Source: a virus. From it: a stretch of DNA of 39,925 nt. A program made the translations under genes and the position numbers. Shown here piece after piece: positions 1 to 39,925 of the stretch (its first letter is position 1; every line of letters starts with the position of its first letter). Where the stretch lies: positions 1 to 39,925 of IMG/VR virus record IMGVR_UViG_3300029448_000110, one strand, 5' to 3'. Below the pieces are notes generated by a model. It was not told where the DNA came from, did not search any database, and worked only from the letters and a program-made list of their open reading frames with translations.

Positions 1-214
1 CAGTGTTGTAAGCAAGGATGTTTTGTCCTGCTATCTGACCAGTTCTAAAGTTACCAGCCTGTGGTAGCTCACTTTTGTGAAAGCAGGGAACCCAGACCTT
101 AGCGAATATCTTTTCTATCTCTTGCTCATACAGGTCTTGGTCTGAGTAGATGAGGGAGCTAACATATTCTACGTTAGGTTTTGTACGCCATTGCTTATGG
201 TTTCTTGGAGCCAT
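1..214 (-). CDS. Rieske non-heme iron oxygenase, alpha-subunit type, N-terminal fragment (cut by window edge)
   Basis: The gene starts with ATG at 214 and is still open at base 1, so 71 residues are visible. They run MAPRNHKQW, then SLIYSDQDLYEQEIEKIF, AKVWVPCFHKSELP and GNFRTGQIAGQNILAYN. This is the pattern that opens ring-hydroxylating oxygenase alpha subunits: a Y-D-x-E-x-E-x-IF helix, a W-x-x-x-x-H-x-SELP segment and a G-D/N-F-x-T strand just before the Rieske domain. The Cys-His cluster ligands and the catalytic iron site would lie outside the window. An AAGGA stands 11 bases before the ATG. The start overlaps the end of the DUF1289 gene by 20 bases. It would be an auxiliary metabolic gene placed between the small and large terminase genes. 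The substrate cannot be told from this part. Confidence 0.75.
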   Translation of the reverse strand, partial: MAPRNHKQWRTKPNVEYVSSLIYSDQDLYEQEIEKIFAKVWVPCFHKSELPQAGNFRTGQIAGQNILAYNT

Positions 215-329
215 AGTTTGCTGCGTCCTTTAGATAATGATTACGGATTTGTTCCATTGTTCTGCCACACCCAACGCAGTACTTTTCCTGCTTATCAAGT
301 TTACAGATACCTACGCAGGGACTTTTCAT
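195..329 (-). CDS. DUF1289-family mini-protein (44 aa, four conserved cysteines)
   Basis: A 44-residue ORF beginning MKSPCVGICKLDKQEKYCVG. The layout PCxGxCxLD, then YCxGCxRTxxEI (here RTMEQI), is the signature of DUF1289, a family of short predicted metal- or Fe-S-binding proteins. The four cysteines are at residues 5, 9, 18 and 21. The function of the family is not established. The ORF lies tightly between the small terminase gene and the Rieske oxygenase, and its end overlaps the oxygenase start, so the two are probably translated together. No good ribosome binding site is visible before its ATG, so it may depend on coupling to the terminase gene, which stops only a few bases upstream. Confidence 0.7.
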   Translation of the reverse strand: MKSPCVGICKLDKQEKYCVGCGRTMEQIRNHYLKDAANYGSKKP

Positions 330-331
330 TA

Positions 332-538
332 TTAGTTAGTCACTGAGTCAAACGGCAGGCTTTCTAGGAGGCTACCTAAAGGAGACTCAGCAGTTATAAC
401 ATCTAGGCTGGCTCCGTTGTCTTTGAGAAACTTGACGGCTACGGATAGCTCTGAGGCTGTAGCTTCGCCAGTACGAACACGAGCGAGTAGCTCTTGGCTT
501 ACTGCATCATGCAGGGAGTCTAAGATTTCTCTGCTCAT
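332..538 (-). CDS. Terminase small subunit (T7 gp18-like DNA maturase A)
   Basis: Sixty-eight residues. The middle part, ELLARVRTGEATASELSVA followed by VKFLKDNG, and the end SPLGSLLESLPF match the compact small terminase subunits of T7-like marine phages, which have L-L-x-R-I/V-x-x-GEAT, an F-L-K-D-N segment and a final L-x-x-LPF. The small subunit recognises concatemeric DNA and hands it to the large subunit for packaging into the procapsid. AGGAGA lies six bases before the ATG, inside the end of the lysozyme gene. In T7 the large subunit follows soon after. Here a DUF1289 gene and an oxygenase gene come in between. Confidence 0.85.
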   Translation of the reverse strand: MSREILDSLHDAVSQELLARVRTGEATASELSVAVKFLKDNGASLDVITAESPLGSLLESLPFDSVTN

Positions 539-948
539 TGGTACTCTCCTGTACGAATTTGTTCAGCGACTTCGATGGCACGTTGGCCTACCTGCTCAGC
601 CCAGCGGCTGTTAAGTAGCTCTGTCGCTCCAGTATCGAAGTCTTTTTCCTTTATCGCTGCCATTGCGTTGACGAACTTTAAGGCTGTCCCTATGCCTACG
701 TTGAAGACGAAGTTCATTAATCCTTCGTATCTCACCGTGTCTAGCTCTTGTGACCACGGCATCATCTTTTCTAGCTGTGTGTCCACTCGCTTCAAGTCGT
801 TCATTAGTAGGTTTTTCGCTTCTTCTTCGCTGATACCTACGTCCTCCAGATTGCGTCCTATTCCGATAGTTAGCTTGTTTGAAGTACATCTATATGGCTT
901 TAGCTCCATAGATTCATGTCTTATTAATTGGTCAATTAGCTGGTTCAT
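535..948 (-). CDS. Endolysin, T4-type lysozyme (GH24-like)
   Basis: I start the protein at the ATG at 948 (MNQLIDQLIRHESMELKPYR), because GGAG stands five bases upstream. A longer form from 969 has no such site. The protein is 137 residues. It has the lysozyme opening HESMELKPYRCTSNKLTIGIG, with the catalytic Glu near residue 12 followed by a Y-x-C/D-x-x-x-x-x-TIGIG segment, and later a LMNFVFNVGIGTAL helix and an R-x-x-E segment typical of GH24 muramidases. It cuts the glycan strands of peptidoglycan at the end of infection. It has no signal peptide, so it should need the holin to reach the wall. The 3' end overlaps the small terminase start by four bases. Confidence 0.85.
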   Translation of the reverse strand: MNQLIDQLIRHESMELKPYRCTSNKLTIGIGRNLEDVGISEEEAKNLLMNDLKRVDTQLEKMMPWSQELDTVRYEGLMNFVFNVGIGTALKFVNAMAAIKEKDFDTGATELLNSRWAEQVGQRAIEVAEQIRTGEYQ

Positions 949-1060
949 TAAATCTCCACCACCCATCAAAATCTTTTACGCAACCACAAATGTCGTTCAA
1001 CAAAGCCATGCCAAACATATAGAGCAACCAAGCTATTAAAATTGCATAGAGGCTCCTCAT
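932..1060 (-). CDS. Small single-span membrane protein overlapping the lysozyme start
   Basis: A 42-residue ORF beginning MRSLYAILIAWLLYMFGMAL, followed by LNDICGCVKDFDGWWRFNEPAN. It has one strong hydrophobic helix at about residues 4-22 and then a short soluble tail with two cysteines. It overlaps the first 17 bases of the lysozyme gene, in the same operon. The ribosome binding site is weak. Position and size would fit a lysis accessory protein such as a spanin or antiholin, but no sequence motif proves this. Confidence 0.4.
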   Translation of the reverse strand: MRSLYAILIAWLLYMFGMALLNDICGCVKDFDGWWRFNEPAN

Positions 1061-1080
1061 TATAATTGAGACTAAAATGG

Positions 1081-1230
1081 TTAAGCTTTCTTCTTTTTGT
1101 ACTTGTCCGTTTTTTTCTTTGGAAACCCAGCTTTCATGTTTGCATAGGCAGCATCTGAAACTGTTGACTCTGATACTGAGCGGCTAGTTCCTGCCTTTTT
1201 TCTTTTATTCATATTTGCATATAAGCTCAT
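1081..1230 (-). CDS. Conserved small basic phage protein (MSLYANM family)
   Basis: Forty-nine residues from the ATG at 1230: MSLYANMNKRKKAGTSRSVS, then DAAYANMKAGFPKKKTDKYK. Short proteins opening MSLYANI/M-x-x-KRKR occur in many T7-like cyanophages and pelagiphages near the lysis and packaging genes, with no known function. The C-terminus is very rich in lysine. An AGAGAG stands a few bases before the start. The reading frame continues upstream, and a start at 1281 (MWDMHNHTTPEQ) is also possible, but most of that longer reading overlaps the holin gene region and lacks family resemblance. Confidence 0.65.
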   Translation of the reverse strand: MSLYANMNKRKKAGTSRSVSESTVSDAAYANMKAGFPKKKTDKYKKKKA

Positions 1231-1288
1231 TTGATTTCTCTCTACTTGTTCTGGGGTTGTATGGTTGTGCATGTCCCACATAATTATT

Positions 1289-1681
1289 TTACTTGCCCTT
1301 CCGTAACATCTTGGCTGCTTGTCCAACGCCTTTGATGCCGAAAGAACTACTAATTGCAATGAATAGAAGGTACTGATACCAATCGGGAAGTGTAGCGAGG
1401 ATAACAAAACCCTCTTGTACTTTCTCAGGTACAAAGTAGACTCCAATCGCTGGAGCCATTAGGGCTACTAGAGCAAACTCGTCTTTCCACGATGATGCTG
1501 TATTTTCTATAGCGGCCTGTTCCCAATCAATATCACCTGTTGCTTTTTTCTCAGCAATGGTTGCTCTGCTTTTGGCTTCGGCTACGTTGGCTTCTGCTTT
1601 GGCTTTAGTAGAGGCAACTTTCCCTTCCATCCATGCACCAGCAATGCTGGCTATAGGTGATATTAGAGCAGATAAAATCAT
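1289..1681 (-). CDS. Putative holin (three-helix phage type)
   Basis: I take the start at 1681, with AGAGGGA upstream and ATGA overlap with the preceding stop. This gives 130 residues. The protein has an N-terminal hydrophobic helix (MILSALISPIASIAGAW), a charged Ala/Lys-rich linker (about 18-58), the segment SWKDEFALVALMAPAIGVYF (helix about 64-84) and the segment PDWYQYLLFIAISSSFGIKG (about 102-121), ending in MLRKGK. The order SWKDE, hydrophobic helix, PxWYQ, hydrophobic helix is that of holin-like proteins in marine podoviruses. Such a protein would open the inner membrane to let the endolysin out. Its neighbours are the lysozyme and several other one-span proteins, which supports a lysis role. 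Confidence 0.7.
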   Translation of the reverse strand: MILSALISPIASIAGAWMEGKVASTKAKAEANVAEAKSRATIAEKKATGDIDWEQAAIENTASSWKDEFALVALMAPAIGVYFVPEKVQEGFVILATLPDWYQYLLFIAISSSFGIKGVGQAAKMLRKGK

Positions 1682-1881
1682 AGCTTTTGTCCCTCTAATT
1701 TTATGCAACGAAATGCTTGAGGTTTTTCTCGCCCTTCGTTTATTTCCAAAATTGCTGCTCGCATTTCTTCGGCTCGTGCAACGCATAGCTCGTAAGAGGG
1801 ATAAGCCCCACGAGTGTTAGAATATTCGTAGCATTCAGTTGGATTAAAAACGGAGCAAGCTAATACAATTACTTTAAACAC
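1678..1881 (-). CDS. Small Cys-containing secreted or lipoprotein-like protein
   Basis: Sixty-seven residues, with a GTG start about ten bases after AAGGA. It begins MFKVIVLACSVFNPTECYEY and continues with SYELCVARAEEMRAAILE and FRCIKLEG. The short hydrophobic N-terminus followed by Cys at residue 9 could be a lipobox-like or signal segment, and three further cysteines suggest a periplasmic location. Similar short proteins sit beside holin genes in related phages. An outer-spanin role is possible but not shown. The stop codon overlaps the holin start (ATGA). Confidence 0.6.
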   Translation of the reverse strand: MFKVIVLACSVFNPTECYEYSNTRGAYPSYELCVARAEEMRAAILEINEGREKPQAFRCIKLEGQKL

Positions 1882-1882
1882 T

Positions 1883-2335
1883 TTAAGTCATTCCTTTTAA
1901 CCAAAGCGCATACCAAACAAACACGCCAATAGTGACAGCCGAAACACTTAGAACAGAACACCATAAAATTATTTGGTCTCTTTTATGAGCGCGGAGTTTT
2001 AGCTCCGCTTGTATTCTTGCTCGTTCCGATGCTATTTCAGCTTGTAATCTTTCCCACTGACCTGGCTTTCCATAAATCTGGAAAACCCTGCGAAGCTCTA
2101 CACGCATATCGTCTAGCTTTTCTTTCTTGAAATGCTTTTCGATTGCACTGTCTTCGGCTAGGGAAAACCTTGAGTTTTTCTTTTGAGATGCACCAAACTG
2201 AAGCTCAGCTTCTCCTTGGGCATAACGCGAGATTGACGAATTGAGACTGCTTAAATCTTTGCCGATTTGGACGGCCTTCATAATTGCAGCATGACCAGCA
2301 GAAACAGCCGCAAAAGCGGATACTGGGTCAATCAT
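1883..2335 (-). CDS. Conserved phage protein with C-terminal membrane helix (MIDP family)
   Basis: The start at 2335 is chosen because GGAGGT stands seven bases upstream, giving a protein of 150 residues beginning MIDPVSAFAAVSAGHAAIMK. This opening is shared by a family of virion-associated or lysis-region proteins in T7-like and T4-like marine phages. The middle (about 60-125) is highly charged and helical, with coiled-coil character. A transmembrane helix, ILWCSVLSVSAVTIGVFVWY, lies near the C-terminus at about residues 124-143. A membrane-anchored coiled coil beside a holin would suit an inner spanin or an anchored structural protein. The true role is unknown. Confidence 0.65.
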   Translation of the reverse strand: MIDPVSAFAAVSAGHAAIMKAVQIGKDLSSLNSSISRYAQGEAELQFGASQKKNSRFSLAEDSAIEKHFKKEKLDDMRVELRRVFQIYGKPGQWERLQAEIASERARIQAELKLRAHKRDQIILWCSVLSVSAVTIGVFVWYALWLKGMT

Positions 2336-2367
2336 AACGATGACCTCCATTCATAAATTTTGAGGGT

Positions 2368-2571
2368 TTATATTTTACTAATTAAAGTAATTGCGAGGCC
2401 AACAATAATAATCGTTGACCCCATTATCATAGCTTCAAGTCTCCACAACCTTTTATCGAGACCTGAAAGTTTGTCTTCTACAGAGGCATAACGAACCGAA
2501 CATTCTTTTTCATGTGCTTCTAGTTCTAGTGCCACACGCAATTCTGGGGTGATTTCTTGAGCTACTTTCAT
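2368..2571 (-). CDS. XhlA-like small membrane protein
   Basis: Sixty-seven residues. The segment HEKECSVRYASVEDKLSGLDKRLWRLEAMI is an amphipathic helix, and IMGSTIIIVGLAITLISKI is a C-terminal transmembrane helix. The arrangement ECxxRYxxVEDKL, short helix, membrane anchor resembles the haemolysin XhlA group found near phage lysis genes. The start codon overlaps the stop of the upstream gene (TAATG), so translation is probably coupled. The function in this phage is inferred from position only. Confidence 0.6.
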   Translation of the reverse strand: MKVAQEITPELRVALELEAHEKECSVRYASVEDKLSGLDKRLWRLEAMIMGSTIIIVGLAITLISKI

Positions 2572-2807
2572 TATTCAGCCATAGCGGCATTCCCTGCCGT
2601 AACCGCCGAATTAAGAGGTGTAATATCCTCCGTTGTCCAATAATCTTTAAGCACCATAATTTCTAGGTGTTGAACGTTACGCTCCAAAACAGTTTCATCG
2701 CTTGAATAATCATCAGGCGCAGCAATAACGGCGTTGATTAAGTTTACGCTATCCATACAAGCGCTGTAGTGCTGTGCAATTTCTTCAGTTGTAGGTGTGT
2801 CAGACAT
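2571..2807 (-). CDS. Conserved hypothetical phage protein following the tail fibre genes
   Basis: Seventy-eight residues, acidic, predicted mainly helical: MSDTPTTEEIAQHYSACMDS, then ERNVQHLEIMVLKDYWTTED. Proteins with an R-N-V-x-H-L-x-I-M-L segment and a D-x-T-P-x-x-x-A-I end follow tail fibre genes in marine phages. No enzymatic motif is visible. A CGGAG stands before the ATG. It might be a small structural or fibre-assembly protein, but this is a guess from position. Confidence 0.6.
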   Translation of the reverse strand: MSDTPTTEEIAQHYSACMDSVNLINAVIAAPDDYSSDETVLERNVQHLEIMVLKDYWTTEDITPLNSAVTAGNAAMAE

Positions 2808-2809
2808 TA

Positions 2810-3832
2810 TTAAACTCCGTTTTGATTTAATTTTGCTTCAAGTTCATTCACTTTATTAGACAAATCTTTAACAGCCTGAACCAAAACAGGAACAAGTTTG
2901 CCATACGCAGCCTCTAATTTTTCTGGGTTTTCAGCGTAAACTAAATCAGGAATAGTTAGACCTGTGTCTTGCTGTACTTGTTGTAAATCTTGAGCAATAA
3001 AGCCAGTGTCTTCTACACCAACTTTAGCGCCATCACGCATATTCCAGTTGAATGATACCGGCTTCAGTTGTTCTACAAAATCAAGCCCAGCTTGGAGTGG
3101 CTCTATGTCTGTTTTATCACGAGCGTCAGACAGCGATGTAATTGATGTAACTTGGCAACGGAGTGCAGATATACTTGTGTTGCCCAGAGTAACTTCATTG
3201 CTGGCCGTTGCAGACGAAGGCGTTGCAAACTGTCCCAAGCTAGAATTATTACTTCCAGTCGTTGTTGTGTAACCCGCAAGAAATCCAGCGCCAGTATTTC
3301 TAGCCCCTGTAGTTACTCCAGCCAAAGCACTATCGCCAACGCCGGAGTTGTAATCGCCTGTGGTCAAAGCAGGAAGAACTTGTGAACCAAGTGCGGTATT
3401 AGATTGTCCATTGTCTATGAGAAGTAACGCACTATAGCCCACCGTTGTGTTGTAACTGCAACTAGAACTAGCAGTAGCGCCATAACCCATTGCCATTGCA
3501 CCAACAGCAACATTATAACTGCCGTGATTGCCATATCTATTTCCCGATTGCATTCCAACACAAGTATTAAAATCCCCTTCTGTTGAAAATCTTCCTGCTT
3601 CATAACCAACAACAGTACACATATCTGCACCGACTATTTGTACAGCAGCGTCAACCCCTAAAACAACATTAAAAACGCTGCTTGAGCTTCCTCCACCAGC
3701 GTTTGTACCGCCAATAAGATTTGTTCCAGAAACGGCAGTAGCGCCACCTCCTCCAAGAGCCGAACCGTCAATCGTTATTGACCCAGAAGTAGCTGAAATA
3801 TCATTCGTCTGATGGTTGATTGTTAGAGCCAT
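2810..3832 (-). CDS. Tail fibre/spike protein with YadA-like head repeats and C-terminal S74 chaperone domain
   Basis: A protein of 340 residues. Residues 60-225 hold repeated short motifs of the type N-T-x-V/L-G-x-x-A/S (for example YNTTVGYSALLL, SNTALGSQVLP, RNTGAGFLAGYT), a beta-roll repeat like the heads of trimeric YadA adhesins. From about 230 to the end it has SLSDARDKTDIEPLQ, PVSFNWNMRDG, TGFIAQDLQQV and YGKLVPVLVQAVKDL, the signature of the Peptidase_S74 intramolecular chaperone. This domain trims itself off after the fibre trimer has folded. The SDARDK segment carries the expected Ser and Lys. It ends with a coiled coil. It is probably a distal host-recognition fibre attached to one of the two fibre proteins encoded upstream. 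Confidence 0.85.
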   Translation of the reverse strand: MALTINHQTNDISATSGSITIDGSALGGGGATAVSGTNLIGGTNAGGGSSSSVFNVVLGVDAAVQIVGADMCTVVGYEAGRFSTEGDFNTCVGMQSGNRYGNHGSYNVAVGAMAMGYGATASSSCSYNTTVGYSALLLIDNGQSNTALGSQVLPALTTGDYNSGVGDSALAGVTTGARNTGAGFLAGYTTTTGSNNSSLGQFATPSSATASNEVTLGNTSISALRCQVTSITSLSDARDKTDIEPLQAGLDFVEQLKPVSFNWNMRDGAKVGVEDTGFIAQDLQQVQQDTGLTIPDLVYAENPEKLEAAYGKLVPVLVQAVKDLSNKVNELEAKLNQNGV

Positions 3833-3841
3833 TGTTTACTC

Positions 3842-4147
3842 CTATACGGCTGTCGAGCCATCCATATCAGGTTGCGTCATTACCCAGCTATAGCATTTGT
3901 CCAAGAAAGCATCTCCACTTGCAGCATTGATGTCATCTAGGTCTGCGTTGTAGCGTTTAAAATCTACTTCACGAGTGCTATCAGTTGGTGATGATGTTGC
4001 ATATGCCGCTAAATCAATTATAACGCTGAACTTTGGGTCTGAACCAAGTTCACGCGAAACTGATGCACTCACAATGCGGTAATAAGCATTAGAAAATGCA
4101 ATACCGTATTGGCTTACACTCTCTGTAATATTATTTTTAATAGCCAT
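3842..4147 (-). CDS. Hypothetical structural protein between tail fibre genes
   Basis: A protein of 101 residues, beginning MAIKNNITESVSQYGIAFSN and followed by YYRIVSASVSRELGSDPKFS. It has no signal peptide and no catalytic motif, and is predicted beta-rich in the first half. Proteins opening A-I-K-N-N-I-T-x-x-x-x-x-x-G-I-x-x-x-N-A-Y are found between fibre genes of marine podoviruses. Its place between two fibre genes, with an AAAGGAG site, suggests a fibre accessory or virion part. Confidence 0.6.
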   Translation of the reverse strand: MAIKNNITESVSQYGIAFSNAYYRIVSASVSRELGSDPKFSVIIDLAAYATSSPTDSTREVDFKRYNADLDDINAASGDAFLDKCYSWVMTQPDMDGSTAV

Positions 4148-4164
4148 TTAAAATAGCTCCTTTT

Positions 4165-5613
4165 TTAGTAACTGTTGTAGATGGTTTCTGATGTACGCAA
4201 AGTGCAAACCCATTTGACGTTTGCGGCTGAAGCGCCTGTAACATGAACCGCTAAAGTTCCATTGCTTGTATCTGCCGACAATGCGACACCCCAACTTGGA
4301 ACATTGCTAATTACAGTTATTGCAGAGTTAACCAAAACAGTTGTGCTTTGAGTACCTTCTGAGCGAATAAGACCCTCAATTTTCCAAGCGGCTGAATTGG
4401 TATCCGAAGCAGAGCCTTGCCCACGAGCCACAATCATTCCATCAAATGCCATTGCTGAATATGGTTCTAAATATAATTGATTATTATAAGCCGCTGTTCC
4501 TACCCCCTGCAAACTACCGTCACTTGTTAATACGCTTGAGGTTGAATTAGCAGTTCTAGCGTGCAAAACAAGCATACCTGATTGTGCATATCCTTGTGTA
4601 ATGCTTCCAGCTTGAGCACCAAAAACTACTTTTCCTTTGGCAGACGCTTTACAATTTGTACCAATAGCAACACTACTTACAGCCCAACTTGGCGTTAGAC
4701 ATTCGTGACCTATTGAAACATTATATTGACCTTGGGAACTTACTTCACTGCCTATCGCTATAGAATCAGTTCCTGACGATGATGCTAGATACCCGATAGA
4801 AGTAGAACGATTTCCAGAAGCAGTTGACTGTTTGCCTGCGGCAAAAGACTGTACTCCTGAAGCCTTTGCTCTATCGCTTTGTGCAAAACTTTGGTCGCCA
4901 GTTGTGCCATAGGATGAAGTATTGTTGTAAATACCAACCGCAAGTGAATTATCCCCACCTGACCTTGACTTACCGATAGCAAAAGCTCTAGCAACAGCCG
5001 CAACGGAATCTTTTCCAATGGCAATTGCATGGTTGCCAGAAGCATCTGCACTGTCACCAATGGCGACTGCATTATTGCCTGTCGCTGAAGGCTGGGCTGT
5101 AGGGCTGCTTTCGTTAGCTGAGTACAAATCAGCACCGCCACCAGAAGCAGCAGCCGCCCACGTTAAACCGCCAGTATTGCCGGATTGCGCTGTCAAAACA
5201 TAGCCGTTGGTTGGGCTGTTTGATACTTTGAGATTAGCTTCATCGACAACATTATCAGCAATTACAGTTGCGCCATCAGCCGTTGATGTGACTTCTCCGC
5301 TGTGGTTTGGATGGACGTAATTATTAGCAGAAGCAGATACGCCACTTAACTTCGTGTTTAATGCAGTTGTGTAAGAAGCCGTTGTGCCAGCAAGAACAGA
5401 TGAATAAGCCTGAACATCAGAACCAATAGCTACCCCTAAATTAGTTCTAGATGTACTTGCATTAGCAACGTCAGATAAATTGTTGGCAGCAACCAAGTCT
5501 CCACTACCACCACCTCCACCAACAGAAGAACCATTAAGAAGTAAATTAGTACCGTCAGAACTAAGTGTAACGCTGCTACCAGAACCAGTATTGTCTAAAT
5601 TAATTTCACCCAT
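4165..5613 (-). CDS. Tail fibre protein with YadA-like repeats (paralogue of the 5626-8187 fibre)
   Basis: A protein of 482 residues. The N-terminal 100 residues contain SGDLVAANNLSDVANASTSR and TNLGVAIGSDVQAYSSVLAG, almost the same as an internal segment of the larger fibre at 5626-8187. Residues 175-335 carry A-I/V-G-x-x-x-x-A-S-G repeats (NNAVAIGDSADASGNHAIAI), the YadA/trimeric-adhesin head pattern. The last 80 residues (AWKIEGLIRSEG, WGVALSADTSNGTLAVHVTG, NVKWVCTLRTSE) align well with the C-terminus of the larger fibre. It lacks the T7 gp17-like N-terminus, so it probably binds to another fibre rather than to the tail tube. It appears to have arisen by duplication of the neighbour. Confidence 0.8.
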   Translation of the reverse strand: MGEINLDNTGSGSSVTLSSDGTNLLLNGSSVGGGGGSGDLVAANNLSDVANASTSRTNLGVAIGSDVQAYSSVLAGTTASYTTALNTKLSGVSASANNYVHPNHSGEVTSTADGATVIADNVVDEANLKVSNSPTNGYVLTAQSGNTGGLTWAAAASGGGADLYSANESSPTAQPSATGNNAVAIGDSADASGNHAIAIGKDSVAAVARAFAIGKSRSGGDNSLAVGIYNNTSSYGTTGDQSFAQSDRAKASGVQSFAAGKQSTASGNRSTSIGYLASSSGTDSIAIGSEVSSQGQYNVSIGHECLTPSWAVSSVAIGTNCKASAKGKVVFGAQAGSITQGYAQSGMLVLHARTANSTSSVLTSDGSLQGVGTAAYNNQLYLEPYSAMAFDGMIVARGQGSASDTNSAAWKIEGLIRSEGTQSTTVLVNSAITVISNVPSWGVALSADTSNGTLAVHVTGASAANVKWVCTLRTSETIYNSY

Positions 5614-5625
5614 TATTTTTTACTC

Positions 5626-8187
5626 CTAAGCATAAGTCACCTCACTCGTTTTAATATTGGCAACCCAACGAATGTTGTGGCTTGCTTCACCAGTACAGGT
5701 GATTGCTAGTGCATTGTTTGTGTTATCAGCACTTAGAGCCACTACCCAGCCATTACCGTTTTCAAAAGTCTGTATGTTGCTGCTTACTAATGTAGTAGTG
5801 CCGCCATCGTTTTTAAGAAGTCCTTTGATTTCCCAGCCACCCTGGTCTTGTGCGCCATTCTGCATCGCCACAAGCGTTCCGCTAAACATTATGCAAGTGT
5901 CAGAAGCAGCTACAATTTGATTGTCTGTAGAAACAGTAGAATTGTTTGTTGTAAGAACTGTGGCGGTTGCATCTGTAGTGTCAGCACGAAGTATAAATTT
6001 ACTTCCCTGTGCATCACCTTTAGTGGCAAAAAAACCTGATGAATGAACTGATTGCCCTACAATAGTGGCCTTAGCTTCATATCCAGTGGCTACAGAACTA
6101 ACTGCGGCATAAACGGTTTGGCAATTTCTGCCACCTAAAACAGACGAATAATTTCCTGTGGCTACGTTATTACTGCCACAAGTATAAGCAGCGTAACCTT
6201 CAGATTTATTGTATTCCCCACCAATGGCTGCACTAGAAGTTGCTATCGCTTCACAGCTAGCACCACCGGATATACAAAGTGAGCCTGCACCAACAGCCCT
6301 AGATAAGTACCCAATTGAAATTGCCCTATCAGCAGTTGCACCATAGCTAGTGCTGTTGTTTGATATTGCCATTGCAATGCTGTTTGGATGACTTGCAAGC
6401 CCCTCGCCTAATACAAAAGCCTCAAGACCAGTAGCCTTGGCACCGCTACCTATTGCTGTAGCATTATTACCTGTTGCGATTGGGGCTGTAGAACTAACAG
6501 GATTCTCAGCGTAAAGAGCAGAAGTAATTGTATTGTTGAGTTTTGTATGGTCTGCATCGGTAAATACGTTTGAGTCAGTGGCACTTTCAACCAGTGTGCG
6601 GATTTCTGCTGCTGTCTGGTCAGCCGTGGCTGAAGCCTCTATACCGTTTAGCTTGGTATGGTCAGCAGACGTAAAGTTTATTTCAGATAAACCGCCATCA
6701 CCAACAGTTGCTAGTTGTGACGCATTCGCTAATGGTATCCAGTTGCCTCCGTGGGCATAATATGCTTTGCCTTCATTGTGAACATGAGCAAACATGCCGT
6801 GGTATGTGCTGGCGTTTGGCAAATCACTTAAAGCTGTATAGACGTTACCAAACAGAACTTTGTTGCCGTTACCATCTATATCACCAGTCATTGTGCCGCC
6901 AGATTTTGGCAGGGCATTGGTAGCTAGAGTACCTTGAGCCGCCGTGGCGTAATCAGAGGCACTGAACGCTTTGACTTGAGCAAGGTTAGTAACCTCGCTG
7001 TCCATCAGCGCACCAGCAGCAGTTACGTTAGCTGCATCGGTTACGTTTGCACTAGCTTCTATGCCAGTCAGCTTGCTGTCTTTTGCTGTAGTGAATGACG
7101 CTGTAGTAGCATCTAAAACAGAAGAATGAGCTTGTACATTGGAACCAATGGCTACGCCTAGATTAGTCCTTGCTGTCCCAGCATTATCAAGGTCAGATAA
7201 ATTATTAGCTGCAACTAAGTCACCATTACCACTTGCGGTTGAAGAGATAGTGCCGTCAGATGCAATTGTAATATTTGAACCAGCAGTCAAGGAAGCAACT
7301 ACATTAGCTGCGTCTGTTACATTCGCACCAGCTTCAATACCATCTAACTTTGTGCCATCAACCGAAACATCACGCCCATCTACAGTTTGAGTCCCAGAAA
7401 AAGCGATGTTTCCTGTCATCGTGCCGCCAGCTAAAGGCATTAATCCAGTGACACCAGCTACGCCTGTTCCCCACGCACTACCATCCCAAATTTTAAGAAG
7501 GTTACTAGTGGTGTTGTAGAACAAATCTCCTTCATCAAGACTTGTTGTTGGGTCTGATGCTCCACTACGGTACACCTGAGCAAATGCATTAACGTCTGAG
7601 ATGTTTGAAGCGACTGTGTTTACGTTAGTTACATTAGTAGCAACAGTACTTAAATGCGTAGTGTTTAAAGAATTAAGCTGAGTTTTATCGCTAGTACTTA
7701 ACCATGTATTTTCAAGATAATTCTTTGTAACAGCGTCCTGTGCGTTTACAGGATTGGTCACGTTTTTGATAACTTTGCTTTGTGCGTCCCACTTTCCATC
7801 AGTAGCTACCGTGATAGACTCTGCTGTCTTATCATTGGACTCCTGTACTCCGAAGAATACTTGGTCAATTGCAGAGTCTAAAGCTAGTTCAGTGAGAACT
7901 GCGCCATCTGAGAAGTCCACAACTTTTGTCGTAAGGTCAGTGTTTCTCTCAATACGAACTGTACTACCTTGTGGGACAGCAGGGGAGAAAGTTAGTGTCT
8001 TAGAACCAGTAGAGCTAAAGGCTACTGTAAAAGTATTTCCTCCAACGGCTGTACCTGTGGAGGCATTATTTGCAAATACAGACACACCATCAACAAACGC
8101 ATCAATATCGGTAGATGCTAAATAGTTAAATGAAAATGAAAAGCTTGATGTTGCTGTTCCTATATTTGCGAAGGTGACTATAGACAT
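5626..8187 (-). CDS. Main tail fibre protein (T7 gp17-like N-terminus)
   Basis: A protein of 853 residues. Residues 1-130 (MSIVTFANIGTATSSFSFSF, later TVRIERNTDLTTKVVDFSDG and SAIDQVFFGVQES) match the T7 tail fibre N-terminal domain, which anchors the fibre to the tubular tail. The middle contains repeated linker modules (LTGIEASANVTDAANV, NATAIGSGAKATGLEAFVLG) and a YadA-like repeat section at about 560-700. The last 80 residues (WEIKGLLKNDGG, VALSADNTNNALAI, TSEVTYA) are shared with the next fibre. AGGAGG lies before the start, and the start overlaps the stop of the internal virion gene. It is the likely base fibre to which the two smaller fibre proteins attach. Confidence 0.9.
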   Translation of the reverse strand: MSIVTFANIGTATSSFSFSFNYLASTDIDAFVDGVSVFANNASTGTAVGGNTFTVAFSSTGSKTLTFSPAVPQGSTVRIERNTDLTTKVVDFSDGAVLTELALDSAIDQVFFGVQESNDKTAESITVATDGKWDAQSKVIKNVTNPVNAQDAVTKNYLENTWLSTSDKTQLNSLNTTHLSTVATNVTNVNTVASNISDVNAFAQVYRSGASDPTTSLDEGDLFYNTTSNLLKIWDGSAWGTGVAGVTGLMPLAGGTMTGNIAFSGTQTVDGRDVSVDGTKLDGIEAGANVTDAANVVASLTAGSNITIASDGTISSTASGNGDLVAANNLSDLDNAGTARTNLGVAIGSNVQAHSSVLDATTASFTTAKDSKLTGIEASANVTDAANVTAAGALMDSEVTNLAQVKAFSASDYATAAQGTLATNALPKSGGTMTGDIDGNGNKVLFGNVYTALSDLPNASTYHGMFAHVHNEGKAYYAHGGNWIPLANASQLATVGDGGLSEINFTSADHTKLNGIEASATADQTAAEIRTLVESATDSNVFTDADHTKLNNTITSALYAENPVSSTAPIATGNNATAIGSGAKATGLEAFVLGEGLASHPNSIAMAISNNSTSYGATADRAISIGYLSRAVGAGSLCISGGASCEAIATSSAAIGGEYNKSEGYAAYTCGSNNVATGNYSSVLGGRNCQTVYAAVSSVATGYEAKATIVGQSVHSSGFFATKGDAQGSKFILRADTTDATATVLTTNNSTVSTDNQIVAASDTCIMFSGTLVAMQNGAQDQGGWEIKGLLKNDGGTTTLVSSNIQTFENGNGWVVALSADNTNNALAITCTGEASHNIRWVANIKTSEVTYA

Positions 8188-11100
8188 TAGTTAGTGCCTC
8201 CTGTTAAGACATTATTCAATTGTGTTTCATTCTCGTTCATCCATTTTTGACCTTCGGGGGATTGAGAATAAGTGTTTTTATTTCGATGGTTATTCCAGTA
8301 AGCCACAGACAGTTTTTGATAGAGTGGGAACTGTTTATACTTTGGATTTAGTGGTGCTTTATGTTCATACAGAATACCATCAGAACCAAAGACGCCTAAA
8401 GGTGATTTATCTTCGGCTCGCGTTGTGTAAGGATTTTTACCAACCATGAGTTCCCAAGCAGTGTTGCGGTACATGTTGATTACTTTTTTCACTACTTGCT
8501 GCTTTGTCCCTGTATAGACTCTATCGCCAATACGAATGTTTCCTGTGCCATCGTTCTTAAAATCATCAGATTGCACTAGGGCTGTCAGAGCTTGTCTTAG
8601 CGTTAACTCACCAGTTCCTAATTGCTTTCCACCAAGAGCAACTTTTTCCCTAAGAAGACCAGTTCTCCGCATCCACTCGCCATAGGCTGTGCCACGCTCA
8701 AGTCTAGGGTCTAAAGGTTCACCATCTTTATCTGTGGCAAACGCTCTATCCGTAAGGTCTATGCCATCTTTGTTCAGAGGAGGCATCCCTACATTGTAAG
8801 GAACTCCATTTTCTAAAGCAGCCATCCACTCATCAGCTAATGGGTTGTCTTTCAATTCAGACCAGCCCACAGGTGACGCAAAATCTACTCCATAAAACTC
8901 TGGAATAAACTTTTCTTCACCAAGGATGTTGTAGTGTGGGTCAAGCTCATCAGACAGGCCTGGAGTGTTGCGATAGAACCCATCAAGAACAGTGCGTATT
9001 TTTCTGTTCTTGGGGTCAGCTAATTCTTGATTGATGGATTTGATAAGGCCAGAGTAAGGCATTAATGCCCCAGCACGATTAGCCATGTAGGATGTACCGT
9101 AACGCTCAGGGTCATCAATAGCATTGAAGAAGTCATCAATACCCTGCATGAATGATTTATCACGCATCATTTCTGTGATGACCATAGTTACCCCCATAGC
9201 CATCTCATCTGCAGCTTCTTTGTTTCCGAACTTATTGAGTTCGTGAATCGAAGCCATGATGGTCATAAGGTCTAGGGCAGGGGATAAACGCTGTACATTG
9301 ACGTAACCTTCTTCAGTCACTACAGAGTTCTTATCGTACCCTGCAATATCCTGTAGGCCTTTTAGTTGGTCTACATCAAGCTGTTCGCCTGAGCCAGTTA
9401 TCTTACCTTCAACTGCTAGATTATAGAAATAGTAAGCTAGTCCACTGCCTACAGTTGCTCTAGTAATTGCTTCGCCCTGACGTGTACCTCCAGACATAAA
9501 GTCTCTGCGCCATCTTCCTGATAGTAGGAACAAGGGGCTTCGCTGTACTGTATAGGACAAAAGGTTTAGAGGAGTTCTTACAAATGGATTTATCTGACGA
9601 AGGATAGGAAATTCTGTAACAGCCTTACTAATACCTTGTGATATTTTTCCATCTAAGCCTTGAGTAAAGGTAGCAGTACGTCCGTATTGTATTGCTGCAT
9701 CTGCAGTTGGAGCCATAGCATCAGTACTTCTTGTACCGTTCATTGCCTGTTCCATCTGGATGTTTACAGCTTTTTCAACTTCTCCATCTACATATTTAGA
9801 TAACTGTGACTTGTCTAACTTACCTTCTTTAATTAATGCACGGCCTGCTGTAACTGCTTCTGAGTACACAAAGGCACGAAAATTAATCTGTTTAAAGAAC
9901 TCATCTTCTGCTGCGAGGAGGCGTGTAGGTGCGCGGATAATACCACCACCCATCCAATTAGGGATGTAACCGTCACGCATCATCTTTCCATCTTCCAGAA
10001 TGGAATAGTCAGCGTCTAGTTTTGTAGCTCCACTTTTAATTGCACTAAAGGCTCCCTTAGCAGATGCTAAACTTCCGTAGGCAAAGCCCTGATACATCCT
10101 CAAGGCTTTCATCATGTCAGCACGATTGCCTGTTATGGCTGCTCCAATAGCTTTTTCCATAGGCATGGTAAGCATAGTGTAAGTGTTAGAGCCTATGTTG
10201 ACTAAGTGTGTCTTAAAGCCCGATAGGATAGAGTTGATAAACAACTCGTTGACCATCCCGACAGCGCGAGAACCACCGTTCTTTATAGAAGTTGCATACT
10301 TACCAAGGCTGGCAAAGAATTTGTTCTGTGCTTTTAAGTCTTGTTGTAAGAAGGCTCCTGTCTTCAGAGCCACTTCCATAGTGTTTACTTCCCACCCATT
10401 AATAACTTTAGAAAAATCTAATGCTCTACCTGCAGAAGATACACCGCCACGCGCATAGTTTATAGCTGTTATAGCTCGTACAAAAGCTGTCATTGCATCT
10501 TCATAGGATGCTTCGCCAGCATTGTAGGCCGCATGGGTATTTGTAAATTTGGTTTTGGCAATATCAGCTACGACTGCAGCGTCTGCTACAAACTTTGCAG
10601 CTTTGTCTTCATTGCCTCCAAACCTAGCAAGAATGGCATCAAGAGCTTCATCAGTGTTTTCGCCATACTTAGCAAAGAACCCACCAATTCTTATCTTAGC
10701 AGCTTGGGTTTGTTCAGCTTGGGTTTTGGTTACGGCTCCACCTTTAGACTGTAGGTCTGCTAAGGCATCGTCAGACATAGCAGCAGTAGCTTCACTTCGC
10801 CCATCTGCTCTAACTTTAGCTCGTTCTGCTCCTGTTAAGGTGGCTGCTTTTTCGTTTGCATCTATAATGATTTGGTTTGATTCTTTGAAAGCATCAAGCT
10901 CTGCTACTAAATCATCCCCCATAGTAGGAGCAATTTTCTCAGCTTCTTTTGATGCAGTCTCTGCGAGGGACGTAGCGTCTTCAGAGCCGTTTCGTGCTGC
11001 TCTTAAAGCTTTTACCCCTGCTACTACGACTAAGGCTGTACTCTCTACTACAACACCTTCTACCGCTTGTTTAAAAATAGCTTCTGCTGTGCTGTCATTA

Positions 11101-11702
11101 GGGTCAGCAGCAAGATATGCTGTAACTGGATTTGCAAGTGTTGGGTAATCTTCGATGAGGTTTGACAGTCTTGCTTCGTGCTTGTCAAAAGCCAACACCT
11201 CTGCGCCTGCACCTTCAGCAGCCAGCTTTACGCCTTTACCTAACTTACTTGATGTATTAACTACACTCAAGGCGCGATTTACTGGTAACCAACCAACTGC
11301 AAACTGAGAAAGACCTGCTGTCATTTTACCTGTAAAAGTTTTTGCACCTTCTGTAATCTGGACAACTTGTGCTTTATCTTTGACATAGGCATTATACTCT
11401 TCATCTTGTAATCCAAGCTCCTTAGCTTGTCTCATAGCCTCAGCTACACGAGAGTAAATCAGACCGCCTTCTTTGTCTGTGCCTATACGTCCAAAATCAA
11501 AGATGTTTTCGTTAATCCAATCAGTGACAATATCAACGGCTCCACCAGTTGCCACGTTAGCTTTATTTTCAATTTCATTTATGCCTTTAACAGCCCCCGA
11601 AACTACATTAGGTAGCACTTCGTTTGCATTGGCAATAACTGTGTCTGTGATACCACTGTTTTGCTCTTCATCCGCAGATGTAGCAATATCTGGCTCAGCC
11701 AT
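8187..11702 (-). CDS. Large internal virion protein (T7 gp16 counterpart)
   Basis: A protein of 1171 residues lying directly after the gp14- and gp15-like genes and before the fibre gene, the place of gp16 in T7. It is mostly helical, with Ala-rich stretches at about 280-420, and contains hydrophobic segments such as FAVGWLPVNRALSVV and AAIQYGRTATFTQGLDG. In T7 this protein is ejected into the cell first and helps form the channel across the envelope. I do not see the lysozyme-like transglycosylase motif that T7 gp16 has near its N-terminus, so wall cutting may be done differently here. The assignment rests on position, size and composition. Confidence 0.75.
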   Translation of the reverse strand: MAEPDIATSADEEQNSGITDTVIANANEVLPNVVSGAVKGINEIENKANVATGGAVDIVTDWINENIFDFGRIGTDKEGGLIYSRVAEAMRQAKELGLQDEEYNAYVKDKAQVVQITEGAKTFTGKMTAGLSQFAVGWLPVNRALSVVNTSSKLGKGVKLAAEGAGAEVLAFDKHEARLSNLIEDYPTLANPVTAYLAADPNDSTAEAIFKQAVEGVVVESTALVVVAGVKALRAARNGSEDATSLAETASKEAEKIAPTMGDDLVAELDAFKESNQIIIDANEKAATLTGAERAKVRADGRSEATAAMSDDALADLQSKGGAVTKTQAEQTQAAKIRIGGFFAKYGENTDEALDAILARFGGNEDKAAKFVADAAVVADIAKTKFTNTHAAYNAGEASYEDAMTAFVRAITAINYARGGVSSAGRALDFSKVINGWEVNTMEVALKTGAFLQQDLKAQNKFFASLGKYATSIKNGGSRAVGMVNELFINSILSGFKTHLVNIGSNTYTMLTMPMEKAIGAAITGNRADMMKALRMYQGFAYGSLASAKGAFSAIKSGATKLDADYSILEDGKMMRDGYIPNWMGGGIIRAPTRLLAAEDEFFKQINFRAFVYSEAVTAGRALIKEGKLDKSQLSKYVDGEVEKAVNIQMEQAMNGTRSTDAMAPTADAAIQYGRTATFTQGLDGKISQGISKAVTEFPILRQINPFVRTPLNLLSYTVQRSPLFLLSGRWRRDFMSGGTRQGEAITRATVGSGLAYYFYNLAVEGKITGSGEQLDVDQLKGLQDIAGYDKNSVVTEEGYVNVQRLSPALDLMTIMASIHELNKFGNKEAADEMAMGVTMVITEMMRDKSFMQGIDDFFNAIDDPERYGTSYMANRAGALMPYSGLIKSINQELADPKNRKIRTVLDGFYRNTPGLSDELDPHYNILGEEKFIPEFYGVDFASPVGWSELKDNPLADEWMAALENGVPYNVGMPPLNKDGIDLTDRAFATDKDGEPLDPRLERGTAYGEWMRRTGLLREKVALGGKQLGTGELTLRQALTALVQSDDFKNDGTGNIRIGDRVYTGTKQQVVKKVINMYRNTAWELMVGKNPYTTRAEDKSPLGVFGSDGILYEHKAPLNPKYKQFPLYQKLSVAYWNNHRNKNTYSQSPEGQKWMNENETQLNNVLTGGTN

Positions 11703-11713
11703 TCGTGACTCCT

Positions 11714-13303
11714 TTATTCGATAGCTTTAGCTTGATTATATAAATCTCTGACAGCAGCGGCCTGTTCTATACGAGACATATCTATATATGCTTTGCCATC
11801 AACAAGAGTTGTTCCTAAGTATAAATCTTGAAATGCAAAGTTGAAAAATTCTAGTTTTGGTAGTGTGTCTCGTTCTGGTAGCTCAGCACCTGGTATGAAA
11901 TTACCGTCATTAGCAATTTTACCACCTAGTAATCTAAAACTAGATTGATAAAGTGCATCTCTAGTAAACTGAGGCCGTGCTTTAGCTGTGGCATCTGCAG
12001 GTATTCGTTGGATGTCTGAAACAAGTTTACCAAAAACTGTGGCATCACCTTTTAATCTCTTTTGACTGACCATTGAATTTAACAAACGTCTTGCAGCATC
12101 ACGGTTACTAGACTCAGCAATTTCCATCCTAAGTGCCATTTCTTCATCACCACTTAATCTTTCTGTACTTTGGTTCTGGAAGAAATCTTGGAAGGTATCA
12201 AAGTCTTTTAAGTAAGAAGGGTAAAACTCACTAGCTTCTTTTAATTCATCAGCAGTTAAGATTGTTTCTAAATTTGTTGAAGGGTCATCTTTTAAGGCTG
12301 CCTGTATTTTAGACGTAACAGAGTCAGTAACCATAAGCTTTTTAGTTTTATAAGCTTTAGTCTTTAAATCATTCTCTCTTTCTTCTGCTTCATCAATTGC
12401 GACTAAGGCTTTACCAATTTTAAAACTTGCTTCTCTTGTGCCACTTAGACTGCTGCCTGGACTTGTTTGGATAAAGTCACCTAGCTTTAAAACATCTCTG
12501 CGTTGTTTAAAAGTAAGGTCATTGTTTCCTGCAGCGTATGCAATTAATGCATCTGTGGTTAGAGTATTAGCTGTGTTGTTATCAAAGTTATAGCCAAGCT
12601 TTGCATCATTCTGTGCAAGTCTAATGCTATTGCCAAAGTCGGCAGGACTACTAGAACCATTCAACACACCATCAATATTAGCTGTGATGGCATCTTTAAA
12701 ACCTAATTCTTGGTTTGTTTTAAGATTTGTCTTAGCTGTTTGGGCATGTGTGGAATCTAAGGCCTGTATATACTGTCGAAAGTTCTTAGCAAACCCTGTA
12801 GATACACCCTCTTTTGTAAAAGCATCTCCATTGTTTTGGATAAATTTAGTACGCATTGTGCTTTCAAAATTAAAGAAAGCACCTGCATCATCGCTCTTAT
12901 CAAGACCAGCTTTTTCATACTCTTCTCTGAGAACCACGCTGTACTGACGAGCTAACCTTGTTCCCATATGCTCTGCAGCTAGAAGTCGGGCTGGGCTAGT
13001 AAGGTTCTTGAATTTCCCTAAGCGTAAATCCGTAGCAAATTGGTCAGGGTTCTGTAAGAAAGCTAAGTCAATAGCTTCTCGTTCCTGCTTCTCTAAAGCT
13101 TCCTGTTCTGCTTTTTTTCTTGCTCTAATCTTTTCGTTTTGAGATTTCCCAAAACTAATTAAAGAATTTAAAATGTCTGCAGTGTTTGATTTTACAAGGG
13201 CTGGTTGAGCAGCGGGGGCGTAGGTGTCAATTACTCTGGCTACAGGTTGGTTAGCTGTTATAGTTTGTAGGTTGTTTTTAACCTGACTTCTTTTCGATGC
13301 CAT
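11714..13303 (-). CDS. Internal virion protein (T7 gp15 counterpart)
   Basis: A protein of 529 residues, rich in charged and helical segments, beginning MASKRSQVKNNLQTITANQP. It has a long helix with a Lys/Glu run (KIRARKKAEQEALEKQEREA, about 55-75) and no enzymatic motif. In T7-like phages gp15 forms part of the internal core and is ejected ahead of the DNA. The order gp13-14-15-16-like genes is kept here. TAGGA stands a few bases before the ATG. Confidence 0.75.
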   Translation of the reverse strand: MASKRSQVKNNLQTITANQPVARVIDTYAPAAQPALVKSNTADILNSLISFGKSQNEKIRARKKAEQEALEKQEREAIDLAFLQNPDQFATDLRLGKFKNLTSPARLLAAEHMGTRLARQYSVVLREEYEKAGLDKSDDAGAFFNFESTMRTKFIQNNGDAFTKEGVSTGFAKNFRQYIQALDSTHAQTAKTNLKTNQELGFKDAITANIDGVLNGSSSPADFGNSIRLAQNDAKLGYNFDNNTANTLTTDALIAYAAGNNDLTFKQRRDVLKLGDFIQTSPGSSLSGTREASFKIGKALVAIDEAEERENDLKTKAYKTKKLMVTDSVTSKIQAALKDDPSTNLETILTADELKEASEFYPSYLKDFDTFQDFFQNQSTERLSGDEEMALRMEIAESSNRDAARRLLNSMVSQKRLKGDATVFGKLVSDIQRIPADATAKARPQFTRDALYQSSFRLLGGKIANDGNFIPGAELPERDTLPKLEFFNFAFQDLYLGTTLVDGKAYIDMSRIEQAAAVRDLYNQAKAIE

Positions 13304-13311
13304 AATTTTTC

Positions 13312-13854
13312 CTAACTAAAAATTTCACCCCAAGTTGTTCCAGAGGGTAAAGACCCATATCCAGATGCTGCAGACGTTGCCATGCCAAACATTGCTGCAG
13401 CAGCACTTGGAGGATTAGGGTCAACAATCTGTGCTAAACGTCCCTCAAGACGTGCTTGTATTTCCATAGCGTCCATTTCAGCAGCGTCAGAAACCATGTT
13501 AGATTGAACTGAAAATTTAGTATCGTTTCTTAGGCCTTGAGCTATTCTCATGCCTAAAGCTTGGTCTATTGACCTGCCAATAATATTGTCTTCACCTGCA
13601 GCCGTCTTATACGTTTCTGAGTTCTTTGCTGCTTCCAAAGCGTTTTGAAATCTTTTGTCAGCAAGTGCGCCTTGCTCTTGTTCGTTTTTCAATTGGGCTT
13701 GACTAATCTGTATGTCCCTAGCATTGACAGCACTAATTCTATTTCTGGCATTAGTTGCAATCGCGTTGTCATAGTTTTCTACTTCAGCTTGATATTCCAT
13801 AAATTCTGCGCCTGCTGACGCTATAGCCATTGCCGCTTGGGGTGGTACACACAT
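13312..13854 (-). CDS. Internal virion protein (T7 gp14 counterpart)
   Basis: A protein of 180 residues beginning MCVPPQAAMAIASAGAEFME. The N-terminus is hydrophobic and Ala-rich, and a long helix follows (about 25-95, rich in Gln, Asn and Ala). This is the usual form of gp14-type internal virion proteins, which insert in the outer membrane when the DNA is ejected. GAGGATT stands before the ATG. The start overlaps the end of the gp13-like gene by one base. Confidence 0.75.
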   Translation of the reverse strand: MCVPPQAAMAIASAGAEFMEYQAEVENYDNAIATNARNRISAVNARDIQISQAQLKNEQEQGALADKRFQNALEAAKNSETYKTAAGEDNIIGRSIDQALGMRIAQGLRNDTKFSVQSNMVSDAAEMDAMEIQARLEGRLAQIVDPNPPSAAAAMFGMATSAASGYGSLPSGTTWGEIFS

Positions 13855-14309
13855 TATTTAATCCTCACAAATTCATAGAAGGGAGCATTGCCCACTCCGT
13901 AGTTGAGCTTCCGAATAAAATTAAAGCCCAGAAACCCAAGCCATTTGATTGCATTTTTGTTGTCAGCGTGAACGTAGTTAAACAGAACATTACGTTTGTC
14001 ATTAGCGTCCAAAACCCATTGCCTACTTTGACGTAGAAACTTAATGTAGTAATCCGCAAGCTTGCCAGTTGATAACATCCAAGGACTACCAACGAGGTCA
14101 TCAACATAACAAAGACCAAACATGCCTAGTAGTTCACCCTGAGAGCCAACCATTGTGTTTGCCTCAACAGACTTACTACAAGCTCTTAGCAACGCTTCAT
14201 GCGCTGTGTAACCGTGAGATAGACTGACCTCAAGCCTGTCTGCCTCACTCATGTTGTTGGCTACCTCTGCAAAGTCTGTGTCTTTATATGGTCTAAAGTA
14301 AGCTTCCAT
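13854..14309 (-). CDS. GNAT-fold protein in gp13 position (internal virion protein A-like)
   Basis: A protein of 151 residues. It opens MEAYFRPYKDTDFAEVANNM and ends LGFNFIRKLNYGVGNAPFYE; the middle holds LLGMFGLCYVDDLVGSPWML and YVHADNKNAIKWLGFLGFNF. The last part, V-x-x-x-N-x-x-A-I-x-W-L-x-x-x-GF, is the end of a GNAT acyltransferase fold, as in other marine T7-like phages where this gene lies between the tail tube and internal core genes. It may be a structural derivative that has lost catalysis, or it may acetylate a virion or host protein. The acyl-CoA-binding loop is not clear. Confidence 0.7.
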   Translation of the reverse strand: MEAYFRPYKDTDFAEVANNMSEADRLEVSLSHGYTAHEALLRACSKSVEANTMVGSQGELLGMFGLCYVDDLVGSPWMLSTGKLADYYIKFLRQSRQWVLDANDKRNVLFNYVHADNKNAIKWLGFLGFNFIRKLNYGVGNAPFYEFVRIK

Positions 14310-16676
14310 TTACATCCTCTGTGAACGCAACACGAACTCTGCTTCTACCTCTGCGCTTTGGAAAGAGCAGGGTAGGTGACTGTCACTTTTCAGTTCAATT
14401 TGTGTATTTTGCGAATTGGAGTGGAGGCCAAAACGATAACTTCCTGTATCTAAAGGTACAGCACCAAGGATGTTAGTACCGCCACCTACCACTCTGCCAG
14501 TAAACGCTCGTGTGTAAGTGGTTCTGCTTGCAACAGGGAGGTTTTTATGGGGAACGGTTACAACATTAAAGAAGCCTGTATTTGCATAGACAACTGCCAT
14601 GTTTTTTAACTGTAGCCTGCCTGTAGTTATAGGCTGCTTTTGGTTGCGAAACACTTGTTCAGAAAACTGGTACAATAAAGTGTAAGGTACACCTGCGTAT
14701 ACTGTACCGCCTCCAGCTTGGAAAGTTGCGGCTGCTGATGCTGTCATAATTGCACCTGCTGCAGAAACATAAATAGCAGTACTGTCAGTGTAAGGTAGAG
14801 TATTACTGCCTGTAAGCTTTACTCTCCTGTCAAGCAATACTGGAAATGTAGTATCGGCAAGCGCATCATCCCGACTCAAGTTCATACGCTCTAACGCAAC
14901 ACTTGCTCCATACTGGACAACAAAGAAAATATCAGATTGGTCATACTCTATAAAACGTACATCACCAGAAAATTTCCACTGTGACCAAGCTGATTGTAGT
15001 TTCTTATTGTCTTGGTAAAAGAACTTGTAAGGATAAACTACTTTTGGATTGTCATCAGTAATCAGTAGAAGCATATCTTCGTTGGAAGATGCTGCCATAC
15101 TTTTAACAGTGCCAGCAATATAACTTGGTATGTGTGCTGTTATCTCAGTTGCATCATTTGTTTCGGTATCAATATTTACATAGTATTCGCGCACCCCAGA
15201 GAAAGAACCCTTCTTAGTAGGGAAATAAATAAACTTACCTGCGCCTTTAGGTTTTGCCTCAAGGCTGGCTTCAAAGCGTGTGGTAACATCAATGGATACA
15301 GTCTCAGGCGTTAGTAACTGTTCGGCTGATAAACGAAACTGTGAGAAATCTGAGAATAATATTAGACTCTCGTTGAACGGAACAGCATGTCTTAGAATAG
15401 AAACCTGATTGTTAGACACAGCTACATCAATCGGTGCGCTATCAACAAGAACAAGAACAGTTTTGCTAAAGAAATTAAAGTACTCTCCAGCCTCACTAAA
15501 GATGACATTTTCATCTGCTAACAAACCAAGCCTGTTCCTATGAAAGAACACGTCATTGATTGTTTTGCCTAAGAAAGAAGGGAATGGGTTTGTTCCATCA
15601 TCGCCAACAAGACGGTTATCATAAGTTCGTGTGCCTAATGTATAAGCTGAACCATTATAGGTCAGGGTATGTGGCATAGTGGCAGGGTCAAGAGTAATAT
15701 CTAGGCCACCTTTAATTGTCTCTTTCCATACGGAATTACCGTTAGTTTCATCTGTAGAAAACTTTACGAAATAGTCATCCTGTCCTTTTTGGTTGTCACC
15801 TGATACCAAGATAACAAAGTCTTCTGGTGACTGGGTAGGTAACTTCTTAAAGTCAGGTGTTTCACCTTTAAACGCTCTAAGATGCTCACCACCCCTACTA
15901 TCCGATACTTCTAAGGTGAAGTCATCGCTGGATGAGTTCCCAAAAATGTGAATTACGTTTCCGTACAAAGCAAAACTTAATCCAGGTATAGTTGCGCCAG
16001 CGGTAGTGCCATAGTAAGTAGACTCAGTAGCTGTATTATACCTAAGATTGGATGCAATACGGTCAGTTTGTATAGACTGTTCGGCATTAGTAGAAGCAGC
16101 CGTAGAGTCCTGTACTGATGCCATTGTGGTTATTGCACGAGTATAGGTTGTACCGCCTTTAGTTATGTTTAAAGTATAGGTAACCATGTAATCGGCTTTA
16201 GCTACATGAACTAATGCTTCTGGGTTTCTAACAGGAGAAGTGGCAGAGGTCTTTGCTACTGTTCTTGTTTTATTTACGAGAAATGTAAAATCAGCAACAG
16301 TTGTAGCTGTAAGTTCTGTCGAAGGATTTGTAAGTCCTGATAAATAATTAGTACCGTTGTTTGTAAGCGTCTTAACTGTACCAGCACTATCCGTAATGGT
16401 AGTCGTGCCATCTTTCTGTATTGTTAAAAAATGTAACGAGTTATCAGAGTTTCTGATTGGATGGATAAAAGCCTTAGAAAAATCAGACTGCTGTTGACTG
16501 GTTAATCCAGTAAGAAAAAAGCCCCTATGTTCTGTAGGAGGTCTTTTGGTTAAACCATCTACGACACTAGACAATCCATTCTCTTGTTTCTCTGCCTGTG
16601 TCACCAGTCTTATAGAAGGGGGCTGCTGAGATACACCATTAATAAGGTTGGGAATGGACGTGCTAATTAGTGTCAT
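14310..16676 (-). CDS. Tail tubular protein B (T7 gp12-like nozzle)
   Basis: A protein of 788 residues. The opening MTLISTSIPNLINGVSQQPP followed by SIRLVTQAEKQENGLSSVVD is the diagnostic start of gp12-type tail nozzle proteins (I-P-N-L-I-x-G-V-S-Q-Q-P, then the E-N-G-x-x-x-V-x-x-G-L segment). Further family landmarks are FFHRNRLGLLADENVIFSEA near residue 375 and LVDSAPIDVAVSNNQVSILR near 415. The protein forms the end of the short tail. The start overlaps the last four bases of the gp11-like gene. Confidence 0.93.
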   Translation of the reverse strand: MTLISTSIPNLINGVSQQPPSIRLVTQAEKQENGLSSVVDGLTKRPPTEHRGFFLTGLTSQQQSDFSKAFIHPIRNSDNSLHFLTIQKDGTTTITDSAGTVKTLTNNGTNYLSGLTNPSTELTATTVADFTFLVNKTRTVAKTSATSPVRNPEALVHVAKADYMVTYTLNITKGGTTYTRAITTMASVQDSTAASTNAEQSIQTDRIASNLRYNTATESTYYGTTAGATIPGLSFALYGNVIHIFGNSSSDDFTLEVSDSRGGEHLRAFKGETPDFKKLPTQSPEDFVILVSGDNQKGQDDYFVKFSTDETNGNSVWKETIKGGLDITLDPATMPHTLTYNGSAYTLGTRTYDNRLVGDDGTNPFPSFLGKTINDVFFHRNRLGLLADENVIFSEAGEYFNFFSKTVLVLVDSAPIDVAVSNNQVSILRHAVPFNESLILFSDFSQFRLSAEQLLTPETVSIDVTTRFEASLEAKPKGAGKFIYFPTKKGSFSGVREYYVNIDTETNDATEITAHIPSYIAGTVKSMAASSNEDMLLLITDDNPKVVYPYKFFYQDNKKLQSAWSQWKFSGDVRFIEYDQSDIFFVVQYGASVALERMNLSRDDALADTTFPVLLDRRVKLTGSNTLPYTDSTAIYVSAAGAIMTASAAATFQAGGGTVYAGVPYTLLYQFSEQVFRNQKQPITTGRLQLKNMAVVYANTGFFNVVTVPHKNLPVASRTTYTRAFTGRVVGGGTNILGAVPLDTGSYRFGLHSNSQNTQIELKSDSHLPCSFQSAEVEAEFVLRSQRM

Positions 16677-17260
16677 GTGACAGTCCTCTGGGCTACCCTG
16701 TTAATAATACTGAAGGTGTCAAAGTTGTTGAAGATATTAAAATCTTGTCCTTCACCTTCCATATCCTTCATTTCGGATAAAGCACGAGCTTCGTCTTTTT
16801 CTGAAAACCCATGTAGGTTTGCTGAACCAACAAGACGGTCAAGGCATATACGCCCTGCTCTTATAGTGATGTAACGCTTGACTACTTCGGGGAGGTCTAC
16901 AAAATCTAATTCTGTTACAATATCAAGATACACTGTGCCAGTTATAGTGTAGGTGTTATTTACTCTATCAAACATTTTAAGACCACGTTGTACTAGGTCT
17001 AGGTTTCCTGTTTTCTGAGTGCTATCTGCTCTTAAAATATCAGTGGGTAATACAATATTATTATTAGTGTCGGGGTTAAAAACTACCGATAGTTGTCTGT
17101 TAAAAGAGTAGCCTTGTGACTGCACCTCTTTACTGACAGACTCTAGGATGGTTTCAGCAATGTCAGCTTCGACTAAACCTAAGTTCAATGCAGTAACAGG
17201 AGCTTCTCCGATAGCCGATAGCATTGTGTTAACTGCTTCTAGCTTGGTTGTCTGCGCCAT
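16673..17260 (-). CDS. Tail tubular protein A (T7 gp11-like adaptor)
   Basis: A protein of 195 residues, beginning MAQTTKLEAVNTMLSAIGEA followed by PVTALN. The opening LEAVNxMLxAIGEAPVxxL and the later SQGYSFNRQL and YITIRAGRICLDRLVG are typical for gp11-like adaptors, which link portal and nozzle. GGAGG stands five bases before the ATG. It overlaps the gp12-like gene by four bases, so the two products are likely made in step. Confidence 0.93.
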   Translation of the reverse strand: MAQTTKLEAVNTMLSAIGEAPVTALNLGLVEADIAETILESVSKEVQSQGYSFNRQLSVVFNPDTNNNIVLPTDILRADSTQKTGNLDLVQRGLKMFDRVNNTYTITGTVYLDIVTELDFVDLPEVVKRYITIRAGRICLDRLVGSANLHGFSEKDEARALSEMKDMEGEGQDFNIFNNFDTFSIINRVAQRTVT

Positions 17261-17269
17261 GCTAACCTC

Positions 17270-17527
17270 CTATGCTTTCCATTTAGTTTTATTAGCCCAA
17301 TAAGCTGCGCTAGTTTCGCCTTTGTTTATATTCTTGCGGTGTCTGTCTTTAAACGCTTTACGTTGTTTGTCAGATTGATTTGTCTTTGCACCTTGTTCAC
17401 CGTACCTAATAAGCTTAGGATTTTTTACTGTGCCAATAAGGACAGCATGTGATTTGGTTTTGTGATTGGGTGTCCTAATAGGAATACGCAATCCTTTGAA
17501 GTTGTGGCCTCCGCGCATTATAGCCAT
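17270..17527 (-). CDS. Small basic conserved phage protein after the capsid gene
   Basis: I start it at the ATG at 17527 (MAIMRGGHNFKGLRIPIRTP), with GAGG nine bases upstream. This gives 85 residues. The C-terminus holds KAFKDRHRKNINKGETSAAY then WANKTKWKA, a motif (F-K-A-R-H-x-K-N-I-x-K-G-x-x-S-A-A-Y-W-A-N-x-x-K-W) seen in small proteins beside capsid genes of many marine podoviruses. It is strongly basic. The function is unknown. DNA binding inside the capsid or a zinc-free fold are possible guesses. Confidence 0.75.
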   Translation of the reverse strand: MAIMRGGHNFKGLRIPIRTPNHKTKSHAVLIGTVKNPKLIRYGEQGAKTNQSDKQRKAFKDRHRKNINKGETSAAYWANKTKWKA

Positions 17528-17544
17528 GTGGTATATCCTCAAAA

Positions 17545-17575
17545 GAAAAGGAGGAGCCGTTAAGCTCCCCCTCCG
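17545..17575 (-). terminator. Rho-independent terminator after the major capsid gene
   Basis: On the minus strand the stem GGGGGAGC pairs with GCTCCTCC (one G-U pair) around a six-base loop, and TTTTCTTTT follows. It stands 7 bases after the capsid stop codon. As in T7 after gene 10, it would let capsid mRNA exceed the tail genes in amount by partial termination. Confidence 0.8.
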
Positions 17576-17581
17576 TTAAAC

Positions 17582-18703
17582 TTAGGCCTCTAAGAGAGCG
17601 ATTGCAGAAGCAGGGCGAAGGACGTTGTGTCCCATTGCATACTTAGCAACCATCAAAGTGCCTTGACGGTTAATCTGGTACTCAGACTCCATACCCAAAT
17701 CGAGCAGCTTAACAGTAGCTACAGCGTCTGGAGTGAAGACGAAACCACGGATTTTTGCAGCGAGTGCTACGATGTCCACGCTATCTACGTTAGCAGTAGG
17801 CAAGTCGTAAGCTGTTGCGCGTCCTGAGCCTGCAGTGTTTGCAAGTGGAGCGTTATCAATAGTCTTACCTTCGTTGGCGTTGCCTGTTGTAAATGCGCTG
17901 GCATGGTACAGGTTAGTAACGTCAGCATGGTTTGACATGTACACAGGCATACCAGCAATGTTTGGAACATTAGCGGCTGCGATAGAACCATTGCCACCGA
18001 AGTCGCGGTTCATGTACACAAGCTTGTTGCCATCAGTAACATCTAACAATGCGTAGTACTGGTCAGGTGGAAGGAGAACACATGCACCATCCATTGGTAC
18101 GTTCTTCTTCTCCATCTCTTTACGAGCATTGAAGATTGCCTGAGCAATATGTGATGCATCAATGTCGTGGGCATTCGTAGAACCAATGGTTACGTTATCG
18201 GTAAAGTCTTCTTCACCAAAAGCTTTATAGTCTTGGACAAGACCAGCAGCACGAGTGGCATTGGTAGACAAAGCAGCTTTAACAAGCATACGAGCTACGT
18301 TTCGGTCAGCTTCGTTAGCTAGTGCAATACCAGCTTCCTTTGAGTAGATTGAACGTACATCGTAGTGGTTGATTGCTTCGTCAATGTTTGCAATGAACTG
18401 GCTAGAGATGAGCAAGTCATCAATAGTTACGATACGCTCACCTGCGCGAATAGACCCACCAGTGATTTCGTTTCCTGGTGTTAGGTATTCGGCAGTGGCA
18501 CGGCCTGTCATTGGGAATGAAGCAGACTTACCTTTTGAGATTGTACGAGTACGGACTTTATCAGAAATGATTTTCTTTTCTTCAAAAGCAGTGAGAACCT
18601 CGCCAGCGTAAAGCTTGAGAAACAAGTCTCGCACGTCACCTGACAGGTTATTTTGGCCTTGAAAGCTTACGCTATAGGCCGGATTTGAAGCGGCTGATGC
18701 CAT
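17582..18703 (-). CDS. Major capsid protein (T7 gp10-like)
   Basis: A protein of 373 residues beginning MASAASNPAYSVSFQGQNNL. Diagnostic parts are LFLKLYAGEVLTAFEEKKII, the segment SFPMTGRATAEYLTPGNEI, IDEAINHYDVRSIYSKE and CVLLPPDQYYALLD. These match the HK97-fold capsid proteins of T7-like phages. AGAGG stands before the ATG. There is a noncoding gap of about 200 bases upstream and a strong terminator just downstream. Both suit a highly expressed gene. Confidence 0.95.
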   Translation of the reverse strand: MASAASNPAYSVSFQGQNNLSGDVRDLFLKLYAGEVLTAFEEKKIISDKVRTRTISKGKSASFPMTGRATAEYLTPGNEITGGSIRAGERIVTIDDLLISSQFIANIDEAINHYDVRSIYSKEAGIALANEADRNVARMLVKAALSTNATRAAGLVQDYKAFGEEDFTDNVTIGSTNAHDIDASHIAQAIFNARKEMEKKNVPMDGACVLLPPDQYYALLDVTDGNKLVYMNRDFGGNGSIAAANVPNIAGMPVYMSNHADVTNLYHASAFTTGNANEGKTIDNAPLANTAGSGRATAYDLPTANVDSVDIVALAAKIRGFVFTPDAVATVKLLDLGMESEYQINRQGTLMVAKYAMGHNVLRPASAIALLEA

Positions 18704-18905
18704 TTTAATTACCTCTTAGTAATGTTGTTGAGTTAAAGTACACTCAGCAATCATCACATCCTTTCGCCAAGATTGTCTGCCGCAGCAGGTCAGGGGTAAT
18801 CGTTTGTTATGTTGGCTGTGTGTTAGGGTTTCCCCTTTTAAATACACCCAGTAGATGTACTTAAAAGGAGAGGGGGTACAAAGACCCCCAATCCAATGGA
18901 GACAG
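18704..18905. other. Intergenic region between scaffold and capsid genes
   Basis: About 200 bases without an ORF. On the minus strand it begins with a GGGGGT/ACCCCC hairpin (listed as a terminator). Then comes the pair CTTTTAAGTACATCT and GTGTATTTAAAAG, an AT-rich imperfect inverted repeat, and the capsid ribosome binding site at the far end. I see no copy of the phage promoter motif here. Confidence 0.6.
18868..18892 (-). terminator. Possible weak terminator after the scaffold gene
   Basis: On the minus strand GGGGGT, a six-base loop and ACCCCC are followed by TCTCCTTTTAAG. The stem is short but GC-only apart from one pair, and a T-rich tail follows. It lies a few bases after the scaffold stop codon. 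Confidence 0.5.
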
Positions 18906-19691
18906 TTAGAATACCGAAGAACGTGCCATCATTTGTGCCACTCTCTGTCGGTAGGCAGGGTCACTTTGATATCTGGGGTCACGCATAGCTGCAGTTACTT
19001 CTGCCGCGCTTTCAAATCGCCCACCCGAAGTCGCACTAGTTGTGCCTTCAACTAAGTTAGGCTCTGTGCCTACTTCGGAACGATACCTCGCTACCAAACC
19101 CTGTACTGCAAGGCGTGTGATGCCTTCATCTCCAGTATCCACGGTAGCGTTATATGCTTCGATTTCAGAAGGAGCTAAATTTCCCGAAGCCCACTCCATC
19201 ATCTTACTATAGTCTTCCTGTCCACCAGCAATCTCATACATTGAGTTAGTGGCAGAGGAGGCTATAGCTTCTTGTCCTTGAATATAAGTTTCAACAAGAC
19301 TGCGAGGAAAGCCTGCTTCTTCCAATGCTTGATAAGCATCAGGACTAAGCTCTCCATTCTCAGTATATTCTTGTTGAAATACATCAAAGTCTAACCCTAC
19401 GTTGTCCAGAACTTCCGATACTTCATTAGCGTTATTGCTAGGAATGCTTTCGGCTTCTGGTTCAGTGGGTTCTGCAGGAGCGTCCTCTTCTTCTGGCTTG
19501 CCCATCTTCTGCTCAAGCGCAGTGTAGGCCTGAGCCATCGCTTCAACGGAAGCAAACTTCTCAGGGAGCCAATCAGGACGCTCAGGATTATTATTCTTTT
19601 CTATTTGTTCTGCTTTTTCAAGCATAGCTTTGGTATGCTCTGCAGGCTCAGCCCCTGCGTCTAAGTCATGCGTATTTAAACTGTCTACCAT
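18906..19691 (-). CDS. Capsid assembly scaffolding protein (T7 gp9-like)
   Basis: The start is taken at 19691 (MVDSLNTHDLDAGAEPAEHT), because an AATAGGT lies upstream and the longer reading runs back into the portal gene. The protein is 261 residues, very acidic in the first half (EEEDAPAEPTEPEAESIPSN at about 70-95), and has RPDWLPEKFASVEAMAQAYT, which is typical of phage scaffolds. The C-terminus, MRDPRYQSDPAYRQRVAQMM, is the basic capsid-binding end. It directs assembly of the procapsid and then leaves. It sits between portal and capsid as in T7. Confidence 0.92.
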   Translation of the reverse strand: MVDSLNTHDLDAGAEPAEHTKAMLEKAEQIEKNNNPERPDWLPEKFASVEAMAQAYTALEQKMGKPEEEDAPAEPTEPEAESIPSNNANEVSEVLDNVGLDFDVFQQEYTENGELSPDAYQALEEAGFPRSLVETYIQGQEAIASSATNSMYEIAGGQEDYSKMMEWASGNLAPSEIEAYNATVDTGDEGITRLAVQGLVARYRSEVGTEPNLVEGTTSATSGGRFESAAEVTAAMRDPRYQSDPAYRQRVAQMMARSSVF

Positions 19692-19698
19692 TATATAC

Positions 19699-21261
19699 CT
19701 ATTCGCTTGGTGGTTGTTGTACTTGCGCTGCACCTTGCTTAATCATCTCAGGTGTGCCTTTAACAGCCATCTGTTGCATCATCTGCATCTGTTGTTGCTG
19801 TTGCTGCATTTCCATTGCTTGGGCTTGTTCTTGTGCCTTCTGCTCCTCAGACTTAATTAGACCGTTGGTATCAATCCCCAGACTGGCTCCCAATCGGTCA
19901 ATGTAATCTGAGATATTCATTTCAGATGCAATTACCTGCGCCCCTAAAGGCTGTAAATATTGCAGGAATGTAGCAAGTTTGTTGAGGTCTTGGCCTCTAC
20001 CCAAGGCTTCAATGCCTGTGACAATCGTAGGCTTGACTGCACCTTTTGGTAGCTTAGGCATCTTACCTGAGCGTTCTAGGGTAGCCATGATAGTCTTAAT
20101 CAAAGGCATCTGTAGTTCTTGAGACAGGATTGAGTACACACCGCCCAGCGCAGACTCCAACTCCTGAGCCATAAACCTTACTTCTTCGGCAGTCACACGC
20201 TCAGCTTGACGCTGTACGCTGCTGTTCATAAGGAAGGCGTAAGATATTCTTTCGTTGATTGTCCTTGCGGTTTCAAGCGCAACCCTAAAGTCAGAGGCCT
20301 TCTGTACTTGTAGAGTAGACACATCAGCAGCATCACCACTAACAATAGCACCGTTAGGGCTTTCAGCTAGGGTTCTGGTCTTGGTTGTACCGTTTGGTTT
20401 GACAAGGAACAATATCTTACTTGAGGCCGCAGCCCCCTCAACGATAGCTTTTGTCAAAGCCTCAAGGCTTCTCAAGTCACCAATGTATTCTTCAACGTAT
20501 CCTCTTCCATAATCTTCACCGTCTACACGAGTAAAACGTAATGGAAGAAAGGGACATTCATCTTCTTTAAATTTACCACGAGTGTTTGGAATTTCTATTC
20601 CTTGTACCTCTTGGTAAACTTCCCAACCTTTATTAACACGAGTGGTGTGAGTATAAAGCTCAAGGTTTTTCATTTCTGTATCGGAGGTTTCAATAACCTC
20701 ACGAATTTCTTGAGGGAGCATAAGTGCGTTAACACTCTCCTTCGTCAAGATTTCCAAAACATTACCCATCGAATCACGCTTAACAACATAACGGTCAAGC
20801 TTGAATATCTTCATACCACCTGCTTTGGGCATGTAGAGTAAGGCGTTACCTGTAACAATAAGTTGTTTGAGTGCTTCAAACACAGGCACACGCATTGCTT
20901 TGGCTTCTATCTCTTGCATACCTGCTCGTTCAATACGAGACAAAGCTTCTTCGACAGCACCACGAGCATCAGAGCCTGCTAGTTCAGCAAGGTCAAAGTC
21001 ATCAATGGTCAGTCTAAAGAAAGGACTATTAGGAGGTAACAATGTAAGAAGAAGCTTAGAGGCTAGGTTGTTTGTGCCTCTTGCTCCTACCCCTTGGTAA
21101 GGGGTTGCATAGACTGTACTTCCACTATGTCCGTCAGGTGGCAGGAGAGTAGGGATGGTCAGTTCTGCAGCATCACGCCCACGCTGTAAGAATACATCTC
21201 TTGATGTTTCACACATAGCGTATCGTTTAGCAGCAGTACCTTCGCTAATCTCTAAAGCCAT
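19699..21261 (-). CDS. Portal / head-tail connector protein (T7 gp8-like)
   Basis: A protein of 520 residues. Diagnostic parts are YATPYQGVGARGTNNLASKL, LLPPNSPFFRLTIDD, SRIERAGMQEIEAKAMRVPV and VTAEEVRFMAQELESALGGV. The C-terminus is rich in Gln and Met (about 480-505) and is repetitive at the DNA level. The portal forms the dodecameric ring at one capsid vertex through which DNA enters and leaves. It belongs to the late operon driven by the phage promoter at 21698-21715. Confidence 0.95.
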   Translation of the reverse strand: MALEISEGTAAKRYAMCETSRDVFLQRGRDAAELTIPTLLPPDGHSGSTVYATPYQGVGARGTNNLASKLLLTLLPPNSPFFRLTIDDFDLAELAGSDARGAVEEALSRIERAGMQEIEAKAMRVPVFEALKQLIVTGNALLYMPKAGGMKIFKLDRYVVKRDSMGNVLEILTKESVNALMLPQEIREVIETSDTEMKNLELYTHTTRVNKGWEVYQEVQGIEIPNTRGKFKEDECPFLPLRFTRVDGEDYGRGYVEEYIGDLRSLEALTKAIVEGAAASSKILFLVKPNGTTKTRTLAESPNGAIVSGDAADVSTLQVQKASDFRVALETARTINERISYAFLMNSSVQRQAERVTAEEVRFMAQELESALGGVYSILSQELQMPLIKTIMATLERSGKMPKLPKGAVKPTIVTGIEALGRGQDLNKLATFLQYLQPLGAQVIASEMNISDYIDRLGASLGIDTNGLIKSEEQKAQEQAQAMEMQQQQQQMQMMQQMAVKGTPEMIKQGAAQVQQPPSE

Positions 21262-21271
21262 TGTTTAATAC

Positions 21272-21502
21272 CTATCCTATGTTCACGCCTGAGCCTGTAG
21301 AGCCTGTAGGTGTGTTGATTGCTAACGCTGGGTCTGCTGTCGTAATCTTTAATTTATTCTTACCTGTTTTTTTCTTCATATTTAGCGTGGATTGTGTATC
21401 AACCTCCGCTAACCCGCTTTCAAATTCTGGACTTGATGCTGTAACAGGGGCAGCTTGGGCTTGTACCATTGGTTTAGGTGATGAACGCTGTGGAAAGCAC
21501 AT
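21272..21502 (-). CDS. Small conserved protein upstream of portal (MCFP family)
   Basis: The start is taken at 21502, nine bases after GAGG: MCFPQRSSPKPMVQAQAAPV, 76 residues. The later KKKTGKNKLKITTADPALAI and GSGVNIG fit short proteins that open MCF and end K-L-x-I-x-x-x-x-x-G-x-N-I, found directly before portal genes in marine T7-like phages. It is rich in Pro and Ala and probably unstructured. A virion or assembly role is likely but not proven. Confidence 0.7.
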   Translation of the reverse strand: MCFPQRSSPKPMVQAQAAPVTASSPEFESGLAEVDTQSTLNMKKKTGKNKLKITTADPALAINTPTGSTGSGVNIG

Positions 21503-21506
21503 AATA

Positions 21507-21686
21507 TTATTCCTCAAAATTTTGATTATATAATTCTTCCAGCTTCCGCATAACGGACTGCTGGCCTTGCAGGAAGCGGAGTTCTTCTAAAGAAATCTCG
21601 TTAGCTGGAAGATGATTTGGGAACAAGTCTTGAATATAATTCAAAAGTTCCTTGGATAAAGTTGGGTTATCATTGAATATCTTCAT
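21507..21686 (-). CDS. Small hypothetical protein, first gene of the head operon
   Basis: An ORF of 59 residues beginning MKIFNDNPTLSKELLNYIQD, then LFPNHLPANEISLEELRFLQ and GQQSVMRKLEELYNQNFEE. It is helical and acidic. Its end supplies the GAGG ribosome binding site for the next gene. It begins 12 bases after the phage promoter copy at 21698-21715, so it is the first message of the late operon. Proteins with an L-P-x-x-E-I-x-x-x-E-L-x-F-L-x-G-Q-Q segment stand before portal genes in related phages. The function is unknown. Confidence 0.75.
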   Translation of the reverse strand: MKIFNDNPTLSKELLNYIQDLFPNHLPANEISLEELRFLQGQQSVMRKLEELYNQNFEE

Positions 21687-21697
21687 AATGATTGTAC

Positions 21698-21715
21698 CTA
21701 TAGGGGGACTTTAGA
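21698..21715 (-). promoter_or_regulatory. Phage RNA polymerase promoter P3 (head operon)
   Basis: On the minus strand TCTAAAGTCCCCCTATAG, with one base different from the copies at 30004 and 39540. As in T7 the motif ends in CTATAG, where transcription would begin. It lies between the RNR stop codon and the first head gene, so it should be a late promoter. Confidence 0.85.
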
Positions 21716-21716
21716 G

Positions 21717-23414
21717 TCACCCACATTCCTTTTGTCCTGTTGTGGGGTCAATGAAACAGGCTTCAGCCTTGTTGTCGTTGTCACTAACCTCGTTCAAAAT
21801 TCCATATCTTTTTCCTGATGCGCGGAATGTCGTAATCCCTTTGCACCCCATCGTCCATGCATCTGAGTACAGTTTCTTGAACTCATCGTAGGTAACTTGG
21901 TCACCAACATTGCAGGTCTTTGATACGGCTGAGTCCACATATTGTGAGACCAGTGCCAGCACAGCTAAGTGTTCTTGTGCTGTAATCTCATTGGCTGTAC
22001 GTCCTTTGTAGCCCTGTGCGTAGGCGTAATCTTCGACACGCTCTACTGTATGTCCATCAAACTGCTGGATTGTACGGTCATAATAGTTGCTAAAAGGTGG
22101 TTCGATGCCTGACGATACGTTGTCTGCTGTCAGTGAGATTGTTCCTGTTGGAGCAATGCTGGTAAGGTGACTATTCCTAATACCTTTTTCTTTTATCTTA
22201 TCGATAACCCAAGGAGATAAGGTCTGGATAAACTCACCCTGCAGGTAGTGGTACTCATCATAGAGAGGAAAAGAACCTTTCTCTTCCGCAAGGTCAGCCG
22301 ATGCGGAGTAGCAATGGTCACGAAGGACAGTCATAACCTCTTCGGTAAACGCCATGAACTTCTCTGAAGCGTAAGGAAACCCACACATCTCAGCAGCATT
22401 AGCAAGGCCTGTTACACCTAGTCCCATCCTGCGTTTGTTCTCTGCTTCTGTCTTCTGTTCTGGGAGAGGATAGATTGTTCTGTCTACGACATTATCCATA
22501 GCACGAACTACATTATGAATGTCACCAGTGAATAAGCCAAAGTCAAATGCACCATCAAGAACATACTTTGTTAGGTTGAAAGAACCCAGCAGACATGCAC
22601 CGTATGGAGGCAAAGGCTGTTCTCCACATGGGTTTGTGGCTTCTATTTTTTCACAGTACTTTAGGTTGTTTTTGTTGTTGATAGTATCAATAAACAAAAC
22701 TCCAGGCTCAGCCCAATCCCATGTACTATTCATAATCCTATCCCACAAAGCCTTGGGGTCTATCTCTTTGTAGACCTTGCCTTCAAACATAAGGGGGAAG
22801 GGCGTGTCGTTTGCAAGACACTCCATGAATTTATCGGTCACGCCAACGCTGATGTTAAAACCTGTGAGCTTGTCAGAGTTGTGCTTGGCTGCAATGAACT
22901 GTTCGATGTCGGGATGGTCAATGCGTAGCACACCCATCTGCGCTCCACGCCTGTGACCTGATGAAGCTATGGTCTGACATACTGCATCAAAGATACCCAT
23001 GAAGCTTACGGCTCCACTGCTACGACTATCAAGGGTCACAATCCTATCACCTCTTGGGCGTAGTCGGCTGAAGTCATACCCAATACCTCCACCTTTTTTC
23101 ATGGTAAAAGCTGACTCAGTGGCTTTCTCCATTATGGACTCCATTGAATCCTCAATGTGTCCACTAACAAAACAGTTGTAAGCTGTAGTCTGTCGGGCTG
23201 CACCCATTGCATTCTGTACCCTACCTGCAGGGAGGAAACGCATGTGTCTTAGGGCATCCTTGAACGACTCAAAGTGGTCAGGGCTATCCTTCAATGCTGC
23301 AGCTATGCGTACAATTTTATCGTAAAAACTCTCACCTGTTTGGCGATACTTAACTGTATCTATCTCTTGTGATAGAGGTAGGGTCATTCCGTAGTGTCTG
23401 TTGGGTATGCTCAT
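21717..23414 (-). CDS. nrdJ: Ribonucleoside reductase, adenosylcobalamin-dependent (class II) type
   Basis: A protein of 565 residues. It reduces ribonucleotides to deoxyribonucleotides for phage replication. Visible landmarks are RFLPAGRVQNAMGA, a GGGIGYDFSRLRPRGD segment, SSGHRRGAQMGVLRIDHPDI, the active-site loop KIEATNPCGEQPLPPYGACL (Cys and Glu of NPCGEQ) and the phosphate-binding TSIAPTGTISLTADNVSSGI. The last residues, EACFIDPTTGQKECG, give the C-terminal cysteine pair that re-reduces the active site. There is no small-subunit (NrdB) gene, as expected for a cobalamin enzyme. It is the last gene of the replication operon. Use of B12 from the host is inferred from the family. Confidence 0.88.
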   Translation of the reverse strand: MSIPNRHYGMTLPLSQEIDTVKYRQTGESFYDKIVRIAAALKDSPDHFESFKDALRHMRFLPAGRVQNAMGAARQTTAYNCFVSGHIEDSMESIMEKATESAFTMKKGGGIGYDFSRLRPRGDRIVTLDSRSSGAVSFMGIFDAVCQTIASSGHRRGAQMGVLRIDHPDIEQFIAAKHNSDKLTGFNISVGVTDKFMECLANDTPFPLMFEGKVYKEIDPKALWDRIMNSTWDWAEPGVLFIDTINNKNNLKYCEKIEATNPCGEQPLPPYGACLLGSFNLTKYVLDGAFDFGLFTGDIHNVVRAMDNVVDRTIYPLPEQKTEAENKRRMGLGVTGLANAAEMCGFPYASEKFMAFTEEVMTVLRDHCYSASADLAEEKGSFPLYDEYHYLQGEFIQTLSPWVIDKIKEKGIRNSHLTSIAPTGTISLTADNVSSGIEPPFSNYYDRTIQQFDGHTVERVEDYAYAQGYKGRTANEITAQEHLAVLALVSQYVDSAVSKTCNVGDQVTYDEFKKLYSDAWTMGCKGITTFRASGKRYGILNEVSDNDNKAEACFIDPTTGQKECG

Positions 23415-23731
23415 CTGTTATCTCCCTCGCCATGCAGTGTGCCTGCCTGCTGTCGTGCTTTTAATTTTTCTATATTTGTTTCTGCAATTGCTTGAAGACT
23501 CAGCCCACAGTCATGGGCTAGGGCTGCGAGATACCAGAGGACATCACCCATTTCTTTCTGCAAGTTATCCTTCTGGTCAACGAGGCTGATGTCATCTCGC
23601 ATCATCTTAGAAATCTTGCCACATACCTCGCCTGTCTCTTCAGCTAGACCCAAGGCAGGATAAGAGATGCTGTATTTCTTAGGGTACACACCTGTTTTTA
23701 ATGCTGTGTTTTGGTATTCATAAAAGTTCAT
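23411..23731 (-). CDS. MazG-like nucleotide pyrophosphohydrolase
   Basis: A protein of 106 residues. It has the all-alpha NTP pyrophosphatase motifs LGLAEETGEVCGKISKMMRD (EExxE with Mg2+ ligands) and LQKEMGDVLWYLAALAHDCG (the second E-x-x-D). MazG-type enzymes split (d)NTPs, or ppGpp-like alarmones, to monophosphates. In marine phages they are thought to tune the host nucleotide pool or the stringent response. It overlaps the RNR start by four bases and follows a second predicted dNTP-handling gene, so the three probably work together. Confidence 0.88.
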   Translation of the reverse strand: MNFYEYQNTALKTGVYPKKYSISYPALGLAEETGEVCGKISKMMRDDISLVDQKDNLQKEMGDVLWYLAALAHDCGLSLQAIAETNIEKLKARQQAGTLHGEGDNR

Positions 23732-24081
23732 TGCTCTTCCTCTTGTTTTTGCAAGTTAGCCATTGCTCTCCACGCCACCTGCGCCCAATCCTCATCAATG
23801 ACATGGCGCATCATTGCATCTAGTTCGTCCCCAGACTTTGACCTATCCCAATGCAGGGTCTGTGCTGTCTGCCCATGCTGCAGCCCACCTTGTAGGGAAA
23901 TCTTGGCTACCTCTGCTATTGCGAGGGGGAAGTATTTTATGAAGCCTGTGTAGATGGGGATGGCTTTTCTTTTGGCTGCTTCTTGAGGAAGTTTTCCCTT
24001 CTTCGGGAGGTTTGTAATGTTGTTCTCTGTATTCGCAGGACTGGCTTGACTTGCATGTCGCATATACTCCTCATGCCTCAT
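23728..24081 (-). CDS. DUF5664 / dATP-dGTP diphosphohydrolase N-terminal domain protein
   Basis: A protein of 117 residues, starting at the ATG at 24081, with GGGAG seven bases before it. The core is KRKAIPIYTGFIKYFPLAIA, then EVAKISLQGGLQHG, TLHWDRSKSGDELDAMMRHV and AQVAWRAMANLQKQ. This is the DUF5664 pattern (Y-P-x-x-x-G-x-x-x-Y-F-P-x-A, H-W-D-R-S-K-S-x-D-E-x-D-x-x-x-R-H, V-A-W-R-A-x-A-x-L-Q-K), a family described as the N-terminal domain of dATP/dGTP diphosphohydrolases. It lies between exonuclease and MazG genes, so a part in purine dNTP control is reasonable. The catalytic activity of this short form is not proven. Confidence 0.72.
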   Translation of the reverse strand: MRHEEYMRHASQASPANTENNITNLPKKGKLPQEAAKRKAIPIYTGFIKYFPLAIAEVAKISLQGGLQHGQTAQTLHWDRSKSGDELDAMMRHVIDEDWAQVAWRAMANLQKQEEEQ

Positions 24082-24790
24082 GTGGTGGCTCCCATAAATC
24101 CATAGACTCTTCTCGTTTGATGTAGGCTAGACGTGCCTGCAGCAAGGCTTCGTCTTCATTGAGGCCAGCCTTCTCATAGGCTGCTACAATCTGTGACCAA
24201 CGCCATAGGTTGGTAGCTGTCTCACCCTCTGGTGGAGTGAGGATACGTTCAGCTTTAACTGCACCAATACCAGGACAGCCTTTGTAGTTATCGGCTGTGT
24301 CACCTGTGAGAACCTGTGTGTAGAACCTATGGTCTGCCTCATCTTGTGTGACCTCAACAATCTCACCATCGACAAGATGCTTACCTGCGATAGTCATAAG
24401 GTCTTTATCTTCTGACCAGATGATGCAGTCTGAACCTGTGGCTGTGATACCAATGACATCATCAGCCTCCAGCTTCCCAACTACAGTGGTATTCCAGTGT
24501 TCCCAGATGTAGTCACGAGCGTACTGAAGCAGCATAGGCTTACGAGTGTCAGCCCTGTTTGCCTTGTAGTAATCTGCTATGTCTTTACGGAAGTTCAGTT
24601 TGTCAGAAAGGCAACAGAGTACCTTGTCTGTGCCAGCTTCCTGCTTTAGCTTGTCGATAAAGATACCAACATAGGTAGCCACGTCTTGCTCAAAACTATG
24701 CAGTGTCCACAATCCGTCACCCCAATTGATTGGGTGTTCGCAGGAAGCTGCAGCTTTGTATGCTATAATGTCAGCATCAATAATCAGCAT
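24071..24790 (-). CDS. 5'-3' exonuclease (T7 gp6-like, FEN family)
   Basis: A protein of 239 residues. The metal-binding residues are seen in MLIIDADIIAYKAA (D5, D7), VVGKLEADDVIGITA (E/D/D), IIWSEDKDLMTIAG (D, D) and VLTGDTADNYKGCPGIGAVK (GD-x-x-D-N-x-x-G-x-x-G-I-G, the helix-hairpin-helix-like region). In T7 gp6 breaks down host DNA and removes primers. Its position downstream of the DNA polymerase is that of T7. The 3' end overlaps the DUF5664 gene and the start overlaps the small membrane protein gene. Confidence 0.9.
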   Translation of the reverse strand: MLIIDADIIAYKAAASCEHPINWGDGLWTLHSFEQDVATYVGIFIDKLKQEAGTDKVLCCLSDKLNFRKDIADYYKANRADTRKPMLLQYARDYIWEHWNTTVVGKLEADDVIGITATGSDCIIWSEDKDLMTIAGKHLVDGEIVEVTQDEADHRFYTQVLTGDTADNYKGCPGIGAVKAERILTPPEGETATNLWRWSQIVAAYEKAGLNEDEALLQARLAYIKREESMDLWEPPHEA

Positions 24791-24965
24791 CTTTGTTCTC
24801 CTTCATCTCTCGTTCTTTCTCTGTCTCAAGGGTGACGATGCGTATGCCTGTCATCACCTGCACATAATCCAACCAGCTTGTTACTAACCACTTCACAACT
24901 AGGGCTGCGCTAACAGCAAAGAAGGAGACAGTCACAATCAGTTTGAATATAAAATCAAAGTCCAT
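24777..24965 (-). CDS. Small membrane protein in the replication operon
   Basis: Sixty-two residues: MDFDFIFKLIVTVSFFAVSA, then ALVVKWLVTSWLDYVQVMTG and a charged tail, IVTLETEKEREMKENKDADY. There is one long hydrophobic segment at about residues 6-35. The start overlaps the stop of the endonuclease-like gene and the end overlaps the exonuclease start, so it is part of the same transcript. No known family is recognised. It could anchor replication proteins at the membrane, but this is only a guess. Confidence 0.6.
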   Translation of the reverse strand: MDFDFIFKLIVTVSFFAVSAALVVKWLVTSWLDYVQVMTGIRIVTLETEKEREMKENKDADY

Positions 24966-25377
24966 TCTTCAGTGCCTTAATTACATCAGTGGAGAAAAGC
25001 TTCTCAAGATTGAGGAGGTACATCTTAGACTTGTACCCATCACCACCGTTGACGCTACGAATGTGGTCTAGCTGACCAATGATGTTCTTGAGTACGTCTG
25101 TCCTAAACACAAGCGTGGCAAAGGTAGTGTCACCTAAGCAGAGATTGTGGAACCAATAGTCTGACTCAGTAGCTTGGATGCCTGATGGTTTACCGTATGA
25201 TTCATACTCAATCGCAATGTTACCTGACTTCCACCAAACGCCTCGCTCACTCTTCACCTCAATCTTTTTATCCTGCAGCATCGTAGCTACTTCTTGTTCA
25301 CGCACCTGACCATAGGCTAGGTCAATGTCAAACTTCTTACGGTTAGCTTTAGTGGGTTGAAGACCAATCGTTTCCAT
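24955..25377 (-). CDS. PD-(D/E)XK nuclease-like protein
   Basis: A protein of 140 residues from METIGLQPT (a GTG start at 25389 is possible). The core is FDIDLAYGQVREQEVATMLQ, then KIEVKSERGVWWKSGNIAIE and YESYGKPSGIQATESDYWFH. The E, then E-V-K (acidic-x-Lys) and GNIAIEYES-GKPSGI pattern is that of a small PD-(D/E)XK endonuclease family seen next to phage DNA polymerases, related to Holliday-junction resolvase folds. It would act on branched or single-stranded DNA in replication or recombination. It overlaps the DNA polymerase gene end by 29 bases. Confidence 0.72.
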   Translation of the reverse strand: METIGLQPTKANRKKFDIDLAYGQVREQEVATMLQDKKIEVKSERGVWWKSGNIAIEYESYGKPSGIQATESDYWFHNLCLGDTTFATLVFRTDVLKNIIGQLDHIRSVNGGDGYKSKMYLLNLEKLFSTDVIKALKNGL

Positions 25378-27058
25378 ATGAATACTCACTATCTAAGGTG
25401 CATCGAAACTTGTAGTAAGCTTCGGTATCCTTCATCGCCTGTTGAATTAGTTTGCCGACTTCATCCTCTAGTCCTTTGCGAACTAGCAGTTGGACTTCAT
25501 CGTGAATGAATGCTACAACCGTAACATCTACACTCGTGTAACCTTTAAGGCGCAGTAGTTCTTCAATCGTGACGTACCAACGCTTGCATATAATAGCTCC
25601 GCAACTTTGTAAGATAGTGTTAACACAGGCATGGGCATGGCGTACTGGTATAATACGTCCATCCAATCCCTTGACCCATCCACGTTCCTTAGCTGCTTCA
25701 GAAGCAGCATCTCTTAATTTCTTTAGAGCAGGGAGCTTGCGTAAAAATCTTGTCTTTATCTTCTTGCCTTCTGCAGCACCCTTTCCAATAATCTGCCCAA
25801 TCTTTTCATCACCTGCAGAATAAAGAAATCCATATATAAAGGTCTTACTACTAGGCCTGTCAGGTAATCCTGCGAGGGCTTGATTCCTAGAGTGGACATC
25901 ACCGTTGACAACTTCTTGTGCATACGCACCGTCATCATACTTAGCCATGTAGTGAGCCAGACAACGAAGCTCCAAGCCTGACGCATCAGCCCCAAGAAGA
26001 CTGTACCCATCAGGCGCATAAAATAACTCACGACATTCTTTACCAAACGGAGCAGAGAGACTAGGCACTTGCTGCATGTTTGGATTGTTCGCTGTACAGC
26101 GCGATGTAACAGCCCCCATATGATTAACACGTCCATGTATCCTTCCATCCTTCTCTAGTTTGAGCCACGCTTGATTGCCTGTTGCAAGCTGACCAATGCG
26201 TTTGTTAAGCATGAGATATTCGGAGACAAGCTGTGCCTCTGGTATCTCTATTTCTTTGAGTATCTTCTCATCTACCTTTGCTTCATTCGTAGGTGTGAAT
26301 GTTGTAGGAACCCAGCCTCGCTTCATTAGTCGGTCAGCTATCTGCTGACGTGATGCAGGGTTGAAGGGAAGAACCTTTGTCTTTGTCTTCATCTCAATGA
26401 TGGTAGGCTCAAAGGTATCTACTAGCTGTGTGTATATCTCAGAGCGTCTGCCTTCTAGTGTGGCGTGTAGCTTCTGTGCCTTCTTAACGTGGAAGGGGAA
26501 GCCTACCTCCTGCTGTCTAACGAGGAGGGTGTGCAGCCTATGCTCTAACCCAAGCGCATCATTGCTAAAGTTCTTTTTATGAATCGAACCATAAAGTTTG
26601 AGCGTGACTGCTGTGTCTTGTATGCAGTAGTCGAGCATCTCAGGGGTATATGTCTCAAAGCTTTCGCTACTATTATTGAACTCACCTTTAAGTTCTCCCA
26701 ACCGATAGCCCCAAGCCTTTAGGCTGTGACTACCTCTTAATTTTTGTGGTAAATTTTTGCTCTTGCTATCTAGCTCACCAAGGTGAGGCCAGATGGTTCT
26801 TGTGCAGACCAAGGTATCAATGACCTTACCCTTGTAGTCCCAACCATATAACTTCTTGAGTACCCTCAAGTCGTAGTCGATGATGTTGTGACCAACGAGA
26901 TACTCAGCCTTATCCATAAATTCTAGGCTTGCTTCAATCTCATCAGGGTCAAAGGTATGAACCTCATTTGTGTCACCGTTACGCAGTACCACACACCAGA
27001 CTTTAGTTACGTCTGCAAGTAAGTGGTTTGCTTCGATGTCCATTATATATTTAGTCAT
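25349..27058 (-). CDS. DNA polymerase, family A (T7 gp5-like)
   Basis: A protein of 569 residues, with an N-terminal 3'-5' exonuclease domain and a polymerase domain. Exonuclease residues: YIMDIEANHLLAD (D7, E9), LVGHNIIDYDLRVL and YCIQDTAVTLKLY. Polymerase motif A is GADASGLELRCLAHYMAKYD, motif B RPSSKTFIYGFLYSAGDEKI and motif C VAFIHDEVQLLV. It is shorter than T7 gp5 (about 700 residues) but within the range of marine podovirus enzymes. T7 gp5 uses host thioredoxin; I cannot say whether this one does. AGAGGATT stands before the ATG. Confidence 0.95.
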   Translation of the reverse strand: MTKYIMDIEANHLLADVTKVWCVVLRNGDTNEVHTFDPDEIEASLEFMDKAEYLVGHNIIDYDLRVLKKLYGWDYKGKVIDTLVCTRTIWPHLGELDSKSKNLPQKLRGSHSLKAWGYRLGELKGEFNNSSESFETYTPEMLDYCIQDTAVTLKLYGSIHKKNFSNDALGLEHRLHTLLVRQQEVGFPFHVKKAQKLHATLEGRRSEIYTQLVDTFEPTIIEMKTKTKVLPFNPASRQQIADRLMKRGWVPTTFTPTNEAKVDEKILKEIEIPEAQLVSEYLMLNKRIGQLATGNQAWLKLEKDGRIHGRVNHMGAVTSRCTANNPNMQQVPSLSAPFGKECRELFYAPDGYSLLGADASGLELRCLAHYMAKYDDGAYAQEVVNGDVHSRNQALAGLPDRPSSKTFIYGFLYSAGDEKIGQIIGKGAAEGKKIKTRFLRKLPALKKLRDAASEAAKERGWVKGLDGRIIPVRHAHACVNTILQSCGAIICKRWYVTIEELLRLKGYTSVDVTVVAFIHDEVQLLVRKGLEDEVGKLIQQAMKDTEAYYKFRCTLDSEYSYGNDWSSTH

Positions 27059-27081
27059 GCTAATCCTCTCGCTGGAGTGAT

Positions 27082-27270
27082 TTATAAACTTGCTTGCTCT
27101 TCCTCATAGATGATGCGGAACTCTTCAAGCGTTGGGACGTTGCCCATGTCATGCCCATCAATCATCAGGCTGCTTACTTCCTCTAAGAAATCTTGATAGG
27201 CCTGCGTCAGTTGTGCTTCGGTATAAAGAACAAGCACTGGCCTAGAAGTCGGGGGTTGTTTTTGAGTCAT
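27082..27270 (-). CDS. Small hypothetical protein between primase-helicase and DNA polymerase
   Basis: Sixty-two residues, acidic: MTQKQPPTSRPVLVLYTEAQ, then LTQAYQDFLEEVSSLMIDGH and VPTLEEFRIIYEEEQASL. It is predicted helical. It overlaps the primase-helicase stop by 29 bases, with GGTGATGG before its start. Short acidic genes occupy this place in related phages, but no role is known. It has no motif that I recognise. Confidence 0.6.
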   Translation of the reverse strand: MTQKQPPTSRPVLVLYTEAQLTQAYQDFLEEVSSLMIDGHDMGNVPTLEEFRIIYEEEQASL

Positions 27271-28843
27271 AATCCATCACCGTTTCTGTCATGCGATTAG
27301 TCAGAATTGAATAGGCCAAATGGCAACAGATACCTGTGATGCCGCAAAACCTGTTCTTGAGAAGTCGTACTGTTGTTGTGTGTAGGTTCTCTTGGTCTTG
27401 CTGGTTTCTTTCCAGACCAATAACCATGTCGCTTAGCTGACCGATAGCAGCACTGCCACGCAGTTGAGACATGGAGGTTTGCGCTCCATCCTCATGTCCT
27501 CTGTCACCAGAGGGACGCTTCAAGTGACTGACAAGTATCAGCCCTATCTGCAATTCCTCCACGAGTGTACGCAATTGGGTCATAAGGGTGTCGATGGTAC
27601 GTCTTTCGTCACCACCTTCCATGCCCGAAACTACGATAGATAGATGGTCAAGTACAATCCAGTTGCAGCCACAACCTCTAGCCAAGTAGCGTACCTTGTT
27701 AAGAAGATTATCAGAATCAGTGCTACCCCAATGGTCATAGAGAAATACCCTACCAGTGCCAAGGGTATCAGCAAAAGCATGTTTAAGTTCATCGTTTGTT
27801 ACCCCCTCACTACCTAGATGGATAGGCTTGTTGATTGATAGGGACATCAACGACTGCGCAGTACGCTTTACATTTTCTTCTAATGCTATGTAGCCTAGCG
27901 TTTCACCCTGACGTATCAGGTGATGTGCTATCTCCTTAGTGAACTGACTCTTGCCAGTGCCGCTGCCTGCTGAGATGGTTACGATTTCCCCAACGCGAAG
28001 ACCCATCGTCTTATCTGTGATGCCTTGGTAGGGATAGCTTACGCTTTCCTTATCGTCCTTAGATGTTACCATGTCCCAAAGGTCTACACCAGCAAGGATA
28101 CCATCAGGTCTGAAACTCTTGGCTCCCCATATAGCATCAAGCAATGCCTTCTGCTGGTTAGCCTTGAGCATATCGTTGGCATCCTTATACCCCGAAGGGA
28201 AGGATACAATCTTAGCTTTGCCTGGACTCAGGAGGAGGGCTGCTTCATGTGCAGCCTTCACACCTTGAGGGTCACTGTCGAATGCCAGCACCACACTATC
28301 GAACTGCTCAAGCCATTCAATAGATTTACTGATGGCTTTCTTAGCAGACGCACAGCCTTGAGGTAGGCTGACCACAGGCCAACGGTTGTTAAAACACTGG
28401 CTGATGGAGAGGGCATCAACTTCACCCTCTGTAATAGTGACCATCTTCATCTTACCTGTGTTACGCCACAGGTGCTGACCGTACAGGCCAATGTCCTTGC
28501 TATCTCCAAGATAGATAAAGTCCTTGTTGGCAAAGCGGAGCTTCTGCCCAATGGTTTGACCTTTGTTGTTCTTGTAGTTAGCAATCTGTACAGGCTGACC
28601 TTTGTAGTTACCTATGCGATAGTCCCAAAACTTCGCTGTCTCTAGTGAGATGCCACGCTTAGTTAGTGCATTGACCTCACCATCAATCAGGTTGGTGTTA
28701 GTTGGTTGTTGTGGTTCTCTATCTTCAAGCATTGAATATGTCTCGCAACTAAAACAATAGGCATGGTCAGTATAGATAGCGTTAGCATCGCTACTGCCAC
28801 AATGAGGGCAACCTTCCTTACGGATGTAGTTACTCTGCTCCAA
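27242..28843 (-). CDS. Primase-helicase (T7 gp4-like)
   Basis: I start it with TTG at 28843 (MEQSNYIRKEGCPHCGSSDA), because GGAGG stands six bases upstream. The GTG at 28873 has no such site. This makes 533 residues. The order is: Cys4-type zinc-binding domain (CPHCG...CFSCET, about 12-35), TOPRIM primase core (ITEGEVDALSISQ near 140, VVLAFDSDPQG near 190), then a RecA-like helicase with Walker A SAGSGTGKSQFTKEIAHHL (about 300) and Walker B IVLDHLSIVVSG (about 415). It unwinds DNA at the fork and makes primers. The start overlaps the end of the upstream small gene. Confidence 0.93.
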   Translation of the reverse strand: MEQSNYIRKEGCPHCGSSDANAIYTDHAYCFSCETYSMLEDREPQQPTNTNLIDGEVNALTKRGISLETAKFWDYRIGNYKGQPVQIANYKNNKGQTIGQKLRFANKDFIYLGDSKDIGLYGQHLWRNTGKMKMVTITEGEVDALSISQCFNNRWPVVSLPQGCASAKKAISKSIEWLEQFDSVVLAFDSDPQGVKAAHEAALLLSPGKAKIVSFPSGYKDANDMLKANQQKALLDAIWGAKSFRPDGILAGVDLWDMVTSKDDKESVSYPYQGITDKTMGLRVGEIVTISAGSGTGKSQFTKEIAHHLIRQGETLGYIALEENVKRTAQSLMSLSINKPIHLGSEGVTNDELKHAFADTLGTGRVFLYDHWGSTDSDNLLNKVRYLARGCGCNWIVLDHLSIVVSGMEGGDERRTIDTLMTQLRTLVEELQIGLILVSHLKRPSGDRGHEDGAQTSMSQLRGSAAIGQLSDMVIGLERNQQDQENLHTTTVRLLKNRFCGITGICCHLAYSILTNRMTETVMDYDSKTTPDF

Positions 28844-29015
28844 CTGATTCCTCCACAATCTCAGCAGCGACACGCATCTGACGTGCTATCTTCTTTAACT
28901 CTTCGTTCTTAATGTTCTGGTCTTCGACTATTTCATAGGCAAGTAGTTCCCAATCAATGATGGTGGCATTGATGGTTATAGGTAGGTTGACTGTGATTGC
29001 TCTAGCTACACTCAT
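28830..29015 (-). CDS. Small hypothetical protein before primase-helicase
   Basis: The start is taken at 29015, after GAGGAG: MSVARAITVNLPITINATII, then DWELLAYEIVEDQNIKNEEL and KKIARQMRVAAEIVEESV. It has 61 residues: a beta-like N-terminus and two amphipathic helices, acidic overall. Its end supplies the ribosome binding site of the primase-helicase TTG start. Nothing is known of its function. Confidence 0.6.
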   Translation of the reverse strand: MSVARAITVNLPITINATIIDWELLAYEIVEDQNIKNEELKKIARQMRVAAEIVEESVGAE

Positions 29016-29386
29016 GCTGCCCACTCCTCTGGCAAAGTTCCTTCACTCCAGACAAAACCGTTACGGTCTGCCCACTCAGCGCACGTCATCTTTGTCCCAT
29101 CCTTGCGTACCTTCGCGCCTTGCACTGGCGAGGCTGCCTTCTGAAAGATGAAGCGTATGTCTAGCTCAGGGTTCTGTGCCTTGACTGCTTTCATCTTTCG
29201 CTGAGCGTCCTGTCGAAAGTATCCCTTCATCTCTATGTAGATGTCATTGATTAGAAGGTCAGGATTGTAGAGGCGTTCCACCCGATAGGGTATGCTATGT
29301 GGTTCATAGGCAAACGGAACGCCCCTGCTTTCTAGGTCAGAGATGACGTGTTGCTCAAAAGTCCCCTTCGGCATTCGCTGTCTCAT
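29012..29386 (-). CDS. Endonuclease I, Holliday junction resolvase (T7 gp3-like)
   Basis: The start is taken at 29386 (MRQRMPKGTFEQHVISDLES). A start at 29374 (MPKGTFEQ) is as good, as neither has a strong ribosome binding site. The protein is about 124 residues. Catalytic residues of the T7 endonuclease I type are visible: E in GTFEQHV, D in YNPDLLI, E and K in IYIEMKGYF. It ends LDIRFIFQKAAS, then TCAEWADRNGFVWSEGTLPE and EW, like T7 gp3. It resolves branched replication intermediates and degrades host DNA. It overlaps the SSB gene end by 32 bases. Confidence 0.92.
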   Translation of the reverse strand: MRQRMPKGTFEQHVISDLESRGVPFAYEPHSIPYRVERLYNPDLLINDIYIEMKGYFRQDAQRKMKAVKAQNPELDIRFIFQKAASPVQGAKVRKDGTKMTCAEWADRNGFVWSEGTLPEEWAA

Positions 29387-29975
29387 CCGAATCAAAGGGA
29401 GTTTCTTGACGGTCATCCTTTTCCACAGCCGTTTCGGTGTAGCCATCTTCATCTTCAAACATGGCTGCGCTGTCACCATACTCAACAAGGTTGATAACCT
29501 GTACACCACGGAGGTGAAGCTTTACGCCTACCATTTTTGTGGCTGGAATGAAGTAAGTGCGTGGTTCAAAAGCTACCTTGATGTCACTACCATTACCAAT
29601 CAAGTGGTCACCTGACATTGGTGTACGCTTGGCATCCATGATAGCTGGCTTCTGGGTGAACTCACCGTTCCTTCCCTTGACCTTGGCATCAAGCTTGAAC
29701 TTAAACTTAACCTCACCAGTTTCGTTACCATCCCTGTCAAAATCTTTTTCAAAGGGAAGGTGAATGGACAGACTATCCTTATACTTAGGGCTAGTCTTAA
29801 TCTCTTCAGCCATGCGTTCATTCACAAGGCCTTCAAGATACTCACTCATCTTTACAGCATCAGCTTCGGGTTTAAGTAAGTCTACTGAGTAGACCCCATC
29901 AGGGTTGAACTTGGTATCAGGTTCAAATACTTTAGCCCAAATAGCTTTGCCTTCTGCTACTTTAAATTTACTCAT
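29355..29975 (-). CDS. Single-stranded DNA-binding protein (T7 gp2.5-like)
   Basis: A protein of 206 residues. The opening MSKFKVAEGKAIWAKVFEPD, then FNPDGVYSVDLLKPEADAVK, the central KPAIMDAKRTPMSGDHLIGN and YFIPATKMVGVKLHLRGVQV match gp2.5-type SSBs of marine podoviruses. The C-terminus is acidic and ends in an aromatic residue (SDETANAEGDF), which in T7 gp2.5 is the contact to the polymerase and helicase. It is the first gene after promoter P2 at 30004-30021. AAGGAG stands before the ATG. Confidence 0.93.
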   Translation of the reverse strand: MSKFKVAEGKAIWAKVFEPDTKFNPDGVYSVDLLKPEADAVKMSEYLEGLVNERMAEEIKTSPKYKDSLSIHLPFEKDFDRDGNETGEVKFKFKLDAKVKGRNGEFTQKPAIMDAKRTPMSGDHLIGNGSDIKVAFEPRTYFIPATKMVGVKLHLRGVQVINLVEYGDSAAMFEDEDGYTETAVEKDDRQETPFDSDETANAEGDF

Positions 29976-30003
29976 ATAATATCTCCTTGAGTGTATGAAT
30001 AGG

Positions 30004-30021
30004 CTATAGGAGGACTTTAGA
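30004..30021 (-). promoter_or_regulatory. Phage RNA polymerase promoter P2 (replication operon)
   Basis: On the minus strand TCTAAAGTCCTCCTATAG, identical over 18 bases to the copy at 39540-39557. It lies between the RNA polymerase stop codon and the SSB start, 29 bases before the SSB ATG. Confidence 0.88.
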
Positions 30022-30023
30022 AA

Positions 30024-31685
30024 TCACGCAAAAAAGTATTGTGACTCCAACACTTTAGATAAATCTAGTGTCCCTTTGGCTGGTGGTTGTGGCAATGTAT
30101 TATCTCCACAAGTGTAACAAGCATGGTCACGAAGCTGCTGCAATACATCATTATCCTGATACATTTCAACAAAGGCTTCGCGTAATACTTGGGATAGGAT
30201 GGGCATGTTAGGACTGTGTGTGCCATAGCTGTCATGCACCATCGCAAAGTCAGTCATCCCATCATCCATACATCTAACCACAGTCTTGGTCAAAGCTGAA
30301 GCATCCAGAGAGTGGATGAAGTTAGGGCTACTGCCTGTTGTGATGCGTGAACGATTAACATCATCCATTTCCTGCTGATAATTTAGTTTCACTATGTTCC
30401 CATCAATGTGGGTTTTGATTAACCTTTTCTTTGTAGACAAGTAAGGCTGGACAACTAGAAAATTAGTAGGCGTTATCCATTCCATGTGTTTGTTAGCATC
30501 AGCGTAGTGTGAGCCAATGGTCTTAACATAATCCATGACCTGTCTTGCTGATGAGATAGTCTCGTTGATAGCTTGCCAGATATGTCGGCTGAGATAGAGC
30601 GAGGCTTCAAAGTAGTCATCACCAAAGGGGTTGCTGTCTCCCTTCTTCTCAATCCTGTCAGCTATTGCATCTTGGATGTACTCACGGCAAGCGTGTTGTG
30701 TACCAGAGTAAGGCGTAATCATCACAGGCCTCTTGGTTAGACTGCGAGTGATACCAAACTCCAAACATTTTTTTGCTATCTCACTGCCTTGCTGTGCCTC
30801 TTGTTTAACTACAGCCTCAGCCCTAATTGCTACATCAGTGTATATATCTGACGGTGCATCAGAAGGTACGAGGTTACATGCCCTACCTCCTTGAGAGTCG
30901 AGGAGGATTGCGCTTAGATGCTGCAGTCCATTACAACTACCATCAGCAGAGCAGGGTAGGTGTGTGTAGTAGCCCCAACCCTGACGCAGTAGGCCATACC
31001 ATTCCATGCACCAGCCAAGGAACTGCCAAGGTTTATCAGCCTGAGTCCACCACATATAATCAAGTGGGTTCTCAGCTACCTTAACTATGTCAGCCTCGCT
31101 TTCCCATGCCCATTGGATACGCTCACTAAAGGATACCTTGTCGTTACCAAACAGGTTAGCACCGTGGATAGCCAGCCAATCAGCATCACCTGCATCTTTG
31201 ATAGGGAAGCCGTAGGTAAATCCAATGAGAGCCTTACCCCAATCGGCAACCTGTGGTGACATGAAGGATTCAACAGGATACTTGCGTGACCTAAAGTCTA
31301 GCTGCCATACAAAGTAGAACTCATCGTACTTGGCGTAGTGATTAGCAAGCTGCAGTGTACGCTCCACCTGTATGCGCCTCGACATAGACTTACCGTTGGC
31401 TTGGTAGATACGGTTGCGTTTGCTTGACCAATCTCTGAACAGCATCTTCTCTGCCTCATCCATCTCCTGTGGGTCTTTATCAAATGGATACACAGGCAAG
31501 GGTAAATCCTCACGAGGAGGGAGGCCAGCCCATTGCTCACCACTATCCCACGCTGTCCTCATCACCTCAAGCACAGGCTTGTTGATTGACCAAGGGGTAC
31601 GCTGTAGTCCATTGAGACAGCGGTACTCCACGCTCATGTCCTGCTGACGCAGCCTATCTAAATACTCTTTAGATTTTTTCTTCAT
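30024..31685 (-). CDS. T7-type RNA polymerase, C-terminal catalytic part (split gene)
   Basis: A protein of 553 residues that holds all catalytic motifs of T7 RNA polymerase: QLDFRSRKYPVESFMSP, HLPCSADGSCNGLQHLSAIL (first catalytic Asp), FGITRSLTKRPVMITPYSGT (Lys and Tyr of the O-helix), SSPNFIHSLDASALTKTVV, MVHDSYGTHS (second catalytic Asp) and the C-terminal FFA. The first 290 or so residues of T7 RNAP are missing, but they are encoded by the abutting upstream ORF. The ATG begins on the last base of that ORF's TGA stop, and GAGGG stands eight bases before it. So it can be translated by itself, coupled to the N-terminal part. With both pieces, all expected segments are present. Confidence 0.93.
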   Translation of the reverse strand: MKKKSKEYLDRLRQQDMSVEYRCLNGLQRTPWSINKPVLEVMRTAWDSGEQWAGLPPREDLPLPVYPFDKDPQEMDEAEKMLFRDWSSKRNRIYQANGKSMSRRIQVERTLQLANHYAKYDEFYFVWQLDFRSRKYPVESFMSPQVADWGKALIGFTYGFPIKDAGDADWLAIHGANLFGNDKVSFSERIQWAWESEADIVKVAENPLDYMWWTQADKPWQFLGWCMEWYGLLRQGWGYYTHLPCSADGSCNGLQHLSAILLDSQGGRACNLVPSDAPSDIYTDVAIRAEAVVKQEAQQGSEIAKKCLEFGITRSLTKRPVMITPYSGTQHACREYIQDAIADRIEKKGDSNPFGDDYFEASLYLSRHIWQAINETISSARQVMDYVKTIGSHYADANKHMEWITPTNFLVVQPYLSTKKRLIKTHIDGNIVKLNYQQEMDDVNRSRITTGSSPNFIHSLDASALTKTVVRCMDDGMTDFAMVHDSYGTHSPNMPILSQVLREAFVEMYQDNDVLQQLRDHACYTCGDNTLPQPPAKGTLDLSKVLESQYFFA

Positions 31686-32455
31686 CAGTGTACCCTCACA
31701 ATTGGCAGTTGATTGATGACTGTGCTGTGGTAACCACCATCCAAGACATCAATCCAATCCTTGGGTGGTATGATGGATGGGGCATAGCGTGGCTTCATTA
31801 CCTCTTGGAATGTGTTGAACTTCTTTACCCACTCAAGAGTCTCAGGCGTAGCCTCAAGATATGTGATTGTCTTATTCTTTTTGATAGACTTGGTTAGCTT
31901 GACCAGCCCTGTCTTAATTACAATCTTATCTACGAGCCTCATGCCTACATGAATGCGTTCTTCATTAGTCCATTCAGTATTGTTGAAGCCATCCTTGTTC
32001 ATCTTGTAGACCAAGCCTTGTCTCTTGTGTAGCTTGCTGGCTTTCTCATTTGCTTTCTTTATTACATTCAAAGCTGACTTACCTTCAGCCTCAACCCATT
32101 GGCTAAGTCTTTTTTGCAGTTCGATGTTGGCTCCAACTGACTTGGCTACCTTCATCAAGGTGAACCTCTTGGATACCTCATCGACTACCGTGATAAGCGC
32201 AAGGTATGAAACTTGGTGGGCATCCATTCCCTGTAAATTTTTTCTAGTAATATCTCGATTGCTAGTCACGTTTGTTTGTATGTCAATTACCCCATCAGCT
32301 ACAGCATTGACGATGGCTGCAATCATAGCCCTGCCATGCTGCGTGTTGGATTCAATTCCCTTCTGTATTAACTTGTTCGTGTTAGACTGATAGCGAGTGA
32401 TACCATCAGCCAGCATTTGTTGTTCAAGTTCTATCTGCTCTTCAAGTGTTGGCAT
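31685..32455 (-). CDS. T7-type RNA polymerase, N-terminal domain (split gene)
   Basis: The start is taken at 32455 (MPTLEEQIELEQQMLADGIT), with AAGGA upstream. The protein is 256 residues and aligns with the N-terminal domain of T7 RNAP: an E-L-E-x-x-M-x-x-x-G-x-x-R-Y/F opening, YLALITVVDEVSKRFTLMKV, NTEWTNEERIHVGMRLVDKI, ATPETLEWVKKF and then PSIIPPKDWIDVLDGGYHST up to LPIVRVH. T7 continues after the same point (LALVRTHSKK) without a break. Here a TGA follows and the rest is read from the next ATG in the -1 frame. In T7 this domain contacts the AT-rich part of the promoter and melts it. The short basic gene upstream overlaps this start by 14 bases. Confidence 0.88.
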   Translation of the reverse strand: MPTLEEQIELEQQMLADGITRYQSNTNKLIQKGIESNTQHGRAMIAAIVNAVADGVIDIQTNVTSNRDITRKNLQGMDAHQVSYLALITVVDEVSKRFTLMKVAKSVGANIELQKRLSQWVEAEGKSALNVIKKANEKASKLHKRQGLVYKMNKDGFNNTEWTNEERIHVGMRLVDKIVIKTGLVKLTKSIKKNKTITYLEATPETLEWVKKFNTFQEVMKPRYAPSIIPPKDWIDVLDGGYHSTVINQLPIVRVH

Positions 32456-32591
32456 CGTAGTCCTTCTCATCAAAAAATATTCGGCCTCGTTTCTTATTAG
32501 GAACCACCTGATTTCTGGGCATACGCCAATGTGGATTGCGTGTGCCTCTAGTGGGTGGAGGTTTCTTAATCGTCTTCCTTCGCTTGGGCAT
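32442..32591 (-). CDS. Small very basic protein before RNA polymerase
   Basis: Forty-nine residues from the ATG at 32591, with GGAG seven bases upstream: MPKRRKTIKKPPPTRGTRNP, then HWRMPRNQVVPNKKRGRIFF and DEKDYDANT. Lys and Arg dominate, with no hydrophobic core, so it is probably unstructured and may bind nucleic acid. It is the first gene of the RNA polymerase operon and its end overlaps the polymerase start. No family is recognised. Confidence 0.6.
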   Translation of the reverse strand: MPKRRKTIKKPPPTRGTRNPHWRMPRNQVVPNKKRGRIFFDEKDYDANT

Positions 32592-32602
32592 GATTAATCT
32601 CC

Positions 32603-32610
32603 TACGCCAC
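32603..32610. repeat. TACGCCAC arm-type repeat, left of the tRNA
   Basis: TACGCCAC is followed closely by an inverted near copy (GTGGCGCA at 32627-32634) and matches three direct copies at 32865-32893 on the other side of the tRNA. Repeats on both sides of a core next to an integrase are as expected for arm-binding sites. Confidence 0.5.
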
Positions 32611-32612
32611 GC

Positions 32613-32632
32613 TAGGCCACGCAAACGTGGCG
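32613..32632. repeat. Short GC-rich hairpin before the basic small gene
   Basis: On the minus strand GCCACG, a four-base loop TTTG and CGTGGC. It lies in the leader of the RNA polymerase operon. It contains one TGCGCCAC-like half, so it may be part of the integrase arm sites rather than an RNA structure. Confidence 0.45.
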
Positions 32633-32646
32633 CATATCACAAATCC

Positions 32647-32662
32647 GTTACACGAGTGTAAC
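32647..32662. promoter_or_regulatory. Operator-like palindrome GTTACAC-GA-GTGTAAC
   Basis: A perfect inverted repeat of 7 bases per arm with 2 bases between, upstream of the RNA polymerase operon. It has the same core (TACAC-NN-GTGTA) as the palindromes at 34737 and 37217, which lie in sigma70 promoters. A convincing -35/-10 pair is not seen around this copy. Confidence 0.55.
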
Positions 32663-32748
32663 AATATAAATAGTCTACCCTTGGGGGCTGCAGCCCTTAC
32701 TGGCTCTATGTTTGTGGAGTAATTGCATGAGTGTTATAAATGACATTC

Positions 32749-32762
32749 GGATTTTAAGTCCT
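32749..32762. repeat. Second copy of the tRNA-Leu anticodon arm; candidate attP core
   Basis: GGATTTTAAGTCCT occurs here and again 68 bases later inside the tRNA-Leu gene (32817-32830). In the next bases (CTGT versus GTGT) one base differs. Integrases often use a tRNA anticodon arm as the crossover core, so this free copy would be the phage core site matching a host tRNA-Leu(UAA) gene. It lies just after the tRNA and close to the integrase gene. Confidence 0.55.
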
Positions 32763-32769
32763 CTGTAAA

Positions 32770-32858
32770 TGGTACGAGCGGGGGGACTCGAACCCCCACG
32801 CCATTGAAAAGGCTCAGGATTTTAAGTCCTGTGTGTCTACCGATTCCACCACGCTCGC
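32770..32858 (-). tRNA. tRNA-Leu, anticodon UAA, with encoded CCA
   Basis: On the minus strand the acceptor arm GCGAGCG pairs with CGCTCGT (one G-U pair). The D arm contains TGGTGGAATCGGTAGACAC. The anticodon arm is CAGGA-CTTAAAA-TCCTG with anticodon TAA. There is a long variable arm (class II), the T arm is GGGGG-TTCGAGT-CCCCC, and then come A and CCA. All parts are intact. UUA is a leucine codon that AT-rich phages use often. The gene lies next to the integrase and may either serve translation or be tied to integration at a host tRNA-Leu. Confidence 0.93.
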
Positions 32859-32864
32859 TCCATT

Positions 32865-32893
32865 TACGCCACTTACGCCACGTTCTACGCCAC
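32865..32893. repeat. Three direct TACGCCAC repeats beside the integrase gene
   Basis: TACGCCAC starts at 32865, 32874 and 32886, i.e. at distances of 9 and 12 bases, between the tRNA 5' end and the integrase stop codon. With the copy at 32603 they flank the tRNA and the core repeat. Candidate integrase arm sites or accessory-factor sites. Confidence 0.55.
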
Positions 32894-32912
32894 GTTAGTT
32901 CGACAGGTATAA

Positions 32913-33896
32913 TCAATCTACCTGCTCTAGTAAAGACACACCCTTGACCAAATCTTGCGGGGCTAGGTGTGCGTATCTCATAGTAGTCTGGATAGCTGAG
33001 TGTCCCATCCATTCCTTGGCATGAACCAAGGGCATACCACGCTGAATTAAACGTGAGCAGGTGGTATGTCTAAGGGTATGCCAGACTACATCCTCAAGTT
33101 CCAGGTGGTTAACTAATCGTTGCCACTTGGAGCGAGGGAAGGTTCCGAATAGTTTATCTGTGCCTGCGACAGCAGCCCTGCGTTCAAGAGCCTGACGTGC
33201 GCGAGAGGTGAGAGGGACAACACCATTCATAGCGTTCTTACGGTCAGCAAGATACACACCTTCCTTGAGTATATCTTTGGCAGTAAGCTTAGCCATCTCA
33301 CCTGCTCTCATGCCAGTGTCGATGGAGATAATGAAACCGTCACGCAGTTCATCGAACCCCCAGCTATCTAGTGTAGCTAGACACTGCTGTTCTTCCTCGA
33401 CAGATAAGAACCTTATCCTGCTCGTGCCTTCCTTAAGGCGGGAGAGGGTAGGCATGCCATTAGGCAACCTACCTCTCTCCTTAGCAAAGCGTAGTATCTT
33501 AGAAAGGGAGGCAAGCTTTCTATTGATAGTGCCGTTAGCCCTACGCTTTGCTTTCTGATTGTCTATGAACTCATCAACCAATTCGGTGGTGATGTCGGCT
33601 ATGTCTATGTCCTTACCAAAGTAATTTATTACCTCGTTCATCACGAGGATAAGCTTTGGTTCAGACTTAGAACCTACCCAATGCCTCCGATAACATTTAT
33701 CTGCAGCTTCTTGTAGACCCCAAGTGTTGGCAACAGTGATGCCTTCGGATGGGACAGGCTTGCCTAGTAATAAGGCCTGCCTTGCTACTGGTTCTAGGGC
33801 TGTAGCTTCTGCACGAGTGGATACAATACGCCTAAATCTTTCGCCTTTGACAGTTACATAAACTTCAAAGCCATTGTGCCTTCGTTTAATGCTCAT
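32913..33896 (-). CDS. int: Tyrosine recombinase / phage integrase
   Basis: A protein of 327 residues. The N-terminal part is an arm- or SAM-like domain (about 60-165), then the catalytic domain with Arg in SIDTGMRAGEMAKLTAKDI, Lys in YLADRKNAMNG, H-x-x-R in VVWHTLRHTTCSRLIQ, the His of WMGHSAIQTTMRYAHL and the nucleophilic Tyr in MRYAH. It inserts and excises the phage genome by site-specific recombination. GGAG stands before the ATG and overlaps the stop of the regulator gene, so both are on one transcript, the one that begins at the operator-bearing promoter at 34733-34761. The probable attP lies right after its stop codon. Confidence 0.95.
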   Translation of the reverse strand: MSIKRRHNGFEVYVTVKGERFRRIVSTRAEATALEPVARQALLLGKPVPSEGITVANTWGLQEAADKCYRRHWVGSKSEPKLILVMNEVINYFGKDIDIADITTELVDEFIDNQKAKRRANGTINRKLASLSKILRFAKERGRLPNGMPTLSRLKEGTSRIRFLSVEEEQQCLATLDSWGFDELRDGFIISIDTGMRAGEMAKLTAKDILKEGVYLADRKNAMNGVVPLTSRARQALERRAAVAGTDKLFGTFPRSKWQRLVNHLELEDVVWHTLRHTTCSRLIQRGMPLVHAKEWMGHSAIQTTMRYAHLAPQDLVKGVSLLEQVD

Positions 33897-33899
33897 GTA

Positions 33900-34238
33900 T
33901 TACTCCATCATATTTTCTAAACGTGTCACCAAAGCCTTACCTTTGTTGGTTAGTTCAATAAACTTCTCGACTCTAAACTCTGGGTTCTCGTATGTTGTTA
34001 TAAGGTCATGCCCAGCCTTACGGTGGCGCGAGTAGTTAGTTAACGCAGCCACGTTCCTACTGGCAGATGCAGAGGTAACCCCCAACATCTCGCCTACTTC
34101 TTTGATAGTAATTGTACTCCCTTGACTCTGTTTGTGAGCAATCAATACAAACGCAAGAACAGTTTGCAATTGCATCTCAGGGTCAAGCTTGCGAAACTCC
34201 TCTACTATCCGTTGAAGTTTTACTAGTTTTAGAGACAA
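33900..34238 (-). CDS. Winged-helix (MarR-like) transcription regulator, candidate lysogeny repressor
   Basis: A protein of 112 residues with a TTG start: GAGGAG stands nine bases upstream and a TAA in the same frame stops any longer form. The helix-turn-helix is visible in STITIKEVGEMLGVTSASAS then RNVAALTNY (about 41-69), followed by a wing (HDLITTYENPEFRVEKFIEL) and LTNKGKALVTRLENMM, as in MarR-type proteins. It precedes the integrase in the same operon. The palindromic operators in this region are natural targets, so it could control its own promoter and the lysis-lysogeny choice. DNA binding and target are inferred. Confidence 0.75.
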   Translation of the reverse strand: MSLKLVKLQRIVEEFRKLDPEMQLQTVLAFVLIAHKQSQGSTITIKEVGEMLGVTSASASRNVAALTNYSRHRKAGHDLITTYENPEFRVEKFIELTNKGKALVTRLENMME

Positions 34239-34446
34239 CGATTGTTACTCCTCTTCCTATTTCTATCCATGTATCTGGCTCATCTGAGCGTACTGTTATA
34301 CTAAACTTGCGCCCTTGGCTACCAAAATTACATTTGTGTACACATATTTCATAGTTTAATAAAGTAAAGAGCAAAGCCTTACCCCTCTCATGGTATTCGT
34401 AAGTGAATTTTAAGGGTTGGTTTAATGTCGGCTTCCACGACTTTAC
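34183..34446 (-). other. Open frame after an in-frame UAG (readthrough product or decayed gene)
   Basis: From 34446 the frame of the upstream 41-residue gene stays open for 87 codons after its TAG: VKSWKPTLNQPLKFTYEYHE, RGKALLFTLLNYEICVHKCN, FGSQGRKFSITVRSDEPDTW and IEIGRGVTIVVSKT. The composition looks like a real protein (several aromatic and charged residues, amphipathic strands), but there is no ATG, GTG or good TTG near its start. The last 56 bases overlap the regulator gene. Either the TAG is read through, giving about 129 residues, or a stop mutation has split an old gene. A short alternative ORF, 34388-34456 (MEIGKVVEADIKPTLKIHLR), overlaps in another frame. Confidence 0.3.
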
Positions 34447-34572
34447 CTATTTCCATTGCTCCGCGTAGAAGAACTGGGTAATGGTTAACAATTCATCAAG
34501 CGGTGGTGCTGTAGGCCAATCTGCATCGCCATATACCCACGACCATGTAGGTAATAATTGTTTATTTAACAT
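34447..34572 (-). CDS. Small hypothetical protein of the regulator-integrase operon
   Basis: Forty-one residues from the ATG at 34572, after AGGAG: MLNKQLLPTWSWVYGDADWP, then TAPPLDELLTITQFFYAEQW. It is rich in Trp and Pro. Its stop is TAG, after which the same frame stays open for 87 codons. No family is recognised. Confidence 0.5.
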   Translation of the reverse strand: MLNKQLLPTWSWVYGDADWPTAPPLDELLTITQFFYAEQWK

Positions 34573-34573
34573 G

Positions 34574-34675
34574 CTATCTCCTGTAAATAAATGCTGAGAT
34601 GATAACAAACACCACCAATAACGCTGGCAGTAATGCCAATAACTGTACATATAAGATTAGAAAATCTGTTGTTAT
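34574..34675 (-). CDS. Possible 33-aa membrane peptide with ATA start
   Basis: The frame reads (M/I)TTDFLILYVQLLALLPALL then VVFVIISAFIYRR, one long hydrophobic helix with a basic end. A perfect AGGAGG stands seven bases before an ATA codon, and no ATG, GTG or TTG is at hand there. The stop lies two bases before the next gene's ATG. It is the first ORF after the promoter at 34733-34761. An AUA start is rare, so the call is tentative. Confidence 0.4.
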   Translation of the reverse strand: MTTDFLILYVQLLALLPALLVVFVIISAFIYRR

Positions 34676-34732
34676 AGTGTAACCTCCTGTTAAGAATGAT
34701 AATTGCAATACCGCATTGCTACGATTCTATAG

Positions 34733-34761
34733 ATTATACACAAGTGTACCTATTTCGTCAA
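34733..34761 (-). promoter_or_regulatory. Sigma70-type promoter with embedded operator, upstream of regulator-integrase operon
   Basis: On the minus strand TTGACG, 17 bases, TATAAT. The palindrome TACACTTGTGTA fills the second part of the spacer and runs into the -10 box, so a protein bound there would block RNA polymerase. The -35 box lies inside the last codons of the PAPS-reductase-like gene. Confidence 0.8.
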
Positions 34762-35592
34762 GATACTTTTGTCATTGAAGTCGTGGTCAAGCTCCATCTC
34801 TTCATCAAAGAATGACTTGGTAAATGTCTGGTCAGCTACCTCCTCACAAAATATTCCACATTCAAAATCTAAACTCTTTAGGGGTCTGCCTTTAGCATCT
34901 GATGGTAGCTCATCAAGAAAGATACGCTCCCCCTTATGTCTCACTAACTTAGCTCCAATCCTACGGCTTTGTTCTGCTCTATCCTGGAATACATCAGGGT
35001 CTTTCTCGCGTACTAAGTTCCAGTAGGTGGGAGAGGTAGCCTTCACACACCCGATACAGTTAGCGTTGGGATACCCACGTTTATATATGTTAGGTAGTTC
35101 GATACCGTTGTTCTGCAGTATAGAGTAGCAGTCACTCTTTGTGACACCTGCCTCAATGAGAATGGGTATTACGTTAGCCCTCTCTGTTAAGGTGAACCTA
35201 TCGTGTCTCTTCTGTTCCTCCAATGTGAATCCAAGCACATGCCAGTCTGGTCTGTGTCTCTCCTCCCACTGTTGCCTAGCCCTTTTCTTTAACTCTAATG
35301 TGCATGGCGCACCTGCTACACCTGACATAAACTTCCGCTTGTCCCACACCTCTACACATGAGGCATTAGGGTAGTCTTTGTTTGTTGCTATCTCTACTTC
35401 AACACCCAGCCACTGCTGTACGTCTAATAGAAATCTATGGTTGTCTTTGTCCTCTTCAGCTATTGGGTTGTTAATGATACGAACATCATTAGTGGAGCCG
35501 TACTTCTCCAATGTCAGCTTGGCGGCCACAGCACTAGCCGCGCCGCATGAGAACCAAACAGCTATCTTTTTATGAAGCATTGCTTCTGTCAT
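34750..35592 (-). CDS. PAPS reductase-like / PP-loop ATP pyrophosphatase protein
   Basis: A protein of 280 residues. The PP-loop is AVWFSCGAASAVAAKL at about residues 11-26, followed by NDVRIINNPIAEEDKDNHRF. Conserved cysteines occur in ASCVEVWDK, GAPCTLELKKRARQQWE, NCIGCVKATSPTYW and FECGIFC, some of which could bind an Fe-S cluster or metal. PAPS-reductase-like proteins of this type are common in phages. They may act in sulphur transfer, nucleic acid modification or defence rather than in sulphate assimilation. It is coupled to the methyltransferase gene (TAATG overlap, AGGAGG upstream), so a shared role in DNA modification is possible but unproven. Confidence 0.78.
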   Translation of the reverse strand: MTEAMLHKKIAVWFSCGAASAVAAKLTLEKYGSTNDVRIINNPIAEEDKDNHRFLLDVQQWLGVEVEIATNKDYPNASCVEVWDKRKFMSGVAGAPCTLELKKRARQQWEERHRPDWHVLGFTLEEQKRHDRFTLTERANVIPILIEAGVTKSDCYSILQNNGIELPNIYKRGYPNANCIGCVKATSPTYWNLVREKDPDVFQDRAEQSRRIGAKLVRHKGERIFLDELPSDAKGRPLKSLDFECGIFCEEVADQTFTKSFFDEEMELDHDFNDKSILTK

Positions 35593-36473
35593 TACGCTAC
35601 CTCCTGCATGATTGATGTGTCATTCCAATCATGTGCGAATGAATTACACTCGTGGATAGATTTGAATATGTGAGAGACAACATCGACAGTCCAGCCATTG
35701 CCTAGCATACGATAGCGTTGCGTGTTGCTGACGTGGTTGGTGTAGCCTTCGGGTACAGTCTGCAATCTCTCGCACTCTAAGGGTGTAAGCTTCCTGTATT
35801 CTGTATAAGTGTGGTCAGTAAACACTAACTGCCTACGGTGCTTCTCAAAATATGACTTGAGGTTACCCCCTTTAAAATAGTTAGCGTCTATGCAGTGTGA
35901 TTTGTCGCGGTCAACCACGCCATGCTCAAGGATGTCAGTAAGTATAATGTCCTTGGCAGTAGGTACTGTGAATGGAATGTTAGTCCAGTAAAGCCTGTGT
36001 CTATTGTGTGCTGACACTAGGTTACTGTTGATAGCAACAGGTTCAACACCTAGCATCTCAGTGATGATTACCTCACACTCTTTGGACATGCGTACATTCT
36101 CAAGCAGGAAATAGGTAGGCTTGAGTTCCTTGAGCAGTCGCACATACTCAAAGAATAATCCTGACCTCTCGCCTTGCAGCCCTATTCTATTAGCAGATGC
36201 TATTGATAGGTCTTGGCATGGTGAGCCACCGATGAGTAGGTCTATCGAATCTGTGTGGTAAAACTCACTATCAAATGGGACTATTAATTTCCCACCTTTT
36301 GCCTGGATTCCCTGTACATCCCCAAGGTGTATTGTGTCAGGGTAGTTAGCCTTGGCAACTTGGATAGCATACTTATCTATCTCGCTGGCATAGTACTTAT
36401 CTACCTTGATGCCTGCTTTATCTAACGCGATACGTCCACACGACATACCATCGAACAAACTTAGTACGTTCAT
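35592..36473 (-). CDS. DNA cytosine-C5 methyltransferase
   Basis: A protein of 293 residues. The AdoMet-binding start is MNVLSLFDGMSCGRIALDKA. The catalytic loop is LLIGGSPCQDLSIAS (Pro-Cys), the ENV motif is in TYFLLENVRMS, motif VIII is AHNRHRLYWTN, and the end has RKLTPLECERLQTVPEGYTN and RYRMLGNGWTVDVV (motif X). It adds a methyl group to C5 of cytosine in a short target, which is not readable here. No restriction enzyme is encoded nearby, so it is an orphan enzyme, likely for protection against host restriction. AGGAGG stands before the ATG. Confidence 0.93.
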   Translation of the reverse strand: MNVLSLFDGMSCGRIALDKAGIKVDKYYASEIDKYAIQVAKANYPDTIHLGDVQGIQAKGGKLIVPFDSEFYHTDSIDLLIGGSPCQDLSIASANRIGLQGERSGLFFEYVRLLKELKPTYFLLENVRMSKECEVIITEMLGVEPVAINSNLVSAHNRHRLYWTNIPFTVPTAKDIILTDILEHGVVDRDKSHCIDANYFKGGNLKSYFEKHRRQLVFTDHTYTEYRKLTPLECERLQTVPEGYTNHVSNTQRYRMLGNGWTVDVVSHIFKSIHECNSFAHDWNDTSIMQEVA

Positions 36474-36507
36474 TACAGCCTCCTGTATAATTGCATTAGT
36501 GGATACA

Positions 36508-36621
36508 TTAGTTCCACAGTAAGAGTTTAAGGTCAGATGTAGACCAGCCAGAACGCAGTGATAGTTCTGTCATGGTTACACCTGTGTAATGATAGGCCTC
36601 AATAATATCTTCAGCAGTCAT
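36508..36621 (-). CDS. Mini-ORF of 37 residues before the methyltransferase
   Basis: MTAEDIIEAYHYTGVTMTEL, then SLRSGWSTSDLKLLLWN. AGGAG stands before the ATG and the start overlaps the stop of the upstream gene. The pattern (helix, turn, T-x-x-E-L-S-x-R-S-G-W-S) is a little like a small helix-turn-helix, but it is too short to be sure. A TTACAC-CT-GTGTAA palindrome lies inside it. Confidence 0.5.
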   Translation of the reverse strand: MTAEDIIEAYHYTGVTMTELSLRSGWSTSDLKLLLWN

Positions 36622-36847
36622 GGTCATCTCCTGTAATGCTAAACCTTGTCTCGCCTTCTTTTACAATCCCACACTCAAGCAGTATGGACTCCACGATATT
36701 ACAGTTATCTATAAACTGGTCATCGCCTGCCTCTGTCCTGCCTATGTCACCATCCTTGGCAATGATTTCGTTATCATCTACGAATGCCTCAGCTAGTGAG
36801 CTATAGAGTTCTATGTATGTGTGTTCGTCAAGAACGTATCTAGTCAT
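36611..36847 (-). CDS. Small acidic hypothetical early protein
   Basis: The start is taken at 36847 (MTRYVLDEHTYIELYSSLAE), after GAGGAAA. Seventy-eight residues, with FVDDNEIIAKDGDIGRTEAG and ILLECGIVKEGETRFSITGD. It is strongly acidic, as are many phage early proteins that bind host DNA-binding proteins. It overlaps the upstream gene by eight bases. No known family is recognised. Confidence 0.55.
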   Translation of the reverse strand: MTRYVLDEHTYIELYSSLAEAFVDDNEIIAKDGDIGRTEAGDDQFIDNCNIVESILLECGIVKEGETRFSITGDDHDC

Positions 36848-37187
36848 TGTGACTTTCCTCATAATATGCATTGCCGCGAACAGCTTTGATGGTTATTAAA
36901 TCTTCTCTAACATCTGCAGTGTAATGTGTAGCGTCCTTAAAGAATGACTTGAGCCATGCCCCATTGAGGTCAATAACTGGACGGTCATCGCTGCCAGATA
37001 CACGATGTCCTGATGGTGGCTCGTGTGCCAACTTACAATGTCGGTCAGACGTTAATAGTATTTCGTGGTTCAAGGTGTGAACATCGAACCGTTGCCCTTT
37101 ACGCCACCCATAATTTGATAAGACTTTACGCTCTAACCACACTCGTGGGTTGCCTCTGTTAGTCCCTAGTTTTCTTAGCTTACTCAT
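36840..37187 (-). CDS. AbrB/SymE-like small protein (tentative), first gene of the methyltransferase operon
   Basis: A protein of 115 residues beginning MSKLRKLGTNRGNPRVWLER, followed by KVLSNYGWRKGQRFDVHTLN and later RVSGSDDRPVIDLNGAWLKS. The layout N-x-x-R-V-W-L-E-x-K-x-L, G-W-x-x-G-x-R-F-D-V, then a K/R-V-S-G-x-x-x-x-P-V-I-D-L/I-N segment recalls swapped-hairpin SymE/AbrB-type DNA-binding folds. If so it may bind DNA near its own promoter. AGGAGG stands before the ATG. The gene begins about 20 bases after the promoter at 37213-37240. Confidence 0.55.
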   Translation of the reverse strand: MSKLRKLGTNRGNPRVWLERKVLSNYGWRKGQRFDVHTLNHEILLTSDRHCKLAHEPPSGHRVSGSDDRPVIDLNGAWLKSFFKDATHYTADVREDLITIKAVRGNAYYEESHND

Positions 37188-37212
37188 AACTTGCCTCCTA
37201 TTGATAGTGTAG

Positions 37213-37240
37213 ATTATACACTAGTGTAGATATTAGTCAA
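37213..37240 (-). promoter_or_regulatory. Sigma70-type promoter with embedded operator, upstream of methyltransferase operon
   Basis: On the minus strand TTGACT, 16 bases, TATAAT. The perfect palindrome TACACTAGTGTA fills the spacer and touches the -10 box, just as in the promoter at 34733-34761. The sequence after it, TGTATAATCTA, is also shared by both promoters. Confidence 0.8.
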
Positions 37241-37946
37241 TAACAAAACCACTAGTGTCATGCTTTGCCGCACCTTTAGCATACAAGGCAACGACACATT
37301 CTGCAGGGTCAAGGAATCGCAAGTCATCCTTGTCACCATCAATAACTTTACGTCCTAAAAATGTCTCTGGTATAGCATCTTGAGTACGCCACACCACTGC
37401 CAGGTTTGCCCCTGTCTTGAGTGCGTCCAGCCTAATCATATCTGCATACCTGTCGGATGCCTCAGAGTAAGACAATGTAATATTGTAATTACTTGGCAAC
37501 TTTTTATGTAGCCTGTTGGATGTTTTAGAATAATCATAAAACTGAATCTCAGGATAATCTTTTTCCATGTCGATATAGTTTTCCCACGGCACGTCAGACG
37601 TACCATTGAGCCTGACACAAGGCTTGATGCCCTTGCGTGTACAGTATGCACTAAAACGGTCAAGGTCAGACTTGAGTTGAACAAGAAACATCTCGCGGTT
37701 ATCACGCCACAGAATGGTCTTTCGTACTCTCGCAGCTTGGACACAATTCATCTGTCCACGGCCTGCAGTATTGAGACAACCAGCCTTGCAACCTGCTAAG
37801 ACAGCCATAGGACACATATTAATCCCTTCGACTTGGTCAGCAGGTGCAAGGTACATAATGGCGGTAAGGTACTCCGAACCGTCACCTTTAACAGTCTTGG
37901 CATTTGTACCAACACCCAACAGCCTCAATCCATTAACCTTAGACAT
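37233..37946 (-). CDS. GP88-domain protein (Cys-rich phage protein of unknown function)
   Basis: A protein of 237 residues. The opening LGVGTNAKTVKGDGSEYLTA, then IMYLAPADQV, the cysteine part MCPMAVLAGCKAGCLNTAGR and ARVRKTILWRDNREMFLVQL match the phage gene-product-88 domain (N-A-K-x-x-K-G, L-A-P, C-P-x-A-x-x-x-C-x-x-x-C-L-x-x-A-G-R-G). The three to four cysteines may bind a metal or Fe-S cluster. Later parts are RLNGTSDVPWENY and VVALYAKGAAKHDT. No activity of the family is established to my knowledge. GGAGG stands before the ATG. Confidence 0.8.
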   Translation of the reverse strand: MSKVNGLRLLGVGTNAKTVKGDGSEYLTAIMYLAPADQVEGINMCPMAVLAGCKAGCLNTAGRGQMNCVQAARVRKTILWRDNREMFLVQLKSDLDRFSAYCTRKGIKPCVRLNGTSDVPWENYIDMEKDYPEIQFYDYSKTSNRLHKKLPSNYNITLSYSEASDRYADMIRLDALKTGANLAVVWRTQDAIPETFLGRKVIDGDKDDLRFLDPAECVVALYAKGAAKHDTSGFVID

Positions 37947-38024
37947 GATAAACCTCCAGTGTAAATATTACGGTAATGTATTCATTAGGGTACAAGTAGA
38001 CACACCTGTACCCAGATGATGACA

Positions 38025-38195
38025 CTAAGCATCAATTGTGGAGATAATGAAAGGTAACCAGAAAGCAAGTAAACCACCTGCACCTAGCATTATAGGATAG
38101 ATTAACGCAATGCCAGTTATGTAACCAGTCATGGACACGACTAGACAGCAAATACCCAGCATCATATAAAAGAAATACTCTGCCGCGCTACACAT
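38025..38195 (-). CDS. Small membrane protein with two helices (early region)
   Basis: Fifty-six residues: MCSAAEYFFYMMLGICCLVV, then SMTGYITGIALIYPIMLGAG and GLLAFWLPFIISTIDA. Two or three hydrophobic helices. The start overlaps the end of the upstream gene by eight bases (ATGTGTAG). A superinfection-exclusion or early take-over role would be possible, but there is no evidence for one. Confidence 0.6.
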   Translation of the reverse strand: MCSAAEYFFYMMLGICCLVVSMTGYITGIALIYPIMLGAGGLLAFWLPFIISTIDA

Positions 38196-38358
38196 TGCGA
38201 GATACCCATTGACCAGTTATTGCACTACGCGAAACCTTGAGAAACCCAACATTATTAGTAAATGTACCAATCTCGCCATAACGCGAAGTGGTACGTTTTA
38301 CATACAGGTTAGAATAACCGATTGGATTACGGATGATTTCATTGAACTTAAATTCCAT
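38188..38358 (-). CDS. Small hypothetical early protein
   Basis: Fifty-six residues with an excellent ribosome binding site (TAGGAGG, seven bases before the ATG): MEFKFNEIIRNPIGYSNLYV, then KRTTSRYGEIGTFTNNVGFL and KVSRSAITGQWVSRN. It is basic and predicted beta-rich. It is the first gene after the long noncoding region. No family is recognised. Confidence 0.65.
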   Translation of the reverse strand: MEFKFNEIIRNPIGYSNLYVKRTTSRYGEIGTFTNNVGFLKVSRSAITGQWVSRNV

Positions 38359-38392
38359 GCTATAGCCTCCTAAGCTTTACACCCTGCCATCA

Positions 38393-38467
38393 TTGACAGG
38401 TGAAGACACACCAAGAGGTTTAAGGGAGACTAATAGCCGCGAGTCAAGGTGTGCCTACAACTGTCAA
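38393..38467. ncRNA. Nested inverted repeat, possible structured RNA leader or cruciform
   Basis: The outer arms TTGACAG and CTGTCAA (extended by TG/CA after one mismatch) enclose the inner arms CACACC and GGTGTG, and inside lies GACT/AGTC. The whole is 75 bases long and stands 34 bases before the first early gene on the minus strand, so it would be in its 5' leader. No known RNA family is recognised. Confidence 0.4.
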
Positions 38468-38829
38468 GGAGAGACAGAATGAGGCTGCAACCCCCCAGCC
38501 GGTGATGACCCATACATCCAGACCACAGCGCAAACTGCCATCCTTTATTACGGCTAGGGTAAACCGAGGCTGGTTGTGTCGCTAACTAAACCATTTAAGC
38601 TTGCTTGCGCCCCCACTGACAACGATATTGCCAACATGATAAAAGCTTGCCTTGCTATGGGCTTGCTTTGCCTAGCGTATCAATAGCTAGGTGGTTAACT
38701 GTACTGCATCCACTGCGGGTACATTACGGCATTGCTACCCTAACCGAACCTTTAATTGACCGTAGCGTTTCCACTGTTAGAGGTCTAGCATTCACAAGGG
38801 TTCTTACTTCTTGCGTCTTTGATGTTTAT

Positions 38830-38859
38830 TACAGTAGTGTATTAATTTAGTTTAGTCAA
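38830..38859 (-). promoter_or_regulatory. Candidate early sigma70 promoter with degenerate operator
   Basis: On the minus strand TTGACT, 17 bases, TACTGT. The near-palindrome TACACTACTGTA (one mismatch to the TACAC-NN-GTGTA form) covers the -10 region. It reads towards the small early genes. The -10 box is weak. Confidence 0.45.
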
Positions 38860-38981
38860 TTCTTTTCTTCGTTAGGCTATTCTTTTATTCGTGGTGCTTA
38901 ATGTTGCGTTACAGCGTTTATAAGTTATCACCTAGTTATCAAGGGTTGTCTGCCTTGGCAGCGCGTCTTCTTGATGATTAG

Positions 38982-39010
38982 ATTTAAGCATAATAAAATA
39001 ATAACGTCAA
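38982..39010 (-). promoter_or_regulatory. Candidate early sigma70 promoter
   Basis: On the minus strand TTGACG, 17 bases, TTAAAT, in a very AT-rich stretch. The palindrome TACATTAATGTA at 39021-39032 lies just upstream of the -35 box. Confidence 0.45.
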
Positions 39011-39020
39011 GCATAATTAT

Positions 39021-39032
39021 TACATTAATGTA
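39021..39032. repeat. Perfect palindrome TACATTAATGTA
   Basis: Twelve bases, symmetric around its centre, with the same outer TACA/TGTA as the operator-like sites at 32647, 34737 and 37217. It lies just upstream of a candidate early promoter. Its AT-rich surroundings make a chance palindrome more likely than for the other sites. Confidence 0.4.
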
Positions 39033-39077
39033 GATAAATAAAAAAAATAGATACAAACAAACACACAAACCAAAAAG

Positions 39078-39205
39078 AACAACACCACAAAACACCACAA
39101 GCCTAGCAAAACGGATATATCAACCGATGCAATGCCAGCTAGAGCCTATATTAAAGTATGTTTGGTGGTGTGGTGTGGTGGTGTTGATTGATTATTTGGT
39201 GGTGG
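39078..39205. repeat. CCACAA direct repeats facing GGTGGTG repeats
   Basis: AACACCACAA occurs twice in tandem at 39081-39100. After about 60 bases the opposite strand pattern GGTGGTGTGGTGTGGTGGTG follows (39163-39182), and TTTGGTGGTG is repeated at 39161 and 39195. The arms can pair in a large imperfect hairpin. Such low-complexity repeats near the genome end may be origin, packaging or recombination signals. Confidence 0.5.
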
Positions 39206-39286
39206 AATATGGCTATCAAGAGGTCATATGGGGTAAGTCGGCTTCGTACTGTCGTATATACCCCTTCAGATTTTTATGACTAAAAT

Positions 39287-39505
39287 CTACCAGTAACTAT
39301 TAATAACATCTAAGACATCATCGTACTCTGCAATCTTCTTTAGCTCCCCTATGACAGCCTCAGTTACATCAGAGTGTTCTCCAATCCCAGCAGGGTTAGC
39401 TATATATACTTCTACGTTAGTCTTATGGACTGCTATCATTCCCTCAGCGTACTTCTGTACTGCTTCAAGGAGGTCTACAGACCCCTTACCACACTTACAT
39501 GTCAT
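39287..39505 (-). CDS. Small conserved phage protein after the terminase
   Basis: Seventy-two residues: MTCKCGKGSVDLLEAVQKYA, then EGMIAVHKTNVEVYIANPAG and IGEHSDVTEAVIGELKKIAE. The segment N-V-E-V-Y-x-x-N-P-x-G-I-G-E-H-x-D occurs in small proteins of many T4-like and T7-like marine phages. Its function is not known to me. The N-terminal CKCG is not part of that common block. AAGGA stands six bases before the ATG, and the phage promoter P1 lies 35 bases upstream. Confidence 0.7.
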   Translation of the reverse strand: MTCKCGKGSVDLLEAVQKYAEGMIAVHKTNVEVYIANPAGIGEHSDVTEAVIGELKKIAEYDDVLDVINSYW

Positions 39506-39539
39506 GTTTAATCCTTATATAAGTTTAACCCCCCTATAG

Positions 39540-39557
39540 CTATAGGAGGACTTTAGA
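39540..39557 (-). promoter_or_regulatory. Phage RNA polymerase promoter P1 (before the early region)
   Basis: On the minus strand TCTAAAGTCCTCCTATAG, identical to P2. It overlaps the stop codon of the terminase gene. The bases at its end, CCTATAGCTATAGG, form a perfect 14-base palindrome. It would send phage RNA polymerase through the small conserved gene and into the early region, as T7 promoters near the genome end do. Confidence 0.82.
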
Positions 39558-39925
39558 ACCACGAACTGGCCTTTGGCCTATGGTTACTGGTGTTTACATG
39601 CGATAAGAACCTATCTAGCTCGTTATCCAATAATTCAGATTTTCTGACCCTGATTTCTGTGTCTGCATCAGCAGCCATCTGCTCTACCCAGTACTGCACA
39701 GCCATAGCTAGGACATCCAACCTATCATCGTGAGCCAAAGCACCACGCTGACGTGTAATCCTAGTCATCTGATAGGTCAGCATGTACCTCATGGCCTTCT
39801 CAGGGGGGAGGTGCTGTACACTATCGTAGTCTTTCTGCAGCACTGTGGGGTCTATAACGAGCCTATGCTGGTTCATTACAGGTTCCAGAGTGTCTATAAT
39901 CCTAGCTTCCTTCTGCTTACTGTGT
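39553..39925 (-). CDS. Terminase large subunit, C-terminal part (T7 gp19-like; cut by window edge)
   Basis: The frame is open to the right edge and shows HSKQKEARIIDTLEPVMNQH, then RLVIDPTVLQKDYDSVQHLP, RITRQRGALAHDDRLDVLAM and AVQYWVEQMA. The block K-E-x-R-I-I-D-T-L-E-P-V-x-N-Q-H-R-L and the HDDRLDVLAMAV segment, with its metal-binding aspartates, belong to the nuclease domain of gp19-type terminases. It cuts the DNA concatemer and drives it into the head. The ATPase domain would lie beyond the window. The stop codon TAA overlaps promoter P1. Confidence 0.93.
   Translation of the reverse strand, partial: HSKQKEARIIDTLEPVMNQHRLVIDPTVLQKDYDSVQHLPPEKAMRYMLTYQMTRITRQRGALAHDDRLDVLAMAVQYWVEQMAADADTEIRVRKSELLDNELDRFLSHVNTSNHRPKASSWF

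Follow-up and report, generated by a model that had tools for sequence, protein, structure and literature searches.

The gene at the left edge of the window, the 39,925-nucleotide stretch of viral DNA analysed here, encodes RL, a Rieske-less homologue of MsmA, the alpha subunit of methanesulfonate monooxygenase. It is read as the catalytic half of a split methanesulfonate-type monooxygenase, the phage copy of which would serve a host enzyme based on a second protein, BIG; the probability of this reading is put at roughly two in three. A wider account is regarded as somewhat better than an even bet: one oxygenase degenerated into a relay and a catalytic alpha subunit that assemble in a mixed ring, phages carry the catalytic one, and their host range is tied to the relay. 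The partnership of BIG and RL is a prediction with strong comparative support from the sequences of both proteins.

The window holds the first 71 residues of RL, MAPRNHKQWRTKPNVEYVSSLIYSDQDLYEQEIEKIFAKVWVPCFHKSELPQAGNFRTGQIAGQNILAYNT, encoded by an ORF that leaves it at the left edge (Table 1). The full-length gene product has about 357 aa in the relatives L002 and L003 (typically 354-363 aa among RL proteins). Both relatives are 100% identical to the window across the 71 residues, and RL beyond residue 71 is described from relatives, in which the mononuclear-iron region, lying beyond the end of the window's part, was also scored. The ORF is not a chance one, since it is encoded in 69 IMG/VR contigs that match the 71-residue query at 58-100% identity; a later profile scan gave at least 492 confirmed stretches. 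The homologue in phage HMO-2011, annotated as methanesulfonate monooxygenase alpha, is 69% identical to the query. Pfam searches with full-length relatives returned the catalytic domain PF00848 alone above the cut-off (E 7e-6 to 3e-8), and no RL member reached the cut-off of the Rieske model. Matches of full-length homologues among PDB sequences are alpha subunits of ring-hydroxylating dioxygenases; PHROGs holds no family for the RL protein. An AlphaFold2 model built on an alignment of phage relatives and bacterial MsmA has a mean pLDDT of 85 and the predicted fold of a Rieske-oxygenase alpha subunit, whereas the model from 15 near-identical phage sequences was of low confidence (pLDDT 45). 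The top PDB matches of the RL model in Foldseek are TPADO, CntA and NagGH (E about 1e-18). Records of Acinetobacter 'phages' with AntA-like matches were set aside as distant (27-38% identity). A sequence-only reading of the window had proposed homology to the alpha subunits of ring-hydroxylating oxygenases, a link to the methanesulfonate monooxygenase-like gene of a SAR116 phage and recurrence in marine phages; the residue block that it quoted is present, and all three proposals are borne out by the matches above.

Table 1. Features of the window, with coordinates and strand.
Feature	Position	Strand	Remarks
RL (Rieske-less MsmA homologue, putative catalytic half), N-terminal 71 codons	2..214	-	start codon at 214; left edge open
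Terminase small subunit TerS (T7 gp18-like, PF11123)	332..538	-	E 4.7e-13; immediately upstream of RL; synteny
Phage lysozyme (PF00959)	535..969	-	E 5.1e-16; upstream neighbour, late lysis/packaging module
Ribonucleotide reductase large chain	21717-23414	-	
tRNA-Leu (TAA), complete	32770-32858	-	adjoins tyrosine integrase
Tyrosine integrase	32913-33896	-	adjoins tRNA-Leu
C5-cytosine methylase	35592-36473	-	
GP88-family protein	37233-37946	-	
Terminase large subunit TerL, C-terminal part (T7 type, PF22530)	39553..39924	-	after RL in circularly permuted genome

The Rieske [2Fe-2S] motif CxH..CxxH was found in none of 127 viral ORFs, and in a joint alignment of 85 RL proteins (70 phage, 15 cellular) not one has the four Rieske ligands. 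The long-spacer form CXH-X26-CXXH, defined as the MsmA Rieske motif (PMC4433239), is likewise absent from RL. All 85 proteins keep the iron ligands H169, H173 and D298 (L005 numbering) as well as the bridging glutamate E166. H169 aligns with the ligand-motif histidine of solved alpha subunits, and the correspondence of E166 to E205 of CntA rests on the aligned E-x-x-H motif. Compared with intact MsmA, RL is missing about 46-60 residues of the Rieske domain, all four cluster ligands included. Where 30 intact MsmA proteins all agree, RL has the same residue at 37-40% of the positions in the Rieske domain and at 97-98% of those in the catalytic domain (91 positions; 97.8% in phage RL). For phage RL the median dN/dS is about 0.03 in the catalytic domain; in the Rieske remnant it is about 0.11 and the estimates scatter widely. 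These values and those for BIG are Nei-Gojobori estimates. The alignments show RL to be a descendant of MsmA in which the cluster-binding part has been deleted and the iron site and the bridging glutamate have been kept. RL thus has the iron site, the bridging glutamate and the PF00848-type fold of a Rieske oxygenase alpha subunit and lacks the Rieske motif, so that of the two metal sites, whose joint loss the sequence-only reading had named as the sign of an inactive fragment, exactly one is gone. Judged by its residues, the phage protein cannot act as a methanesulfonate monooxygenase on its own.

Phage RL varies strikingly in both sequence and length in its Rieske remnant (residues 68-110 of L005 and their equivalents), where identity to L005 is about 30-100%, while the rest of the protein hardly varies; the remnant looks as if it had been swapped between lineages. 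At residues ~174-190 three RL proteins of the HMO-2011 type (L059, L040 and L055) have the MsmA-like stretch HYHNRVTGFNDAYFARKN, where HYFNRVSGFNDEYFARKN is found in other RL proteins, a difference that may stem from recombination with MsmA and could mislead the tree.

The position of the gene between the two terminase genes of a T7-like phage, already suspected from the letters alone, is confirmed by six relatives in which the order TerS - RL - TerL is unbroken (L002, L003, L006, L007, L030 and L031). Both ends of the window align to L002 at 97%, and between them L002 has about 2152 bases that are absent from the window; because L002 bridges both ends, the window represents a circularly permuted genome that is slightly incomplete. 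It is T7-like in its single-subunit RNA polymerase, T7-type primase/helicase, family A DNA polymerase and the T7 domains of its tail fibre and terminase, and it further encodes a tyrosine integrase, a cytosine methylase and a ribonucleotide reductase. The tRNA-Leu beside the integrase may mark an attachment site or be a carried tRNA. It was rejected as a host marker, as it matches tRNA-Leu genes at up to 88% in most genomes of the SAR116 order and thus points to no particular host.

Genomes with RL are varied and comprise T7-like phages, HMO-2011-type phages and at least two other phage architectures. In HMO-2011 the gene lies between small ORFs of the late module, not between TerS and TerL; L008 has another phage gene order (TerL-RL-portal-size), and in L087 and L198 RL occurs in phages with NrdB and baseplate genes. 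A lysozyme homologous to that of the window lies near RL in 86 of 128 viral loci. In 92 of the 128 the fetched flank includes a gene for a lysozyme or terminase like those of the window, and phage RL is therefore likely to be expressed late, as far as gene position tells.

A bacterial scan with one genome per species (84,980 species) delivered 17 loci of Rieske-less length at 70-78% identity (L072-L088), nearly all of SAR116 type; the next matches, at 58% or less, are intact MsmA proteins of about 415 aa. Two of these loci, labelled as Hellea and Rickettsiales MAGs (L074 and L087), look like phage contigs in bins, L087 with ribonucleotide reductase and spanin-like genes, and were counted among the phages. 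Phage and bacterial RL are 74-78% identical overall and share the same invariant catalytic positions. In bacterial loci with enough flank RL is located near the msm operon, which comprises genes for an MsmB-like SnoaL protein, the Rieske ferredoxin MsmC (PF00355, E 1e-10), c11, a LysR regulator and a TauE-type exporter as well as C1-folate genes. On the contigs of L072 and L073 about 10 kb separate RL from the operon. Genome G089 (a single contig of 2,753,527 bases), which is probably that of IMCC1322, the host of HMO-2011, contains two MsmA-like genes and the cluster sulfonate-type ABC transporter - BIG - MsmB-like - MsmC - DmsABC-like - c11 - RL - LysR - TauE, the binding protein of the transporter belonging to the SsuA family. 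In a published SAR116 survey msmA adjoins dmsABC (PMC8547437). The protein c11 (~280 aa; 281 aa in the L077 cluster) is encoded directly upstream of bacterial RL (L077:4953-5798, L239:14555-15385) and has a match in neither Pfam nor NCBIfam; it may help to assemble the split enzyme or belong with the neighbouring dms genes.

BIG is the first gene of the SAR116 msm operon and encodes a protein of 790-860 aa with Rieske, Pyr_redox_2 and Reductase_C domains, that is, a derivative of MsmA fused to an NADH:ferredoxin reductase. Its N-terminal part is MsmA with a perfect Rieske motif (CPHRGMLIERRPxGSF...ITCMFH). The Rieske ligands are present in 12 of 12 BIG proteins, and the bridging glutamate, the first iron histidine and the aspartate are each present in 0 of 12: the segment with the bridging glutamate and the iron histidines has been deleted or scrambled, and nothing is left of the HEDLIGVAGQG block, which contains the aspartate. 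Of the MsmA-invariant positions, 94% of those in the Rieske domain are unchanged in BIG, against 32% of those in the catalytic domain. The dN/dS of BIG is low in the Rieske domain (0.01-0.06) and in the reductase (0.03-0.07) and higher in the catalytic remnant (0.16-0.24). By these measures RL and BIG are each constrained where the other has decayed. In one genome (G002, L235:14189-16575) BIG is present as two ORFs of 330 and 465 aa, the Rieske part apart from the reductase part, which is either a frameshift or a real gene split.

Among 136 genomes from the SAR116 order, 12 have RL, and it is these 12 that have BIG, G010 being counted as BIG-positive on a 136-aa piece at the end of a contig. 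In no genome does either half occur without the other. The 12 genomes are related and do not represent 12 independent events. The sole genome of the 136 with intact MsmA (G015) has neither RL nor BIG. No BIG was detected in viral contigs by a scan that needs exact peptide matches, so that divergent copies could escape it, and that gave just two generic reductase stretches; intact MsmA was also not detected in viral contigs, since no viral match to the pattern CMFHAWQF, which is common to BIG and intact MsmA, gave a confirmed Rieske hit. No reductase or Rieske partner adjoins RL in phage loci, and msmB, msmC and a reductase gene, found beside bacterial RL, are missing there. A partner reductase, sought at the suggestion of the sequence-only reading, was found neither beside phage RL nor in the viral scan. 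The predicted partner is encoded by SAR116 bacteria, probably among them IMCC1322, the host of the one RL phage with a known host, HMO-2011.

A tree with bacterial alpha subunits, which had also been suggested, sets RL apart from MsmA on a branch with 100/100 support. Bacterial RL is placed among phage RL, and an AU test did not reject a one-clade arrangement for either bacterial or phage RL (p 0.33 and 0.48); transfer from bacterium to phage and the reverse are both compatible with the tree and the AU test.

Ordinary Rieske oxygenases pass the electron between subunits: it leaves the Rieske cluster of one alpha subunit for the iron of its neighbour. In CntA 44 A separate the cluster from the iron of the same subunit and 12 A from the iron of the adjacent one, and the bridging glutamate E205, which joins the centres across subunits, is essential for activity (PMC7948474). 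Because transfer in CntA crosses subunits, complementary subunits in one ring would suffice. Electrons in a mixed ring of BIG and RL would pass from NADH to the reductase, from there to the Rieske cluster of BIG and then via the bridging glutamate of RL to the iron of RL. An invariant bridging glutamate in cluster-less RL and its loss from cluster-bearing BIG are what a transfer from BIG to RL predicts. During infection phage RL would, by analogy with psbA, enter the ring in place of the host catalytic subunit or in addition to it and could sustain the oxidation of methanesulfonate, whose products, formaldehyde (C1 units) and sulfite, would supply nucleotide and sulfur metabolism. Methanesulfonate as the substrate, as opposed to another small sulfonate, is a guess, and so is a supply of C1 units or sulfur as the benefit to the phage. 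Some points count against the split-enzyme reading: MsmC could be the electron donor in place of BIG, the usual site of RL in phages, the late module, is odd for a metabolic gene, and RL phages are abundant and varied, so that some of their hosts may be without BIG.

The same late module gives some weight to a different job for RL in phages, such as the conversion of a new substrate or the work of a self-sufficient non-heme iron enzyme with a soluble reductant, perhaps on a late target among phage or host components. The gene recurs across all the phage architectures listed above, mostly near lysis or packaging genes; RL is present in just 12 of 136 SAR116 genomes, and HMO-2011 is the one RL phage with a known host. 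A new substrate is, however, not indicated, because the catalytic domains of phage and bacterial RL are nearly the same, and the invariant bridging glutamate makes sense only beside a Rieske cluster; such a job is considered decidedly unlikely. A catalytic RL could also receive its electrons from MsmC, or another host ferredoxin, docking in the space of the deleted Rieske domain, which would leave BIG a mere reductase. MsmC is encoded in the same operon in all RL clusters inspected, but it is found equally beside intact MsmA (L089, L097 and others) and is therefore not specific to the split. In BIG, moreover, the MsmA Rieske domain survives whole, along with part of the alpha-subunit scaffold; a mere reductase would need neither, and this route is judged unlikely.

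Phage RL might instead act as an inhibitor that joins the host complex, blocks or diverts its electrons and shuts methanesulfonate oxidation off in infection. A single subunit that has no electron supply of its own is well suited to a dominant-negative role, and the shutdown of host pathways by phages is frequent. An inhibitor needs no intact active site, yet phage RL keeps the iron ligands, the bridging glutamate and nearly all invariant catalytic positions under a dN/dS of about 0.03, which makes this function very unlikely. That RL is an ordinary complete Rieske oxygenase, as held by the sequence-only reading and by the annotation of HMO-2011, draws on that annotation and on the homology to PF00848 and the PDB alpha subunits; it is contradicted by the missing ligands in all 127 viral copies, an absence also stated for HMO-2011 and viromes by Henriques and De Marco in 2015 (PMC4433239), and is hardly tenable.

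With the split-enzyme reading preferred, auxiliary metabolic gene is still the best label for a homologue of a host metabolic gene in phages, but the product would be a subunit that completes a host enzyme and not the enzyme itself; the metabolic reading depends on the phage protein working with a host partner. The split-enzyme reading changes the meaning of a gene that is cited as evidence for viruses in the marine sulfur cycle, and it names a concrete partner (BIG), a mechanism and a host requirement. If it is true, the host range of RL phages is tied to the possession of the relay subunit BIG. A Rieske oxygenase that is split by nature, its two metal centres on separate chains, would be of use for the study of electron transfer between subunits, which is usually inferred from point mutants. 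The case further suggests that viral metabolic genes be judged by the completeness of their subunits against the host and not by family name.

RL shares common descent with MsmA (49-58% identity between intact MsmA and RL) and has the identical iron-site motif NYKLWHDTN(S/C)EFYHD(F/Y)MH and HED; MsmA has about 415 aa with a full Rieske domain, whereas RL has about 357 aa and is without ~46-60 residues of that domain. The direct RL homologue of HMO-2011, phage1322_61, shows 73% identity at full length and the same Rieske-less anatomy, although HMO-2011 is a different type of phage from the T7-like phage of the window. Henriques and De Marco noted the absence of the Rieske motif also from one of the two MsmA-like proteins of IMCC1322 and, in the passages that treat it, did not interpret the absence further (PMC4433239). 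In a later text the phage gene is still a putative MsmA possibly oxidising methanesulfonate (PMC4928673). No report of a complementary pair like RL and BIG was found in the open-access literature, and a prior description is possible.

The psbA gene of cyanophages supplies one subunit of a multi-subunit host enzyme. Phage RL would resemble it in supplying one subunit of a host complex; the proteins are unrelated, and photosystem II is not split. The caffeine N7-demethylase NdmCDE of Pseudomonas putida CBB5 shares with RL and BIG a Rieske-less catalytic subunit and a Rieske domain fused to a reductase. No phage is known to carry a copy of this system, and no GST-like protein of the NdmE kind is among the annotated proteins of the L077 cluster. 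NdmC, which has no Rieske cluster, uses the Rieske domain fused to the reductase NdmD (PMC4408171); the corresponding reductase-fused partner of RL would be SAR116 BIG, which is not phage-encoded. The reductase of NdmD is an FMN/plant-type ferredoxin protein, whereas that of BIG is of the FAD Pyr_redox_2 and Reductase_C type. The Rieske part of BIG is the relic of a whole alpha subunit and that of NdmD an extra domain, and RL and BIG, unlike NdmCDE, are derived from MsmA.
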